DNA from: an uncultured Bacteroidota bacterium
GTDB lineage: Bacteria; Bacteroidota; Bacteroidia; B-17B0; Aurantibacillaceae
Direction: 5' to 3'
DNA: 64,000 bases
NCBI GenBank assembly: GCA_937873155.1
Contig: CALMVZ010000013.1
Coordinates: 186,001 to 250,000, forward strand
Within the stretch, counting starts at the first letter, position 1, and every line of letters begins with the position of its first letter. Below the pieces are notes generated by a model. The model was given only the letters and a program-made list of their open reading frames with translations. It was not told the origin of the DNA and made no database searches. Of this stretch, positions 1-64,000 are shown piece after piece. The position numbers were made by a program, and so were the translations under genes.

Positions 1-259
1 TATTGCTAAAATGGTACTTGCCAGCTGGTCGGTTACTATACCTGCAACCGCTGGGAAATCCTATTTTCACTGGTGGGCGAGTGATATGAATTCATATTAT
101 AAAAAAACTAAGGGTACAAAAGAAGTTAGGGAAAAGGCTGCGGCTGCCAAGCGTGCGAAATATGCTTTTGGTTCAACAATAAGCGAAGCTGATGGATGGT
201 TACATAAAATCTCCTCAGAATCTGGTGAATTGGAAGGTAGTATGTATATTTATCCATAA
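1..259 (+). CDS. 3' end of a hypothetical gene (truncated by window edge)
   Basis: The reading frame is open from base 2, before the first ATG at 11, so this is probably the C-terminal part of a longer protein. The visible part is about 85 residues. It has a Lys/Ala-rich helical stretch in the middle (around KEVREKAAAAKRAKYAFG) and ends in SMYIYP. I recognise no family. The stop is 8 bases before the TTG start of the next gene on the same strand, so the two may be co-transcribed. Confidence 0.5.
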   Translation, partial: IAKMVLASWSVTIPATAGKSYFHWWASDMNSYYKKTKGTKEVREKAAAAKRAKYAFGSTISEADGWLHKISSESGELEGSMYIYP

Positions 260-267
260 AACAGTTT

Positions 268-1317
268 TTGAATAGCAATTTATTATATGTAAACCGGTAC
301 AGTAAATTCAGTTTTGCAGTGTTTTTTTTGTTTCTTTCATTTTCTTGTGAAGAAATAAAAACGAATACTGTAACAACTCAAAAAATGGTGTTTTACGAGA
401 ATGGAGAACTTTCGGTCTATAAGAGTGCAATTGACTGGCTTGAGAAGAATCAGATAAAAACAGGAGATTCACTTAAATCCAAAATCGCTGATCTTTTCAC
501 TGGAATTTCCAACTGTCTTCCTAAAGATAGTTTTAACCTGCGTTCGTTTGTTGAGGATAAGACAATACGCAATCCTTTTTTACATATTAAGAAAAATAAT
601 TTGGATGATGATCCTGAAACTGAAGTTGTTCTTATACTTGGTGACAGAACAATTTCTCAGTTACTGTTCCTGATTCTTGATTTCAATCAAAACGTTTATA
701 AAGTACGATTTAGGAAAGAAGTTTATTGCAGGTATGAACCACCTGAAGTCAAATTTTTGGACATTCGATTTGGGAATGATTTGGCGGAGATCATTGAAAA
801 AGGCGGTGGCTCAGGGATCAGCGACACTTATCATTCCTACTACAGATTTATTTCGAATAAGGTACTGGAGGTTTTAAAATTAAAAGCGTCAATTAACGTG
901 AATGGAACCTTGAAAATGAGAAACATTTTAGAGGCCGTCAGTATTGACACAGTGGGCGGGATCAAAGCTGACTATAAGTGTCAATATTGGCTGTGCACAC
1001 AATTTGATGAGAAAATAGTACCATCTGATAAGCTTGGTGAATGGGAGTCAGCGAAAAACAATTGCGAGTTTAAAGATGGCCTTATATTATTGAATGATAC
1101 ATATCCAATGTATTTTACATGGAATAAGAATGCTTCTGTTTTTGAACCCGATTATTCAAAAAGCAAATTAACACCCGACAAATGGAATCTCATCAACAAC
1201 TTTAGCGCAGAGGAAGCCTATGCAAAAGAGTTTTTTACGATTTATAAGAATGAAATTAAAATAGATAAGAAAAATCCAACGATCAACTGGATTTATAAGC
1301 GATTTCATTTAAATTAA
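268..1317 (+). CDS. hypothetical lipoprotein, TTG start
   Basis: A 349-residue protein of unknown function. It begins with a lipoprotein-type signal: a hydrophobic stretch, then LSFSC at about residues 23-27, so Cys27 would be lipidated and the protein anchored in a membrane facing the periplasm or surface. The frame opens after a stop at 238-240. The only usual start that keeps the signal peptide is TTG at 268, because the first in-frame ATG lies beyond the lipobox. The body is mixed alpha/beta with no repeats and no family I recognise. Confidence 0.6.
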   Translation: MNSNLLYVNRYSKFSFAVFFLFLSFSCEEIKTNTVTTQKMVFYENGELSVYKSAIDWLEKNQIKTGDSLKSKIADLFTGISNCLPKDSFNLRSFVEDKTIRNPFLHIKKNNLDDDPETEVVLILGDRTISQLLFLILDFNQNVYKVRFRKEVYCRYEPPEVKFLDIRFGNDLAEIIEKGGGSGISDTYHSYYRFISNKVLEVLKLKASINVNGTLKMRNILEAVSIDTVGGIKADYKCQYWLCTQFDEKIVPSDKLGEWESAKNNCEFKDGLILLNDTYPMYFTWNKNASVFEPDYSKSKLTPDKWNLINNFSAEEAYAKEFFTIYKNEIKIDKKNPTINWIYKRFHLN

Positions 1318-1443
1318 TGCGGAAAATGATTTTTCTATTTATTAATAAAAAAATCAGGCCAACAGTCAAAATATATTTAAAGTCTTGCCGAACTGTAAAT
1401 TCTATATATAGTTTACAATTAGGTTTTTCCTTCTTACACTAAA

Positions 1444-3760
<2,317 letters not shown>

Positions 3761-3768
3761 CGTTAACA

Positions 3769-3901
3769 TGACCTCACCCTGTTCCGCTAAAGCGGGACAT
3801 CCTCTCCTCATAGGAGAGGAAAAACCGAATTATATTATAAAAACGAGTTACCCCTCTCCTCTGAGGAGAGGTTGGTTCACAATGTGAACCAAGTGAGGTC
3901 A
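3769..3901. repeat. palindromic MITE-like repeat element
   Basis: A 133-bp stretch bounded by the inverted termini TGACCTCAC and GTGAGGTCA. Inside are further hairpins: a GTTCCGCTAAAGCGGGAC arm, CCTCTCCTCATAGGAGAGG, CCTCTCCTCTGAGGAGAGG and TTGGTTCACAATGTGAACCAA. It has no reading frame. The nested fold resembles non-autonomous palindromic repeats scattered through Bacteroidota genomes. It lies between eno and the gltA promoter and could also act as a transcription terminator. No second copy is present in this window. Confidence 0.7.
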
Positions 3902-3960
3902 ATTGGGTTTTTATGGAATAAAACATCCATTATTTTACACTTTTTTTAACCCAAAATTAA

Positions 3961-3991
3961 TTTGTTTATTAGTCCCTCTTCGCTAAATTTA
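3961..3991 (+). promoter_or_regulatory. promoter of gltA
   Basis: TTTG at 3961-3964, then exactly 19 bases, then TAAATTTA at 3984-3991. This fits the Bacteroidota sigma factor consensus TTTG-N19-TANNTTTG at all but the last base. The gltA ATG follows 22 bases downstream. Confidence 0.7.
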
Positions 3992-4013
3992 CGTAGTTAA
4001 AACAACACGTATT

Positions 4014-5336
4014 ATGGATCCTTTAAAGTCGAAATTCAGTGAAAAAGCCACAGCGCTTGCAGCTGATATAAAAGACATCATCAAGAACCATGGTGATATG
4101 AAAATGGGCGAGATAACTGTTGCGCAAGTGTACCAGGGTATGCGCGGCATGTTAGGCATGGTTACAGAAACTTCAAAATTAGATCCTGAAGAGGGTATCC
4201 GCTTCAGAGGTTATTCTATACCTGAATTACGCAAACAATTACCAAAAGCACCGGGTGGAACTGAACCATTACCGGAAGGAATTTTTTATTTAATGTTGGT
4301 TGGGGAATTGCCTACTCAAGACGATGTTTCTTTTATCACCAATGAGTGGATGAAACGCAGCAACGTACCGAAACATGTATTCGACGTAATTGAAAAATTA
4401 CCGGTGGATACACACCCTATGACCCAATTCGTTGTTGGTGTTATGGCCATGCAAACAGAAAGCGTTTTTGCAAAAGCATATGCTAAGGGCATGAGCAAAA
4501 AAGAATATTGGGATTACGCGTACGAAGATTCAATGAATTTAATTGCGCGTTTGCCACGTATTGCAGCGTATATCTACCGTCGTAAATATAAAAATGGAGT
4601 TCACATCGAGCCGGATCACAAATTAGATTGGGCAGCGAACTTCGCACACATGTTAGGTTACGATGCTGTTGATTTCAAACGTTTAATGCGTTTATACCAA
4701 ACCATCCATGTTGATCACGAAGGAGGAAACGTTTCTGCACATACAACTCACTTAGTTGGCTCTGCATTATCTGATCCTTATTTGGCATTTGCCGCGGGCA
4801 TGAATGGTTTAGCTGGCCCGTTACATGGATTAGCAAATCAGGAAGTATTAGGCTGGATCATGGAATTACAGGAGAATTTAGGAGGAGGTTTACCTTCTAA
4901 AGATCAAATTGCAGAATACATTAAGAAAACATTAGCAGAAGGAAAGGTTGTTCCGGGTTACGGTCACGCTGTATTACGTAAAACAGATCCGCGTTTCACT
5001 GCGCAACAGGATTTTTACAGAACATGGATCAAGCATGATGATGTTTGTGAGATCGTTCAGATGGTTTATGAAGTAGCGCCTCCGATTTTAGAAGCTACGG
5101 GAAAAATTAAAAATCCATGGCCGAATGTTGATGCACACTCTGGCGCATTGTTGGTTCACTATGGCATGCATGAGCATGATTTCTATACTGTATTGTTCGG
5201 TGTAAGCCGTTCGTTAGGTGTACTTGCAAGTTTAATTTGGGACAGAGCAACAGGCTCACCGATCGAACGCCCGGGTTCAACAACAACCGAAGCTATCAAA
5301 GCAAAAATAAAAGCTTCCACGGAAGCGAAAGCTTAA
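4014..5336 (+). CDS. gltA: citrate synthase, eukaryotic-like type
   Basis: Condenses acetyl-CoA with oxaloacetate at the entry to the TCA cycle. At 440 residues its N-terminal half resembles mitochondrial citrate synthases ([30 protein letters not shown], then [15 protein letters not shown]) more than the classic enterobacterial hexameric enzyme. The catalytic histidines are in [13 protein letters not shown] (about 233) and [13 protein letters not shown] (about 318), and the catalytic Asp is in [11 protein letters not shown] (about 373). It has its own promoter upstream and a terminator downstream, so it is probably monocistronic. The family is clear; the subtype is read from motifs only. Confidence 0.95.
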
Positions 5337-5342
5337 GAAACT

Positions 5343-5371
5343 AAACCCAGTCTGAACGGCTGGGTTTTTTT
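5343..5371 (+). terminator. rho-independent terminator after gltA
   Basis: The stem AACCCAG/CTGGGTT with a 9-base loop is followed by a T run. It ends 5 bases before the mnmE start, so mnmE needs readthrough or its own promoter. Confidence 0.85.
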
Positions 5372-5376
5372 AACTC

Positions 5377-6768
5377 ATGAAGATTCAATTGAACGATACG
5401 ATCACAGCACTAGCTACTCCGCATGGAAGTGGTGCTATTGCAGTTATCCGCTTAAGCGGGAAGAAGTCGTTCGGCATCATTGATAAGGTTTTTTTTACAA
5501 AAGAATTAAAGCCGAAAAAAGTATCAGGAGAAAAAGGCTACACAGTTCATTTCGGAGTTATAGCGGAAGGTGATATAGTGATTGATGAAGTTCTTGTTAC
5601 CATTTTTAAAAACCCGCATTCTTATACAGGTGAAGACAGTATTGAGATCTCTTGTCATGGTTCTACTTATATTCAGCAGCAAATTTTGCAAGTGTTGTTG
5701 AAGTATGGTGCGCGAATGGCAAATGCGGGGGAGTTTACTTTGCGGGCTTTTCTTAACGGGAAATTTGATCTTTCTCAAGCAGAAGCAGTGGCTGATCTTA
5801 TCGCGAGTAATTCGGGATTGTCTCACCAGGTGGCCATGCAGCAAATGCGAGGTGGATTCTCCGGTAAAATAAAAGTGTTGAGGGATCATTTGGTTAATTT
5901 CGCTTCGTTGATAGAATTGGAATTGGATTTTAGTGAAGAAGATGTTGAATTTGCGAATAGAAATGATCTGAAGAAATTAATTCAAAGTATTATCGGGATC
6001 ATCGAAAAACTGGTGCATAGTTTTGAAGTGGGAAATGTTATTAAGAATGGAATTCCTGTTGCTATTGTTGGAAAACCGAATGCCGGAAAATCAACTTTAT
6101 TGAATGTTCTGTTGGATGATGACAGAGCTATCGTGAGTGAAATTCCGGGAACCACGCGGGATATCATTGAAGATGAGATCACGATTGATGGCGTGTTGTT
6201 CCGTTTTATTGATACGGCGGGAATAAGAACTACAACCGATATCATCGAACAAATAGGAGTGAACAAAGCTTTCGAAGCGATCAAAAAATCAGCGATCATC
6301 ATTTATTTATTCGATGCCCATGAATTAAGTGCCGGAGATCTCAGGAATGAGATCAAAGTAATTGAAGAGCATATCGGTACTTCGCAGTTGGTAGTTGTTG
6401 CTAATAAAATTGATGTTGAGAATGAAACTGATCTTAAAAAAGAATTCTCTGAATTCAACCCCGTTTATATTTCAGCAAAAGAATCTAAGAATATCGATAT
6501 CTTAAAGAATAAATTAGTTGGTTTATTTGATGCCAGAACAGTGAACACAACTGAAACTATTGTGACCAATGCGCGTCATTCTGATTCATTGAAACGCGCT
6601 AATCAGGCTTTAATAAAAGTAGCTGATGGTCTGGACAAACAAATAGCAGGAGATCTTCTCGCTTTAGAAATTCGTTATGCCCTCGAAGAATTAGGAAGTA
6701 TCACCGGCGAAGTGACCAACGATGACCTCCTCGATTCTATCTTTACAAAATTCTGTATCGGGAAGTAA
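5377..6768 (+). CDS. mnmE: tRNA modification GTPase MnmE
   Basis: With MnmG it installs the cmnm5 group on the wobble uridine (U34) of certain tRNAs. The 463 residues are typical. The N-terminal formyl-THF-binding domain begins DTITALATPHGSGAIAVIRLSG. The central helical domain carries a G domain with G1 GKPNAGKST (about 232), G2 GTTRD, G3 DTAGIR and G4 NKID. The C-terminus ends in the family signature FCIGK, including the conserved Cys. The start ATG lies right after the gltA terminator. Confidence 0.97.
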   Translation: MKIQLNDTITALATPHGSGAIAVIRLSGKKSFGIIDKVFFTKELKPKKVSGEKGYTVHFGVIAEGDIVIDEVLVTIFKNPHSYTGEDSIEISCHGSTYIQQQILQVLLKYGARMANAGEFTLRAFLNGKFDLSQAEAVADLIASNSGLSHQVAMQQMRGGFSGKIKVLRDHLVNFASLIELELDFSEEDVEFANRNDLKKLIQSIIGIIEKLVHSFEVGNVIKNGIPVAIVGKPNAGKSTLLNVLLDDDRAIVSEIPGTTRDIIEDEITIDGVLFRFIDTAGIRTTTDIIEQIGVNKAFEAIKKSAIIIYLFDAHELSAGDLRNEIKVIEEHIGTSQLVVVANKIDVENETDLKKEFSEFNPVYISAKESKNIDILKNKLVGLFDARTVNTTETIVTNARHSDSLKRANQALIKVADGLDKQIAGDLLALEIRYALEELGSITGEVTNDDLLDSIFTKFCIGK

Positions 6769-6865
6769 TATTGCCGAACTTTAATCCATTTTTACCGAAA
6801 AGCAAGTCGTTTTCCCTCTTTCACGGTATAACTTCGTGTATTATCCACTCTTTAAATAACTAAAA

Positions 6866-7108
6866 ATGAAAAAGACAATCTTATTTGTTACACTTATTTT
6901 ACTTTTTGTTTTGTTCAGTTGTAACGAGCATAATTCAGCGAACAAACATAACGAAAGGGATGCTTCCAATAGCACCATGGATGAAACCGGTCCGGCGCAA
7001 AATAAGACAGGTGATACTACAATGACTAACACAGAACCTCATGCCAATTCGCAGCCAACTGCTAACAACGGAAAAGACGATAATCCTCAACCTTATGAGA
7101 AAAAATAA
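6866..7108 (+). CDS. small Asn/Thr-rich lipoprotein
   Basis: 80 residues: the signal MKKTILFVTLILLFVLFSC with Cys19 as the lipidation site, then a short, polar, low-complexity tail rich in Asn, Thr, Glu and Lys with no predicted fold. It could be a surface-exposed linker or an entropic lipoprotein. It is followed after 17 bases by the low-complexity gene at 7126, so the two are probably transcribed together. I recognise no family. Confidence 0.6.
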   Translation: MKKTILFVTLILLFVLFSCNEHNSANKHNERDASNSTMDETGPAQNKTGDTTMTNTEPHANSQPTANNGKDDNPQPYEKK

Positions 7109-7125
7109 GAAATATCAGCGTGTAT

Positions 7126-7827
7126 ATGAATAATTCAAGGCAAAACAGAAGGGACCATTCGGGAGAACGGAATTCTAACGGAAGCAATAGGGAAAACAAC
7201 CGCAGCTACAGAAACAGAAATACACGTGGTAATACAGTTTATGATGATTATTATAGTAATTATGAAAGTTACAATGATAACGACGATGATTATCAGAGGC
7301 AGTCCGGTTGGGAAAGGCAGGAAAGTCAAAGCGCAACTAATAAAAAGCGAAGATATGTCGGGTATGCTGAAGAGCATTTAGAAAAGGATTTCTATAGAGG
7401 GAGGAACGGAAGCGTAAGGAATTCTGCAAATTATGGAAGTGGTTTTTTTGAGAACAGGGAAGATAACCGCCGAACTAATAATTACGGGGCAAGTAATAAT
7501 TTTGGGTATGGAAACAACGATGGTGATAATTACCGGAATGGTGAGTACGTTGATGACCAGAATACCGGACGGAATAATTCTTCAGGCCAAAGAGGAAGTT
7601 GGGGAGGAAGACTGGATTCAGATTATGATGGAGAATTTTATGATCCGGAATTCGATGATGAACGCTACGAGGATTACGGAAGAGATCGCCGGAAAAAAAA
7701 TGACAATAACTCAGAACGGAATCCAACTTACCGTTATCAAAATGAAAATGCGGGAAATATCTCTGATCGGGAGTTATCCGGAAGAACTTCGAGGCGGGTT
7801 TCATACAGAACCAGGAAAAAGCGTTAG
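7126..7827 (+). CDS. low-complexity Arg/Asn/Tyr/Asp/Gly-rich protein
   Basis: About 233 residues dominated by Arg, Asn, Tyr, Asp, Gly and Ser, with no hydrophobic segment and no signal peptide. The composition (RN, NY, YDDYY, GNN, RYEDYGRDRRKKND) suggests an intrinsically disordered, possibly nucleic-acid-binding cytoplasmic protein. A segment around residues 82-92 (RYVGYAEEHLEKDFY) is less biased and may be a short folded motif. The ATG at 7126 is preferred to an in-frame GTG at 7120. Its 3' end overlaps the convergent gene at 7824 by 4 bases. Confidence 0.55.
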   Translation: MNNSRQNRRDHSGERNSNGSNRENNRSYRNRNTRGNTVYDDYYSNYESYNDNDDDYQRQSGWERQESQSATNKKRRYVGYAEEHLEKDFYRGRNGSVRNSANYGSGFFENREDNRRTNNYGASNNFGYGNNDGDNYRNGEYVDDQNTGRNNSSGQRGSWGGRLDSDYDGEFYDPEFDDERYEDYGRDRRKKNDNNSERNPTYRYQNENAGNISDRELSGRTSRRVSYRTRKKR

Positions 7828-8645
7828 TTTATCAACACACTTAATTTAAATCCGTAATAAAATTCATTCCTGTATCTATTCCTGAATGAAGTGTTAGTGA
7901 AGTTGGAAAGAGCGATATTCTTTATTTCGGTTCCATCATAGAAATACAATGAAGAGGTATTAAGATCACTGTATTCCGTGTAAGCACTTATTGAAATAAT
8001 ATTTTTCAGGCCATTACACTTGTGTATTGTAACCGGAAAAGCCATCTCACATCCATACATTTTTCTTCTTAATTCAAAAATATTGAAGTCTTTTTCTTTC
8101 GTTGCAATGGATCCGTCGCCCTGGTAATGACTGCGTGTTGATCCTTGATATAATTTTAAGATAGGAGAGAACCGGCATGGCATTTTTAAAATAATACCGT
8201 AATATAAACTATAATTGTGAAAAGACTTTGTTTCGCAGCCAAGTTGTAAAGGAGCGCGGCCGTGTATGTTTCTGAAAAGAGAAGCGCTTGATGTAATGAT
8301 AGAAGAATCAACCCCCGAAAGTGTTTCTGTATTTATTGCCCGGGTATAATCATCCGAAAAATTCTTATTGAAAGAGGTTGTCCATAATCTATCCTGGAAA
8401 CCAAATCCTGCATACAACCCGATGATGGAATTTTTAGAGACCAGATCACCAAGATTTAATCCACCTTCCATATAAAGTCCGTGCCCTGAATTAATGACCA
8501 TGGCTTTATTAACAGGCATTCTGTAACCCGCATTAAACAAAAAGAAAGATCTGCAATTTTGTTTTAGGGAGTCGGGATCGGAGCCAAGGCACCTGAGAAT
8601 GCTAAACGTAAGTAGTGTAAATACAAAACCACACCGTGATCTCAT
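7824..8645 (-). CDS. hypothetical secreted or outer-membrane protein
   Basis: 273 residues with an N-terminal hydrophobic segment (FVFTLLTFSIL) typical of export. The body alternates aromatic and glycine-rich beta strands (IIGLYAGFGFQDRLW, YNEFYYGFKLSVLIN at the end), which suggests a small outer-membrane beta-barrel. No named family is recognised. It is convergent with the low-complexity gene upstream on the other strand. Confidence 0.55.
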   Translation of the reverse strand: MRSRCGFVFTLLTFSILRCLGSDPDSLKQNCRSFFLFNAGYRMPVNKAMVINSGHGLYMEGGLNLGDLVSKNSIIGLYAGFGFQDRLWTTSFNKNFSDDYTRAINTETLSGVDSSIITSSASLFRNIHGRAPLQLGCETKSFHNYSLYYGIILKMPCRFSPILKLYQGSTRSHYQGDGSIATKEKDFNIFELRRKMYGCEMAFPVTIHKCNGLKNIISISAYTEYSDLNTSSLYFYDGTEIKNIALSNFTNTSFRNRYRNEFYYGFKLSVLIN

Positions 8646-8757
8646 TGTTTTAGTTTATAAAGTACATCCAAATCTATTTTTTTATTCATAACGAATAGAA
8701 AGAATACGTTAAAAGGCCAAAAAATATGGCTAAAAACAAATTTTGAATCGGTAGGAA

Positions 8758-9270
8758 TTATAGTAAACCGGGCCGGTGTTGAACAGTGCTTTTACGGTAA
8801 GCTGTATTGTTCTTGGAAATCAGGTTACAAAACGTAGAAACATTAATACTGTTTTTCACATCTGTTACACCTGTTATATCTCCCGCAAGTAAGCCTGCTT
8901 TTGTCCGTTGGTAGTCCCACCCGACATAGCCTTCAAGGATAACTACACCGTTCTGAACTTTACAAATAATACGACTATCATCTATACAGGAGTTCCATTT
9001 AATAGTGGCTTTAACTGAACGTTCAATATCGCTATCTGTTCTATAGCTGATCAGTGGCAATCTCACTTCAAGGAAGCTGTTAACAGAGATCACATTTTCG
9101 ATATGTTCAATAGCTTTAATTATACTTACTTTTTTCGGATAAGAATCAACGTAGCCGGATAACGTAACAATCCCATTATTAACTTCTGTAGTGATCGAAG
9201 ATCCGCTTAAGCGGGATCCCCATTCGAGTTCAGCCCTCACATCTTTTTTTATTTTTTCGTTGGTATCCAT
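8758..9270 (-). CDS. BON-domain protein (two BON domains)
   Basis: 170 residues. Two BON domains are visible: residues about 5-70 (VRAELEWGSRLSGSSITTEVNNGIVTLSGYVDSYPKK) and about 80-150 (VKATIKWNSCIDDSRIICKVQNGVVILEGYVGWDYQR), each with the G-x-V-x-L-x-G-x-V core. BON domains bind phospholipid or act in envelope stress proteins such as OsmY. There is no signal peptide, so it may be cytoplasmic. Its neighbours (a stress-type SDR and a DUF6496 protein) fit a stress-response island. Confidence 0.85.
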   Translation of the reverse strand: MDTNEKIKKDVRAELEWGSRLSGSSITTEVNNGIVTLSGYVDSYPKKVSIIKAIEHIENVISVNSFLEVRLPLISYRTDSDIERSVKATIKWNSCIDDSRIICKVQNGVVILEGYVGWDYQRTKAGLLAGDITGVTDVKNSINVSTFCNLISKNNTAYRKSTVQHRPGLL

Positions 9271-9399
9271 GGCTACTTTTCTTTATACTGATATAAAGAT
9301 ATTAAAGGGAAAGCCCCGATACGGTGACTTTCGTTAAAGCAGGAAATTAGAAAGTTGTTCGTATCATTTTTTGAGCCGGGAAACAGGTTTTTTCTACCG

Positions 9400-10269
9400 T
9401 TAACCGTTCACGATCTCGCCTCCATTAACGTGTATGAACTGACCTGTTATGTATGCAGCATCATTACTTGCAAGGAATACATAAGCAGGTGCAACTTCCG
9501 CAGGTTGTGCCGGGCGCTTCATAGGTACATCCGTTCCAAAAACGGAAACTTTAGCTGCAGGGAAACTGGCAGGAATCAAAGGGGTCCACACAGGTCCTGG
9601 CGCAACACCGTTTACACGGATCCCTTTAGCAACAAGATTGGCCGAAAGGCTTCTTGTAAAAGAAACAATGGCCCCTTTACTGGAAGAGTAGTCTATCAGT
9701 TCGGCGCTTCCGCGATAAGCTGTAACAGAGCTGGTGTTAATTATACAGCTGCCTTTTTGTAAGTGAGGGAGTGCCGCTTTGGTGATCCAGAACATAGCAA
9801 AAAGATTAACTGAAAAAGTTTCAATTAATGTTGCGGAACTTATTTTGGTAATATCGTCTTCAGGATAATGTAAAGCTGCATTGTTAACTAAAATATCAAT
9901 GTTCCTGAATTTTTTCAGGATGCTTTGTATTGCCTGTGTGCAATTTTTTTCTTTACCGATATCAGCAGGAATGGTGAGGCAAGTTTTTTTGAATTTCTCC
10001 CTGATGTAATCTGCCGTGAAATCTGCATCTTTTTGTTCATTCTTAAGATAGATGATCGCAATATCTGCACCTTGTTTTGCAAAAGCTACGGCAACTGCTC
10101 TTCCAATTCCGCTATCACCGCCCGTGATAATACATTTTTTATTGTAGAGTTTATTATTGCCCGGAGACCCATCGTCAAATTCAGGATGCGGATCCATTTT
10201 GGATTCAAGTCCCGGATGTTTCTGAGTTTGCTTTTTGTGGATCTTTCTTTTCGGATTACTTTTTTGCAT
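9400..10269 (-). CDS. short-chain dehydrogenase/reductase (stress-type SDR)
   Basis: About 289 residues of the classical SDR family; NAD(P)-dependent oxidoreductase of unknown substrate. Seen: the cofactor motif ITGGDSGIGRA (TGxxxGIG), NNAA, the catalytic Ser in INTSSVTAYRG, YSSSKGA (the YxxxK pair) and the C-terminal GQFIHVNGG. An N-terminal tail of about 45 residues (KMDPHPEFDDGSPG) is typical of the YhdF/YdaD-like general-stress group. The ATG at 10269 has a GAGGAAA motif before it and starts 5 bases after the DUF6496 stop, so the two genes form an operon. Confidence 0.9.
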   Translation of the reverse strand: MQKSNPKRKIHKKQTQKHPGLESKMDPHPEFDDGSPGNNKLYNKKCIITGGDSGIGRAVAVAFAKQGADIAIIYLKNEQKDADFTADYIREKFKKTCLTIPADIGKEKNCTQAIQSILKKFRNIDILVNNAALHYPEDDITKISSATLIETFSVNLFAMFWITKAALPHLQKGSCIINTSSVTAYRGSAELIDYSSSKGAIVSFTRSLSANLVAKGIRVNGVAPGPVWTPLIPASFPAAKVSVFGTDVPMKRPAQPAEVAPAYVFLASNDAAYITGQFIHVNGGEIVNG

Positions 10270-10273
10270 GATC

Positions 10274-10465
10274 TTATTTCCTCTTCTTTTTCTTTGGTAC
10301 TTTGGCTCCTGCTTTTCGCGCTTCGCTGAGTCCGATTGCAATAGCTTGTTTCCTGCTTTTCACTTTTCCGCTTTTTCCTTTTTTGCCTGACTTTAATGTT
10401 CCTTCTTTGTATTCATGCATCACTTTTTCCACTTTATCCTGTGCTTTTTTCGAATATTTCGCCAT
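10274..10465 (-). CDS. DUF6496 small basic protein
   Basis: 63 residues, very rich in Lys, Gly and Ser: MAKYSKKAQDKVEKVMHEYK, then GKSGKVKSRKQAIAIGLSEARKAG. The order of motifs matches the DUF6496 family, which is common in proteobacterial and Bacteroidota stress clusters. Function unknown; the charge suggests nucleic acid binding. It is the first gene of a two-gene unit with the SDR. Confidence 0.8.
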   Translation of the reverse strand: MAKYSKKAQDKVEKVMHEYKEGTLKSGKKGKSGKVKSRKQAIAIGLSEARKAGAKVPKKKKRK

Positions 10466-10703
10466 GTGAAGTTTTATTGCAAAAATCGTAGGAGAGCCGG
10501 TTTTTTCCGTTACAGGATCTCTATTTTAATGTTACATGTTTCATAACTAAAAATCTAAATCCCAAAAGGCTCTTTTCCCTCGACCAAACCTTATTTTCAC
10601 TCAATGAAACAGGCGGTATTTTTAAGGGATAAAAAGAGAATCTTTTTATTGATATTCTCCTATATATTTTATAATATTATATAAGTTTTAATACCCCATC
10701 AAC

Positions 10704-13700
10704 ATGAAAAAATATATACTTGGATTTCTTGCGTTAGTTTCTGTAAACACAATTAATGCACAAGCGAATAAAGTAGAACAACCGCAAAAGGATTGGCGTG
10801 AATTAATGCAGGATCCGAATGCTAATTTTTACGATGTACAAAAAGCTGCCAATGCTTATTGGGAAACACATGATAAAGAGGAAAAAGGAAATGGTTATAA
10901 GCCCTACAAGCGCTGGGAAGCATTTATGGAACCACGCGTTTATCCAAGCGGTAATATGTATCTGCCAAGTATGACCTGGCAGAATTTTGAGGCATTTCAA
11001 AATCAAAATAATTCAGGAAATAAAGTGATCGCCCCGAACATGATCGCATCTACAACCTGGACTGCAATGGGCCCTTTCGGTGCTATGACAGGTTCTGCTT
11101 GTGGTTTACCCCGTAAAGCGGGACGTGATAACTTCATTACATTTAGTCCTACTATCAGCACAACTTATTGGTGCGGATCTCCTGCGGGAGGTTTATGGAA
11201 AACTACAAATGACGGCGCAAGCTGGACAACCAATACGGATAATCTTAGTGTGATCGGTTGTTCTGACCTTGCTATCGATCCGACAAATACAAACATCATG
11301 TACATGGCAACCGGTGATGGCGATGCAGGCGATACGTATTGTATCGGTGTATTAAAATCTATTGATGGTGGTACTACATGGAATCCTACAGGATTGGTTT
11401 GGACAGTGAATCAACAACGTATGATGCGCCGTTTAATTATTGATCCTTCAAACCCACAGGTTCTGATCGCTGCATCCAGTGCAGGTATCTGGAGAACTGC
11501 TAATGGTGGAACTTCATGGACGCAAGTAAGTACACTAAATGCTTATGATGTTGAATTTAAACCTGCGGCTACCGGAACAGTTTATGCAGGTGCGGGGGCA
11601 AGCGGAACCACGCACGGTATTTATTTATCAACTAACAATGGAGTAAGCTGGACCTTAGTTACAGCCGGCATTCCTGCAACAGGATGTAACAGAACAAGTA
11701 TTGCTGTTACAACTGCTAATCCTAACTATGTTTATGTTCTGCGTTCGAATAGCGGTACAAATGGTTTTGCAAGTTTACACCGTTCAACAAATAGCGGAGC
11801 TTCATTTACGCAAATGTCAACTACGCCAGATGTACTTGCTAACTCTTGTACAGGTGCGGCGGGTAGCGGACAAGGTTGGTATGATCTTACAGTGGCAAGT
11901 TCACCTTTGAATCAGGATGAAGTTGTTGTAGGTGGTGTTAACCATTGGAGAAGTACAAACGGAGGATCAACCTGGACATGTATCGGTTGCTGGAACAGCA
12001 CAGGTTTAAACCCATCTTACGTTCACGCCGACGTTCACGAAGTTGAATATACGCCTTCAGGTACATTATATTCTGCTAATGATGGTGGTGTTTATAAATT
12101 CAATGGCAGTACATGGGCCGATCTTACTTCGCCAAGAAATATTGCGCAACAATACCGTATCGGTTTATCAGGAACAACTGCTGATTATTGGATCACAGGT
12201 CACCAGGATAATGGAAGTAATATTCACACGCCGACAACATACAGTGCGAGTTATTGCGGTGATGGTATGGATTGTTTCATTGACAGAACTAATAACATGA
12301 ATGTATTCAGTTCAACACCAAATGGTGGTTACAGGAAATCTACTAACGGTGGAATTACATGGACAAATTGTGTTACGGGATTAACAGGCGGTACTTATTG
12401 GGTGTCACCCTGGAAACAAGATCCTGTAAGCGCTAACGTTGTTTATGGTTCGCGTTTACAATTATGGAGATCAACAAATCAAGCTAATAGCTGGGTGCAA
12501 TGCGGAACTATTCCGGGTAACGCATCACAAGGTGTTATTGAATTTGCGATCGCTCCTTCTAATCCCGACGTTATTTATGTTATTCACGGAAATACCGGTG
12601 TTTATAAAACGACGAACGCAAGTGCTGCAACTCCAACATGGGCCGCAACAGGAGCACTTCCGGGAGTACAGGCAACTTATATTGCAGTAAAAGCAACCGA
12701 CCCTAACACTGCATGGGTTACGTTCAGCGGTTATACAGGCGGAACAAAAGTTTATAAAACAATAAATGGCGGAACCAGCTGGACAAACGTTTCAACAAAC
12801 TTGCCAAACTTACCTGCGAATTGTATCGTATACGAACCGGGCTCTAACGACAGGGTATATGTAGGTATGGATGTTGGTGTTTATTATTTAGATAACTCAA
12901 CAACGAACTGGACATTATATAATACCGGTTTACCAAATACAGTAATTGCGGATCTTGAAATCTCTCCTATCAACCCGACAAAGCTATATGCTGCAACTTA
13001 TGGACGTGGTGTATATAAAGTTGATGTTGTTACTTCCGCGGCACCTGTTTCAAGTTTCTCTGTTGCTTCAACAGGATTGTGTTCAGGTACAAATATTTCT
13101 TTCACAGATCAATCTGCCAATGCGCCAACCAGCTGGAGCTGGAGTGTAACGCCTGCCGCAGGTGTAACGGTTACAACACCTACGCTTCAAAATCCTACAA
13201 TGAATTTTACTAACGGTGGAACTTATACAGTATCTATGCAGGCAACGAACATTGTTGGCCCGGGTTCTGTAGCAACACAAACTGTTGTTATTGTAGGAAC
13301 ACCAACTGTCACAATTCCAGTTCAGTCTAAGACAGTTTGTGCAGGTTCAGCGGTTTCATTTACCGCATCCGGCGCTACAACTTATAGCTGGACGAGTGGG
13401 GGAGGTACAGGAACAATTGCAACTTATACGCCGGCTTCAATGACAGTATATACTGTTACAGGAACCACCAGCGGATGTAGTGGTGTTAGAACGGCTACAG
13501 CTTATGTGAATGCGTTGCCTACTGTTTCAGTTACAGGAGCAAATGCAATTTGTAACGGAAGTTCAACAACATTTACAGGAACAGGCGCTTCAACCTATAC
13601 ATGGACTCCCGGAGGCCCTGGTGCAACTATTGCTGTTTCTCCTACAACAACTACAACATATTCAGTAGTGGGTACAGGAACGAATGGTTGTACAAATACT

Positions 13701-14879
13701 TCAACAAAAACATTAACAGTTAATCCAAGCCCAACTATCAGTACCGCTTCAAGCAGCAGTGTTGTTTGTGCAGGTTCGAATGCCTCATTGATCGCAAGTG
13801 GCGCTTCAACTTATACATGGATGCCGGGAAGTTTAACCGGTGCTACTGTAAGCGCAACGCCAACTGTAATGACAACTTATACCGTTACAGGAACAAGTGT
13901 TTCAGGATGTACAAATACTGCAGTTAGAACAGTAAGTGTAAATGCTCTACCAACAATAAATGCAACAGCAAGTGCTACTGTAATATGCGCAGGACAAACT
14001 ACAACATTAACAGGTAGCGGTGGGGCAACTTATACATGGAACCCGGGAAGTATCACAGGAAGTCCTATTGCAGTCACTCCGGCTTCATCAATCACTTACA
14101 CTTGTGTAGGAACAGGAACTAACGGCTGTAATAATACTGCTGTAAGAAGTATTACAGTGAATACTTCACCAACTGTAAATACAACTGCAAGTTCAAGTGT
14201 GATTTGTGCAGGACAAACCACCACATTAACTGCAAGTGGTGCTTCTACTTATTCATGGAATACAGGGCCAACAACTCCGGCTATTTCAGTTTCGCCAACA
14301 ACAACTACAACTTATACAGTAATTGGAACCGGAACGAACTCTTGTTCTAATACTTCGATCAGAACAATCACTGTAAATGCATTGCCTGTTGTTTCTGCTT
14401 CTCCAAGCGCATCTTTAATCTGTACCGGTCAAACTGCGACTTTAACTGCAAGCGGCGCTTCAACTTACACGTGGAACCCGGGTGGGCCAGGAACTTCAAT
14501 TTCGGTTTCTCCTACAGTAACTACAACCTACAGTGTTACCGGAACTTCTACGGCGAATTGCAGTGGAACAAGCATGTTAACTTTATCAGTTTCGGCTTGT
14601 ACCGGAATTAATCAAATAGTTAACACGGGTGGTTATTCGGTGTTCCCGAATCCTACTTCCGGAAAAATAACTATACAAGTTAATGTAACAAAGTCAACTG
14701 TTATCAATGCAGAAGTTGTTGATGCCGCGGGTAAATTAGTTTTAAAACAGCAGTTGAATTATACTGCTTCTGATAATTCACAATCTGTAAATATCTCAGC
14801 ATTTGCAAATGGCCTGTACTTCATTCATCTGACCAATTCAGATAATAAGACTGAGATCATCAAGATCATTAAAGAATAG
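10704..14879 (+). CDS. giant secreted beta-propeller/PKD protein with T9SS sorting domain
   Basis: 1391 residues. The signal peptide ends at NTINAQ (about residue 19). Residues about 120-790 hold many BNR/sortilin (VPS10-like) blades with Asp-box-type motifs such as STDGG or TTNGGTSWTxV. Residues about 795-890 form a PKD domain (SFTDQSANAPTSWSWSV). About 890-1310 is a run of roughly six 80-85-residue Ig-like repeats, each with a CAG or CTGQ motif, TYTWNPG and TTTYTVTGT. The last 80 residues are a T9SS type A signal (VFPNPTSGKITIQV ... GLYFIHL). It is probably exported across the outer membrane and attached to the surface; the ligand is unknown. Confidence 0.9.
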   Translation: MKKYILGFLALVSVNTINAQANKVEQPQKDWRELMQDPNANFYDVQKAANAYWETHDKEEKGNGYKPYKRWEAFMEPRVYPSGNMYLPSMTWQNFEAFQNQNNSGNKVIAPNMIASTTWTAMGPFGAMTGSACGLPRKAGRDNFITFSPTISTTYWCGSPAGGLWKTTNDGASWTTNTDNLSVIGCSDLAIDPTNTNIMYMATGDGDAGDTYCIGVLKSIDGGTTWNPTGLVWTVNQQRMMRRLIIDPSNPQVLIAASSAGIWRTANGGTSWTQVSTLNAYDVEFKPAATGTVYAGAGASGTTHGIYLSTNNGVSWTLVTAGIPATGCNRTSIAVTTANPNYVYVLRSNSGTNGFASLHRSTNSGASFTQMSTTPDVLANSCTGAAGSGQGWYDLTVASSPLNQDEVVVGGVNHWRSTNGGSTWTCIGCWNSTGLNPSYVHADVHEVEYTPSGTLYSANDGGVYKFNGSTWADLTSPRNIAQQYRIGLSGTTADYWITGHQDNGSNIHTPTTYSASYCGDGMDCFIDRTNNMNVFSSTPNGGYRKSTNGGITWTNCVTGLTGGTYWVSPWKQDPVSANVVYGSRLQLWRSTNQANSWVQCGTIPGNASQGVIEFAIAPSNPDVIYVIHGNTGVYKTTNASAATPTWAATGALPGVQATYIAVKATDPNTAWVTFSGYTGGTKVYKTINGGTSWTNVSTNLPNLPANCIVYEPGSNDRVYVGMDVGVYYLDNSTTNWTLYNTGLPNTVIADLEISPINPTKLYAATYGRGVYKVDVVTSAAPVSSFSVASTGLCSGTNISFTDQSANAPTSWSWSVTPAAGVTVTTPTLQNPTMNFTNGGTYTVSMQATNIVGPGSVATQTVVIVGTPTVTIPVQSKTVCAGSAVSFTASGATTYSWTSGGGTGTIATYTPASMTVYTVTGTTSGCSGVRTATAYVNALPTVSVTGANAICNGSSTTFTGTGASTYTWTPGGPGATIAVSPTTTTTYSVVGTGTNGCTNTSTKTLTVNPSPTISTASSSSVVCAGSNASLIASGASTYTWMPGSLTGATVSATPTVMTTYTVTGTSVSGCTNTAVRTVSVNALPTINATASATVICAGQTTTLTGSGGATYTWNPGSITGSPIAVTPASSITYTCVGTGTNGCNNTAVRSITVNTSPTVNTTASSSVICAGQTTTLTASGASTYSWNTGPTTPAISVSPTTTTTYTVIGTGTNSCSNTSIRTITVNALPVVSASPSASLICTGQTATLTASGASTYTWNPGGPGTSISVSPTVTTTYSVTGTSTANCSGTSMLTLSVSACTGINQIVNTGGYSVFPNPTSGKITIQVNVTKSTVINAEVVDAAGKLVLKQQLNYTASDNSQSVNISAFANGLYFIHLTNSDNKTEIIKIIKE

Positions 14880-14902
14880 AACCGGTGTGAATTGAAAATT
14901 AA

Positions 14903-14938
14903 GATCCCTGCTTTTAAAAGAGCGGGGATTTTTTTTGT
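14903..14938 (+). terminator. terminator of the giant secreted protein gene
   Basis: The stem ATCCCTGCT/AGCGGGGAT (one G-T pair) is followed by eight T. It lies 23 bases after the stop at 14879. Confidence 0.75.
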
Positions 14939-14952
14939 TTAAGACCATCAGT

Positions 14953-15312
14953 TTAAGAATACATAACGAATTCAGGCGCGTATACTGCGAGTTCAGTGCG
15001 CACAGTCTGAAGTTTTGGCAGTACTATTTCCGCATCAGGATAAAAGTTAAAAAACTTAACAAAATCTATTGGGAGTTCAGGCACGTACACTGCGAGTTCA
15101 GGCGCATACACTGCGAGTTCAGGCGCGTACACTGAGAGTTCAGGTGGGTAGATTGGTAGTTCAGGCACGTACACTGCGAGTTCAGGCGGGTAGATTGGTA
15201 GTTCAGGCGCGTATACTGAAAGTTCAGGCACGTACACTGCGAGTTCAGACACGTATACTGCAAGTTCAGGCATGTATACTTTGAGTTCAGTCCGGAATAA
15301 AGGGGAACTCAA
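14953..15312 (-). CDS. possible heptapeptide-repeat ORF within the minisatellite
   Basis: On the minus strand the array encodes about 16 heptads of consensus P-E-L-[AS/P]-[VI]-Y-[AVP]. Between units the Leu codon varies CTC/CTA/CTT and the Tyr codon TAC/TAT, both silent, while Pro, Glu, Leu and Tyr hold. The frame on the other strand accumulates replacements (R/V/K/Q). That pattern favours the minus frame. Against it: no ATG at the 5' end (a TTG at 15312 at best), no promoter, no signal peptide and no homologue I recognise. It could be a fossil. Confidence 0.3.
   Translation of the reverse strand: MSSPLFRTELKVYMPELAVYVSELAVYVPELSVYAPELPIYPPELAVYVPELPIYPPELSVYAPELAVYAPELAVYVPELPIDFVKFFNFYPDAEIVLPKLQTVRTELAVYAPEFVMYS
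14968..15290. repeat. 21-bp minisatellite
   Basis: Ten full 21-bp units plus a partial one run from 15073 to 15290, with consensus GAGTTCAGGCGCGTACACTGC. Two more recognisable units at 14968-15009 are in the same phase. The 63 bases between (exactly three units) are degenerate copies, so the array spans at least 15 units in strict register. Because 21 is divisible by three, an open frame on either strand is not by itself proof of coding. There are no unique spacers, so it is not CRISPR. Confidence 0.9.
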
Positions 15313-15324
15313 CGAATTTTATTA

Positions 15325-15613
15325 TTATTCGTTCAAGATTTCTTGCCACTTGCCGCGCATTGAATCAATTTCTGCAAGTATTTCTCTCTCACTTCTCCTT
15401 GCCTCAGTTGCGAAATGAACCGGAATTTTGGTAAGAATAAACATCAGCTAATGAAAGCATAATATCAATTCTGCTTGTGTCAGGCAAAGATGACTTTAAA
15501 AGAGAACCCAGTGAATCGATCTCCCTATCTTGTGCCAATAGCATTTTCGGTAAAAGCGATATGGCCAATAACAGAAAAAATGTAACCCTTATGTGTATGC
15601 TCGAAATTTTCAT
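15325..15613 (-). pseudogene. decayed TPR/sensor-type gene, N- and C-terminal remnants
   Basis: From 15613 an ATG begins a 69-residue frame with a clear signal peptide (FFLLLAISLLPKMLLAQ), then DREIDSLGSLLKSSLPDTSRIDIMLSLADVY, which is how many Bacteroidota TPR-containing sensor kinases and regulators begin. It stops at 15404. In the neighbouring frame, with no gap, a charged peptide (ATEARRSEREILAEIDSMRG) continues to a stop at 15325 and looks like the C-terminus of such a protein. A large internal deletion with a frame change would explain both pieces. Confidence 0.55.
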
Positions 15614-15618
15614 AATCT

Positions 15619-18600
15619 TTAATTAACTTCTTCAACCAAATTTTCATCTACATACACGAGGATTTTTCTTACTGTAGTGTGTCCCATGCTTTGCAAAGCC
15701 ATTGCATATTTATTCATTTGTATGGCGTATTTTTTCGAATTGGGCTTCCCGGTCTTATAATCAATTACAACAGCGTGATCCTTTTCAAATACTATTTTAT
15801 CCGGGCGAAGTAATTCACCATGTTCAGTTATCATCTCTGCTTCATTCTTTGAAATGGCTGCCGGAGAAAAATAATTCACCAGTAATTTATTGGTAAGTAT
15901 AGATCTTATTTTTTCTTCCAGTTCAGGTTTTTCATCCTCAGTGATAATACCTTGTTTTAGCATGCTTTCCAGAACGGAAGGAACTTCTGTTAAGGTGTTG
16001 ATACCCGATAAAATATAATGCATCTTGATCCCCTTCTCACGTGCAATCTCACCCCGATAGCTATCGGGGTCGTCATGCAATTTTAATTTATGGCTGCCTT
16101 TTATTTTTATCAATCCGCTGTTTGAGTTAAAATGTAGTTTTGAAATATCAAAAGCAGTCAGCCCTGATCCAGATTCAGTAAGCAATTTATCTTGTAAAGT
16201 TCCTGACTGATAAAATTCATCGCTAACACCTATGTTATTGGTCAAAAAATCATTCAGCCAATCAGCAACAGTTTCGTGTTTTTGTGATTTTGACTTGAAG
16301 GCGATGATATGCAAACGTTCAACTGCCCGGGTAAAAGCTACGTAGAGCAAATTTAAATTATCAAGGTATTGTTCATTCTTTTCCTGCTCGTAAAACTGCT
16401 CTAAACCGGCTTCAGCTAAACCTTGTGTGAGATTGAAAAGACCAACGGGCAGAGGAGAGTCTGTTTCAGCCAAGTCAACCCAACCGGGGTTAGCTTTGTA
16501 AACTTGCCAATTGGTGAAGGGTAAAATTACTACAGGAAATTCAAGTCCTTTTGATTTGTGAACACTCATGATGCGTACTGCATTTGTTCCTTCAGGAATG
16601 ATAAGAGAGGCTTTTTCTTTCCGTTTATCCCACCAGTATAAAAAATCATTTACGGATCCTGTTTTGTTTACGAGGTAGTCATTCACCTCATCCAAAAAGA
16701 AACGGATATATTGTGGTTCCTTTTCTTCTAATTTTAAATGCGTAATGATCTCAATACAAATATCGAGGATATTTTTTTGATTGAAAGAATGTGAATCCAG
16801 ATCTATATGGAGTGTTCTTAAAACCCGGAACAAGTCTTTCGAGCGTACTAATTCTTTTATACTTCCTGAAAGGTTTTCATTAGTGGAAAGATAATTCAAC
16901 ACGACAGAGGCGCTGATATCATCAAACGGATCATTAATGTAAGTTAAGAACGAGGCCAGGCAATTGATCTCAGGATTATTTTTCAGAAGTAATGAATCAG
17001 ATGATATCACAGGGATCCCTGTTCCCATTAAGAAATTAGCGCAAAGATTCCCCTGGCGGTTGTTCCTTGCAATGATACAAATATCATTGTAACTGTATTT
17101 ATTCGCAAGTGCTTGCTGAATATGTTTACGGATCAATGTAAAATTCTCCTTGTCTAAATCGTCTTTTTCAAGCAGGCCGTGATGTAAACTTACATAACCG
17201 CCTTCGGCATGCCTGAATTTTTGTTGTTGGGAATTGTAAATACTTTTGAATTCTTCAGTGAGATACGCCCCTGGTAAAAAATTGAAAACATCATTATTGA
17301 ACTCAACAACATTCTTTAAACTCCGGAAATTAGTATCAAGCACTTCAGCTTTAAAATTTTGTTCAAGTGCAAATGCCCTTTCAGCGAGGATCTCATTTTT
17401 TTCTGCATTTTTCAATTCGGGCAAAACATTGAACTGTTGCACATTGGCATTCCGCCAGCGGTAAATACTTTGCTTGCCATCCCCAACTATTAAATTGTAG
17501 CGGCCGCTTGCCAGTGAGTTATCTATCAGTGGTAATAAATTCAGCCATTGAAGGGTAGAAGTATCCTGGAATTCATCCAGCAAATAATTAGAGTAACGTT
17601 CTCCCAGTCGTTCATAAATAAAAGGGGCAGGTTCTTCCGACACAACTTTCGCGATCTTTGAATTGAATTCAGAGATAAAAACAATTTGTTCTTCAGCCCT
17701 GAATTCTTCACTGATCTGTTGTAACTCGTTAACGAGAATGATCGAATAGATGTTTTTCTCTAATAAATTGAACAGGCTAAAACGGGTGGCATTTTCTTCA
17801 ATGAAAGTAATTGTTTCTGAGGCTATAGAATGTAATTGCGGTGCAATGCTATCGATGGCTGCATTTTCGGAAGCAGTGTTTTTATTATTATTCCATTTGT
17901 TCTTCGCAACAGCATCTTTTAATCTTGCACCTGTCAGTTCAGCAATTTTATCAAAATCAAAATTCGCCCATTTCCTGAATACGTTTTGCGGGCCCGTGCT
18001 TCCATAATTAAATTGGGCATCTTTCAGGTTCTTGCTTCTTATCAATTGTAAGGCTTCTTCACCTTTTTCTTTAACACGTTTTTTAAATCCTGAAGTGAAA
18101 GTGTGCAATTCCTTCTGAATGTCTTTTAATTGTTCCTGGCTATAACTTTTCAGCTTCTTAAGATTCAATTCGGCATCTTCCTTCTGTATGATCTCGGCGA
18201 ACTCCAGTAATTTGACCTCGGGATCCCAGGCATTGTTTTCTTCAGCATTATCAGACGAATACTTTATCAATAGATCGGTCAATTCTGAACTGTCTCCGAT
18301 CTTAGACATTAATCCTGAAACTACTTTCCGGTAAAATTCATTCGTGTTCATTTCAATACTGAAATTCACAGGCAGTTTCAGATCGAAAGCGAAGGTCTTT
18401 ACGATCTTATGGGTAAAACTGTCGATGGTACTTATAGAGAAGTCGGAATAGTTGTGCAGGATCTCATTTAAATTCAATTTAGCGCGTTCGATAAGGGTAC
18501 TAGTGTCAATTCCTGTTTCAGCACATATAAGATCGGTAATTGGCTTTGCTTTGGGTTTATTTTGCGAGATGAGTTTAAGGGCTTCAATGATCCTTAATTT

Positions 18601-18765
18601 CATTTCCGCAGCTGCTTTATTGGTAAAGGTGATGGCAAGGATCTTTTTGTACGCGACAGGGCGTGGAGATTCATCACTCAGCGCGATCTTCAGGTATTCT
18701 TTTACAAGGGTGAATGTTTTACCACTGCCCGCCGATGATCTGTATACAACAAAGTTCTTTTGCAT
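15619..18765 (-). CDS. AddA/RecB-like UvrD helicase-nuclease
   Basis: 1048 residues; ATP-dependent helicase/exonuclease for double-strand break processing. Walker A is SSAGSGKTFTL near residue 10, motif II LLDEFQDTS near 395, then GDGKQSIYRWRNA, a motif near VMSVHKSKGLEFPVV, and motif VI NLLYVAFTRAVERL. The C-terminal PD-(D/E)XK nuclease core is RPDKIVFEKDHAVVIDYKTGK near 1000. This order is that of AddA. No AddB lies next to it here. A 20-bp perfect palindrome sits in its coding sequence at 16051-16070. Confidence 0.88.
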   Translation of the reverse strand: MQKNFVVYRSSAGSGKTFTLVKEYLKIALSDESPRPVAYKKILAITFTNKAAAEMKLRIIEALKLISQNKPKAKPITDLICAETGIDTSTLIERAKLNLNEILHNYSDFSISTIDSFTHKIVKTFAFDLKLPVNFSIEMNTNEFYRKVVSGLMSKIGDSSELTDLLIKYSSDNAEENNAWDPEVKLLEFAEIIQKEDAELNLKKLKSYSQEQLKDIQKELHTFTSGFKKRVKEKGEEALQLIRSKNLKDAQFNYGSTGPQNVFRKWANFDFDKIAELTGARLKDAVAKNKWNNNKNTASENAAIDSIAPQLHSIASETITFIEENATRFSLFNLLEKNIYSIILVNELQQISEEFRAEEQIVFISEFNSKIAKVVSEEPAPFIYERLGERYSNYLLDEFQDTSTLQWLNLLPLIDNSLASGRYNLIVGDGKQSIYRWRNANVQQFNVLPELKNAEKNEILAERAFALEQNFKAEVLDTNFRSLKNVVEFNNDVFNFLPGAYLTEEFKSIYNSQQQKFRHAEGGYVSLHHGLLEKDDLDKENFTLIRKHIQQALANKYSYNDICIIARNNRQGNLCANFLMGTGIPVISSDSLLLKNNPEINCLASFLTYINDPFDDISASVVLNYLSTNENLSGSIKELVRSKDLFRVLRTLHIDLDSHSFNQKNILDICIEIITHLKLEEKEPQYIRFFLDEVNDYLVNKTGSVNDFLYWWDKRKEKASLIIPEGTNAVRIMSVHKSKGLEFPVVILPFTNWQVYKANPGWVDLAETDSPLPVGLFNLTQGLAEAGLEQFYEQEKNEQYLDNLNLLYVAFTRAVERLHIIAFKSKSQKHETVADWLNDFLTNNIGVSDEFYQSGTLQDKLLTESGSGLTAFDISKLHFNSNSGLIKIKGSHKLKLHDDPDSYRGEIAREKGIKMHYILSGINTLTEVPSVLESMLKQGIITEDEKPELEEKIRSILTNKLLVNYFSPAAISKNEAEMITEHGELLRPDKIVFEKDHAVVIDYKTGKPNSKKYAIQMNKYAMALQSMGHTTVRKILVYVDENLVEEVN
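16051..16070. repeat. 20-bp perfect palindrome inside the helicase gene
   Basis: ACCCCGATAGCTATCGGGGT is identical to its own reverse complement. It is in frame and encodes D-P-D-S-Y-R-G just before the EIAREKG segment leading to the nuclease domain. It resembles a REP-type palindrome seen between genes in Bacteroidota genomes; that comparison is from memory. Confidence 0.7.
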
Positions 18766-18816
18766 GTTCTCACCTTAAAGATACTTTATTCTCTCAAGGA
18801 CAGTACAAAAATAAAA

Positions 18817-18853
18817 AACCCCTGAAGCGTAATGTTCTGCTTCAGGGGTTTTT
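18817..18853 (-). terminator. terminator of the PorE-like gene
   Basis: A 12-base perfect stem AACCCCTGAAGC/GCTTCAGGGGTT with a 10-base loop and A/T runs on both sides. It lies just past the stop of the minus-strand gene ending at 18871. Confidence 0.9.
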
Positions 18854-18870
18854 ATGATATAATATCAATA

Positions 18871-20922
18871 TTATTCTTCCTCTTCTTCGCCCGATACTTT
18901 AGGCTTGTTAGTAGGAGCTTTTTGAGGAGCATTAGGATCTACATAATCCCAACTTACGATTCCGAATACCGTACGACGGTTCTTAGCGTGTAATGCTTCT
19001 TTTTCTTCTTTAGTTTTAGCTTTGTTGATCTCAGCATCTTTAACTAATAAACGGGTCTCACCAAAACCTTTTGCTGACATACGTGCTAAAGGAATTTTCT
19101 TTTCGTTAGCTAAGTAGTCAACGCAAGACTGAGCGCGTCTTTGTGATAAATCCTGGTTAGCTTTATCATTACCACGGCTGTCAGTGTGAGCTGATAACTG
19201 GATAATAATTGTAGGGTTATCAATTAAAGTCTGGTATAAGAAATTCAACGAGTCTTTAGATTCAGGACGAAGATCTGCTTTACCTAAGTCATATAATACA
19301 GCAGGGAAACGGATCTCTTTTTCTACCGGTACAACTTCGAAATCTTTCATAAAGTCTTTCGAGTCTTTTTCACCTGCAGTAGTTAAAGCACCCATATCTT
19401 TAGAAGCTAAGTAACCATCTTTATAAGTTGCAGAAACTGTTTGTTTGCTTGTTTCGATAGTAACTGTGTAAGAAACGTTCTCTTTTAATTTGAAAGAGTA
19501 AGAACCTTCGTTTCCGGTAGTAGCATCGTTGATAGTTCCATCACTTCCCTGCATTTTAACTTTAGCATTTGAAACCGGTTCACCTTTACCAATTCCTTTG
19601 CTTCCGCCGCTTGATACAACTTTACCTTTTAAGTTAAATACTAATGGTGGTAAGTAGAAAGACCAGATATCATCGCTTCCTTTTCCGCCTTCACGGTTAG
19701 AAGAGAAGTAACCACGTTGTTTTTTACCTTCGAACGCGATACCGAAATCATCAGCACCTGAGTTAAGAGGCACTTTTAAGTTCTCAGGGGCTTTAGTGAA
19801 TTTACCATCAGCACCGATATCAGCTTTGAAAATATCTAAACCACCCATACCAGGATGTGAGTTAGAAGAGAAATATAAAATTTTGCTATCATCAGAAACA
19901 TAAGGATACATTTCATCAGAAGAACCGTTGATCTGAGGGCCTAAGTTGATCGGAGCGCTCCATGTATTACCTTTTGCATCATAAACTGTTTTCCAGATAT
20001 CAGCACCACCAAAACCACCTTTCATACGTGATACGAAATAAACTGTTTTACCATCAGCAGATAAAGCTGGGTGACCGAACTGAACTGAATCGATGTTAAA
20101 CGGAAGTTTAACCGGCTCTGCCCAACCCGAACCTTGTTTTTTAGCCATGTATAACTGGCAACCTGATTTTTGAGATTTGATCTCAGGACAACGGGTCATT
20201 AACATGAAATCACCTTTTTTAGAGATTGCCGCAGCACCATCATTGAATACTGAAGTAACAGCACCTGCTAAAACAACAGGAGTAGACCATTTACCGTTCT
20301 TATCCAATTTGGTCTCATACATTTTAGAGTGATTTTGACCGGTTGTGATATCTTGTTTTTGGTTAACACCTTCGCGGGTTGAAGTAAATACTAAAGTGTT
20401 GTATTTTTTATCAGAATAAGTAGGACAGAAGTCAGACTCTTTAGAGTTGATCAAAGCCATATTCTCGATTTTGTAACGGCCCGGATTGTCTTTCCATTGT
20501 TGAGCTAATTCGCTTGATTTAATACCTTTATCACCACGCGGATCTGAAGGAGCCAATTTTTTGAAGTTTTGGTATTCAGTGATAGCTTCAGGATATTTAC
20601 CTTGAGATTTCAACACATCAGCTAATCTTACAACTGCCTCAGGATCAGGATACTTAGCAGCAATTGCTTTTAAGTAATAAACCTCAGCACTTTTCATATC
20701 GTTGATCTCTTGATATGCATAGCCAGTTCTGAACAAAACTTTAGCTTTTACATCGCCTTTTTTAACGGTTGTAATTGCTGATTTATAAAGCTCTACCGCT
20801 GAGAAGTACTGGCGGTTTTCGAATGCTAAATCAGCCTTAGCTAATGCTTTCTGAGCAATTACAGGAGATGCCATGCAAATAACTGCAGCTGCAATTAATG
20901 TAAGTTTGGTGATCTGTTTCAT
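18871..20922 (-). CDS. PorE-like TPR/PD40/OmpA-family protein
   Basis: 683 residues. The signal peptide ends at VIAQ (about 23). TPR repeats follow (about 25-140), then a PD40/WD40-like propeller (YNTLVFTSTREGVNQ, DGKTVYFVSRMKGGFGGADIW, ILYFSSNSHPGMGGLDIF), a carboxypeptidase-regulatory-like fold (about 430-520), and a C-terminal OmpA peptidoglycan-binding domain (LSAHTDSRGNDKANQDLSQRRAQSCVDYL). This order and length match PorE of the type IX secretion system. Unlike PorE it has no convincing lipobox, and several paralogues of this layout are usual in Bacteroidota, so the T9SS role is inferred. The tail is acidic. Confidence 0.85.
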   Translation of the reverse strand: MKQITKLTLIAAAVICMASPVIAQKALAKADLAFENRQYFSAVELYKSAITTVKKGDVKAKVLFRTGYAYQEINDMKSAEVYYLKAIAAKYPDPEAVVRLADVLKSQGKYPEAITEYQNFKKLAPSDPRGDKGIKSSELAQQWKDNPGRYKIENMALINSKESDFCPTYSDKKYNTLVFTSTREGVNQKQDITTGQNHSKMYETKLDKNGKWSTPVVLAGAVTSVFNDGAAAISKKGDFMLMTRCPEIKSQKSGCQLYMAKKQGSGWAEPVKLPFNIDSVQFGHPALSADGKTVYFVSRMKGGFGGADIWKTVYDAKGNTWSAPINLGPQINGSSDEMYPYVSDDSKILYFSSNSHPGMGGLDIFKADIGADGKFTKAPENLKVPLNSGADDFGIAFEGKKQRGYFSSNREGGKGSDDIWSFYLPPLVFNLKGKVVSSGGSKGIGKGEPVSNAKVKMQGSDGTINDATTGNEGSYSFKLKENVSYTVTIETSKQTVSATYKDGYLASKDMGALTTAGEKDSKDFMKDFEVVPVEKEIRFPAVLYDLGKADLRPESKDSLNFLYQTLIDNPTIIIQLSAHTDSRGNDKANQDLSQRRAQSCVDYLANEKKIPLARMSAKGFGETRLLVKDAEINKAKTKEEKEALHAKNRRTVFGIVSWDYVDPNAPQKAPTNKPKVSGEEEEE

Positions 20923-20997
20923 AGATAGACTTATTACCTTAAATTTATTAATCCGCTAAAATAAGAAATTATTTAAAAGTGCAAAAATATTTAATAA

Positions 20998-21024
20998 ATA
21001 AACCCGTCATTTGACGGGTTTATT
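20998..21024 (-). terminator. terminator of the cytochrome oxidase operon
   Basis: The 10-base stem AAACCCGTCA/TGACGGGTTT with a two-base loop is flanked by A and T runs. It lies 7 bases past the stop of the subunit IV gene on the minus strand. Confidence 0.85.
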
Positions 21025-21030
21025 TTAATG

Positions 21031-21504
21031 TTAGTGGTGTTCTGCACCGTGTTCAGCGGGAGCATCGTGCCCTCCGCCCTGATGGCCGTGACCAGCCCTT
21101 AAATCTTCTTGCTGTTTTACCAATAATTGGTCGATTGGAGTGCGGTTTGCAGGTTTTCCTGAGTATGTACCCTCATTCAGGCAGATAAAGATGCAATAAA
21201 GCATAAATACCGTATATGGAGCCAGAACGGTGTATTTAAAGAATTTTACTTCATGGCCTAAGTGCATGAAAGCCATAACGATAAATCCGGCTTTTGCAAT
21301 AGTTAAGGTGATAAATAAGGTTTTAAGCCATAAAGTGCCTGACCAACCGTGACCCGGAGCCATGAAACCGATAATTAATTCGAAAACTGTAATGATCAAC
21401 ATGATCCAAAACACGTTCCAAAGCGTACGGCGCATTTTTTTGCCTTGAGCCTCGTCATGATGAGCCATCTTTTCGTATTCAGGATAATCGTCGTGGAATT
21501 CCAT
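21031..21504 (-). CDS. cytochrome c oxidase subunit IV family protein
   Basis: 157 residues with three membrane helices (VFWIMLIITVFELIIGF; LFITLTIAKAGFIVMAFMHLG; LAPYTVFMLYCIFICL) in the arrangement of the small subunit IV of bacterial caa3-type oxidases. The HLGHEVKFFKY segment after helix 2 is typical. The C-terminal 20 residues are very rich in His and Gly, and the N-terminus is also His/Asp-rich; these tails could bind metal, but that is only a guess. Last gene of the oxidase operon, 21 bases after subunit III. Confidence 0.9.
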   Translation of the reverse strand: MEFHDDYPEYEKMAHHDEAQGKKMRRTLWNVFWIMLIITVFELIIGFMAPGHGWSGTLWLKTLFITLTIAKAGFIVMAFMHLGHEVKFFKYTVLAPYTVFMLYCIFICLNEGTYSGKPANRTPIDQLLVKQQEDLRAGHGHQGGGHDAPAEHGAEHH

Positions 21505-21525
21505 AATTCTTAAGTTTTAAAGTTT

Positions 21526-22251
21526 TTATAATAGATAGAAGAACGTAAATACAAACACCCACACTAAATCTACGAAGTGCCAGTAGAGCCCTACTTTCTC
21601 AACCATTTCGTAATGGCCGCGCCGTTCGTAAGTACCCATTATTACATTCATGAATATGACAAAGTTGATAACCACACCCGAGAATACGTGGGTTCCGTGG
21701 AAACCGGTTATAAAGAAGAAGAAATTCGCAAATTGAGGAGCGCCATACTCATTAACGGTCATGTTAGCGCCGTATATCGTTTTTTGAACATAATTTCCTA
21801 CCTCAGGATCCCATACCATTCTTAAAGCTCCAACATCAGTTCCTACGATGAAGTGATACCACTCCCAGGCCTGGGAACCAACGAATGCTAAACCGCCAAT
21901 GATGGTCCAGAACATCCATACTAAAACACCACGCTTATCGTTACGGTGACCGGCCTCTACAGCCAATACCATCGTTACGGATGACATAATGAGGATGAAG
22001 GTCATTAAACCTACATACGCTAATGGAATATGTTGTTCTACAAATGGAAAGTGAGTGAATACGTTTTCTGCTTTCGGCCATACGTCAGAATATTTATGAC
22101 GGATAAAACCGTAAGCGCAAAGTAAGCCTCCAAAAGTTAAAGCATCGGAAATAAGGAAAAACCACATGAAGATCTTTCCGTAACTTAATCTGAAAGGGGA
22201 TACACCACCATTCCAGGCTTCTTTTGGGTCTATTTCTACTGAGTGAGACAT
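21526..22251 (-). CDS. cytochrome c oxidase subunit III (second copy in operon)
   Basis: 241 residues with about six to seven membrane helices. It shows KIFMWFFLISDALTFGGLL near residue 26, the conserved stretch SQAWEWYHFI, FHGTHVFSGVV and the C-terminal LYWHFVDLVWVFVFTFFYL, all typical of heme-copper oxidase subunit III. It follows a second, shorter subunit III gene with 34 bases between. Two adjacent subunit III genes are usual in Bacteroidota caa3 clusters. Subunits I and II are not in this window. Confidence 0.93.
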   Translation of the reverse strand: MSHSVEIDPKEAWNGGVSPFRLSYGKIFMWFFLISDALTFGGLLCAYGFIRHKYSDVWPKAENVFTHFPFVEQHIPLAYVGLMTFILIMSSVTMVLAVEAGHRNDKRGVLVWMFWTIIGGLAFVGSQAWEWYHFIVGTDVGALRMVWDPEVGNYVQKTIYGANMTVNEYGAPQFANFFFFITGFHGTHVFSGVVINFVIFMNVIMGTYERRGHYEMVEKVGLYWHFVDLVWVFVFTFFYLL

Positions 22252-22285
22252 AGTTTTAACAAAAATTAAATTTTACACTGCAATT

Positions 22286-22888
22286 TTAACGAATAAAATA
22301 TAAAAACAAAAATAAATATACCCATAAAACGCTCAAAAAGTGCCAGTAAAGGGCGCAAAGCTCGATCCCTAAGGCGTTTTCCGCTGTGTACTTCTTCCGT
22401 AAAGAATTTATCAACACTACTATGAGGGAAATTATACCCCCTAAAAGATGGGCCCAGTGGGCTAAAACAAAGAGGATAAAAAAGGAGCCTGAAGGATTGC
22501 TGTATTTCCCGCCCAAATAAACCCCGTTATCGAAAAGATCACCCCAACCACGGTACTGGCAAGCCATGAAAACAAAACCTAAAATAAGGGTACCTAAAGT
22601 TCCTAACGTGATTCCTTTTGTATTGTTCTTTTTTACCGAGCTTTGAACATAAAGAAAAACAATACTGCTTAAAATTATGACTGCTGTACTGATGAAGAAC
22701 ATATCAGGAACATTGAACAATAACCAATTTCCTGCATTCTGACGAACAATGTATGCACTGGTCAATCCTGCCCAGAACATGATCATGCTGATGATCCCGA
22801 TCCACAATAAAGCTTTTGCTGATTTGCGTTTTGCGATCAACAGGTCTTCTTTTAAGGTCGGGCTCGGTTTGTATTTTATATCTTCCAT
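22286..22888 (-). CDS. cytochrome c oxidase subunit III (first copy in operon)
   Basis: 200 residues and five membrane helices. ALLWIGIISMIMFWAGLTSAYIVRQ and AHWAHLLGGIISLIVVL match the subunit III fold, and the C-terminal ALYWHFLSVLWVYLFLFLYFI is the family signature. Its start is one base from the ctaB stop, so the two are translationally linked. It is shorter than its neighbour and corresponds to the first of the pair in other Bacteroidota. Confidence 0.92.
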   Translation of the reverse strand: MEDIKYKPSPTLKEDLLIAKRKSAKALLWIGIISMIMFWAGLTSAYIVRQNAGNWLLFNVPDMFFISTAVIILSSIVFLYVQSSVKKNNTKGITLGTLGTLILGFVFMACQYRGWGDLFDNGVYLGGKYSNPSGSFFILFVLAHWAHLLGGIISLIVVLINSLRKKYTAENALGIELCALYWHFLSVLWVYLFLFLYFIR

Positions 22889-22889
22889 T

Positions 22890-23789
22890 TTATGCTTTTG
22901 TCATTAGTGCTAATTGCACAACCGGTAAATAAATAATTGCAACAACAAATAATTTTTTCGCGTTCTCTACAGTCGGGATCCTGTAAAAATTATACGCCTG
23001 TAAAGCTAATGTAACCCCGAATACCAAAACAATGATTCCCGTCAGCATTCCAACAAAACCAAATACGTACGGGAGAATACTGATCGGAATTAAGAATAAT
23101 GAATATAAGAGGATCTGAAATTTAGAAGCATCATCGCGGCCTCCGGAAGAGGGCAGCATCATAAAGCCTGCTTTGGCATAATCATCATGATTGAACCAGG
23201 CTAACGACCAGAAATGCGGAAACTGCCAGAAGAACTGGATAGAAAATAAAAGCAAAGCGAAAAAACTAATGGTTCCAAACCCTTCAGTTGCAGCAACCGC
23301 CCCGATCAAAGTTGGAAGAGCGCCGGGAAAGGCTCCCACAAAAACAGATAATGGTGTAACGCGTTTTAATGGTGTATATACCAGAGCATAAAGTACAATA
23401 GAAACAAAACCTAAAATTCCGCTTAGCGGATTTGTGAAGATCCATAACAGAACTGTTCCACCTATACCAAATGCTGAACAAAATAAAAGCGATTCAACCA
23501 CATTTAATTTTCCTGTTGGTAGAGGACGGTTCCTTGTGCGATCCATCAATTTATCAAGATCTTTTTCAATGATCATGTTAAAACCATTAGCAGCTGCAGT
23601 CACCATAAATCCTCCGATAGAAAGCGCTAAGATCTGTTGATAATTTATTGTTTCCGCAACGGTTAAATAAGTGATCACTGCTGAAAAAACAACCAGCCCC
23701 GCCAAACGGTATTTGGTCAACATTACAAATCCTTTGAATTTCGAATAATCTGCGGCTTCCAATTTAATATCTTGTGAGGTGGCGTTCAA
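22890..23789 (-). CDS. ctaB: protoheme IX farnesyltransferase (heme O synthase)
   Basis: Adds a farnesyl group to heme B to give heme O for the terminal oxidase; an integral membrane UbiA-family enzyme. 299 residues with about eight helices. The prenyl-diphosphate-binding Asp motif is NMIIEKDLDKLMDRTRNRPLP (about 70-88), and the second Asp-containing loop is FNHDDYAKAGFMMLP (about 200-214). The position directly upstream of the oxidase subunit III genes supports this role. The preceding ABC exporter ends 19 bases before it. Confidence 0.95.
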   Translation of the reverse strand: MNATSQDIKLEAADYSKFKGFVMLTKYRLAGLVVFSAVITYLTVAETINYQQILALSIGGFMVTAAANGFNMIIEKDLDKLMDRTRNRPLPTGKLNVVESLLFCSAFGIGGTVLLWIFTNPLSGILGFVSIVLYALVYTPLKRVTPLSVFVGAFPGALPTLIGAVAATEGFGTISFFALLLFSIQFFWQFPHFWSLAWFNHDDYAKAGFMMLPSSGGRDDASKFQILLYSLFLIPISILPYVFGFVGMLTGIIVLVFGVTLALQAYNFYRIPTVENAKKLFVVAIIYLPVVQLALMTKA

Positions 23790-23808
23790 GGCGCGGTAAA
23801 GGTAATAA

Positions 23809-25545
23809 TTAATTTTTCTGAAGCTCGAATAAACTGAAATAATCTCCCTTTAAATTTAACAGCTCCTGGTGGGTTCCGCTTTCACTTATCTCTCCGTTCT
23901 TTAGATACAAAATAGAATCAGCATGACGGATACTGGAAATACGGGGACTAATAATAACGCAGGTTTTATTTTGCATGATCTTTCTTAAGTTTGTTAAGAT
24001 CAGGGATTCGGTTTCAGTATCAACGGCAGATAAACAATCATCAAAAATTAAGATCTCAGGATTTTTAATGATGGCCCTGGCAATTGACACACGTTGTTTT
24101 TGTCCGCCGGAAAGTGTGATGCCCCTTTCGCCAACCATGGTTTCAAATTTATTTGGGAACTCAATAATGTTATTATAAACAACTGCATTTTTTGCAGCAG
24201 TTTCTATTTCATTTTTCGAGAACTCTTTTTCTGATGCGAATGAAATATTATTCGCGATGGTATCACTGAATAAAAAAACTTCCTGCGGAACAACACCTGT
24301 AGCTTTACGCAGATCTGATAAGTTGAGGTGTTTGATATTCCTGTTATCCATTAATACTTCACCCTGATGAGTGTCGTAGATCCTGCTCAGTAATTGTGCA
24401 ATGGTTGATTTTCCAGAACCAACGGGGCCGGTAATGCCTAAAACTTGTCCTGGTTTAATATGGAACGACACATTTTTTAAAGCTGTGATGCCTGTTTCGG
24501 GATAAGTGAATGAAACGTTATTGAATTTAATATCACCCTGAATTTTTGTTGAGGTCTCTGATTCATTTTTTATAGAAGAAGGTGTTTTTAAAAATTCGTT
24601 GATACGGGTTTGTGATGCAGCGGCGCGTTGTATCAGTGAAGTTACCCACCCTAAAGCAGCGAATGGCCATGTCAAACGATAAACATTCATAATGAATTCA
24701 GGAATATTTCCGGCTTCAATTTTACCCTGCATCACTAAATAACCTCCGTACCAAATGGTGATCATGATACTTAAACCGATCATTAAAACCATTGTAGGCT
24801 GAAAATAAGATTCTATCGTTGCGAGTTTCAGATTTTCTTTTTTGTATACGTCACCCTTCTCATCTAAACTTTTTGTAAAAAATTTTTCCTGGGCATAAGC
24901 TTTGATCACCCGGATGGAAGCAAAACTTTCCTGGGCATGGGATGTCAGGTTAGAAAGTTCTTCCTGTACTTTATTACTTCGTTTATTTATTTTATCAGAT
25001 ACTTTATAAATGATGAATGACAATATCGGAAGCGGGATAAATACCATCAGGGTCAATTGCCAATTCACATTCAACATAAAAACCAGAACGGTTATTACAG
25101 TGACAACCGTATTTACTAAATACATCACAGCGGGTCCGGTATACATCCTTACTTTTCCGACATCTTCTGTGATACGGTTCATCAGGTCACCTGTGCTGTA
25201 ACGTTTGTAAAAACTTACATCCAAAGCCTGGTAATGTTGGTACACTTCATTTTTCTGGTCGTATTCAATATGACGGCTCATCACAATAATTGTCTGCCGC
25301 ATTAAGAACATGAACAAACCACTTGTGAGTGCAAGTCCAATGATAGTTAAACCGTAATAAATGAAAACAGAAGTGTCTGAAAAATTATTCTCCTTAATAT
25401 ATTTCAGAACCGTATTGGTTCCTTTTCTGACGATCACAGCTTGGTAGGTACCGAAAATAGTAGAGAGTGAAACGAACAGAATGCCCATTAACAAGAGCCA
25501 TTTGTATTTTAAGAAGTAATGGTTAAGGGATAGGAGTGATCTCAC
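23809..25545 (-). CDS. ABC exporter with altered catalytic residues
   Basis: 578 residues: an N-terminal six-helix exporter domain and a C-terminal ATPase, the fused half-transporter type (YheI/BmrC- or MsbA-like). Walker A is GPVGSGKST (about 371) and the signature is LSGGQKQR (about 478). Walker B reads ILIFDDCLSAVD, so the usual catalytic Glu is Asp. The switch (H-loop) region reads VIISPRISSIRHAD, with Pro (CCC) where His is normal. Such changes mark the degenerate half of heterodimeric exporters, but no partner half is adjacent. First gene of the operon that leads into ctaB; substrate unknown. Confidence 0.9.
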   Translation of the reverse strand: MRSLLSLNHYFLKYKWLLLMGILFVSLSTIFGTYQAVIVRKGTNTVLKYIKENNFSDTSVFIYYGLTIIGLALTSGLFMFLMRQTIIVMSRHIEYDQKNEVYQHYQALDVSFYKRYSTGDLMNRITEDVGKVRMYTGPAVMYLVNTVVTVITVLVFMLNVNWQLTLMVFIPLPILSFIIYKVSDKINKRSNKVQEELSNLTSHAQESFASIRVIKAYAQEKFFTKSLDEKGDVYKKENLKLATIESYFQPTMVLMIGLSIMITIWYGGYLVMQGKIEAGNIPEFIMNVYRLTWPFAALGWVTSLIQRAAASQTRINEFLKTPSSIKNESETSTKIQGDIKFNNVSFTYPETGITALKNVSFHIKPGQVLGITGPVGSGKSTIAQLLSRIYDTHQGEVLMDNRNIKHLNLSDLRKATGVVPQEVFLFSDTIANNISFASEKEFSKNEIETAAKNAVVYNNIIEFPNKFETMVGERGITLSGGQKQRVSIARAIIKNPEILIFDDCLSAVDTETESLILTNLRKIMQNKTCVIISPRISSIRHADSILYLKNGEISESGTHQELLNLKGDYFSLFELQKN

Positions 25546-25605
25546 GGTACAAAGTTAAAGGATTAACCCTTATTTATTGATTTAATTGTTCGTATTTTTA
25601 CAACA

Positions 25606-26928
25606 ATGATCTGGCATATCATACGTTTTATTATGGCTTTTGGCATGGATACGTTCTACAAACGTGTAGCCATTAAGAACCGTAAATATGTTACTGTAAA
25701 AGGCCCTGTCATTCTTGCTATTAATCACCCGAATGCTTTTATGGATCCTGCTATGTTCTCTTATGTGGCTTATCCCCCTAAATTTTATTTTTTAGCACGA
25801 GGTGATGTTTTTAAGCCGGGGATAGCAAGTATTGTTTTTGAAGGGTTGGGGATCGCACCTATTTTCAGAATTCAGGATGGAGGGAAGGAAGGACTTAAAA
25901 AGAACGATGATACTTACCGCCGTGTTTTTGGAATGTTAAGGGAAAATAAAAAGGTGATCATTTTTGCAGAAGGACTATGTGTGCAGGAAAGAAGATTACG
26001 TCCGTTAAAAAAAGGTGTTGCCCGTATGGTGTTCAATGCGTTTGAAGAAGTTAACTATCCTGAACTTACAGTTGTACCGGTTGGGGTTGTTTATACTGAT
26101 CCAAAAAAATTCAGAAGCCATTTGTTTTATAATGTTGGTGAACCGATCAGGGTGGCGGATTATATGGAAGAATACAAAGCCCAGCCTGCGCGTACAATGA
26201 ATGCCTTCCTTAAAGTTCTTGAACCGAAAATGAAAGAGCTGATCGTTCATATCGATGATCCGAAAAATGATAAACTGGTTGGCTGGTTAGAGGAGTTGTT
26301 TTTGCGTGATATGTGCAAAAAGCAAAATTTGAATTATAAAGATCTGGAGCATGAATTGAAAATTGCGCAACAGATCACTGCAATTGTTAATAAAGGCAAT
26401 AATGAGAATAACGAAGTTGTAGAAACGCTAAAACAAAAATGCGCTGCTTATATTTCTGATCTTAATAAAATGGGTGTTAGAGATTGGCTGATCAATCCTA
26501 ATAATAATTCAAAAGTGAATTGGCTGCATTTTTTAGGAAGAGCAATTTTATTAGTGATCTTTTCCCCATTCTGGATCCGCGGATTGATCGGAAATTACCT
26601 GCCCTATAAATTGTCTGAAAAAATCGTCGATAAGAAAGTGAGGAATGTGGAATTTCATTCATCGTTCAACATGGCTATTGGCATGATCCTAATGTGGATC
26701 TATTATGGTTTGCAATTTTATATTGTAAATAAACTGGCAGGTATCGGCTGGGCCTCTTTGGCAGTTGTGATCTCTTTTATTACAGGAAAATTTGTTCTTT
26801 ACTATTATCCGTTTCTCAAAAAGGCAATAGGATTGTACCGAGTTCTTACTCATTCTCAAACAGTTGTAGAGCTCAAAAAGCAACGCTCTGAACTAGAAGG
26901 CTTGTTTGGAATGCTTAACAAAAATTAA
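25606..26928 (+). CDS. lysophospholipid acyltransferase-like membrane protein
   Basis: 440 residues. The N-terminal half is a PlsC/GPAT-type acyltransferase with NHPNAFMDP (an HX5D form of the catalytic motif), the FLARGDVFKPG block, and FAEGLCVQERRLRPLKKG in place of the usual EGT/EGxS block. The C-terminal third has membrane helices (GRAILLVIFSPFWIRGLIG, then two more between about 350 and 410). It probably acylates a glycerophospholipid at the inner membrane. It is followed after 45 bases by the DUF3108 gene on the same strand. Confidence 0.85.
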   Translation: MIWHIIRFIMAFGMDTFYKRVAIKNRKYVTVKGPVILAINHPNAFMDPAMFSYVAYPPKFYFLARGDVFKPGIASIVFEGLGIAPIFRIQDGGKEGLKKNDDTYRRVFGMLRENKKVIIFAEGLCVQERRLRPLKKGVARMVFNAFEEVNYPELTVVPVGVVYTDPKKFRSHLFYNVGEPIRVADYMEEYKAQPARTMNAFLKVLEPKMKELIVHIDDPKNDKLVGWLEELFLRDMCKKQNLNYKDLEHELKIAQQITAIVNKGNNENNEVVETLKQKCAAYISDLNKMGVRDWLINPNNNSKVNWLHFLGRAILLVIFSPFWIRGLIGNYLPYKLSEKIVDKKVRNVEFHSSFNMAIGMILMWIYYGLQFYIVNKLAGIGWASLAVVISFITGKFVLYYYPFLKKAIGLYRVLTHSQTVVELKKQRSELEGLFGMLNKN

Positions 26929-26973
26929 TAATTTAGATTGGAACGTTTTTTGCTGTACTTCGTTAGAATACTC

Positions 26974-27825
26974 ATGAAACTCAAGAACTCAATATTCATA
27001 ACAGTATCTGCCGTAGCAGCTTCTTTGGCGCTTTGTTCAGCAGGTTATTATACCGCCGACAAAAAAGAGCAATTGACTCAAATAATTGCGAACGACAATA
27101 ACATTAAGGATCTTCCAAGTAACCCTAACACTGCATTTAAAGAAGGCGAAGTTCTTACTTACCGTTTACATTATGGTATCATGGATGCAGGTGTTGCTAT
27201 ATTAGAAGTAAAACCTTCCATGATGGAGATCTCGGGAAGAAAAGTTTATCATGTTGTTGGAAATGGTTTTTCGAAAGGAACTTTCGATTGGTTCTATAAA
27301 GTACGTGACCGTTACGAAACATTTATTGACAAGGATGCAATGGTTCCGTGGATGTTCGTCCGCCGCGTTGATGAAGGCGGCGTGAAATTCAGCCAGGATT
27401 ATGTTTTCAATCATTACACTAAAAAAGTAGACGTTGGTGCAGGTGAAAAATATGATGTTCCTGTCGGGATCCAGGATATGCTATCGGCTTTTTATGCAGC
27501 GCGTAATTTGGATTTCAGTAATGCAAAAGAAGGTGATGTGTTTGCGTTGAATAGTTTTATTGATAAAGAATTATGGCCGGTGAAAATGAAATTCGTTGGC
27601 AGGGAAACGATCGATTGTGAAATAGGAACCTACAAATGTTTAAAGTTCCGTCCGATCGTACAAAAAGGCCGTGTATTTAAAAGTGAAGAAGATCTTACTG
27701 TTTGGATCACCGACGATAAGAATCATATTCCTTTAAGAGCACAAGCTAAGATCCTGATCGGTTCTGTAAAAATGGATATTACCAATGCTACCGGTTTGGC
27801 AAATGAAACTTCTAAGGTGAATTAA
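26974..27825 (+). CDS. DUF3108 periplasmic protein
   Basis: 283 residues from the ATG at 26974; a TTG at 26938 would add 12 residues before the signal peptide and is less likely. The signal is MKLKNSIFITVSAVAASLALC. The body matches DUF3108: FKEGEVLTYRLHYGIMDAGVAILEV near the start, then FDWFYKVRDRYETFID, and near the end CLKFRPIVQKGRVFKSEEDLTVWITDD. The family has a beta-rich fold and unknown function, and is periplasmic or exported. The upstream acyltransferase suggests an envelope role. Confidence 0.85.
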   Translation: MKLKNSIFITVSAVAASLALCSAGYYTADKKEQLTQIIANDNNIKDLPSNPNTAFKEGEVLTYRLHYGIMDAGVAILEVKPSMMEISGRKVYHVVGNGFSKGTFDWFYKVRDRYETFIDKDAMVPWMFVRRVDEGGVKFSQDYVFNHYTKKVDVGAGEKYDVPVGIQDMLSAFYAARNLDFSNAKEGDVFALNSFIDKELWPVKMKFVGRETIDCEIGTYKCLKFRPIVQKGRVFKSEEDLTVWITDDKNHIPLRAQAKILIGSVKMDITNATGLANETSKVN

Positions 27826-28029
27826 TTATTCTTTCACCTTACAAACAAGGCTGGTATCTTTATTTTGTTTGCTGCAAGCTGCATCTTTATTCTTCTTTGT
27901 AGAATAAACAAGGATATGAGATTTTTGAACCGGCGTTGTATAAACGTATTCACACTCGCATGCATAAGGTTTAATGCATGAGTACATCATCACAACTAAG
28001 CATCCTGGTATAAATAGCTTTTTGATCAT
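27826..28029 (-). CDS. small cysteine lipoprotein, third of three tandem paralogues
   Basis: 67 residues: a lipoprotein signal ending VVMMYSC, then ACEC (C-x-C) soon after the lipidated Cys, and further Cys in KNKDAACSKQ and LVCKV. The spacing of the lipid Cys, CxC, the 'KKxxxxxC' block and the terminal Cys matches the two genes upstream. Its ATG overlaps the previous stop in the sequence TAATG, so it is translationally coupled. Function unknown. The mature part is about 48 residues and may hold two disulphides. Confidence 0.7.
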   Translation of the reverse strand: MIKKLFIPGCLVVMMYSCIKPYACECEYVYTTPVQKSHILVYSTKKNKDAACSKQNKDTSLVCKVKE

Positions 28030-28235
28030 TATTTGTCAATTAAAGTGCAGGTCTCGGTACTGTCGGCCAGGTTAACACAGGCTTTTTTTGAGTCCTTTTT
28101 GTTACCGTTAATATAAAATATGGTTGTATCCTCAATTGCGTATTCATAAGTGTCAACACATTGGCATCTCCTGGCTTTATTACAGGAAGCAAAGATGAAA
28201 GCAATAATTAGTATAGAAAATATGAAACGCATCAT
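28029..28235 (-). CDS. small cysteine lipoprotein, second of three tandem paralogues
   Basis: 68 residues from the ATG at 28235 (or 67 from the next codon, also ATG). The signal FSILIIAFIFASC gives a lipidated Cys, then CQC, then KKDSKKAC and a C-terminal ETCTLIDK. The Cys layout is that of its two neighbours. The upstream stop and this start again share TAATG. A longer frame to 28298 would overlap the previous gene out of frame and is rejected. Confidence 0.7.
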   Translation of the reverse strand: MMRFIFSILIIAFIFASCNKARRCQCVDTYEYAIEDTTIFYINGNKKDSKKACVNLADSTETCTLIDK

Positions 28236-28450
28236 TATCTTACAACGCAACTTGCACCGGGGCTTGAAGTTTGGTATTGGGATTGAAGAGCACTGCAAAA
28301 ACTCCTTGCCTCGCTTTTCTTTACATTAATGTAGGTAGCAGTGCCTAAAGTTGTACCACTGCTATCTGTGCATGTGCAGCTCCGGTCTTTACGGCACGAA
28401 CTTAAACCTGCCAATAGTACCGACATCAATAAAATCAACTTCTTTGTCAT
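28235..28450 (-). CDS. small cysteine lipoprotein, first of three tandem paralogues
   Basis: 71 residues: MTKKLILLMSVLLAGLSSC signal with lipobox, then RKDRSCTCTDSSG (C-x-C), KKSEARSFCSAL and the C-terminal GASCVVR. It heads the three-gene set. The pattern is lipid Cys, a basic spacer, CxC, an extended strand, a KKxxxxxxC helix start and a last Cys. I know no named family with this exact pattern, though small 'CxC' lipoproteins are common in Bacteroidota. Confidence 0.7.
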   Translation of the reverse strand: MTKKLILLMSVLLAGLSSCRKDRSCTCTDSSGTTLGTATYINVKKSEARSFCSALQSQYQTSSPGASCVVR

Positions 28451-28549
28451 AATTAAAACTTATAGTACAAAAGTAATTTATAAATTTAGAATTCAAAAAA
28501 TAGTTATAAGGTTAATAGATAACCAATAACCGGTAACCAACCACTACTA

Positions 28550-29131
28550 ATGAACTATTTAGCCCACTCCTTCTTATCATTCAACAATGAGCCTCTAACC
28601 GTGGGTAATTTTATAGCTGATCATATTAAATTAGCTGCAGCGGAACATTTACCTGAGGATATACGACAAGGGATATTGCTTCATAGACGGATCGATTATT
28701 TTACGGATACACATCCTTTATTCATTAAAAGTAAACGTAATTTTTATGGCGGTTTCGAAAGGTATAGCGGGGTTCTGACAGATATTTATTACGATCACAT
28801 CCTAGCTAAAAATTTTAGTAAATATTCTGTGATCGGTCTGCAGCAATTCACCGAGAACATTTACGCTTTACTTCATCGTAACAAACAACATTTGCCTGAA
28901 TCTTCGATTGGATTTTTGAAGTATGCGCAAAAGAATAACACTTTTTTCGAATACTCGAAGATCGGAGGAATAGAACTTGTTCTGAAACATTTGTCTTATC
29001 GTATCAATCACGGTATTTTTCTGAACGAATCGTTGCCATTATTTGTGGCCAATGAAAAGAAGATAGAGGAAGATTTTTTAGAATTCTTTGAAGACCTTAT
29101 TAAAGAAGTGAAAGCTTTTAAGAGTTCGTAG
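28550..29131 (+). CDS. acyl carrier protein phosphodiesterase-like protein
   Basis: 193 residues of the AcpH (DUF479) family: MNYLAHSFLSFNNEPLTVGNFIADHIK at the N-terminus, then ILLHRRIDYFTDTHPLFIKSK, and LTDIYYDHILAKNF, which holds metal-binding Asp and His. AcpH removes the 4'-phosphopantetheine arm from ACP in gammaproteobacteria; Bacteroidota members share the fold but their activity is less certain. Cytosolic. It stands alone between the lipoprotein set (divergent) and lolD (convergent). Confidence 0.85.
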   Translation: MNYLAHSFLSFNNEPLTVGNFIADHIKLAAAEHLPEDIRQGILLHRRIDYFTDTHPLFIKSKRNFYGGFERYSGVLTDIYYDHILAKNFSKYSVIGLQQFTENIYALLHRNKQHLPESSIGFLKYAQKNNTFFEYSKIGGIELVLKHLSYRINHGIFLNESLPLFVANEKKIEEDFLEFFEDLIKEVKAFKSS

Positions 29132-29210
29132 TTTGGAGTTCGTGGAGATAGATTTACGGGTAGTGTATGTATAAAGATTCATTCGTACTTAGTAACCCGT
29201 CTTTCGTATT

Positions 29211-29861
29211 TCAAATAACATGGCCGTCTTTCATGGTTATTTTCCTGTCTGCCATGTTGGCAAGTTCAGTGTTGTGAGTTACAATTACGAAAGTTTGATC
29301 CAGTTCTTTCCGCAGGTTAAAAAACAAGTGATGTAATTCTTCAGCTGTTTTACTATCCAGGTTTCCTGAAGGCTCATCTGCAAAGATGATTTTAGGGGAA
29401 TTGATCAATGCTCTTGCCACAGCTACGCGTTGTTGTTCACCACCCGATAATTCGGAAGGTTTATGCGTGAAACGGTCTTTTAATCCAAGATAATCCAATA
29501 ATTCTTTGGCTTTTGTCTCAGCTTGTTTTTTTGAGGTTCCTGCGATCAAAGCCGGCATGCAAACATTTTCCAAAGCATCGAATTCAGGTAAGAGATGATG
29601 GAATTGAAAAACAAATCCAATATTTAAATTACGGAAGGCTGCTAATTTTTTATCGTTCAATTTATAAACGTCGGTGCCATCAATTAGTAATTCCCCTGAG
29701 GTCGGACGATCTAACGTCCCTAAAATTGTAAGCAAAGTTGTTTTTCCGGCACCTGATGAACCGACAATTGAAATGACCTCGCCTTTATTGATATCAATGG
29801 TAATGCCTTTTAAGATCTCAAGTTCACCGTATTTTTTATGTATGTTCTTTGCTGATATCAT
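29211..29861 (-). CDS. lolD: LolD-like ABC transporter ATPase
   Basis: 216 residues of the MacB/LolD ATPase family: Walker [12 protein letters not shown] (about 35-45), signature [15 protein letters not shown], Walker [13 protein letters not shown] and the H-loop VTHNTELA. LolD drives release of lipoproteins from the inner membrane with a LolC/E-type permease, none of which is adjacent here. The gene starts 3 bases after the stop of the DASS transporter, so the two are probably one transcript. Related ATPases serve other exporters, hence moderate confidence in the symbol. Confidence 0.82.
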
Positions 29862-29864
29862 TCT

Positions 29865-31328
29865 TTACAAAAATAGGTAACAAAATACGCTTATCAATAC
29901 AATTCCTATAAAATCTAATACCAAACCTACGCGGAACATGTCTTTTATCTCAATTTGTTTGGTTCCGAACACAATAGTATTTGCCGCAGTAGCCACTGGT
30001 AACATAAATCCTAACGATGCGGCAAACGTAGCCGGGATCATTAATACTAAAGGAGGCAGATCAAGATTTTTCTGTAAAGCGATCATCACCGGAATAGCTA
30101 ATTGAATACTCGCAATATTAGAAGCAAACTCGCTGATGATACAAACAACAGTACAAATACATATGATAACTATGAAAGGATTTGCCCCCTGAAGGACTTT
30201 TAAAGAGCCCGCTAACCAACCGCTTAATCCTGAGACTTCGAAACCATAAGCTAAAGCAAAACCGCTTCCGAACATTAAAATAATGTCGTAACGGATCTTT
30301 TTCGCATCTTCCCAGGTTAAAAGCGCTTCTTTTTTATTCTTTTTAGAAGGAATTAAGAATAATAATAAAGCCGCAGCTACTGCTACAATTGAATCATCAA
30401 TGAATTTGGATTCTTTAAACAAATGCCCCCAGCCTTTGTATTTAAAAGTTCCGAGATCTACATCCGCTCTCGTGAACCATAAAATAGCGCAAACCACAAA
30501 AATACTGAACACCCATTTTTCTTCATAAGATGTTTTCCCTAAAGATCTGTAATTCGTTTTAAAAAAATCTTTAGTGAGATCAATTTTTAAGGTCTTATCA
30601 AAATAATATTTCGATAAGACAAAGAAAGTGCCGATCAAAAAAATAAATGATAATGGAAACCCAATTGCGGCCCAGCTTAAAAAATTGAGATCATGATTTT
30701 CAGGGAATGCTTCTTTATAAGCTTTGAAAAAATACATATTAGGAGGGGTTCCAACCGGCGTGGCTAATCCGCCAATGGTGGCCGAATAAGCAAGTCCTAA
30801 TAATAAGGCTGCCGCAAAATGTTTGCGGTGTTTTTCCGTATCAATATATTTTTCGGTTTCTAAAATCAAAGCCAGTACTGCGCTGAATAACATCATACAA
30901 GTAGCAGTATTGCTTATCCAGTTACTGATCAGATAAGAAGTTAACATCACACCTAATAAAATGCTGGTTGGTTTAGTTCCGACAACCGATAAAATTTTTA
31001 CAGCAATACGTTTATGCAGGTCCCATTTCTCAATAGCAAAGGCGATCATAAATCCACCCAGGAATAAAAAAATGATGCTATCAGTATATTGTTGAGCTAC
31101 CAGTTTAGCATCCGCTAATCCTAAAATTGGCATCATAAGGATAGGGATCAAAGCAGTGACGGCTAAATGAACCGCTTCTGTGAACCACCAAATAGCCATC
31201 CAAACAGCTATTCCTGCCATTAAGGTGACTTTTGGATTACCGGGCTGCAGATCGAAAAATATCCAAAGAATGGATGCGGCCAAAGGACCGGCAATAATTG
31301 GTATATATCTTTTTAAAGAAGACTGCAC
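29865..31328 (-). CDS. DASS/SLC13-family sodium-coupled anion symporter
   Basis: 487 residues with about 11-12 membrane helices. It takes up dicarboxylates, sulfate or similar anions with Na+. The first Na-binding motif is intact (SNWISNTATCMML, about residue 136). The second, in ISEFASNIASIQLAIPV (about 405), has Ile where SNT is usual. The family is clear; the substrate cannot be read. The altered second motif may mean different ion coupling. It is followed by lolD in the same transcript. Confidence 0.88.
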   Translation of the reverse strand: MQSSLKRYIPIIAGPLAASILWIFFDLQPGNPKVTLMAGIAVWMAIWWFTEAVHLAVTALIPILMMPILGLADAKLVAQQYTDSIIFLFLGGFMIAFAIEKWDLHKRIAVKILSVVGTKPTSILLGVMLTSYLISNWISNTATCMMLFSAVLALILETEKYIDTEKHRKHFAAALLLGLAYSATIGGLATPVGTPPNMYFFKAYKEAFPENHDLNFLSWAAIGFPLSFIFLIGTFFVLSKYYFDKTLKIDLTKDFFKTNYRSLGKTSYEEKWVFSIFVVCAILWFTRADVDLGTFKYKGWGHLFKESKFIDDSIVAVAAALLLFLIPSKKNKKEALLTWEDAKKIRYDIILMFGSGFALAYGFEVSGLSGWLAGSLKVLQGANPFIVIICICTVVCIISEFASNIASIQLAIPVMIALQKNLDLPPLVLMIPATFAASLGFMLPVATAANTIVFGTKQIEIKDMFRVGLVLDFIGIVLISVFCYLFL

Positions 31329-31330
31329 GT

Positions 31331-31420
31331 TATAAAGTTATCAGTTATTGATTATCGGTTATCAGTTATTGGTTAACAGTTATCAACCAATAACCTTATA
31401 ACTCAATAACCAATAACCTG
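31331..31420. repeat. A/T-rich simple inverted repeat region
   Basis: Overlapping copies of GTTATCAGTTATTG and its complements (CAATAACC, AACCAATAACC) fill the space between the DASS gene and fmt. A related AACCAATAACCGGTAACC stretch lies at about 28520-28540. It can fold into weak hairpins. No gene is visible. Confidence 0.5.
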
Positions 31421-31441
31421 TAATTCGTATATTCGTATTCG

Positions 31442-32383
31442 ATGAAAATAGTATTTATGGGAACACCGGAATTCGCGGTGCCATGTTTAGATATATTGGT
31501 CAAGAACCATTACGATGTAGTCGGAGTGGTGACCGTGCCCGATAAACCGGCGGGGCGCGGACAGCAAATGCAGGAAAGTGCTGTAAAGAAATTCGCGGTT
31601 GCTAATGGATTAAAAGTACTGCAGCCTTTAAAATTAAAAGACCCTGAATTCATTAAAGAGTTGAAAAATTTGAATGCTGATCTGCAAATTGTAGTTGCAT
31701 TCAGAATGTTGCCCGAGGAAGTTTGGAACATGCCAAAACTGGGCACATATAATCTGCATGGTTCTTTGTTGCCAAAATATCGCGGAGCAGCGCCAATTAA
31801 TTGGGCTATCATTAATGGTGAGACTGAAAGCGGTGTTACTACTTTTAAATTAAAGCACGAGATCGATACCGGAAGTACATTGTTCCAGGAAAAAGTAAAG
31901 ATCTCAGAAACGACTACTGCCGGTGATCTGCACGATGAATTAATGAAAGTGGGTGCGGAGCTTATTTTGAAAACAGTAAAAGCAGTTGAAAGCGGTAATA
32001 TTGATCTGAAAAAACAAGATGATTCATTAGCTATTCATGCGCCTAAGATATTTAAAGACACCTGTAAGATCGATTGGAGTAAAACGCCAAAAGAAATTTA
32101 TAATTTGATACGTGGCCTTTCTCCGTATCCGGCAGCTTTTACTGAGTTTAAAGATGCGAATGGAAATACATTATCTTTGAAAATATTTTCTTCAACAAAG
32201 GAAGAAGGTGCTGTTTCAAAAACTAACGGTTATGTCACCTCCGACAACAAAACTTTTCTGAAAGTGGCTTGCAACGGCGGTTTTATCAGTATAAAAGAAC
32301 TGCAGCTGCAGGGAAAAAAGAAAATGACGACTGAAGAATTCCTCCGAGGTTACCGTTTTCCTGAAAATGTTGCATTTCTGTAA
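31442..32383 (+). CDS. fmt: methionyl-tRNA formyltransferase
   Basis: Formylates Met-tRNA(fMet) with 10-formyl-THF for translation initiation. 313 residues, the usual length. It begins MKIVFMGTPEFAVPCLDIL, then VTVPDKPAGRGQ, the signature SLLPKYRGAAPINWAI (about 109-124) with the catalytic Asn/His/Asp neighbourhood, and a C-terminal domain with IYNLIRGLSPYPAAF. An intact initiator tRNA gene, the substrate of this enzyme, lies at 46.8 kb. Confidence 0.97.
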   Translation: MKIVFMGTPEFAVPCLDILVKNHYDVVGVVTVPDKPAGRGQQMQESAVKKFAVANGLKVLQPLKLKDPEFIKELKNLNADLQIVVAFRMLPEEVWNMPKLGTYNLHGSLLPKYRGAAPINWAIINGETESGVTTFKLKHEIDTGSTLFQEKVKISETTTAGDLHDELMKVGAELILKTVKAVESGNIDLKKQDDSLAIHAPKIFKDTCKIDWSKTPKEIYNLIRGLSPYPAAFTEFKDANGNTLSLKIFSSTKEEGAVSKTNGYVTSDNKTFLKVACNGGFISIKELQLQGKKKMTTEEFLRGYRFPENVAFL

Positions 32384-32417
32384 GGCTTTAGTGTCAAGGC
32401 TTGCGGGACGGGATGGT

Positions 32418-32437
32418 CTGTAACCCGCGTTAAACAA
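32418..32437. repeat. short repeat shared with position 8521
   Basis: CTGTAACCCGCGTTAAACAA differs by one base from the sequence at 8521-8540, which lies in the barrel-like gene. Here it is intergenic, in the 220 bases between fmt and the HU gene. Confidence 0.45.
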
Positions 32438-32508
32438 GGCGTTTCAGCCTTCACTTATGAACAAAACCCAGATTTATGAACAAAGATTATGTGTTTTCGA
32501 CGGAGACA

Positions 32509-32539
32509 CTTGACAAATTCTGAATACGTTATACATTTG
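32509..32539 (+). promoter_or_regulatory. promoter of the HU gene
   Basis: A CTTG element (TTG at 32510-32512), then 19 bases, then TACATTTG at 32532-32539, a full match to TANNTTTG. A 5' leader of about 55-60 bases follows before the HU ATG. Confidence 0.7.
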
Positions 32540-32570
32540 TTACGCAACAACAAGGATTGTTTAACTTACC

Positions 32571-32588
32571 CCGAAGGAGAGCCTTCGG
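32571..32588 (+). promoter_or_regulatory. 5' leader hairpin upstream of HU
   Basis: A perfect 7-base stem CCGAAGG/CCTTCGG with a 4-base loop, 15 bases before the ATG. The AAGGAG string inside it is too far from the start to serve as a ribosome site, so the hairpin may stabilise the message or regulate translation. Confidence 0.5.
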
Positions 32589-32603
32589 CTAAAAATTTTA
32601 AAA

Positions 32604-32882
32604 ATGAACAAAGCAGAATTAATCGACTCAATTGCCGCAAGCGCGAAATTGACAAAAGCTGATGCAGGACGTGCATTGGATGCAACTATCGACTCTATTC
32701 ACAAAGCCTTAAAAAAAGGTGAGCGTATCGGGTTAGTAGGTTTCGGATCTTTCTCTGTAGCAAAGCGTGCTGCAAGAACAGGCCGTAATCCTCAAACAGG
32801 AAAAGAAATTAAAATCGCAGCTAAACGTGTTGTGAAGTTCAAAGCCGGTGCTGAATTGGCGGGAACTGTGAACAAGAAGTAA
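32604..32882 (+). CDS. HU-family DNA-binding protein
   Basis: 92 residues. The N-terminal helices [32 protein letters not shown] are followed by the beta-arm core [27 protein letters not shown] and [10 protein letters not shown]. The GRNPQTG motif at the arm tip intercalates DNA in HU/IHF proteins. It compacts the chromosome. It has its own promoter and terminator, so it is monocistronic. Confidence 0.96.
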
Positions 32883-32902
32883 TTCTTCTTTTAAAGCATT
32901 AA

Positions 32903-32933
32903 AAAACCCCGTGATATTCTTACGGGGTTTTTT
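32903..32933 (+). terminator. terminator after HU
   Basis: The 10-base stem AAAACCCCGT/ACGGGGTTTT with an 11-base loop is followed by T residues. It is also oriented to serve the convergent gene at 32954. Confidence 0.85.
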
Positions 32934-32953
32934 GTTTTGAATGTTTTCAATTC

Positions 32954-33679
32954 TTACCTGTCATCATCATCGTGCTCTTCCACACTGAAATCATCTCCTC
33001 CTTCATCATCGCCCTCCATTTCATCTTCAGGTTCCTCAACTTCTGCATCATCTCCCTCCTCACCATCTAAACCTTCAAGATCAGTGGCATCAACACCTTC
33101 CACTTTTAAAGACTTGTAGATCTCACTTTCGTCTTCATGATCATCATCATCTTTCTTTGCTGCAGGTTTTTTGGCTTTATCGCCACCCATGATCGCAGCT
33201 AATAAAGCGTCGGCAGGATCTTCATCCTTGATAATATTTAATTGTTTGTATTGTTTGGGAGGAGTACCAATGCTTTTAGAGATATTCGGATATTTTACTT
33301 TCGCTTCTTCATTGGTGATCTTCATCATTTCCAATAAAAAGGTCCATTGCACATTCTCATCAAATACATAAACAAAGCGCTGGTGCGGTGTTTCAATATA
33401 CTTCGCGATCTTTGCGTCAGACATTAATTTTTTCGGATCTACTTTTAAGCGGATCTCTTCAGGAGTTAATTCAAGATCTTCTTTACGTAAAGTAATTTCA
33501 AGGCCCTTTCTCCAATAATCGTCACTCACAAAAAATGAAGCGGCATGTTTATTGTCGAATTTAAATGCTTCCTGGATAGTAGTATGAAGTTCTTCGAAGG
33601 TTTGCGCAGCTTTTATGTCAATGTCCCTGTAAACATCGTCGTTATCCTCGATAATAACCCTGAAACGATAAACTGCCAT
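32954..33679 (-). CDS. plasmid pRiA4b ORF-3-family protein
   Basis: 241 residues. The N-terminal 180 residues match the pRiA4b ORF-3 (IS1096 TnpR-like) family: MAVYRFRVIIEDNDDVYRDIDIKA, then FDNKHAASFFVSDDYWRKG and FVYVFDENVQWTFLLEM. The last 70 residues are almost all Asp, Glu and Gly (low complexity). Members occur widely on Bacteroidota chromosomes, often far from any transposon, and their function is unknown. No transposase is nearby, so I do not treat it as part of a mobile element. Confidence 0.8.
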   Translation of the reverse strand: MAVYRFRVIIEDNDDVYRDIDIKAAQTFEELHTTIQEAFKFDNKHAASFFVSDDYWRKGLEITLRKEDLELTPEEIRLKVDPKKLMSDAKIAKYIETPHQRFVYVFDENVQWTFLLEMMKITNEEAKVKYPNISKSIGTPPKQYKQLNIIKDEDPADALLAAIMGGDKAKKPAAKKDDDDHEDESEIYKSLKVEGVDATDLEGLDGEEGDDAEVEEPEDEMEGDDEGGDDFSVEEHDDDDR

Positions 33680-33713
33680 GGCGCTGAATTATTTTGTAAA
33701 GATAAAGTTTAAC

Positions 33714-34463
33714 TTACTTGCGTGCTTTGTAAATTTCCGATTTTGCGATTCCAATTCTATTGAAGAAATGCGTAAACGAAGTTCCTAATACTCCTAATCC
33801 GTATTTCATACTCCTGCTAAAATTGATCGAACTCGCTTCGGGAAAATATTTGGTCGGACAAGTTACTTCTGCAATATTGAACCCTGCATAAAATATCTGT
33901 GAGATCATCTGGTTATCAAAAACAAAATCATCCGAATTAGCATGATAATTTATTTTCTCTAAGATCTCTCTCGAAAACACACGGTAGCCGGTATGGTATT
34001 CCGATAATTTTTGTCCGATCAGAATATTTTGGGTCAAAGTTAAACAGCGATTGAAAATGTATTTATACATCGGCATGCCACCTTTTAAGGCACCTTTTCC
34101 CAGGATCCGGGAACCAAATGCCGCAGGATAAAGATCGTGAGCCAGCAAATATGTTAAGCTGTGAATTAATTTCGGGGTGTACTGGTAATCGGGATGCAAC
34201 ATCACTACAATATCAGCACCTAAACTAAGGGCTTTATCGTAACATGTTTTCTGGTTCCCACCGTAACCTTTATTTTTTTCGTGACTGATCACGTGTTTAA
34301 TGCCAATAGATTTTGCCACTTCCACGGTGTTATCCTTACTGCAATCATCCACCAGCACCACATCATCCACAATATCAAAAGGAATTTCATCGTAAGTACG
34401 TTTCAGAGTCAGGGCCGCATTATAAGCCGGCAGAACCACCACTATTTTCTTGTTATTGATCAT
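33714..34463 (-). CDS. family 2 glycosyltransferase (DPM1-like)
   Basis: 249 residues with a GT-A fold. It begins KIVVVLPAYNAALTL, followed by DDVVLVDDCSKDNTVEVAK and the DxD region ADIVVMLHPDYQY. There are no membrane helices, so it uses a nucleotide sugar or dolichol/undecaprenyl-linked sugar in the cytoplasm. It is divergent from the LptF/G operon with 82 bases between the starts, consistent with a shared envelope-polysaccharide role. Confidence 0.85.
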   Translation of the reverse strand: MINNKKIVVVLPAYNAALTLKRTYDEIPFDIVDDVVLVDDCSKDNTVEVAKSIGIKHVISHEKNKGYGGNQKTCYDKALSLGADIVVMLHPDYQYTPKLIHSLTYLLAHDLYPAAFGSRILGKGALKGGMPMYKYIFNRCLTLTQNILIGQKLSEYHTGYRVFSREILEKINYHANSDDFVFDNQMISQIFYAGFNIAEVTCPTKYFPEASSINFSRSMKYGLGVLGTSFTHFFNRIGIAKSEIYKARK

Positions 34464-34545
34464 AATATTTAAACAAAAATAACAATTTTGATTAATAACT
34501 AAGTAATGTTGGTTTTTAAATTTCAGCGTATCTTAGAGGCTTATA

Positions 34546-36021
34546 GTGCAGGCTAAAAAACTACATACTTTACTGGTCAAATCCTTCTTACCCCCGTTTT
34601 TTATAACGCTGTTTGTGAGTGTATTTATGTTCTTTTTGGTGAAGGTAGTAATTACCTACCTGGATGATTTTTTAGGCAAAGGTTTGGGCTTTTGGACTTT
34701 AGGAAAGCTATTCTTTTACGCCTGGGTAGCCATTATCCCGGAATGTATCCCGTTAGCCGTGCTTTTGGCTTCTATTATGACGATGGGAGGATTCGCAGAA
34801 AACTACGAATTGGCGGCTATGAAATCATCAGGATTATCACTTTACAGGATCATAAAACCGCTGTTCTATTGTGTTGTTTTGCTCGCGGTCTTAACATTTG
34901 TTTTCAATAATTTTATTTTACCCGGGGTCATGCTCAGGTCCCAATCGTTGTTGTGGGACATCCGGCAGGCTAAACCCGTGATGAATATCAAGGAAGGAAT
35001 TTTCTATAACAAGATCGATGATTACTCGATGCGCGTTGGTAAAAAAGGGAAAGATGGTGTAAGTATCGCGAACGTTTTGATCTATGATCATACTGATCGT
35101 GTGGGAAATAATAAACAACTGTATGCCGATAGCGGTGAGATGCGGATGAGTGCTGACACCAATTATTTAATAGTAAAATTACGTAATGGTAACCGGTACG
35201 AGCAGATCGTTCCGGAATTAGGTAAGCCTGATACTAAAGCATTTTCACAATTAAATTTCAAAGAACTTGTTGTAAATATTGAACTCACTGACTTTAAATT
35301 AAAACGTACCGATGAGGATGCTTTCGGTCATCATCACGAAATGATGAACATGTGGCAGATCAGTCACGAAGAAGATACTCTGGAAAAAAAGATAAACAGG
35401 AGATATGAAGGTTTGGATAACCAGGCACAGACCTATTTTTTCTACCGTACTTCGCTTTTTATAAAGAAACCGATCCGTCAACCCGTGAACATCCGGAAAT
35501 TCTATAACAGTTTATCAACCCCTCAGTTCAATATGGCTATCGAGAATGCGTTGAATATAGCACGTTCTTCCAGTGGATTTATTGATTCTGTTAATGATGG
35601 CAGCAAGGTAGATGAAGTTAATAAAATGGAATTTGCTATTGGCTGGCATGAAAAACTCAATGTTTGTTTTGCGTGTATCATTTTATTTTTTGTGGGGGCG
35701 CCCCTCGGCGCTATCATCCGTAAAGGCGGATTGGGATTGCCGGTGGTAATAGCTGTATTTTTCTTTTTAGCCTATTTTATTTTCAGCGGCGCATTCAAAG
35801 ATCTCGCTGTTGAAGGGGTTTTATCTCCATGGTTTGGTATGTGGCTGCCGCTTTTTATATTTTTACCGATAAGTATTTTCCTGACCTATAAAGCGGCAAC
35901 TGATTCCGCGCTATTTGATCTTGATGCTTATTTGCAACCCTTTAAAAAACTGTTTTCATCCCGTAGGATTAAACAAGATTTAAATAATAATAATCCAACG
36001 GAACAAAAATCCATAATATAA
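34546..36021 (+). CDS. LptF/LptG-family LPS export permease
   Basis: 491 residues, YjgP/YjgQ family: three N-terminal membrane helices (PPFFITLFVSVFMFFLVKVVI; LFFYAWVAIIPECIPLAVLLAS; FYCVVLLAVLTFVFNNFIL), a periplasmic beta-jellyroll middle (about 120-340), and three C-terminal helices. It moves LPS from the inner membrane towards the Lpt bridge. The start is GTG at 34546; no ATG fits the first helix. Its stop TAA overlaps the next ATG (TAATG), so the following glycosyltransferase is translationally coupled. Confidence 0.9.
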   Translation: MQAKKLHTLLVKSFLPPFFITLFVSVFMFFLVKVVITYLDDFLGKGLGFWTLGKLFFYAWVAIIPECIPLAVLLASIMTMGGFAENYELAAMKSSGLSLYRIIKPLFYCVVLLAVLTFVFNNFILPGVMLRSQSLLWDIRQAKPVMNIKEGIFYNKIDDYSMRVGKKGKDGVSIANVLIYDHTDRVGNNKQLYADSGEMRMSADTNYLIVKLRNGNRYEQIVPELGKPDTKAFSQLNFKELVVNIELTDFKLKRTDEDAFGHHHEMMNMWQISHEEDTLEKKINRRYEGLDNQAQTYFFYRTSLFIKKPIRQPVNIRKFYNSLSTPQFNMAIENALNIARSSSGFIDSVNDGSKVDEVNKMEFAIGWHEKLNVCFACIILFFVGAPLGAIIRKGGLGLPVVIAVFFFLAYFIFSGAFKDLAVEGVLSPWFGMWLPLFIFLPISIFLTYKAATDSALFDLDAYLQPFKKLFSSRRIKQDLNNNNPTEQKSII

Positions 36022-37226
36022 TGCGCGTACTTCAATTGTGTAATAAAGCTCCTTATCCGCCAAACGATGGCAGTTCCATTGCTATTTACAATATGGGACA
36101 AGGATTTATTTCGAATGGGGTAGAGTTACATGTACTAACTATCAATACTAAAAAGCATTTTAAGAAAGATTCGGATGTACCACAGGAGTACCGAACAAAA
36201 GCTAATTATCAGTCTGTTTTTGAGAATACAGATGTGAGTGCTTTCGGAGCTTTGAAGAATTTATTTTCAGGAGAATCTTATTTTGTGAGCCGTTTTTATT
36301 TCAGCGCTTTTGAGAACAAGTTAATTGAAAAATTAAAAGCGAATACTTTTGATGTGATCCAGCTTGAAGGATTGTTCGTGGCTACGTATATTCCTGTTAT
36401 AAAAAAATATTCAAAGGCTAAAATTGTTCTGCGGGCACATAACATTGAATACCTTATCTGGGAACGTCACTTGAAGAATGAACCGTCATTATTCAAAAAA
36501 ATGTATCTCGGTTTACAAACCAGGCGTTTGAAAAGATTCGAATTAAAAGTATTGAACGAGATCGATTCGATAGTTACCATTACTGATGTTGATAAAAGTG
36601 TTTTTGAAAAGGAAGGATTTAAAAAACCGATATACACCTGCATCACCGGGGTTGATGTAGAACAGTACAGAAAAAAGACCGGCACTGTCAGAAAGCCGAA
36701 GACCATTTTTCATTTTGCGAGTATGGATTGGATGCCGAATATTGAAGCGGTAGAATGGTTCCTCAGCAATTGCTGGAAAAATGTTTTGAAGCAAGTGCCC
36801 GATGCAAAATTCGTAATGGCCGGGCGACACATGCCGCAAAAGCTTGCTAAATTAAAATTGCCGAATGTCCAGGTTGTTGAAAGTGTAAAAGATTCCAAAG
36901 TGTTTTACAATGAGCATGAGATAATGGTAGTCCCGTTATTATCAGGTAGCGGTTTACGTATAAAATTAATAGAGGGATTGGCTTATGGAAAAGCAATTGT
37001 TTCCACTTCTATCGGTGCTGAAGGAATTAATTATACCTCAGGGAAAAATATGCTGATCGCAGATACAGCCACGGATTTTACGCGGGCTGTAGTGGAATTA
37101 TTAAGAGATGATACCAAACGCCAGACATTGGAGCAAGGGGCTCTGAATTTTGCTGAAAAAGAATGTGACAATAAAAAAGTAGTGGCAGGATTGGTAAATT
37201 TTTACAAAAACGTTTTGAATGTATAA
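36021..37226 (+). CDS. family 4 glycosyltransferase (GT-B)
   Basis: 401 residues. The N-terminal domain begins MRVLQLCNKAPYPPNDGSS. The C-terminal domain carries VPLLSGSGLRIKLIEGLAYGKAIVSTSIGAEG, the sugar-nucleotide-binding loop of GT4 enzymes. No membrane segment. It starts in the stop of the LptF/G gene and overlaps the next glycosyltransferase by 8 bases, so it belongs to the same operon. It probably acts on lipid A core or a surface glycan; the sugar is unknown. Confidence 0.87.
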   Translation: MRVLQLCNKAPYPPNDGSSIAIYNMGQGFISNGVELHVLTINTKKHFKKDSDVPQEYRTKANYQSVFENTDVSAFGALKNLFSGESYFVSRFYFSAFENKLIEKLKANTFDVIQLEGLFVATYIPVIKKYSKAKIVLRAHNIEYLIWERHLKNEPSLFKKMYLGLQTRRLKRFELKVLNEIDSIVTITDVDKSVFEKEGFKKPIYTCITGVDVEQYRKKTGTVRKPKTIFHFASMDWMPNIEAVEWFLSNCWKNVLKQVPDAKFVMAGRHMPQKLAKLKLPNVQVVESVKDSKVFYNEHEIMVVPLLSGSGLRIKLIEGLAYGKAIVSTSIGAEGINYTSGKNMLIADTATDFTRAVVELLRDDTKRQTLEQGALNFAEKECDNKKVVAGLVNFYKNVLNV

Positions 37227-38385
37227 TGTTTTGCTGGTCATATTTATTTTGTCGGCCTATGCTATAGTGCATTCATATGTGGTGTATCCTTTATGGCTCC
37301 TTTCATTTACTTCAGATAAAAAACAACTGAAGCCGCGATACACTTTACAGGATAATTTGCCCGAGGTTGCTATTTTAATGGCTGCTTACAATGAAGAAAA
37401 AGTGATAGGAGAAAAAATTGCTTCTGTGATGGAAACAACTTATCCTTTAAAAAAGATCACAGTGTATATCGGGTCTGATGCATCAACAGATAAAACGGAT
37501 TCTATTATTGAAGATTACGTAAGAAAATACCCGCAGGTGAAATTAATACGGTTTGGCGGACGGACAGGAAAATCAGGTATAATTAATCAACTGGCAGGTC
37601 AGGCCGAAGAGGCAATCTTTATTTTAACGGATGCGAATGTGATCTTTTATCCGGAAACTATTTTTAACATGGTTCGTCATTTTAAAAATGGGAACATTGC
37701 CCAAGTAGCGGCAAATATCATCAAAGTGTCAGCAAGCAATAAGGGAATTGCTTCCCAGGAGAAATCTTATATCGCGCTAGAGAATAAGATAAAATATTTT
37801 GAGAGTCTCCGTTGGAATGTGATCATGGGGGCAGAAGGAGGTTGTTATGCTATTCGCAGAGAGAGTTTTTCACCGGTCCCGAAGAACTTTTACATGGATG
37901 ATTTCTATATCACTTTAAACGTGATAGAGCAGGGGAAGGAAATCGTGTTCGACAAAGAAGCGATATGTAATGAAGATGTTCCAACCCAATCGCAGGAGGA
38001 GTTCAAACGTAAAGTGAGGATCTCGATCGGTAATTTTCAAAACCTGGACCGTTATAAAAAATTGCTTTGGAAATTTAATGGTATTTCATTGGCATTCTGG
38101 TCGCACAAAGTATTGCGGTGGTTAACACCATTTTTTTTGATAGTGTGTTTTCTGTCTTCAGCACTATTAATCATTTATTCTAAAGTTTTTTTGATCTTGT
38201 TTGTCCTGCAGATTTTCGGTTTTATTACACCTGTTATCGACCGTGTGCTGAATATTAATTTTTCGTTGTTAAGATTTATCAGCCACTTTTATTTAATGAA
38301 TCTTGCTCTTTTAAAAGGGTTCATAATTTATATGAAAGGTGTCGAAACTAATGTCTGGCAACCCACAAAACGTGAAACTGCGTGA
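37219..38385 (+). CDS. membrane-bound family 2 glycosyltransferase
   Basis: 388 residues. One N-terminal membrane helix, then the GT-A domain with [29 protein letters not shown], the acceptor/metal region [12 protein letters not shown], and the catalytic-base area [23 protein letters not shown]-terminal block of about three helices follows (residues 290-370). This processive-type layout suits synthesis of a surface polysaccharide. Its start overlaps the previous gene and its stop overlaps the GTG of the next. Confidence 0.87.
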
Positions 38386-39938
38386 GAAATCTTGTTTACA
38401 TAGTGATCTTTTCCCTTATAGGCAGTTTTGCTTACTCGCAAGCCAAAAAAAAAGACATACCGAAGCAAGTGACTATTAAAACTGTTTCAGTTACCCCGGC
38501 AAAGGACGAAGGAAAAAAAATTGAGATCAAACACGCCGGTGTTTTACGTTTTGATAAAGGGATAAATGCAAAGCGATTAATTGGTGATGTAGTTTGTGAA
38601 CATGAAGGGGCTGTTATGAAATGCGATAGCGCTTATCTCTACGAGAATAACAGTATGGATGCTTTTGGAAAGATCTCGATCGTTAAAGGTGACAGTATTT
38701 TTGTTTATGGAGACAAATTACATTATGATGGTGCAACTAAGCTGGCAACTTTGCAGGATAATGTGAAATGTGTTGAAAAAGACATGACGCTTACTACAAA
38801 TTTGATGACCTATGATGTGAAGAATGGTGTCGCCAATTATTATGATGGCGGAACTATAGTTAATAAAGAAAATACTTTAGTGAGTAAGAACGGGCATTAT
38901 TTTTCTGCCACAAAGGATGTTGCATTTAAATATGATGTTGAATTAAAGAATAAGGATTATACAATGCGAGGCGATACACTTCGGTACAATACAGTAAGTA
39001 AAACATCTTATTTTCTGGGACCAACGATCATTATTAGCAAAGACGATTATATCTATTGCGAAAATGGCTGGTATGATACAGATAAGGAAAACTCAGCTTT
39101 CAGTAAAAATGCAGTCCTTGTAACAAAAGAACAAAAACTTACGGGTGACAGTTTAATGTACGACCGAAAAAAAGGTTTTGGCCGGGCATTTAAAAATGTA
39201 AGATTGATCGACACAACAAACAAATCTATCATTTACGGAGATTATATTGAGTACACCGAAAAAGGATCGATAGCTTTCGCTACTAAAAAAGCTTTGTATG
39301 TAAGGATCTTTGAAAAGGATTCTTTATTTCTTACGGCTGATACTTTATACCACCGTGATATAGATTCGGTAAATAATATGGTACGCGCTTATCATCACGT
39401 TAAATTCTATAAAACAGACCTGCAGGGGATGTGTGATTCTCTCGCTTACAATACAACAGATTCTTTAATGCACATGTTTTACAGCCCTATCGTTTGGTCA
39501 CAGAACGGGCAATCGACTGCAAAAAAGATACAAGTGTGTGTTGCCAAAAAAGGCATACATGATTTTTTATTGGAAGGAAACGCGTTTGTGATCCAGCAAT
39601 CAGATTCAATTGATAATAAAATGTATCATCAGCTCACAGGAAGAAGTATCAAGGGATATTTTCTTGATGATACCCTCCGGAAAATTACGGTAAAAGGAAA
39701 TTCGCAGATCTTATATTTCCCGAAAACAAAAAAGACAATTAAAGGATTGAACAGAACTGTTTGCAGTGATATAGTTGTTTGGTTCCATGATGGCGAATTA
39801 GATAAAGCAAGCTTTATTGGTCAGCCGGAAAGTAAAGTTACGCCAATAGAGGAAGTTAATGTGGATGAAGCACGCCTCAAAGGTTTTAATTGGCAAATTC
39901 ATAAGCGCCCGAATTCGAGGGCAAATCTTTTTAAATAG
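38382..39938 (+). CDS. OstA/LptA-like periplasmic LPS transport protein
   Basis: 518 residues. Signal [19 protein letters not shown], then repeated beta-jellyroll segments of the OstA_N/LptA type: [44 protein letters not shown], and again [24 protein letters not shown]. Much longer than E. coli LptA, as usual in Bacteroidota. It probably bridges LPS across the periplasm. The start is GTG at 38382, overlapping the previous TGA. With the upstream LptF/G and two glycosyltransferases it forms a tight four-gene envelope operon. Confidence 0.85.
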
Positions 39939-40107
39939 CTTTCGCGTTTAGTCTTTTCTTTGGAAGCTTGTCTTTAAAGGAGATTTTACCTTTGATTTTG
40001 ATTTTCTCCAGTCACTTTTTTCCTTAATGCAAAAACCCCCAGAGGAAAATAGAAAACGTCTTATGGAATTTATCTGGATGTATTTAAGAATACGGATGAC
40101 TAAATGG

Positions 40108-40764
40108 TCAAAACTGTCCGGATTCAACAATTTTTATAGCCCGCTCGATCATGATATCCTCAACATTTGCATCATAATCATCTTTCATATTGTTGCCAAA
40201 GATCCTGGCAACAGCTTGCCACATACAGGCCTGGAAACCGCCACGCATTTCTTTCACGATCTCATAAGTTGTTTTCCCTGTTTCGCGGTCAATTAATTTC
40301 ATCAGGACGCGTCCCTGGTTGATAGAAAGCTCTTTTAATTCGTCTTCAAATTCGTTCTTAAGATCTTTTTCGCACACACGTAAATAGGCTTTTTTCATTT
40401 TCTCATCGGGCATGCGTTCTAAGATACGGTCGTATTCTTTTAATTTGGCTGCGGCTAATATGGCGTAAGGATAAACTTTCTTTACATTGTATTTAATGCG
40501 GGTCCATTGTTCTCGCTGGCGTTGGGTTTTATAAACGAAATCTGTGTAAACATACACATCATAAAGATCAACAACCGGCACAGTGTCGCCATTAATCACT
40601 TCAGCCCGGCATTTATAACCGCTTTTTGTTGTTGGAATAGTTGGGTCGGGTACCTCCTGTGCGTTTAAAGTAAAAGAGCATAGGGCAAAGATAAAGAGAA
40701 AAAGGGCAGGGATTTTAAGCCTGGTATCAGAGTTGTTCAAGGGTATATTCTTTAAGCAATTCAT
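40108..40764 (-). CDS. DUF4294 secreted protein
   Basis: 218 residues. The signal peptide (IPALFLFIFALCSFTLNA) is followed by the DUF4294 core: TKSGYKCRAEVINGDTVPVVDLYDVYVYTDF, then RQREQWTRIKYNVKKVYPYAILAAAKLKEYDR and ELSINQGRVLMKLIDRETGKTTYEIVKE. A Bacteroidota-specific periplasmic family with no known function. It starts 45 bases after the accC stop on the same strand and may be co-transcribed. Confidence 0.82.
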   Translation of the reverse strand: MNCLKNIPLNNSDTRLKIPALFLFIFALCSFTLNAQEVPDPTIPTTKSGYKCRAEVINGDTVPVVDLYDVYVYTDFVYKTQRQREQWTRIKYNVKKVYPYAILAAAKLKEYDRILERMPDEKMKKAYLRVCEKDLKNEFEDELKELSINQGRVLMKLIDRETGKTTYEIVKEMRGGFQACMWQAVARIFGNNMKDDYDANVEDIMIERAIKIVESGQF

Positions 40765-40809
40765 ATACCTGTTTATTAGGTTTTACGCAAAAGGTAACCT
40801 AAAGTTACA

Positions 40810-42297
40810 TTAACTTTTGAGCCTGTTCTCACGCCATTTGCTTTTTTTAACACGGGAATCAATTAAGGGCTTATTCAGGCTCTTCTGATTGTTAAAAATG
40901 AAGGAGGCTGCAATAGCTAAGGCCTCATCATTCTCGTTTCCTGCAGGATTTAATACTTCAGGCGTGAAATGATCTTTAATAAAACCTGTATCAAATTTTC
41001 CTGAAATAAAGGCTTTATGGTTCAGAACAAATGTGCAGAAATCTAAAGTGGTCTCAACGCCAACGATCTTATAATCGTTTATCGCGCGAAGCATTTTCTG
41101 AATAGCATCATTTCTATCTTTTCCATGCACAACTAATTTCGCGATCATCGGATCGTAATAAATAGGAATGTCCATTCCTTCTTCAAAACCATCATCAACA
41201 CGTACGCCCGGACCACTCGGCGTTTTGTAAACAATTAATTTTCCGATATCAGGTAAAAAATTATTCGCAGGATCTTCAGCGCATACACGAACTTCTAAAG
41301 CGTGACCGTTGATCTCTAAATCTTCCTGCTTGAAAGATAATTTTTCTCCGCGCGCTACTTTTATTTGTTCTTTCACAAGATCCAACCCTGTTATCATTTC
41401 CGTTACAGGATGTTCAACCTGTAAACGTGTATTCATTTCTAAGAAATAAAAATTCAGGTCAGCATCCACTAAAAATTCAACAGTACCTGCGCCGCTATAA
41501 CCGCAACCTTTAGAAACGGCTACTGCACATTCACCCATACGTTTTCTTAATTCCGGAGTTAAAACACTTGAAGGAGCTTCTTCAACTACTTTTTGGTGAC
41601 GGCGTTGAATACTGCATTCACGTTCGAAAAGATAAACGCAATTGCCGTGATTATCGGCTAATATTTGGATCTCGATATGGCGTGGTTTGCTGGCGTAGCG
41701 TTCAATAAAAACGGCTCCATTACCAAAAGCAGATACTGCTTCGCTGATCGCCATCTTCATTTGTTCTTCAACTTCGCTTTCTTTCTCAACTAAACGCATT
41801 CCTTTTCCGCCACCTCCTGCCGATGCTTTTATTAATAATGGAAAACCGATTTCTTTAGCCAGCTTAATAGCTTCTTTTGTATCACTGATCGCTCCATCAG
41901 AACCGGGGATCATCGGTACTTTATTTTTTTTCGCTGTTGCTTTTGCACTTAATTTATCACCCATCATATCCATCGATTCGGGACTTGGGCCGATGAATGT
42001 GATACCCGCTGCTTTTACCTTTCTTGCAAAATCCGCATTCTCACTTAAGAAACCATAACCTGGATGTATACCATCTACTTTATTGGCTTTACAGATCTCA
42101 ATGATCTTATCACCTAAAAGGTAAGATTGATTGCTCGGAGGGGGGCCTAATAAAAAAGCCTCATCCGCATAGCGTACAAAGGGGGCGTTACGGTCAGCTT
42201 CCGAATAAACGGCAACGGTTTTAATACCCATTTCTTTAGCACTGCGCATCACGCGTAGGGCAATTTCTCCTCTGTTTGCTATTAGGATCTTCTTCAT
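40810..42297 (-). CDS. accC: biotin carboxylase subunit of acetyl-/propionyl-CoA carboxylase
   Basis: 495 residues; ATP-dependent carboxylation of biotin for malonyl-CoA (or methylmalonyl-CoA) synthesis. MKKILIANRGEIALRVMRSAKEMGIKTVAVYS at the N-terminus, the ATP-grasp loop KASAGGGGKGMRLV (about 165), ERECSIQRRHQKVVEEAPS, and EMNTRLQVEHPVTEMITGLDLV. No biotinyl or carboxyltransferase gene is adjacent, so the pathway assignment rests on this subunit. The PPPSNQSYL motif is typical of this Bacteroidota subgroup. Confidence 0.93.
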   Translation of the reverse strand: MKKILIANRGEIALRVMRSAKEMGIKTVAVYSEADRNAPFVRYADEAFLLGPPPSNQSYLLGDKIIEICKANKVDGIHPGYGFLSENADFARKVKAAGITFIGPSPESMDMMGDKLSAKATAKKNKVPMIPGSDGAISDTKEAIKLAKEIGFPLLIKASAGGGGKGMRLVEKESEVEEQMKMAISEAVSAFGNGAVFIERYASKPRHIEIQILADNHGNCVYLFERECSIQRRHQKVVEEAPSSVLTPELRKRMGECAVAVSKGCGYSGAGTVEFLVDADLNFYFLEMNTRLQVEHPVTEMITGLDLVKEQIKVARGEKLSFKQEDLEINGHALEVRVCAEDPANNFLPDIGKLIVYKTPSGPGVRVDDGFEEGMDIPIYYDPMIAKLVVHGKDRNDAIQKMLRAINDYKIVGVETTLDFCTFVLNHKAFISGKFDTGFIKDHFTPEVLNPAGNENDEALAIAASFIFNNQKSLNKPLIDSRVKKSKWRENRLKS

Positions 42298-42317
42298 AAT
42301 AAATGATAAATGCAGGT

Positions 42318-42325
42318 CAAATATA
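42318..42325 (-). promoter_or_regulatory. candidate -7 box for accC
   Basis: On the minus strand TATATTTG matches TANNTTTG and lies 20 bases before the accC start. No clear TTTG is seen at the proper distance upstream. Confidence 0.4.
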
Positions 42326-42455
42326 ACTATTTTAGAATGGAAAATGTAAGAGGTAAGATGGAAAATGGAACATAGCTATGTAACCATTGTCCCTCCGCCA
42401 TTTTTCCGTTTTCCATTATTGTAACTAATTCCCGATATTTGTATTATAATCAGCA

Positions 42456-43433
42456 ATGCAGGTGCGTCTTACTTTCATCTTTTTTTTACTTAGTACATTA
42501 AGCGTGTGTTCCCAAAAAAAGGACACCGTTTACCGTGCTCTAGATCCGATCACCGCTGAGATAAAAGAACTTCAGAAAAAAGTATTTGAATCGAAAAAAG
42601 AAGCGGACCGTTTTGAGGCTAATAAGGCATTTTTAAAATTGTGGGATGAAGCTTTACAGAATCCTGCGTCTATGGAATACAGTTTCGATAGCATCAAAGG
42701 TGTTTCCGCTTTAATGTCGCACGATAAAAAATTCAGGATCATTACCTGGAATATTTTTAAGAATGATGGTCAGTACGCTTATTTCGGCTTCATCCAGGTG
42801 AACAATAAAAAAACAGAGAAGAAAGGTTTATTTAAAAAAGTTACAACTTACAATTACGAAGTATTTCCCTTGCAGGATAAATCAGCAACAATAACAAATC
42901 CTGAAACATTTGTAGGTGATCCGAAAAAATGGTTCGGTATGTTGTATTATGATCTTGTGGATTGTGATGGCTATTATACTTTGCTTGGCTGGGATGGAAA
43001 TGATAACCTGGTTCAGAAAAAATTCATCGACGTCCTGTATTTCAAATCTGACGGAACACCAATTTTCGGGAAAGATGTTTTTAAAATTCCGAAGAAAAGT
43101 CCTAAACGGATCATGTTCCAGTATTCTGCTGAAGTAGCAATGTCACTAAAATATAATAGTAAACGCGGACAAATTATTTTCTCTCATCTTGCGCCAAAAG
43201 ATGAAGGATCAACTTTGGAAGGGCAGTATCAGTATTATGGTCCGGATGGAAGTTTTGATGCTTATGCTATGAAGAAGGATCGTTGGATATTGGAGGAAGA
43301 AATTGATATCCGTAATGAAAAATCGAAAAACGATGAGAACTGGAATGATCCTGCCAAACCTAAAAAGAGAAAGAAAAAGAAGGCCTTGCCTTCAAACAAA
43401 GGCGATATGGGCAAGATGTCTGAGCCAAAATAG
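42456..43433 (+). CDS. hypothetical exported protein
   Basis: 325 residues. The signal peptide MQVRLTFIFFLLSTLSVCSQ is followed by a charged helical region (AEIKELQKKVFESKKEADRFEANKAF), then a beta-rich domain with many aromatics (KWFGMLYYDLVDCDGYYTLLGWDGND). It ends in a strongly basic tail (PKKRKKKK) and a short polar end. I recognise no family. It stands alone; the next gene on the strand follows after a truncated remnant. Confidence 0.7.
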   Translation: MQVRLTFIFFLLSTLSVCSQKKDTVYRALDPITAEIKELQKKVFESKKEADRFEANKAFLKLWDEALQNPASMEYSFDSIKGVSALMSHDKKFRIITWNIFKNDGQYAYFGFIQVNNKKTEKKGLFKKVTTYNYEVFPLQDKSATITNPETFVGDPKKWFGMLYYDLVDCDGYYTLLGWDGNDNLVQKKFIDVLYFKSDGTPIFGKDVFKIPKKSPKRIMFQYSAEVAMSLKYNSKRGQIIFSHLAPKDEGSTLEGQYQYYGPDGSFDAYAMKKDRWILEEEIDIRNEKSKNDENWNDPAKPKKRKKKKALPSNKGDMGKMSEPK

Positions 43434-43464
43434 CCTGATCGAAATTTTTTCTTAAATTTAATTC

Positions 43465-43542
43465 ATGAATAACTATTTAACTGCTTTAGGCTGGTGGCCC
43501 TTCGGTAGGCTCAGGATGACTACGGATTTCTATAAAAATTAA
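43465..43542 (+). pseudogene. truncated duplicate of the 5' end of the next gene
   Basis: ATG AAT AAC TAT TTA ACT GCT TTA GGC TGG TGG repeats the first 11 codons of the gene at 43547 (MNNYLTALGWW against MNYYLLALGWW). The homology then ends at a REP-like sequence (CCCTTCGGTAGGCTCAGG) and the frame closes after 25 codons. It is a remnant of a second copy cut off by the repeat. Confidence 0.65.
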
Positions 43543-43546
43543 TATT

Positions 43547-43942
43547 ATGAATTACTATTTACTTGCATTAGGCTGGTGGAATTTAGTCGGGTCTTTAATG
43601 ATGATCGGTTTGTTCAATGAATCATTTGGAAAAAAACTGATGAACGATTGGACCAAGATATTTGTAACAGAATTTAAATTGGATTACTGGGGTAAATTCT
43701 TTATGGGGTGGGCGATAGGATTGAATATTTTCTTTGGCTTGATAAATATTTATGCTGCCGGTTTAGATGTTGAATCCTTGAAACGTTTCATTATTTGTTT
43801 CGACATGGGGGCTTATTTAATGTTCATTGGACTTGCTGTCTGGGGAATGATCACCAAGCATTTAGGTACCGGAGTTTATAGTGTTTTTGTGATCTTTGGG
43901 GTCTGGTTGATCTGGGGACTTGATGCATTTATACAAGGTTAA
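43547..43942 (+). CDS. hypothetical four-helix membrane protein
   Basis: 131 residues with four predicted membrane helices (LLALGWWNLVGSLMMIGLF; FFMGWAIGLNIFFGLINIYAAG; FIICFDMGAYLMFIGLAVWGM; GVYSVFVIFGVWLIWGLDAF). No family recognised. It is followed by a strong terminator, and preceded by a truncated duplicate of its own first codons. Confidence 0.65.
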   Translation: MNYYLLALGWWNLVGSLMMIGLFNESFGKKLMNDWTKIFVTEFKLDYWGKFFMGWAIGLNIFFGLINIYAAGLDVESLKRFIICFDMGAYLMFIGLAVWGMITKHLGTGVYSVFVIFGVWLIWGLDAFIQG

Positions 43943-43972
43943 AAAGAGAGCGGCAACATGCCGCTCTCTTTT
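43942..43972 (+). terminator. terminator after the four-helix protein
   Basis: A 13-base perfect stem AAAAGAGAGCGGC/GCCGCTCTCTTTT with a 5-base loop and flanking A and T runs. It can act in both directions and lies between convergent genes. Confidence 0.9.
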
Positions 43973-43974
43973 AG

Positions 43975-44003
43975 ATTCCGCATGCGCCTCTGGCGGGCGG
44001 AAT
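43975..44003. repeat. REP-like inverted repeat
   Basis: ATTCCGCATGCGCCTCTGGCGGGCGGAAT: the ends ATTCCGC/GCGGAAT pair, with a GC-rich centre. It lies between the terminator and the end of the glycine-rich gene. Confidence 0.45.
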
Positions 44004-44042
44004 GACAGATGCGTTTTTAAATCGCACTGACGTGTACGGAAT

Positions 44043-45203
44043 TTATTGTTTCACAAATGGTTTATTGCAAACCAGGATCCCATTAACCGTTACGCTTAAT
44101 TGATATACACCGCTGTTCACCTCATTCAATTCAATCGAATTGATAAGAGTTGCTTCTTTAATTAAGATAGTTTCACCTAAAACATTTCTTACAGTTATTA
44201 CCGCGTTATCAGTTTGTGGTAATTCAACCGTAAACGTCCCGTTGTTTGGGTTTGGATATAAATTTAACTGAAGATCGTGTTTCAATGAGCTGATGCCTGT
44301 TGTGTTTATTTGAGTTATGATAACCTCACCATCACCTGTATTAGCCCCTGCTAAATTCACCTGGTTCGATCCGCTGTTGAATGAGCCTGCACCGCCACCT
44401 GCCGAATATGAAGTCCCGCTTGTTCCGCCTCCTGAATAACCGCCGCCGCCGCCGCCATTTCCATCACCGTCCCAGCCGCTACCGCCACCACCAAATCCGC
44501 CCGGCAACCAGAAATCAAATTGCCCGCCAACACCACCGGCAATGAATGAAGTACCTACAGAAGTTGAACATTGAGGCATATAAAAAGAACCTGTTCCATC
44601 TGAATAAAAACCACCGCCTGAACCGCCGTTTGTGTTTACAGCCGTTCCGCCACTACCGCCAATTCCTCCTGAACCACCTGCAGCACCTGCAGTTCCGTTC
44701 AAACCTGTTGATGCATCTATACCATTACCGCCTGAAACCCCGCCGGCACCGCCACCGCCACCGGCTATAATAATAGGATTATTTGCTGTATCGGCCACAA
44801 AACTTCCGCCGCCGCCGCCATAGCAACCCCAGCCCGAAGAACCTTGTTGCCCTACCAGGATCTTTAATACGGAACCAGCCGCGAAGTAAAATTCACCTTT
44901 CATATGGGTCCCTTTTCCTCCGAATTTCGATACACCGTCACCACCGCCTTGAGCTCCTTTTGCTTCTATCTTATAAAAGCCCGTTACCGGAACCGTCCAG
45001 GTTTGAATACCATTCTCTGATTTTACAGATGCGCTTAAATTGGTTGCATTATAAGCCGAATCAATCTGGGATTGGGTAGGGCCGAATTGCCCGGAAGCCC
45101 CTGCCGTAGTGAACTTATAGGTGTTTTGTCCATTTAAAACGGTAGATGCTGTAATAACTAAGGCTATTAAGCTGTTTTTAAGGTTTGCGGATAAATTTTT
45201 CAT
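44043..45203 (-). CDS. glycine-rich secreted protein with T9SS sorting domain
   Basis: 386 residues. Signal NSLIALVITASTVLNG, a galectin/jelly-like beta start (VPVTGFYKIEAKGAQGG), then a strongly glycine-rich domain (residues about 110-300) with SVLKILVGQQGSSGWGCYGGGGGSF and IIIAGGGGGAGG, the pattern of the ALK-type glycine-rich domain. The last 75 residues are a T9SS type A signal (LNLYPNPNNGTFTVEL ... GVYQLSV). Probably a surface or secreted structural or adhesive protein. Its composition makes length polymorphism likely. Confidence 0.85.
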   Translation of the reverse strand: MKNLSANLKNSLIALVITASTVLNGQNTYKFTTAGASGQFGPTQSQIDSAYNATNLSASVKSENGIQTWTVPVTGFYKIEAKGAQGGGDGVSKFGGKGTHMKGEFYFAAGSVLKILVGQQGSSGWGCYGGGGGSFVADTANNPIIIAGGGGGAGGVSGGNGIDASTGLNGTAGAAGGSGGIGGSGGTAVNTNGGSGGGFYSDGTGSFYMPQCSTSVGTSFIAGGVGGQFDFWLPGGFGGGGSGWDGDGNGGGGGGYSGGGTSGTSYSAGGGAGSFNSGSNQVNLAGANTGDGEVIITQINTTGISSLKHDLQLNLYPNPNNGTFTVELPQTDNAVITVRNVLGETILIKEATLINSIELNEVNSGVYQLSVTVNGILVCNKPFVKQ

Positions 45204-45569
45204 TTGTTTTGGTTTTATAGGATCAAAGATTCACCATTTGAGGGCCTGAAAAAAGACGGAAACTGCCAAAACCTTACATATGAAAGCGGAGGGCTGAAGA
45301 AGTAGGGAATTACGACCCTTAAATGGACCGGGACGATAAAAAGGGGGGGTAATTAAGGCCGGTATCTTTAAAGAGAAGTGATAAATATTAGAATTTCATT
45401 CCCGTTTTGAAACAGAAAATTTTAGAATTCTTAACGAAGAGATTTTTCAGCATATTAATTGCGGTTCTGACTTTACCTATCCTGCTTTTGGCCTTTGTGT
45501 TTTTTAAAGAAGTATTCGGCAAGCGATTTGATAAAAAAGGAATACATAAACTAAAAAAAAATCTACAAA
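45204..45569. other. 366-bp gap
   Basis: Between the glycine-rich gene (minus) and the repeat lipoprotein (plus). It must hold divergent promoters, but I see no clear TTTG/TANNTTTG pair. A frame from a TTG at 45407 encodes one membrane-like helix and then runs out of frame into the lipoprotein; I do not call it a gene. Otherwise nothing is visible. Confidence 0.5.
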
Positions 45570-46010
45570 ATGAAAAAGTTAGGAACCTTAGCAATCGGAA
45601 CACTGTTATTTTTTGCAGTGTCGTGCAACAAGAACAAAACATCGTTAGAACCGAAAACAGAAACATCTTATGCCGTCGCTCCTTCAGATATTCGTGATGA
45701 TGAGAATATCAATCACACCAACAGTACTTTAAGAATGGAGGAAAATGGGCCTGATACCAAAGTTCCTGTACGTGGTGTGCGTAATGATGAAGAAGTGAAT
45801 CCGTGGAATGATCACTTAAGAACAGAACAGGGTCCTGTGAAGAACAGAGTGCGTAACGATGAACAGGTAAATCCGAATACTCAAAGTGAGAAGAAGGGTG
45901 TACGCCCGCATAATGAGTACGAAATTCCAACTATTTATAATCCTTCAAAAATTGCAAAACCAGGGGTGCGTAACGATGAACAGGTAAATCCGAATACATC
46001 GGACTTGTAA
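45570..46010 (+). CDS. lipoprotein with VRNDEQVNPN repeats
   Basis: 146 residues. Signal MKKLGTLAIGTLLFFAVSC with Cys19 lipidated, then a disordered, acidic chain. A motif VRNDEQVNPNT recurs: IRDDENINHTN, VRNDEEVNPWN, VRNDEQVNPNT twice, and a weaker VRPHNEYEIPT. The repeats are 20-40 residues apart. No family recognised; the repeats could bind metal or a surface ligand. It is followed by a bidirectional terminator shared with the tRNA locus. Confidence 0.7.
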   Translation: MKKLGTLAIGTLLFFAVSCNKNKTSLEPKTETSYAVAPSDIRDDENINHTNSTLRMEENGPDTKVPVRGVRNDEEVNPWNDHLRTEQGPVKNRVRNDEQVNPNTQSEKKGVRPHNEYEIPTIYNPSKIAKPGVRNDEQVNPNTSDL

Positions 46011-46034
46011 ACCGATTATAAAATCTCTAAAATA

Positions 46035-46062
46035 AAAAACCCAGACAATTACCTGGGTTTTT
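46035..46062. terminator. bidirectional terminator between lipoprotein and tRNA locus
   Basis: The stem AAACCCAG/CTGGGTTT with an 8-base loop, flanked by A and T runs. On the minus strand it lies directly after the last tRNA-like CCA end, so it is probably the original terminator of the tRNA gene. Confidence 0.8.
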
Positions 46063-46065
46063 CTT

Positions 46066-46130
46066 TGGTAGCGGGAGGATGATTCGAACATCCGCCCTTC
46101 CTTTTTAGGGAAGGGTATGAGCCCAACGAG
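46066..46130 (-). pseudogene. partial initiator tRNA copy A
   Basis: On the minus strand it runs CTCGTTGGGCTCATA (3' D-stem, anticodon stem and loop with CAT), then a 21-base palindrome CCCTTCC-CTAAAAA-GGAAGGG at 46095-46115, then the intact T arm, 3' acceptor strand and CCA. The palindrome replaces 10 bases of the real tRNA (3' anticodon stem and variable loop). The 5' acceptor and D loop are missing. The stop codon of the GIY-YIG gene upstream lies in the hairpin loop. Confidence 0.8.
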
Positions 46131-46380
46131 TGATATATTCTTTTATTAATTCTTGTTTCTTATTTGAACCTCTTCCTGACTTGTAATATTTTTCTTTCTT
46201 TAATGCTTCGTCTTTTGTTTCGTAAAACTCCACATGAATCACACGCCAAGGTCTATAAAGCCTCGTGCTATCTTTTCCATAGAAATTATGAGAATAGAAC
46301 CTCTCTATCAGATTAGAGGTGAATCCAGTATAATTCCTTTTGCTTCTATTAGAGTAGAGAATATAAACTACATATTCCAT
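46105..46380 (-). CDS. GIY-YIG nuclease, copy A
   Basis: 91 residues: MEYVVYILYSNRSKRNYTGF with VYI and YTG in place of GIY and YIG, then the conserved Arg in LIERFYSHN, and the Glu-containing helix KDEALKKEKYYKSGRG. This is a small UPF0213-type GIY-YIG domain, a metal-dependent DNA endonuclease fold. The ATG at 46380 follows the T tract of a terminator. Its last residues T-R-W-A-H-T-L-P are read from the partial tRNA, and TAA lies in the inserted hairpin. Longer upstream frames only read through tRNA sequence. Confidence 0.8.
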   Translation of the reverse strand: MEYVVYILYSNRSKRNYTGFTSNLIERFYSHNFYGKDSTRLYRPWRVIHVEFYETKDEALKKEKYYKSGRGSNKKQELIKEYITRWAHTLP

Positions 46381-46384
46381 AAAA

Positions 46385-46419
46385 TAAAAAATCCGAGTCG
46401 TTTTAGACCCGGATTCTTC
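46385..46419 (-). terminator. terminator-like hairpin of cassette A
   Basis: Minus strand: ATCCGGGTC/GACTCGGAT, one G-T pair, then a T run. It lies just after a CCA end and just before the GIY-YIG start, so nuclease expression would require readthrough. Confidence 0.65.
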
Positions 46420-46421
46420 TT

Positions 46422-46486
46422 TGGTAGCGGGAGGATGATTCGAACATCCGCCCTTCCTTTTTAGGGAAGGGTATGAGCCCAACGAG
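46422..46486 (-). pseudogene. partial initiator tRNA copy B
   Basis: Same as copy A, 356 bases away, with the palindrome at 46451-46471. It serves as the 3' end of the copy B nuclease gene and is followed by cassette A. Confidence 0.8.
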
Positions 46487-46736
46487 TGATATATTCTTTT
46501 ATTAATTCTTGTTTCTTATTTGAACCTCTTCCTGACTTGTAATATTTTTCTTTCTTTAATGCTTCGTCTTTTGTTTCGTAAAACTCCACATGAATCACAC
46601 GCCAAGGTCTATAAAGCCTCGTGCTATCTTTTCCATAGAAATTATGAGAATAGAACCTCTCTATCAGATTAGAGGTGAATCCAGTATAATTCCTTTTGCT
46701 TCTATTAGAGTAGAGAATATAAACTACATATTCCAT
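46461..46736 (-). CDS. GIY-YIG nuclease, copy B
   Basis: Encodes a 91-residue protein identical to copy A, including the eight C-terminal residues read from the partial tRNA. It is the nearer copy to the intact tRNA, whose 3' end is 41 bases from its ATG. Identity at the DNA level implies a recent duplication or gene conversion. A longer frame starting at 46853 reads through the intact tRNA and is rejected as a start. Confidence 0.8.
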   Translation of the reverse strand: MEYVVYILYSNRSKRNYTGFTSNLIERFYSHNFYGKDSTRLYRPWRVIHVEFYETKDEALKKEKYYKSGRGSNKKQELIKEYITRWAHTLP

Positions 46737-46740
46737 AAAA

Positions 46741-46775
46741 TAAAAAATCCGAGTCGTTTTAGACCCGGATTCTTC
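46741..46775 (-). terminator. terminator-like hairpin of cassette B
   Basis: Same hairpin as at 46385, here directly after the CCA of the intact tRNA. It probably terminates the tRNA transcript. Confidence 0.65.
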
Positions 46776-46777
46776 TT

Positions 46778-46852
<75 letters not shown>

Positions 46853-46994
46853 CTATTTCATTGAGGTGAAACGTTCTTGCTTCTGCTTCACTTCTATATT
46901 TTTACTTTCAAAGGGATGTTTTGTTTGAAAGATACAAGCTACTTAATTCGGTGGCAAAGATATATTTACTTTCTTTGTAAACAAAATAAATCTT

Positions 46995-47885
46995 ATTAAC
47001 ATCGCTGAAACCCCTCATAAATCAGGCTTTGTAAGCATAATTGGTTGTCCGAATGTTGGCAAATCCACGCTTATGAATGCTCTTGTCGGTGAACGCCTGA
47101 GTATCATTACTTCTAAAGCGCAAACCACTCGTCACCGAATTATGGGCATAGTCAGCGGAGATAATTACCAGATCGTTTTTTCTGATACACCGGGTATTTT
47201 AAAACCAATGTATAAACTGCAGGAAAAAATGATGCAGTTTGTGATAGGGGCTTTATCGGATGCTGATGTGTTCTTATTAATTACCGATGTATTCGAAGAT
47301 ATTCAGCTTGAACCAGAGTACATTGAGAAATTAAAAAACACAAAGATCCCTGTTCTTTTATTGATCAATAAGATCGATGCAGCTACTCAAAAGAAAGTGG
47401 AACAAAAAGCGGCAGAATGGAAAGTAAAATTACCTAATGCACAAATCCTTGCTATATCAGCGATCGAAAAATTCAACCTTGATCAGATAATGAAAAAGAT
47501 CATTGAACTGCTACCGCAAGGCGAATCATATTATGATAAAGATACCTTAACTGATAAGTCGGAACGCTTTTTTGTAAGTGAGATCATCCGTGAAAAGATA
47601 CTTTTACAATACAACAAAGAAATACCATATAGTGTTGAAGTTCTGATCAATTCATTCAAAGATTCTCCCGAAATCCTGAAGATCCAGGCTGATATTATTG
47701 TTGAACGCGATAGTCAGAAAGGTATAATCATCGGTCACCAGGGCGAAGCTTTAAAAAAGCTTGGCACCAAAGCGCGTGAAGAAGCCGAAAAATTCTTTAA
47801 TAAAAAGATCTATTTAGAACTTTTTGTGAAAGTAGATAAGGATTGGCGCAGCAATGATAACCGTTTAAAGAATTTCGGTTACTAA
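46995..47885 (+). CDS. era: GTPase Era, non-canonical start
   Basis: Binds 16S rRNA and is needed for 30S assembly. G1 GCPNVGKST, then TTRHRIMGI, G3 DTPGI, G4 NKID and the C-terminal KH domain (IIVERDSQKGIIIGHQGEALKKLGTKARE) are all clear, ending in RLKNFGY. The first ATG (47073) lies after G1 and would destroy the GTPase. The frame is open from a stop at 46944 with no ATG, GTG or TTG before G1, so translation must begin at ATT (46995, used here), ATC (47001) or ATA (46986). From 46995 the length is 296, normal for Era. Confidence 0.85.
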   Translation: MNIAETPHKSGFVSIIGCPNVGKSTLMNALVGERLSIITSKAQTTRHRIMGIVSGDNYQIVFSDTPGILKPMYKLQEKMMQFVIGALSDADVFLLITDVFEDIQLEPEYIEKLKNTKIPVLLLINKIDAATQKKVEQKAAEWKVKLPNAQILAISAIEKFNLDQIMKKIIELLPQGESYYDKDTLTDKSERFFVSEIIREKILLQYNKEIPYSVEVLINSFKDSPEILKIQADIIVERDSQKGIIIGHQGEALKKLGTKAREEAEKFFNKKIYLELFVKVDKDWRSNDNRLKNFGY

Positions 47886-48005
47886 TTCCTCACTCAATTC
47901 TTCGAGCAAGAAAAAGATACATTCTAGTAAGTGAAATGATCTGTTTTCCTTTTCCGGCCTTTTTTAATGAATACAATTATCAACTGTGCTTTGCAGGTTG
48001 ATGCT

Positions 48006-48263
48006 TCAGGCAGCTACACCAAACAACATATTTCTTTTTTCAATTTCATGTAATTTGGCTTTATTTAGTCTATAGCCCCGTTTATAAGGAAGAATGTCAA
48101 GTATCTTTCCTTCTTTAGTAGTGAGTTCAACAAAAAATCCTTCCAGGTAGTATACAAATACCATTTGGTCTTTGTCAGCGAATTTTTCCAGGAAGAGTCC
48201 TTCTTCTTTTAACAGTCGTTCTTTTTCCGCTTCCGGTAATTTGGCGTAATCATACAGTGTCAT
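48006..48263 (-). CDS. hypothetical small protein
   Basis: 85 residues, no signal or membrane segment. MTLYDYAKLPEAEKERLLKEEGLFLEKFADKDQMVFVYYLEGFFVEL looks like a compact helix-then-strand fold. I recognise no family. It stands alone, with 120 bases to era and 215 to the next gene. Confidence 0.6.
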   Translation of the reverse strand: MTLYDYAKLPEAEKERLLKEEGLFLEKFADKDQMVFVYYLEGFFVELTTKEGKILDILPYKRGYRLNKAKLHEIEKRNMLFGVAA

Positions 48264-48478
48264 GTTTTAAGTTTTATATGTACAAATATCCGGAGGGAGT
48301 GAGGCGTGAACAATCCACATCGGTCACTTAGGTTGCAGGTGTAAGATTTTCGGATTAATCGGGAATTTCTAAAAATGAGAATATAAACTTTTACGAAAAT
48401 CTTACATCGGTAATGAAAGACAGGGGTGTGAATTTTAAACGGTTCACGTTAGCCGTTACTTTGATAAAAATCTTAAAC

Positions 48479-49165
48479 ATGAAAAAACAGATATCTATCA
48501 CATTATTTCTGATACTTATAATAGTATGCGTTTGTCCGAATTTGAAAGCCCAGCTTTGTACAAGTATGATGAATGCGAAAGTTATGAAACCAACTTTTAT
48601 TCAGAAAGAAGAAAAGAAATCCCCGTCGGTAAAGATCGGCTTGGGCTTAGAGACCTATGTTGCAGGAAATGCACTTGGTACTTTTTACTCAGCACGCTTT
48701 AATATATCAAAAGGCAGATCGGTGTTCGGAATTGGCCCATGCCTTCAAAAGCGTTCAATGGCTTTTAATGGTGTTAAGGTGTCTTATTCCCGTTTATTAT
48801 CAGGCGGACTCGATCGTTATGATGCTGATGAGTTAAAAAATATAAAAGAGGAGCGGGAAGACCTGTTAGAATTAAGAATGCTTTGTTATTTCCAATATAC
48901 GAATGCAGCGCAGTTAAGTTATAAAGCTTCACGTGTAGAAACAATAACTAATAAGGAGAGTAATATTAATTTCAACGAGTTCCGTACTTCAACTATAGAA
49001 GGTGCCTTGTGTGCTGAGCTTGATGTAAATCTGACCTGGTTAAAGATCCGGAATTACATGGGCTTTACTACTTATTATCATTTCGATTATACAACTGCTA
49101 TGTACCGTCCGAAATGCTCACCGGCATTGGTTTTTGGAACAGGGATAATAATCCCAAGTTTTTAG
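48479..49165 (+). CDS. hypothetical outer-membrane protein
   Basis: 228 residues from the ATG at 48479, which begins the signal peptide KKQISITLFLILIIVCVCPNLKA; an in-frame ATG at 48413 would add a non-hydrophobic lead and is less likely. The body has alternating strands with GLGLETYVAGNALGTFYSARFNISKGRSVFGIGPCL and ends ALVFGTGIIIPSF, a pattern of small outer-membrane barrels with an aromatic C-terminus. Convergent with the PAS gene, overlapping by 4 bases. Confidence 0.6.
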   Translation: MKKQISITLFLILIIVCVCPNLKAQLCTSMMNAKVMKPTFIQKEEKKSPSVKIGLGLETYVAGNALGTFYSARFNISKGRSVFGIGPCLQKRSMAFNGVKVSYSRLLSGGLDRYDADELKNIKEEREDLLELRMLCYFQYTNAAQLSYKASRVETITNKESNINFNEFRTSTIEGALCAELDVNLTWLKIRNYMGFTTYYHFDYTTAMYRPKCSPALVFGTGIIIPSF

Positions 49166-50049
49166 TTCTGAGGTTTTTGCTTATTCATCAATTTCTGAAT
49201 AAGTTCATACTTTTTGGTAATATCGCGGATAGTGCCTTTTATAAGGGAACGAGTCCCGTTCTCAAGTTCTACTATAGCTCGGGTCCAGATCCTTTTAGTT
49301 TTTCCATTCTTAATATAAGAATATTCCAATTCAATTTTTCCTCCATGCTTCAAGGCATGGTCAATGGTCGAAATAACATGTCCTTTATCATCAGGATGAA
49401 TGGCATTCGTGAAATTTTCCCTATCGCTTTGCGGATCATCCAATTCGAGTATTTTTAAATATTGGGATGTGAATTGGGATTTGGAGCGGTCTTTATAATC
49501 GATATAGAACCAGCCGATCTCAGCCAATTCCTGCGCCTCTAATAATAATTCATTTTGGTACGCTAATTTCTCCTGTTGCATTTTGAGGTAAATGTTGTAA
49601 GTGACCAATTCTTCTTGTGTAGTATAAACATCCATTTCAGCTATGATGGATTTCTGCAACTCCACATTTTTTGTATAACCATATAAAAAGTAAGCAAATG
49701 TTTTACGACGAAGATAAAAGGCGAGGGTAAGGTCTTCAGCCATTATTTCATCTTTATCAATTACGCCTAATTTGTTGTCAATCCAATTCTTTAAATTGGC
49801 TTCAATATGTTCGCTTATTTCATTCTTCGATAACTTTTCCAATAGTTGCCTGGAGGATTCCAGGGTAAGTGCGACTAATTGTTCTTCCGATAATTTTTTC
49901 AACGGTTTCAGTAGTGGAAGATTTGCTTCACGGCAAAATCGGATGTTCACTGTGGTAAATTCCTTTAAATGATACTGTAAAATATATTCCGAGAACTTGG
50001 GAATATATTTGAATTTAAAAATGGTGTGATCAACTGTAAAATCTATCAT
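49162..50049 (-). CDS. PAS-domain sensor protein without an output domain
   Basis: 295 residues. The N-terminal 130 residues are helical (LSEEQLVALTLESSRQLLEKLSKNEISEHIEANLKNWI), like RsbRD- or kinase-type N-terminal domains. A helical linker follows, then a PAS fold-3 domain (AEIGWFYIDYKDRSKSQFTSQYLKILELDD ... KGTIRDITKKYE). The protein ends there, with no kinase, cyclase or DNA-binding domain, so it must signal through a partner. It has a TTTG-N20-TAAGATTG promoter with the MarR-type dyad overlapping the -33 box. Confidence 0.75.
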   Translation of the reverse strand: MIDFTVDHTIFKFKYIPKFSEYILQYHLKEFTTVNIRFCREANLPLLKPLKKLSEEQLVALTLESSRQLLEKLSKNEISEHIEANLKNWIDNKLGVIDKDEIMAEDLTLAFYLRRKTFAYFLYGYTKNVELQKSIIAEMDVYTTQEELVTYNIYLKMQQEKLAYQNELLLEAQELAEIGWFYIDYKDRSKSQFTSQYLKILELDDPQSDRENFTNAIHPDDKGHVISTIDHALKHGGKIELEYSYIKNGKTKRIWTRAIVELENGTRSLIKGTIRDITKKYELIQKLMNKQKPQN

Positions 50050-50078
50050 CGGCTGTTTTCTAAATATTACTTAGAATG

Positions 50079-50110
50079 CAATCTTACTAATGAACTGTTG
50101 GTGCAACAAA
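50079..50110 (-). promoter_or_regulatory. promoter of the PAS gene
   Basis: Minus strand: TTTG (50107-50110), 20 bases, TAAGATTG (50079-50086), one mismatch to TANNTTTG. It lies 30-60 bases before the PAS start at 50049. Confidence 0.6.
50098..50109. promoter_or_regulatory. candidate MarR operator at the PAS promoter
   Basis: TTGGTGCAACAA, a near-dyad of form TTGnTGCAnCAA. It overlaps the -33 box of the PAS promoter. The same 12 bases in inverted orientation lie upstream of the marR-type gene. Confidence 0.55.
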
Positions 50111-50171
50111 TGTAAAAAAGAATTTCATTAAAAGTAAAATTTTTCCGGAAAATGAGTGGTAGTCGGGGGAA

Positions 50172-50636
50172 TCAGTGCTCTTTACGGAGTTTTACCAGGT
50201 ATTTTATAAAAGCCCTTGATTCTGAAAGGGTAGTACCTGAAGTATACTCCTTGAACCGGGGGTCGGAATCCATTTTATTAATGGTTTTTAATCCTTTTGC
50301 TGAGATCTTAATAGAAACTTTGCGATTATTTTTTTCATTAAGCACTTTTTCCACAAAGCCTTTTTCTTTTAAACGAGTAACAGTTCTTGATACATCTGAA
50401 CCTGGTTCCAATACCATTGCTTTTATTTCCTCGAGAGAAACTGCCCCCGGATGAAAGTGGGCGATGATCCCGAGAACATTGGATTGCGTGAAGGTGAGAT
50501 TGTAATTGTCAAGGATCTTTTTATAGTTATCTAAAAGAAAATAATGTGTATAATGAAGATTACTTAATATCTTACCATAATCTTTTACCGGATCTTCAAT
50601 GCTTTTAATATAATCGAAAAGTTCTTTTCGTGTCAT
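50172..50636 (-). CDS. MarR-family transcriptional regulator
   Basis: 154 residues, winged helix-turn-helix: LDNYNLTFTQSNVLGIIAHFHPGAVSLEEIKAMVLEPGSDVSRTVTRLKEKGFVEKVLNEKNNRKVSIKISAKGLKTI, where DVSRTVTRLKEKGFVEK is the recognition helix and wing. Members bind dyad operators near their own gene and respond to a small ligand. It lies upstream of the PAS gene on the same strand, 122 bases away, with a matching candidate operator before each. Confidence 0.9.
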   Translation of the reverse strand: MTRKELFDYIKSIEDPVKDYGKILSNLHYTHYFLLDNYKKILDNYNLTFTQSNVLGIIAHFHPGAVSLEEIKAMVLEPGSDVSRTVTRLKEKGFVEKVLNEKNNRKVSIKISAKGLKTINKMDSDPRFKEYTSGTTLSESRAFIKYLVKLRKEH

Positions 50637-50676
50637 TCAGAACAAAAATAATAATATTGGAAGCAATATGGTATTG

Positions 50677-50688
50677 TTGTTGCACCAA
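50677..50688. promoter_or_regulatory. candidate MarR operator upstream of marR-type gene
   Basis: TTGTTGCACCAA, the reverse complement of the element at 50098, 41 bases before the regulator start. This fits autoregulation. Confidence 0.55.
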
Positions 50689-50724
50689 ACGTTATTTATT
50701 CGACAAATAGATGGTTTTAACAAA

Positions 50725-51111
50725 TTATTCTAGGGGTAAAGATAATAGCCAGTCAATAGCATCTTCTTCATTCACAAAGACACGGAAGGGATGTTTAGGT
50801 TTATTGAATGTATTCAGAAAATCTATAGCGAATTTGTACATATTGTTCTTTACAATTGCTGCAGTACCCCGGAACAAAGGCATGTTCTTCATATCTGAAA
50901 GTACACGTTTACCTTCAGTGGTCACATTAATATCTGCCATTCGTACATCTGATAAGGTAACATACGGCTTATGACCACTTATTTTTTCTGCAGCAGCAAT
51001 TAATTCACGTATCTCAGGAAATCCTAATTCAACTTTTCCTTCTTTATACCTGAAAAACACTATAGGTTCTGTATAGGTAATAGTAACATATGAAAGTTCA
51101 ATTTCATTCAT
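50725..51111 (-). CDS. STAS/SpoIIAA-like protein
   Basis: 128 residues. EGKVELGFPEIRELIAAAEKISGHKPYVTLSDVRMADINVTTEGKRVLSDM and PFRVFVNEEDAIDWLLSL give an alternating strand-helix order resembling the SpoIIAA-like STAS fold (DUF7793 type). The Ser that is phosphorylated in true anti-anti-sigma factors cannot be assigned. Same strand as the MarR and PAS genes but with 88 bases between, so co-regulation is possible rather than shown. Confidence 0.6.
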   Translation of the reverse strand: MNEIELSYVTITYTEPIVFFRYKEGKVELGFPEIRELIAAAEKISGHKPYVTLSDVRMADINVTTEGKRVLSDMKNMPLFRGTAAIVKNNMYKFAIDFLNTFNKPKHPFRVFVNEEDAIDWLLSLPLE

Positions 51112-51328
51112 AAAAACTTTAACTGAGAATGTAAAAACAATTACAAAAATAATATTTTAATCGGATCTTCGTTGCAGTTCATTTTAATAGTGATAAAATA
51201 TATTTCATTTTGAGAATGCAGGATTGGTTATTCAACCTGTTATTTCCCTAACAAAAGTTAATTCTGTTATTATAGCTATCCTTCAGTTCACCTTAACGAA
51301 AACACAAGTAAAGGGTAAAATCCGGCTT

Positions 51329-51336
51329 TAACTTTG
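51329..51336 (+). promoter_or_regulatory. candidate -7 box of DUF305-like gene
   Basis: TAACTTTG is a full match to TANNTTTG and lies 28 bases before the ATG at 51365. No clear -33 TTTG is seen. Confidence 0.4.
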
Positions 51337-51364
51337 TACCATGAACGTTTAAAATTGTGAAATC

Positions 51365-52090
51365 ATGGAAAAGAGGAGAAGTATCAAACAGTATGTAAAT
51401 TTCTTTAAGAGAAAAAAAGAATTCAGAATGACAGTATTTTATTCTGTAGCTTATTTTATATTCATCACCGCATTGTTATTATTCAGTACCAAAGCCGGAG
51501 CTCAAACACCTAACCTGGTAATAAAAGGCGCTAATCCTGCCAAAGAAAATTTTATTCAGCCAATGAGCTCGATGATGGACAGGATCTATACTTTAAAAAT
51601 GACCGACGATTTTGATAAAGATTATGCTGCTATCATGCAGGAATTTCAGCGCGGTGGTATTGGCCTTTGTAAGATCTATCAAATGGCAGGTAGTGATCCT
51701 GTTTTAGAGGAAAATGCTAAAGTGAGCGCTGTCGAAATGAAAGAACATGAAAAGCATATGAGGTCTTACAGCAGCAAAGATAAAATTTCAGGTAATCACA
51801 GTGAAGGGCATAACATTATTATGTCAACCCTGAATAAAATGATGACAGAAATGAAACATAGTGCCCAAACAGGAAAGGTGGAACAGGATTTTGCTACGGC
51901 AATGGTGATCTATAATTGGGCGGGATCAGAATTAGCGAAAGCTGAGTTGAGATATGGTGAGAACTGCGATCTGAAACAAAGATCAGGACAAATGTTCGAG
52001 GAATTTGTGAGCAATCAGAATGTGATGTTGAATTGGATGGGCGGGAATTGTTGTACTAACGGAAGTTGCAGCAGCACGGCGAATAAATAG
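51365..52090 (+). CDS. DUF305-like exported protein lacking the usual histidines
   Basis: 241 residues. A basic N-terminus and one hydrophobic segment (FYSVAYFIFITALLLFSTKAGAQ) give a signal peptide; an ATG at 51428 is an alternative start. The helical repeats match DUF305 (ferritin-like): FDKDYAAIMQEFQRGGIGLCKIYQMAGSDPVL and EQDFATAMVIYNWAGSELAKAELRYG. In the family these read 'MxxHHQGAI', so the metal-binding His pairs are replaced here by EFQ and YNW. The tail is CCTNGSC. The fold is inferred; activity may be lost or changed. Confidence 0.75.
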   Translation: MEKRRSIKQYVNFFKRKKEFRMTVFYSVAYFIFITALLLFSTKAGAQTPNLVIKGANPAKENFIQPMSSMMDRIYTLKMTDDFDKDYAAIMQEFQRGGIGLCKIYQMAGSDPVLEENAKVSAVEMKEHEKHMRSYSSKDKISGNHSEGHNIIMSTLNKMMTEMKHSAQTGKVEQDFATAMVIYNWAGSELAKAELRYGENCDLKQRSGQMFEEFVSNQNVMLNWMGGNCCTNGSCSSTANK

Positions 52091-52210
52091 TCGATCTTGT
52101 ATAAAATACTTAAATTAATTTTCAGAAATCTACGTCTTTAGTCGTAGGTTTTCTGAAAATGTTTTTGATTAAAAATCTTGATATTTGCTTTCTGTAACCC
52201 ATTCCTTAAT

Positions 52211-53266
52211 ATGCAAAAAATTCAAAAGTGGTTTCTTGTTACTTTATTCATTTTCTTTTTTTTAGCCGGTACAAGAGAAGCCCGGTGTGACTCTGTTAAA
52301 AGCCCGAATCAAAGGAAGGAACTTAAGGAAGATCCGTTTATTGAGATGTTGGCTATACGTGCTGAGCAGGAGATCTCGAGAATGGAAATGCAAAAAGAAA
52401 GGACGTACCGTAATATTTATATTGCAGGAATATCTGTATTAATTGGTTTCGTATTCTTTATTTACCGCAATAACCGGTTGAATAAAAAACTGAATCAAAA
52501 ATTAGGTAAAGAGGTAAAGGAACGGACTCATGCTTTACAAAGTATCGCAGATAAGTTGATGAAGTCAGAAAAACGTCTTCTTGAAACAAACAAGGAACTT
52601 GAATCTTTTATCTACAGGACTTCCCACGATCTTAAAGGCCCTCTTTCTTCTGCGAAGGGCCTTGTGAATTTAGCAATGAGCTCGACCAAGCCGGATGAAG
52701 TGTGGGAATATCTCCGATTGATCAGAAGTTCCATTGATAAATTGGATGGCATTCTCATAACTTTATATGAAGTCACGGTCATAAGAAAAGGAGTGGTTGT
52801 TTTAAAAGAAGTCAGCCTTCCTGAACTGATAGATAGGTTGGTCCAAAATCTAAGCAGCGAGATCAACTATGATAGAATGAAATTCTGTATTGAGAATGAT
52901 CTGGACGAAGCATTTATTTCCGACGAACTGTTAACAGAAACTATCTTAAGAAATATTTTGCAAAACACAGTGAAGTACAGTCAGCTTGGTATTTCAGATC
53001 CTCGTGTGAACATTAAAATCGGGAAAGAGGACTCCTATTATACAATAACAGTTGAGGATAACGGGATAGGTATACGGGATGAATTCAAGGAAAAGATATT
53101 CGAGCCTTTCGTACGCGCGAATGATTCGGCAAAGGGAACAGGATTAGGTTTATATATTGTGACAAACGCACTTGATAAATTAGGCGGTAAAATAGAATTG
53201 GTGAGATCAGCACCATATAAAGGTTCGGTCTTTAAATTATATTTTCGAAAGCAGCAGGCAGCATAA
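52211..53266 (+). CDS. sensor histidine kinase
   Basis: 351 residues from the ATG at 52211; the first hydrophobic segment (FLVTLFIFFFLAG) begins just after it. A second membrane helix (IYIAGISVLIGFVFFIY, about 75-92) precedes a coiled coil and the dimerisation box ESFIYRTSHDLKGPLSSAKG with the phospho-acceptor His. The catalytic domain shows NILQNTVKYSQ (N box), VEDNGIGI, KEKIFEPFVRA and KGTGLGLYIVTNAL. No response regulator is adjacent. The short periplasmic part has no recognised sensor. Confidence 0.92.
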   Translation: MQKIQKWFLVTLFIFFFLAGTREARCDSVKSPNQRKELKEDPFIEMLAIRAEQEISRMEMQKERTYRNIYIAGISVLIGFVFFIYRNNRLNKKLNQKLGKEVKERTHALQSIADKLMKSEKRLLETNKELESFIYRTSHDLKGPLSSAKGLVNLAMSSTKPDEVWEYLRLIRSSIDKLDGILITLYEVTVIRKGVVVLKEVSLPELIDRLVQNLSSEINYDRMKFCIENDLDEAFISDELLTETILRNILQNTVKYSQLGISDPRVNIKIGKEDSYYTITVEDNGIGIRDEFKEKIFEPFVRANDSAKGTGLGLYIVTNALDKLGGKIELVRSAPYKGSVFKLYFRKQQAA

Positions 53267-53267
53267 A

Positions 53268-53293
53268 AAAAGGCACCCGGGAAGGTGCCTTTA
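53268..53293. terminator. bidirectional terminator
   Basis: The stem AAAAGGCACC/GGTGCCTTTA with a 6-base loop lies between the convergent kinase and propeller genes and can serve both. Confidence 0.85.
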
Positions 53294-53307
53294 TCTGCGA
53301 AGAAATT

Positions 53308-56300
53308 TTATTTAAAGTCAGCAGGCCTTTTTATCTGTGGATTCTTTGGAAGATTCTTTGTAATTACTTTTTGAAAAGATTCTTTTTGAACTGCATATTC
53401 TTTTTGAAGATCAGTGATCGACTCTAAATGGGTAGCATTCGGTTTTGATTCCATTCCGCAAAATGAACCATACAATTTCGAAACTTTTTCGCGCAGGCGT
53501 TCTTCGTCAGCAAAAATGGAAGTTTTCTTGGTGGCCATGAATTCAGCTTTCACTTTTTGAAGATCGTCATAGAATAATTGCGCATTCTTATTTTTCTTGA
53601 AAGCAACCGTGTCTTCTTTTAAGCTCTTCTGGAAGAATGAAATACTGTCGATGGTATTATTTACGTTATTGTAAAGTGTTTGTACTTCCATTGCTTTCTC
53701 ATACACCAATTTTCGGTCTTCCAGGGTCAGGTCTTTATTATTCTCATCATGAATACATTTTACAGTACTTGTATATTCTTTATCTTTCACTTTAACTTTA
53801 ATAGTATAAGTACCCGGCAGGACCATTGGAGAAGAGAAGCCTGCGCCGTCAAATTTTGTACTGCCTGCAGCAACTTTTGGCGGAGTGCCTCTTAGATTCC
53901 ACGAAACTTTATTTACCCCTTTACGGATCGTTCCAGGCATAGTTTGTAACATCGTACCTTTCTCATCATACACTTCAACTGTGATCTTTCCGCTTGTTAA
54001 ACGTTGCTTTAAATAATAATTTATAGTCGGGATCTCTGAAGGATTCCATGCTGTCCAGCCACCTGAGGTTTCAGGGCCTCCCCAACCAAATTTCCCGTTG
54101 GTAAGTGTGATGTCAGGAGTTTGAAATAAATAAAAATCCTGGTCCCAGATCTCTTTGGTCAAATTTCGCATCGGGCGGATATCATCTAAAATGTAAATAC
54201 CACGACCATGTGTTCCTACAATAAGATCGTGTGTTTTCGGATGAATTTGCAGATCGCGTACCAATGCATATTCAGGAATATTATTTTTCATGCGGAACCA
54301 ATTCTCTCCGCCATCCAGCGAAGCGAACAATCCCATTTCTGTTCCTAAGAATAATAAATTCTTATTGATAGGATCTTCTTTGATCTTATGTGCAAAGCCT
54401 GTGAATTCAGGACTGGTTATTCTCTTCCAGGTCTTACCTAAATCAGTACTTTTCCCTAAATAGGTTTTATGATCGCCATACATGTGATTATCAAATGTTG
54501 CGTACAAAGTGTTCTTATCAAACTTCGATGGTTCGATACTGCTGACCCATGCTTGATTTGCGATCCCGCTTTTTGCTATAGCTGCTGATGTGTTCACCCA
54601 TGTTGCACCGGCATCGGTAGAATATTGTAAATTGCCATCATCGGTTCCAACAAAAATTAATTTTTCATCTAAAGGTGATTCAGAAATAGTAAAAATAGTG
54701 CAATGGTTCTCTGCTGAAGTATTGTCTTCACTTAGTCCGCCGCTTTCTTCCTGTTTTTGTTTTGCTTTGTTGTTCGTTGTAAGATCAGCTGAGATACGTT
54801 TCCAGTTTCTTCCCTGATCAGTTGATTTATATAAATACTGCGCGCCAACATAGAGGTTTTTAGGATTGCTGGCACCTGTTACGATAGGAGTATTCCAGTT
54901 CCAACGGAGTTTATCTTCCTTACTTGTTTTTTGTGGCTGAATAAATTCACCTTTCATTGTGCTCAATTCAGTACGGAACATATTTCCTCCCTGGTATTCT
55001 GAATAAACAACTTTTCCGTCAGCATCAGGTATCGTCCAGAAGCCGTCGCCTCCATTTACCCTGTCCCAGTTAGCATTACCAATTCCGCCCGGAGAAGCGC
55101 TCGGAGCCATCCAGCTTCCGTTATCCTGTAACCCGCCGTAAACATTGTAAGGTTCTTTCAGGTCGTAAGTAGCATGATAGAATTGTCCAACAGGTAAACC
55201 ATGATGGAATTGCCATGTTAATCCTTTATCAATACTTGTATAAACACCCCCATCAGTTCCTAAATACATAATGTTTGTATTACCTGGATTGATCCACAAA
55301 GCGTGCATATCACTGTGCACCCATCCGCCATCTGAACTTGCTTCACTGAATGAATAACCGCCATCATCACTATAACCAAACACAAAAGCCGGACGGTAAA
55401 CGCGTTTTGGATTTTTCGGATCTACAACGATCGTACTGAAATAGAACGGACGCGCTTTTACATTTAAAGGAGCGCTTTGTTCTTTCCATGATTCACCGCC
55501 ATCAGATGAAATGTAAAGCCCCATATTTTTAGCTTCCACGATAGCGAACATTTGTTTAGGATCGCTTGGCGCAAGATTCATGGCAATTCTGCCGTATGGT
55601 TTTTCAGGTAATCCGTCCTTAATTTCTTTCCATGTTTTTCCGCCATCTGTACTTTTAAATAAACCACTTCCTTTTCCGCCTGAATTGAAACTAAATGGTT
55701 GTCTGCGGAATTGCCACATGGATGCAAATAAGATATTAGAATTAGTAGGATCCATTAATAATTCAGCACAGCCCGTCAGATCATCAATATAAAATATTTT
55801 TTCCCAGGTCTCACCACCGTTAGTCGATTTGTAAAGTCCCCTGTGTTTACTGCTGCTCCATAATGGTCCGGGCGCTGCTACATAAACAATTTCAGAATTT
55901 TGTGGGTCAACGATGATGCGTGCAATATGTTCAACAGAATCTAAACCGATTTTTTTCCAGTTATCACCACCATCAGTTGTTTTATACATTCCGTTCCCGA
56001 TAGAAACTGAGTTACGCATATTACTTTCCCCGGTTCCTACGTAAACTGTTTTTGGATTTTTTTGGTCGATCGCTAATGCACCAATAGATTGACAATATTT
56101 ATCGAACATTGGTTTGTAAGAGGCTCCTGCGTTTGTTGATTTCCAAACGCCTCCGCCTGCAGTGCCAACATAAATTGTTTTTCCATCATCGCTGTTGATC
56201 CCTTCGATTGCGGTGATCCTGCCACTCATTGTTCCGGGACCAAGTGCTCTTGCTTCGAATGCACCAAAGATAGAAGAATTCACAGCTGTTTGCGCACTGC

Positions 56301-56346
56301 TATTCAAACAACACGCAAGTAGCGATAAGCCAATTAATTTTTGCAT
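53308..56346 (-). CDS. secreted sortilin/BNR-type beta-propeller protein
   Basis: 1012 residues. Signal MQKLIGLSLLACCLNSSAQ. Residues about 30-730 hold repeated blades with Asp-box motifs of form S-x-D-x-G-x-(T/S)W, such as STNAGASYKPM, TTDGGDNWKKI and STNGGETWEKI, as in VPS10/sortilin and glycosyl hydrolase-like exo-alpha-sialidase folds. A C-terminal beta/helix region follows, with a coiled coil near 900-1000. No T9SS tail is seen. Its ligand is unknown. A LolA-like gene starts upstream on the same strand, 30 bases away. Confidence 0.85.
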   Translation of the reverse strand: MQKLIGLSLLACCLNSSAQTAVNSSIFGAFEARALGPGTMSGRITAIEGINSDDGKTIYVGTAGGGVWKSTNAGASYKPMFDKYCQSIGALAIDQKNPKTVYVGTGESNMRNSVSIGNGMYKTTDGGDNWKKIGLDSVEHIARIIVDPQNSEIVYVAAPGPLWSSSKHRGLYKSTNGGETWEKIFYIDDLTGCAELLMDPTNSNILFASMWQFRRQPFSFNSGGKGSGLFKSTDGGKTWKEIKDGLPEKPYGRIAMNLAPSDPKQMFAIVEAKNMGLYISSDGGESWKEQSAPLNVKARPFYFSTIVVDPKNPKRVYRPAFVFGYSDDGGYSFSEASSDGGWVHSDMHALWINPGNTNIMYLGTDGGVYTSIDKGLTWQFHHGLPVGQFYHATYDLKEPYNVYGGLQDNGSWMAPSASPGGIGNANWDRVNGGDGFWTIPDADGKVVYSEYQGGNMFRTELSTMKGEFIQPQKTSKEDKLRWNWNTPIVTGASNPKNLYVGAQYLYKSTDQGRNWKRISADLTTNNKAKQKQEESGGLSEDNTSAENHCTIFTISESPLDEKLIFVGTDDGNLQYSTDAGATWVNTSAAIAKSGIANQAWVSSIEPSKFDKNTLYATFDNHMYGDHKTYLGKSTDLGKTWKRITSPEFTGFAHKIKEDPINKNLLFLGTEMGLFASLDGGENWFRMKNNIPEYALVRDLQIHPKTHDLIVGTHGRGIYILDDIRPMRNLTKEIWDQDFYLFQTPDITLTNGKFGWGGPETSGGWTAWNPSEIPTINYYLKQRLTSGKITVEVYDEKGTMLQTMPGTIRKGVNKVSWNLRGTPPKVAAGSTKFDGAGFSSPMVLPGTYTIKVKVKDKEYTSTVKCIHDENNKDLTLEDRKLVYEKAMEVQTLYNNVNNTIDSISFFQKSLKEDTVAFKKNKNAQLFYDDLQKVKAEFMATKKTSIFADEERLREKVSKLYGSFCGMESKPNATHLESITDLQKEYAVQKESFQKVITKNLPKNPQIKRPADFK

Positions 56347-56376
56347 AAGAGGATTTTTAAAATGTATTCCTAAGAA

Positions 56377-57099
56377 TTATTTTGTTGCCGGAGTAGTGGG
56401 TTTAAATAACGCCTCATCGATCTTTGGATTTATAACAAGGTTCGTTACTTCTGATTCGCCCCAGCCGCCACCGATACTGTAAGGATAAACAATGCCTTCA
56501 GGTGTTTTCTTGTAATTACTAAAAGTTGTAGAATTTTCCATTTCCTTACCATTAACGGTCATCTTATTCGTTTCTTTTATGATGTAGTAATTTGTAGGGT
56601 CAATAAAAAAAGTAGATTCGATACCATCTTTATCTGTCATTTTTAATTTCAGGCATTCTGTTCCGTCTACATCATCTTTTCCAACGTATTCTAATTTTTT
56701 CCCTAATTCTTTATAGGTAATGAAATCACTTTGTAAGTTCAAACCATCCTGTGCTTTTTTCACATCATCTGCTGTCATTGGTTCAGGTTTTGTTTGTCCC
56801 TGGAACGGAGCATAACTCCAGCCTTCTGTATTGGTTAAAATACTATAGCCTTCCATTCCCATTAAAGCAATATTCTGACGCATTGCTTTTTTATCGACCT
56901 GGTACATGGTGATCTTGATCTCAGCACCGTTGGCTTTCATCGTCATTTCGGTCTGAAGGCTTTTTATTTTTGCCCAATTGTCCTTACCGCCTATGGCTTC
57001 AATATGTTTTTTTACAATTTCATCAGTTGTTTGAGAAAATAAAGCTGATGACATTAAACTTAAGGTCACGAGCGCAAAAATTGATCTTAGATTTTTCAT
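56377..57099 (-). CDS. LolA-like outer-membrane lipoprotein-sorting protein
   Basis: 240 residues. Signal RSIFALVTLSLMSSALFS, then SQTTDEIVKKHIEAIGGKDNWAKIKSLQTEMTMKA, a typical beginning of LolA/LolB-like or DUF4292-like folds, with half-barrel strands (TECLKLKMTDKDGIESTFFIDPTNYYIIKE). Periplasmic; probably binds lipoprotein acyl chains or another hydrophobic ligand. It is followed by the propeller gene 30 bases on, suggesting one transcript. The exact function is not proven by sequence. Confidence 0.75.
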   Translation of the reverse strand: MKNLRSIFALVTLSLMSSALFSQTTDEIVKKHIEAIGGKDNWAKIKSLQTEMTMKANGAEIKITMYQVDKKAMRQNIALMGMEGYSILTNTEGWSYAPFQGQTKPEPMTADDVKKAQDGLNLQSDFITYKELGKKLEYVGKDDVDGTECLKLKMTDKDGIESTFFIDPTNYYIIKETNKMTVNGKEMENSTTFSNYKKTPEGIVYPYSIGGGWGESEVTNLVINPKIDEALFKPTTPATK

Positions 57100-57286
57100 T
57101 TGGTTTTAATTTATAAGTAAATGTAGTTTAATTATATTGGAAGAGAAGTGATTTGGTACAAATCTTTGTTAATTTCATGGAATCTAAAAGAGGTTTAATC
57201 CTTTGATAATCATTGCGATTTGAGAGGGGAAACGCATCCGGGCTTACCGCTTGTAAAGTTTATCCCTCAGAATGGGGGAGGAAGCA

Positions 57287-58972
57287 TTACTCTATAATGA
57301 ACTTCCCTTTTTGTTGTTTCCCATCGTCACTTATTAAAGAATAAAGATAAATACCTCTTGAAAGCGAACCTGAATTTATTTTGGTAACACCGCGACCAAT
57401 TTTTTCAATGAAAATTATTTGGCCGGCAAGATTAAAAATCTCCAGTTCACCACTATTGTCCGATCGAAAATAAAATTGACCATTATTGGGATTTGGAAAG
57501 AGTTGTATTTTTTTGCTAATCTCATTTTGTTCAACTCCTAAAGGACTTTGGGACATCTTCTGGACAAAAATGTCTTCTGAACCTACTGGAGTCAAAATAG
57601 TTTGTGATAAGGGTGAAGGATCGAAATCAGCGATACCGTTCAAATAACCAACTGTATAGACACTACCCGCCGCATCAACATTAATTCCTAATCCAATGTT
57701 ATAGCCGCCACCGCCAAGGTTATTAGCCCACATAAAATTTCCGGAAGCATCTAATTTGAAATGATAAACATCTTCAGAACCTAGCGAAGATAAAGTATAT
57801 GTTCCTACACCTGGATCAAAATCAACAGCGCTATCAAAACATCCTGTCATATAAACATCTCCGCTAGCGTCTACATCTAACGAAAATATATATTCATACC
57901 CTGATACATTGCTTGAAGTATACCCCCATTGATAGTTTCCGGTACCATCTAGTTTTAAAATGAAATAATCTGCGTTAGAGTTAGTTGTGTAAGTTACTAT
58001 TGCAGGTCCTGGGTCTAAATCAGTAGATATCTGAAATTCTCCGCCTACATAAATATCGCCAAATGAACTAACCTTGAGATCCCAACAAGTAGTTGTGCCT
58101 CCTGGACCGCTACCAAATTGTTTAGCCCAGATCAAATTGCCATTAGGATCGAATTTTGCGATGAAGGTAGCTCCAGAACTTGCGTCTAAGGTAAATGTAG
58201 TTAATGCTGGATCAAAATCAGTAATCGCAGAAAATTCGCCGCATACAATAATGTTACCGGAGGCGTCGACATCTGTGGACCTAATAGCGGAAGACTGAAG
58301 TTGCTTGGCCCAAACGAGACTTCCTGTAGGACTTAATTTTACAATATAAGCATCGGAAGAAAACGGCCCTGCATCTAATGTGTAGGTTCCCGGTCCTGGA
58401 TCAAAATCTACTATAGAAGTGAAATATCCAGTTGCGATGGAATTACCTAAAGCGTCGACTCCTACGTCATAACCTTGACTTGCGCAAGCTCCACATGTTG
58501 CCGTGAAACTGGCACCCCATTGGAAATTTCCGTTCTGATCTAACTTCAGAAAAAAAGCTCCTGAAGAGTTCACATAAAAATTGCCAATGCCTGGATCCAA
58601 ATCAAGGGAGTCCACATAAGTCCCTGTTACAAATACATTACTGAGATTATCTGTTACCATTGCCCATGGCTCGCAAATGTTCTTGGATCTCAATTGTTTT
58701 GCCCAAATAAAATTTCCAGACGCATCAAGTTTCGAAATATAACCATCAGCTGCTTTATTATTTATATTAAAAACACCAGGGCCGGGATCAAAATCGCAAG
58801 GTCCTTGGAATGTCCCTGATGTAAAAACGTTGCTTGATTGATCGATGGTACTGGCAAAAAACATGTACTCCTGCGCTGAACCTCCCAAAAGACCTGCCCA
58901 TTGAAAGTTGGTAGTTTGTGATGTAATAGTAAGAGATAAAAAGAGGAAAGAAGAAAACAGATTTTTTTTCAT
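57287..58972 (-). CDS. secreted SBBP-type beta-propeller protein with T9SS sorting domain
   Basis: 561 residues. After the signal peptide comes an array of about eight repeats of some 52-58 residues, each with 'FDPGPGxxxxxx', 'Y(I/L)xKLDxxGNFxWAK' and 'DxxGNxxxxGxF', the SBBP (seven-bladed propeller-like) repeat of Bacteroidota. The last 75 residues are a T9SS signal (IQLFPNPNNGQFYFRS ... GIYLYSLISDDGKQQKGKFIIE). Probably a surface or released protein of unknown ligand. Confidence 0.88.
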   Translation of the reverse strand: MKKNLFSSFLFLSLTITSQTTNFQWAGLLGGSAQEYMFFASTIDQSSNVFTSGTFQGPCDFDPGPGVFNINNKAADGYISKLDASGNFIWAKQLRSKNICEPWAMVTDNLSNVFVTGTYVDSLDLDPGIGNFYVNSSGAFFLKLDQNGNFQWGASFTATCGACASQGYDVGVDALGNSIATGYFTSIVDFDPGPGTYTLDAGPFSSDAYIVKLSPTGSLVWAKQLQSSAIRSTDVDASGNIIVCGEFSAITDFDPALTTFTLDASSGATFIAKFDPNGNLIWAKQFGSGPGGTTTCWDLKVSSFGDIYVGGEFQISTDLDPGPAIVTYTTNSNADYFILKLDGTGNYQWGYTSSNVSGYEYIFSLDVDASGDVYMTGCFDSAVDFDPGVGTYTLSSLGSEDVYHFKLDASGNFMWANNLGGGGYNIGLGINVDAAGSVYTVGYLNGIADFDPSPLSQTILTPVGSEDIFVQKMSQSPLGVEQNEISKKIQLFPNPNNGQFYFRSDNSGELEIFNLAGQIIFIEKIGRGVTKINSGSLSRGIYLYSLISDDGKQQKGKFIIE

Positions 58973-59020
58973 TACCCGAGGGTTTGATTTCTTATATCAA
59001 AAACGGTGCCAAAATTAAAC

Positions 59021-60301
59021 TTACTTCACCAACATCTTATTTACTTCATCCAATTTCGAAGTAGCATAAGCATCGCCTGCCTTTATTTTCAGTACTTCTT
59101 CGTAAGCAGTTTTTGCTTCGGCCCAGCGTTTCATTTTAAAATATCCTTCAGCTTTTGTGAGGGCATCCTTATATACATTGGCTCCCAGAACTTGTTTTTT
59201 ACTGTATTTACTATCACCATTACCGATCACAGGTTCGTCATCTGAACTTTTAGTCTCGTACTCATGTTTTTTGATCTCTTTTTCTGCGTCGGGCATTTTA
59301 TTTTTAGGTGTTTCCGCAACTTTTTCCGTAGTCTTTTTCTCTGGCTTTTTTTCCTGTTTCGGTTCAGGTTTTGGTTTTGCAGCGGCTTTTTCTTCGCCGG
59401 CTTTTTGTTTCGCTAATTTATCAGCTTCAGCTTTTTCTGAAGCGGCCTTTGCTTTCGCTTCTTTGTCTGCAGCTGCTTTTTCTTTGGCGAGTTTGTCAGC
59501 TTCTGCTTTATCAGCCGCTGCTTTTTCTTTTGCAGCTTTATCCGCTAATGCTTTTTCTTCAGCAGCTTTCTTAGCCGCTTCTTCACCTTTTTTCTTTTCT
59601 TCTTCTATCTTATCACAATCCGGAACTTTCGCTAATTGTTCAACAGGGTAAGGCTCACCCGGAATTAAAGCTATTGCTTCGTTGTATAATCTTTTAGCAA
59701 GCGGACAATCCGGAATAGCCAAAGCTGCATCTCCTTTTTTATTCGTCCCGCAAAATTTATCGATCAGTGTTTGTTCGGCATTCCATATTTTTGAAACAAT
59801 ATTCAAGCCATAATCTGTGTATTCAGCATCGTCATCAAAATTTTTGATCTTTGGTGAATAAACCACTTTTACTAATGGTTCATTCAATCCTGCATAATCA
59901 ATGCCCGGAAAAGGTTTGGCCATTACAAAACCGCCAATACTGAAACTCGGGTAGAAATTATTGTTCTGGATCTCTTCAGGAACACCCGTGGTAACGATCT
60001 CAAATTTTTTAGGATTGCATCCCGGATAAGAAACAGTTAAAATGTAAACACCATTGCCCGGTACCATTACCTGGAAATCACCGCTGCCATTACTTGTACC
60101 TTGTGAAATAATACTACCACCCTTTGAAAGTACAATACTTGCGCCCCCCAGAGCTTTTTCAGTTTTCTCAGATTTGTAAGTAAGCTTCCAGGTACGTAAT
60201 TCCACATTACTGCTGATCTTTACCGCCCACGTCTTTGTAGTAGTTTGAGCAAAGGAAATCCCAACACAAAGTAACAGAATAAGAAGAGCGTTTTTTTTCA
60301 C
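59021..60301 (-). CDS. exported protein with TolA-like Ala/Lys/Glu linker
   Basis: 426 residues. Signal NALLILLLCVGISFAQ. Residues about 30-110 look like a carboxypeptidase-regulatory-type beta domain (ALGGASIVLSKGGSIISQGTSNGSGDFQV). About 230-330 is a long Ala/Lys/Glu/Asp helical linker (EEKALADKAAKEKAAADKAEAD) ending in a Pro/Lys stretch, as in TolA. The final part contains a TPR-like pair (YFKMKRWAEAKTAYEEVLKIKAGD). It may span the periplasm. No named family. Confidence 0.7.
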   Translation of the reverse strand: MKKNALLILLLCVGISFAQTTTKTWAVKISSNVELRTWKLTYKSEKTEKALGGASIVLSKGGSIISQGTSNGSGDFQVMVPGNGVYILTVSYPGCNPKKFEIVTTGVPEEIQNNNFYPSFSIGGFVMAKPFPGIDYAGLNEPLVKVVYSPKIKNFDDDAEYTDYGLNIVSKIWNAEQTLIDKFCGTNKKGDAALAIPDCPLAKRLYNEAIALIPGEPYPVEQLAKVPDCDKIEEEKKKGEEAAKKAAEEKALADKAAKEKAAADKAEADKLAKEKAAADKEAKAKAASEKAEADKLAKQKAGEEKAAAKPKPEPKQEKKPEKKTTEKVAETPKNKMPDAEKEIKKHEYETKSSDDEPVIGNGDSKYSKKQVLGANVYKDALTKAEGYFKMKRWAEAKTAYEEVLKIKAGDAYATSKLDEVNKMLVK

Positions 60302-60417
60302 GGTTTGAAATTAATAAAAAACAAAGCAAAGCAATTAACAAATAATCAAGAATCTCCAGTAACCCAAAAGCCACTCCTTTTTTTGTAAGGATAATTCCTT
60401 TAAATTTGAAAGGGTCA

Positions 60418-62001
60418 ATGCAGGTCAAAAATTTCATATTTTTCATGTTAATTGTACTTGGTGCTTTCATCAATGTGTCAGCCGCAGGCCAGGACTCATT
60501 GGTAAAATTTTCCGATCTTAATTTCAGGACCGATTTTGAAAAGCAAACATTTAAAAAGTACCAGGTATCCGGCGTTAATACTGATGTTATTGATCTTTTC
60601 CTGAATTCATATGCAAAGGACGAAGGTTATAGTTCTGCTTATGCACACGAACAAATAAATGATTGCATAAGGATCCTGAAAAAGGAAACCGCCGGAATGT
60701 CACAGGAAAAAGCTGTGAAGGAAATATACAGGTACGTTCACAAGCGATTCTTTAAAGTTTATAATTTAAAAAATAGTTTTTCTGATGTTTTTGAGACCGG
60801 TGAGTACAATTGTGTTTCCGGTTCTGCTACCTACGCTATCATTTTTCATTTAATGGGAATTCCTTACCAGATCATAGAATTACCCAAGCATGTTTTTTTA
60901 ATAGCTTATCCGCAAACACATAAAATATTTATCGAATCAACGATTCCTGATAAAGGTTATTTCTCATTTTCGGAAAACTATGTTCAAAAGTATATTAATT
61001 ACCTGAAGGATTCGAAGATCATTAGCCAGGAGGAATACGATGCAAATAATGTAAATGATCTTTTTAACAAGCATTATTTTCTTCAAAAAGGATTAACAAT
61101 TCAGGAGCTTGCGGGTATCCAATATGCTAATTACTCAATATATTACCTTGAGGAAAGTGAATATGAAAAAGCGTGTGTTGAGATCAAAAAAGCGTATTAC
61201 ATGGCTGCGAACGAGCGGCATAAATATATGTTAGAAGATCTTTTGAAGGGAACAGTTAGTAATAGTGATTATAAAGATGGGAAGAACATCGAAAACCTCA
61301 TCATTCTGTGCAGGTTCAACCGGCAAAATGAAAAAGGTGTTACGGATGAGAATATCAGGAATGAATTTGAAAGAGTTACTCGCGGCCAGTTAATTAATCA
61401 ATCGGACGAAGTGCAATTTGAAAGTTCTTATAACAGGATCAGGCATGAAATAAAAGATTCTGTATTGGCAAAAGAGATCGCTTTTGTTTATCATTATGAA
61501 TTGGCAAGAACGGGTTATGTAAAATTAAAGGATAAGGATTACCAGATGAAACATTTGACCGGCGCTTATTCTGCTAATAAAAAAGATGCCGATCTGCAGC
61601 AACTTATTATAGCGTATCTCGGGAGACAGATAGAGACCGATTTTTCTGTTTCTAATGTCATGAAGTTGCTGAATGAATTGAGCGCGAATTTTGATTTTTT
61701 AGTTGATCATGCCGCTTATAATTCGGTGAAATGTAACTGCCTGTTGGAATTGGGGTATGAACATTTAATGATGAACGAGATCGCGAAAGGCGAAAAATAC
61801 ATTACTGATTTTGAGTCGCTCGTCTCAAAGGATAAGGATATAAAGCCAAGTGACCGTTTTGTGGAAAGGGCGTATTCAACTGCAGCAACATATTATTATA
61901 AAAAAGGAAATAAAGCTAAAGCAAAACAGTTCTTAAAAAAAGGAATTGAATATGCTCCTGAAAATTTCGGACTAAAACTGAGATTAAACCAGATAAATTA
62001 A
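60418..62001 (+). CDS. transglutaminase-like/TPR exported protein
   Basis: 527 residues from the ATG at 60418; an in-frame TTG at 60406 is less likely. Signal FIFFMLIVLGAFINVSAAG. Residues about 90-220 show a transglutaminase-like core with the catalytic Cys in EYNCVSGSATYAIIFH, the His in PKHVFLIAYP and an acidic third residue near FIESTIPDKG. From about 230 on are TPR-like helices, and the end is KGNKAKAKQFLKKGIEYAPENFGLKLRL, a clear TPR. The likely role is processing or binding of peptides or proteins in the periplasm. Confidence 0.75.
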   Translation: MQVKNFIFFMLIVLGAFINVSAAGQDSLVKFSDLNFRTDFEKQTFKKYQVSGVNTDVIDLFLNSYAKDEGYSSAYAHEQINDCIRILKKETAGMSQEKAVKEIYRYVHKRFFKVYNLKNSFSDVFETGEYNCVSGSATYAIIFHLMGIPYQIIELPKHVFLIAYPQTHKIFIESTIPDKGYFSFSENYVQKYINYLKDSKIISQEEYDANNVNDLFNKHYFLQKGLTIQELAGIQYANYSIYYLEESEYEKACVEIKKAYYMAANERHKYMLEDLLKGTVSNSDYKDGKNIENLIILCRFNRQNEKGVTDENIRNEFERVTRGQLINQSDEVQFESSYNRIRHEIKDSVLAKEIAFVYHYELARTGYVKLKDKDYQMKHLTGAYSANKKDADLQQLIIAYLGRQIETDFSVSNVMKLLNELSANFDFLVDHAAYNSVKCNCLLELGYEHLMMNEIAKGEKYITDFESLVSKDKDIKPSDRFVERAYSTAATYYYKKGNKAKAKQFLKKGIEYAPENFGLKLRLNQIN

Positions 62002-62867
62002 AAGTTATTCGAGGCAGCGTTAAATGCCTTGGTTTGGGAGCATGTATTCCCGAATGCGGTTTTCCGGAAAGCTACGATCTTAACTGTTTGCATTATAAAG
62101 CCACCTTTTGGAATTTCAAATTGTAGTTTAAACACACCGTTTTCTTCTTTGATAGAAAATAACTGACCGTAATCGCATTTATCTTTAGCTTCTCCTATTT
62201 CCTGGTAAACTTTGTCATCCGGTTTAGGATTTTCAAGGCGTATAATATAAGTCAATGTGTTTTTCATCAACACTTCATTAGATTCCGTGATAAATATTTT
62301 AAAGTCATTATTTACTTTTTCCCCGTCATCATACCATTCTTCAATGTTTTTACAAGGTTCACCGGAATTATAAAGTATCTTGCTTTTTGGTTTTCCATCG
62401 GGATAATAGAACTCTTCCAAACCGTCTTTGATCCCTCTTTTAAAAGTTATTCTTTCCAGTATCCTGCCGGTTCTGTAAGTATAAACAGTAGAAGTACTGT
62501 CAAACAACCCGTCTTTGAAATATATTTCAGAATATAATTTCCCGTCTTTATTAAACTCTTTCCATCCGCCATGCGCTTTTTTATTCCTGTACATTTGCAT
62601 CGATCTTAAATTTCCGTTTTCATGGTATAAGAAAGTTGTATCTGATAAAGTATCTCTTACATAAAAGCGCCGTGACCTTAATTTTCCATTAGCAAAAAAT
62701 TCTTTCGCTTCGCCGTGTTTAACACTATCAAGATAAGTGATACTTTGTTGTATCTTTTCTGTGTTCGGAAAATAAACTATTTTGACATTGGTTTTCGGTT
62801 CATTCTTACAGGAAAAGAATAAGATTGAACAAAGAAAAAGGGGTCTTAGTATTTGGCCGCGAAGCAT
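61998..62867 (-). CDS. YwqK/MORN-repeat lipoprotein
   Basis: 289 residues. The lipobox is LFFSC after a short hydrophobic start. The body has repeated NGxLxSxxxY and 'KDGxxxSExYFKDG' motifs (NGKLRSRRFYVRDT, ENGNLRSMQMYRNKKAHGGWKEF, KDGKLYSEIYFKDG), the YwqK pattern also seen at 1444 and in the next gene. A beta domain near the end may be a separate fold. Probably surface or periplasmic. It follows another YwqK gene on the same strand by 7 bases. Confidence 0.78.
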   Translation of the reverse strand: MLRGQILRPLFLCSILFFSCKNEPKTNVKIVYFPNTEKIQQSITYLDSVKHGEAKEFFANGKLRSRRFYVRDTLSDTTFLYHENGNLRSMQMYRNKKAHGGWKEFNKDGKLYSEIYFKDGLFDSTSTVYTYRTGRILERITFKRGIKDGLEEFYYPDGKPKSKILYNSGEPCKNIEEWYDDGEKVNNDFKIFITESNEVLMKNTLTYIIRLENPKPDDKVYQEIGEAKDKCDYGQLFSIKEENGVFKLQFEIPKGGFIMQTVKIVAFRKTAFGNTCSQTKAFNAASNNF

Positions 62868-62874
62868 AAGTGAT

Positions 62875-63762
62875 CTATTTCAGATTTTCTGTCTTTGTTA
62901 CATTCCCTTTCTCATCATAGTATTTCCATTCGCCCGTTTTTTTAGGAATGGTGTTACTGGTGGCTTTTCGTATATGTTCATTTCCCTGCGCATCGTATGT
63001 TTTATTCGTGATATTACCGCTCGTATGTGTGTATTGTCCCTCCACTTTTAATGCACCGGTGTCGTAATATTCTTTATACTCGCCAAACTCAGAATCGTTT
63101 TTATAATTCATTTCCTTTATTAAAACGCCTTTGTCATTATAAGTTTTGTTAAGTCCTTCCTTCTTTCCATTGATCATTTTTCCTTCTTCCTTTGTTTTAA
63201 AATTAAGATGGAGATATTTGTAAGTACAGGTTTCGTTTTCGTCGTAGTTGGTTTGTTCTTCAACTAACTTAACAGTATCCCTCAATTTGAAAACGCCATA
63301 TCTTTTCCCGTCGCTGTATTGTCCTGTCTCTACTAAATAATAATTTCGCTCTTTTTGTTTATGATAGCGGGAGAAGGAACCATTGCATAAACTGTCTTTG
63401 ATCTGGTAGGTTAAACTATCGTACTCCCCACCGCCACGGTTTTCTTTTTCGTAGTAATAGCCCACACCGTTTTTCAGGATCTGGTAGCCATCCTGCTGCC
63501 ACATATTTATATATCGTGTCGGAGGAATTGAATTATTCTTACCTAATGGAAAATAACTTTCTGATTTTTTCTGGCCATCCTTATACCAATAGGTCCATTG
63601 GCCTGAAGGTTTACATTCTTTATCATCTTTAAGAGAGACGCAATACTTTTGTCCTTTCCATTTCATCTGACCTGAGCTGTAATACTCAATGTCATTTTCT
63701 ACTGTTTGGGCGAAATGGGAAAGAAACAAACAGCAAAGACCTGTTGCTAAAAAATTCTTCAT
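62875..63762 (-). CDS. YwqK/MORN-repeat exported protein
   Basis: 295 residues with a signal ending SHFAQ. Repeats of the YYDTGALKVEGQY/KSESYFPLG kind (YYSSGQMKWKGQKY, KDGQKKSESY, YKEYYDTGALKVEGQY, EWKYYDEKGNVTKTENL). It pairs with the next gene and is one of three such proteins in the window. The family name 'antitoxin' is historical; there is no evidence here for a toxin. Confidence 0.78.
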   Translation of the reverse strand: MKNFLATGLCCLFLSHFAQTVENDIEYYSSGQMKWKGQKYCVSLKDDKECKPSGQWTYWYKDGQKKSESYFPLGKNNSIPPTRYINMWQQDGYQILKNGVGYYYEKENRGGGEYDSLTYQIKDSLCNGSFSRYHKQKERNYYLVETGQYSDGKRYGVFKLRDTVKLVEEQTNYDENETCTYKYLHLNFKTKEEGKMINGKKEGLNKTYNDKGVLIKEMNYKNDSEFGEYKEYYDTGALKVEGQYTHTSGNITNKTYDAQGNEHIRKATSNTIPKKTGEWKYYDEKGNVTKTENLK

Positions 63763-63785
63763 GATTAAAAATACAGAAAATATTT

Positions 63786-64000
63786 TTAATGCACTATGCT
63801 AAATTTGAGGGTTTGGTTTGAGTTTTCAGACAGAACATTCACAAAATAAATACCGGCCATTAAATTTTGGGTTTCTATTTGTAAAGATTCCTCGTCCTTT
63901 ATAGCATATAGTATTAACTCTCTGCCGTTCATATCAAAGATCTTAACAGTTGAATTAGCCAACACGTTTGTAATTATGAGATGTGACGAAGCAGGGTTAG
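63786..64000 (-). CDS. C-terminal end of a T9SS-secreted protein (truncated by window edge)
   Basis: The minus strand reads a T9SS type A sorting domain running to TAA at 63786-63788: NPASSHLIITNVLANSTVKIFDMNGREL, then LMAGIYFVNVL and KFSIVH at the end. The upstream cargo domain lies outside the window. Confidence 0.8.
   Translation of the reverse strand, partial: NPASSHLIITNVLANSTVKIFDMNGRELILYAIKDEESLQIETQNLMAGIYFVNVLSENSNQTLKFSIVH

Follow-up and report, generated by a model that had tools for sequence, protein, structure and literature searches.

The minus strand of the window, the whole stretch of 64,000 nucleotides analysed here, carries an intact initiator-type tRNA-Met(CAT) gene followed by two tandem units. 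Read along that strand, the order is intact tRNA, terminator, GIY-YIG nuclease gene, a 15-nt piece of tRNA, a 7-7-7 palindrome, the T arm, acceptor strand and CCA of the tRNA, and then the repeat. The features are as follows.

46778..46852, minus strand: intact initiator-type tRNA-Met(CAT) (ARAGORN; Rfam, 63.5 bits)
46807..46816, minus strand: site X, the 10 bases ACCCAAAGGT that are swapped for a palindrome in the copies (sequence comparison)
46742..46771, minus strand: terminator A of the inner unit, 3′ of the intact tRNA (sequence; related terminators in the sister genomes G003 and G004)
46461..46736, minus strand: GIY-YIG nuclease gene, inner copy, 91 aa (Pfam PF01541, AlphaFold)
46472..46486, minus strand: inner tRNA arm of the inner plugged copy (sequence)
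46451..46471, minus strand: palindrome (plug), inner copy (sequence; identical to the outer palindrome)
46422..46450, minus strand: outer tRNA arm (T arm, acceptor 3′ strand, CCA), inner copy (sequence)
46386..46415, minus strand: terminator A of the outer unit (sequence)
46105..46380, minus strand: GIY-YIG nuclease gene, outer copy, 91 aa, with its stop in the palindrome loop (ORF, Pfam)
46116..46130, minus strand: inner tRNA arm CTCGTTGGGCTCATA (15 nt) of the outer plugged copy (sequence)
46095..46115, minus strand: palindrome (plug) CCCTTCC-CTAAAAA-GGAAGGG, outer copy (sequence; conserved in relatives)
46066..46094, minus strand: outer tRNA arm CGGATGTTCGAATCATCCTCCCGCTACCA, outer copy (sequence)
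46034..46062, minus strand: terminator B, common to sister genomes (sequence, sister-genome comparison)

The two units are identical across a run of 390 bases with a period of 356, and the outer one ends in a terminator that differs from that of the inner unit. The first-pass annotation had located the outer copy alone of these two identical copies. The exact duplication may have arisen recently or may be an artefact of assembly in this draft genome; tandem arrays were also found at other loci and in other genomes. The sole Rfam match in the window is the intact, uninterrupted tRNA-Met, which we infer to combine a resident 5′ half with a 3′ half brought by an element. Terminator B, which sister genomes share, is the presumed original terminator of the tRNA. 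Just past it ends a small plus-strand ORF (45570-46010), predicted to be lipoprotein-like, in which VRNDEQVNPN-type motifs are repeated.

Comparison at the level of single bases confirmed that the palindrome at 46095-46115 substitutes for exactly 10 bases (ACCCAAAGGT) of a truncated initiator-tRNA copy, as first proposed, and that the T arm and CCA of the plugged copy are intact (46066-46094). The GIY-YIG ORF (46380-46105) does terminate in ...TRWAHTLP, with TAA within the palindrome loop. The first-pass annotation had taken this overlap of nuclease C-terminus and tRNA remnant as a sign of co-evolution, a claim that did not survive comparison, the overlap not being conserved among 58 copies of the 3′ type. 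Their ORFs end ahead of the tRNA copy in 28 cases, inside the inner arm in 13, inside the hairpin in another 13 and past the hairpin in 4, with every reading frame represented. Since the stop position varies in this way, the TAA in the hairpin is a trait of sublineages (those ending ...WAHTLP or ...GFISA) and not evidence of protein-tRNA co-evolution. A hairpin stop codon as a conserved device was likewise rejected, as it occurs in only 13/58 of these copies.

Related loci in sister genomes and at other tRNA genes

The orthologous era/tRNA-fMet locus is empty in G001, in G005 and on a second era contig of G004. At the same locus, related elements that have a nuclease and CCCTTCC palindromes are present in G003 and G007; in G004 there are two plugged units from which the nuclease is absent, and G006 retains remnants. 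The outermost terminator, AAACCCAG...CTGGGTTT, is common to G000, G003, G006 and G007, and the outermost tRNA piece is therefore most simply the original, displaced 3′ half. The two era genes of G004 lie on separate contigs (L113, L118), one with plugged units and one empty; either the bin mixes strains or the gene is genuinely duplicated, and the empty contig may be a contaminant.

The same architecture, a nuclease and an intact tRNA accompanied, on its 5′ or 3′ side, by a palindrome-split partial copy of that tRNA (the nuclease sometimes being absent), was found at four tRNAs of the source genome, each with a nuclease and a palindrome of its own. Besides Met, these are Ser(gct), whose copy is of the 3′ type, and two tRNAs that have mirror-image copies on the 5′ side, Arg(acg) and Leu(gag). 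Altogether 8 clear and 2 probable plugged cases were counted among the 33 tRNA genes of this genome, about a quarter to a third. Targets across relatives include Arg, Leu, Ser, Val, Pro, Ala, Asp, His, Glu, Asn and others. A dedicated search of the relatives, with natural tRNA stems and terminators filtered out, gave 94 plugged copies, a few of them weak, at 64 loci with 55 distinct palindrome cores. The interrupted-copy finder matched 65/70 loci when given their own tRNA and 0/70 when given the tRNA of another isotype as a control. Furthermore, 52 of 102 GIY-YIG ORFs in relatives (a set in which some loci are counted twice) lie less than 400 bp from a tRNA, every one on the same strand. The inner arm has a median length of 11 nt in the 3′ type and 12 nt in the 5′ type. 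One tRNA-Asp (L046) is flanked on both sides by plugged copies, another locus (L077) has three tandem 87-nt plugged units, and the tandem copies reach ten in G142 and eight in G197.

In a 0.7-Mb Candidatus Shapirobacteria genome, plugged copies were found at tRNA-Glu, Lys and Ile, and in related small genomes 14/29 nuclease loci lie at most 200 bp from a tRNA, in every case on its strand. At several loci of these genomes (L285, L275, L293, L296), reading by eye revealed tRNA halves split by larger GC-rich inverted repeats, which exceed the size limit of the finder. In the Patescibacteria-type locus L285, at tRNA-Thr(tgt), a palindrome of about 40 bases lies in the anticodon loop of a partial copy with zero tRNA bases lost (TTTTG/TAAAC, the slash marking the insertion point), and a further palindrome lies in a neighbouring T-loop copy. 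Taken together, the units of plugged tRNA and nuclease look like an undescribed mobile-element family of many Bacteroidota and some Patescibacteria; in the open-access PMC literature, we found no description of GIY-YIG genes with split tRNA copies or palindromes.

The palindromes and the nuclease

In 40 Met-type copies from many Bacteroidota families (among them Flavobacterium, Olivibacter and Chitinophagaceae), the palindrome lies immediately 3′ of CATA, replaced by CTA or TTA in three copies, and immediately 5′ of C. All 240 scored stem pairs (six pairs in each of the 40 copies, which were selected for bearing one of the stem types TCCGCC/GGCGGA, TCCGTC/GACGGA, TTCGCC/GGCGAA and CCCTTCC/GGAAGGG) are Watson-Crick. 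Changes on both sides occur at four of the six pairs, namely 1 (T-A/C-G), 2 (C-G/T-A), 4 (G-C/T-A) and 5 (C-G/T-A), counts that overstate the number of events because the aligned copies lack independence and include tandem ones. In the alignment of related elements, the hairpin thus occupies one and the same place in the tRNA and its stems covary, as the first-pass annotation had predicted; because relatives keep it there, loss of the hairpin at homologous loci, which would have spoken against that prediction, was not what we found. Its further suggestion that the hairpin protects the copy or forms a recognition structure is possible from these sequences.

Among the plugged copies, stems are mostly of 6-9 bp and loops of 0-8 nt, including perfect dyads with a 0-nt loop. 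No G.T pair was seen inside a stem, a count biased by the scoring for Watson-Crick pairing. Since the stems have no G.T and the loops span 0-8 nt, a DNA-level inverted repeat fits better than an RNA-only hairpin. The variable spacing also suits a structure better than a rigid dimer site, and template-switch mutation or correction could be an alternative way of keeping the palindromes perfect. The hairpin site varies with the target tRNA (D loop, anticodon/variable region or T loop). The palindrome sequence does not track the nuclease lineage, the same palindromes occurring with differing nuclease clades and tRNAs.

The window nuclease belongs to the GIY-YIG superfamily (Pfam PF01541, 49.7 bits against a cut-off of 22.6). 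Its invariant residues, including the catalytic ones, are Y6, Y17, G19, R27, H31 and E63, and its AlphaFold model has a pLDDT of 93.9. By sequence and by fold, the closest solved structures are UPF0213 and the branched-DNA nuclease SLX1. SLX1 itself is no mobile element: together with its partner SLX4, it serves in the repair of junctions. In NCBIfam, neither the window nuclease nor the Arg-locus nuclease had a match, and the Leu-locus nuclease had nothing beyond a sub-threshold match to a group I intron endonuclease; PHROGs, PADLOC and a phage search gave no matches. Values of dN/dS were 0.02-0.16 for the pairs with a calculable dS, many pairs being saturated, which indicates that the protein is maintained by purifying selection. 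On a tree of 59 nucleases, the 18 groups of target plus site require 19 changes (minimum 17; shuffled mean 30.4), a count as low being reached in 0/200 shuffles; the search was seeded with Met-type proteins, which inflates the Met group and raises this association. Two Val sites, in the anticodon arm and the T loop, correspond to two distinct nuclease clades. As far as the sequences go, nuclease lineage tracks target tRNA and site, and this could be plain co-inheritance.

Palindromes also occur apart from the nuclease. The 16-nt core of TCCCGATAGCTATCGGGA was found 36 times in the source genome, against 0 for a reversed-pattern control. Some 27 copies were read, of which 7 have a link to a tRNA gene: D-loop plugs lacking a nuclease at Gly(tcc), Gly(gcc), Phe and Ala, one copy in the Leu(gag) element and two within the duplicated 3′ flank of Arg(tct). 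The remaining copies lie away from tRNAs, some apparently within genes (for example at 16051-16070 of the window), so that palindromes have some independent origin. In a gene for a YPNP-type C-terminal domain (L095/L103/L104), a palindrome of this type adds 18 bases in frame. A dispersed family for the window's own palindrome was rejected: the genome contains its 7-nt arms 6 times and the control 2 times, and two of the six are the window pair itself.

GIY-YIG genes of another lineage in the source genome, with no tRNA nearby, lie amid repeated palindromes of the type TGAGCTTGTCGAA or ATGCTGAC..GTCAGCAT at L002, L003 and L014 (also L006). These motifs number 6, 3 and 2 per approximately 3 kb at L002, L003 and L014, respectively, and 0 in the 64-kb window. 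The association of GIY-YIG genes with palindromes may thus be wider than the tRNA elements. At tRNA-Leu tag (L148) and tRNA-Gly tcc (L121), a repeat TTTATCCTGAGCTTG(T/C)CGAAGGA stands before 3′ tRNA remnants and is of the same type as the repeats around the non-tRNA GIY-YIG genes. Elsewhere in the source genome (L240, C12:366312), a RAYT-like Y1 transposase gene lies amid its own CCTCGGACTTTAGTCCGAGG- and AACCCCGGACTAAAGTCCGGGGTT-type palindromes, and is a candidate for an ordinary REP/RAYT system.

How the units may move

The best reading of these sequences is that the units probably constitute a family of tRNA-addressed, target-restoring mobile elements. A resident tRNA gene of the form A-B-X-C-terminator B would receive an element that supplies another 3′ half for the tRNA together with terminator A, the nuclease gene, a short inner arm B with a median of 11 nt, and the palindrome HP, after which the locus would read A-B-X-C′-termA-nuclease-B-HP-C-termB. 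The tRNA would be rebuilt from the resident 5′ half and the incoming 3′ half, and the resident 3′ half would be displaced outward and plugged by HP; in the mirror-image (5′) forms, the 5′ half would be duplicated instead. Exactly the 3′ form would result if the tRNA gene and a circle of the order B-HP-C-termA-nuclease underwent one crossover in the long arm; a mirror circle would give the 5′ form. The nuclease would stimulate this exchange by acting, in the manner of SLX1, on HP as a DNA-level cruciform or hairpin in the donor. The address would be set by the tRNA homology of the arms and not by sequence recognition by the protein.

Several lines of evidence argue for such elements: the architecture recurs at four tRNAs of the genome itself and at 64 loci of relatives with a mismatched-tRNA control of 0/70; a nuclease near a tRNA is always on the same strand, and the orthologous locus has empty and filled alleles with a shared outer terminator; the 40 Met-type plugs are all Watson-Crick with compensatory changes, and the nuclease tree tracks target and site; dN/dS is 0.02-0.16, plugged units free of nuclease exist, the nearest structures are UPF0213 and SLX1, and the stems hold no G.T. 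Counting against them are the possible co-inheritance of lineage and site, the template-switch route to perfect palindromes, the many palindromes away from tRNAs, and tandem arrays, which can grow by unequal crossover with no need of a nuclease. If the units are such elements, the palindrome could be the substrate of the nuclease, a role suggested by structural analogy that we favour tentatively because arms that serve as the address would spare the intact tRNA, which keeps site X; that it is a passive plug of a cut site ranks below this and is somewhat doubtful. A whole new mobility system, in which a single-domain SLX1-like GIY-YIG protein acts on a cruciform between tRNA arms, the arms give the address by homology, the tRNA is rebuilt, and the system is spread over Bacteroidota and Patescibacteria with nuclease-free units mobilised in trans, is a speculative proposal that may well fail in one part or another.

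Site X is fixed within each nuclease lineage while palindrome sequences are shared across lineages and tRNAs, and some palindromes are dispersed in the source genome. Both observations would suit classical homing, in which the GIY-YIG enzyme cuts empty tRNA genes at X and a palindrome from the genome's dispersed pool passively blocks recutting or back-conversion of the displaced copy. However, X is retained in the intact tRNA of every element, so that a classical homing nuclease should cut an essential gene of its own host, and the protein of about 85-91 aa is modelled as a single domain, apparently without a separate DNA-binding domain for a long target. We thus regard classical homing as unlikely. 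An RNA decoy, with type III-like addiction, would have transcribed plugged copies mimic the substrate and inhibit a tRNA-directed nuclease, whose cleavage site is swapped for an uncuttable hairpin. The plugged copies do lie in transcribed positions, some lack a nuclease, and at L046 and L077 tandem plugged units come before the tRNA, terminator and nuclease; yet the GIY-YIG/SLX1-like fold is that of a DNA nuclease family, and stems devoid of G.T pairs and perfect dyads with a 0-nt loop are unlike an RNA-only constraint, which makes the decoy quite improbable. Most improbable of all is that REP/RAYT-type palindromes moved by Y1 transposases entered duplicated tRNA pieces with the GIY-YIG genes as bystanders: dispersed palindromes are common and one of the four Y1_Tnp genes of the genome is ringed by its own, but 0/4 of these loci carry tRNA-copy palindromes (on which ground a RAYT origin was rejected), the palindrome position is fixed per nuclease lineage over many families, and the strand and proximity association of nuclease and tRNA is near absolute.

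Known systems and biological meaning

Integrative elements with tyrosine integrases use tRNA genes as att sites and restore the 3′ end on insertion. In contrast, the 356-bp (about 0.36 kb) unit described here has no integrase gene and codes solely for the GIY-YIG protein, which sets aside a tyrosine-integrase element; moreover, the displaced copy is split by a palindrome, and 5′ forms exist. A group I intron was discarded as the tRNA is intact and uninterrupted, and a type III toxin-antitoxin system as the fold is GIY-YIG/SLX1-like and tandem repeats occur at some loci only. REP/RAYT systems share small palindromes tied to one small DNA-processing enzyme, and copies free of that enzyme, but the enzyme fold here is another and the palindromes stand at fixed positions inside tRNA copies.

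A closer likeness is found in the fungal mitochondrial mORFs (Allomyces atp6; Glomus atp6, atp9, cox2 and nad3), endonuclease ORFs in conserved genes, of GIY-YIG type in atp9, which supply a replacement 3′ end and shift the native end downstream (PMC3630166). Since mORFs restore the target gene and displace its native end, the comparison "works like" is well founded. Here too a conserved gene has received a nuclease gene, with one of its ends duplicated and the native end displaced, and empty alleles occur in related genomes (G001, G005 and one G004 contig). However, mORFs reside in mitochondrial protein genes and not in bacterial tRNA genes, and are not reported to have a palindrome at the displaced junction or a mirror form that duplicates the 5′ end, both of which are present here (PMC3630166). 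The LIMP of Lobosphaera are short dispersed mitochondrial palindromes, discussed as DNA cruciforms or RNA stem-loops, but neither a nuclease gene nor split tRNA copies go with them (PMC4524435).

The plugged-copy arrangement is present in two distant phyla, Bacteroidota and Patescibacteria. If confirmed, it would add a class of tiny selfish elements, parasites of essential tRNA genes that nevertheless leave the host alive. Part of the many GIY-YIG genes that stand alone in Bacteroidota would gain a function, and some dispersed palindromes an origin. In these genomes, the ends of tRNA genes, ORF tails that resemble tRNA and incomplete tRNA copies would then be footprints of the elements. The system also makes it testable how a nuclease targets a gene that it must leave intact.
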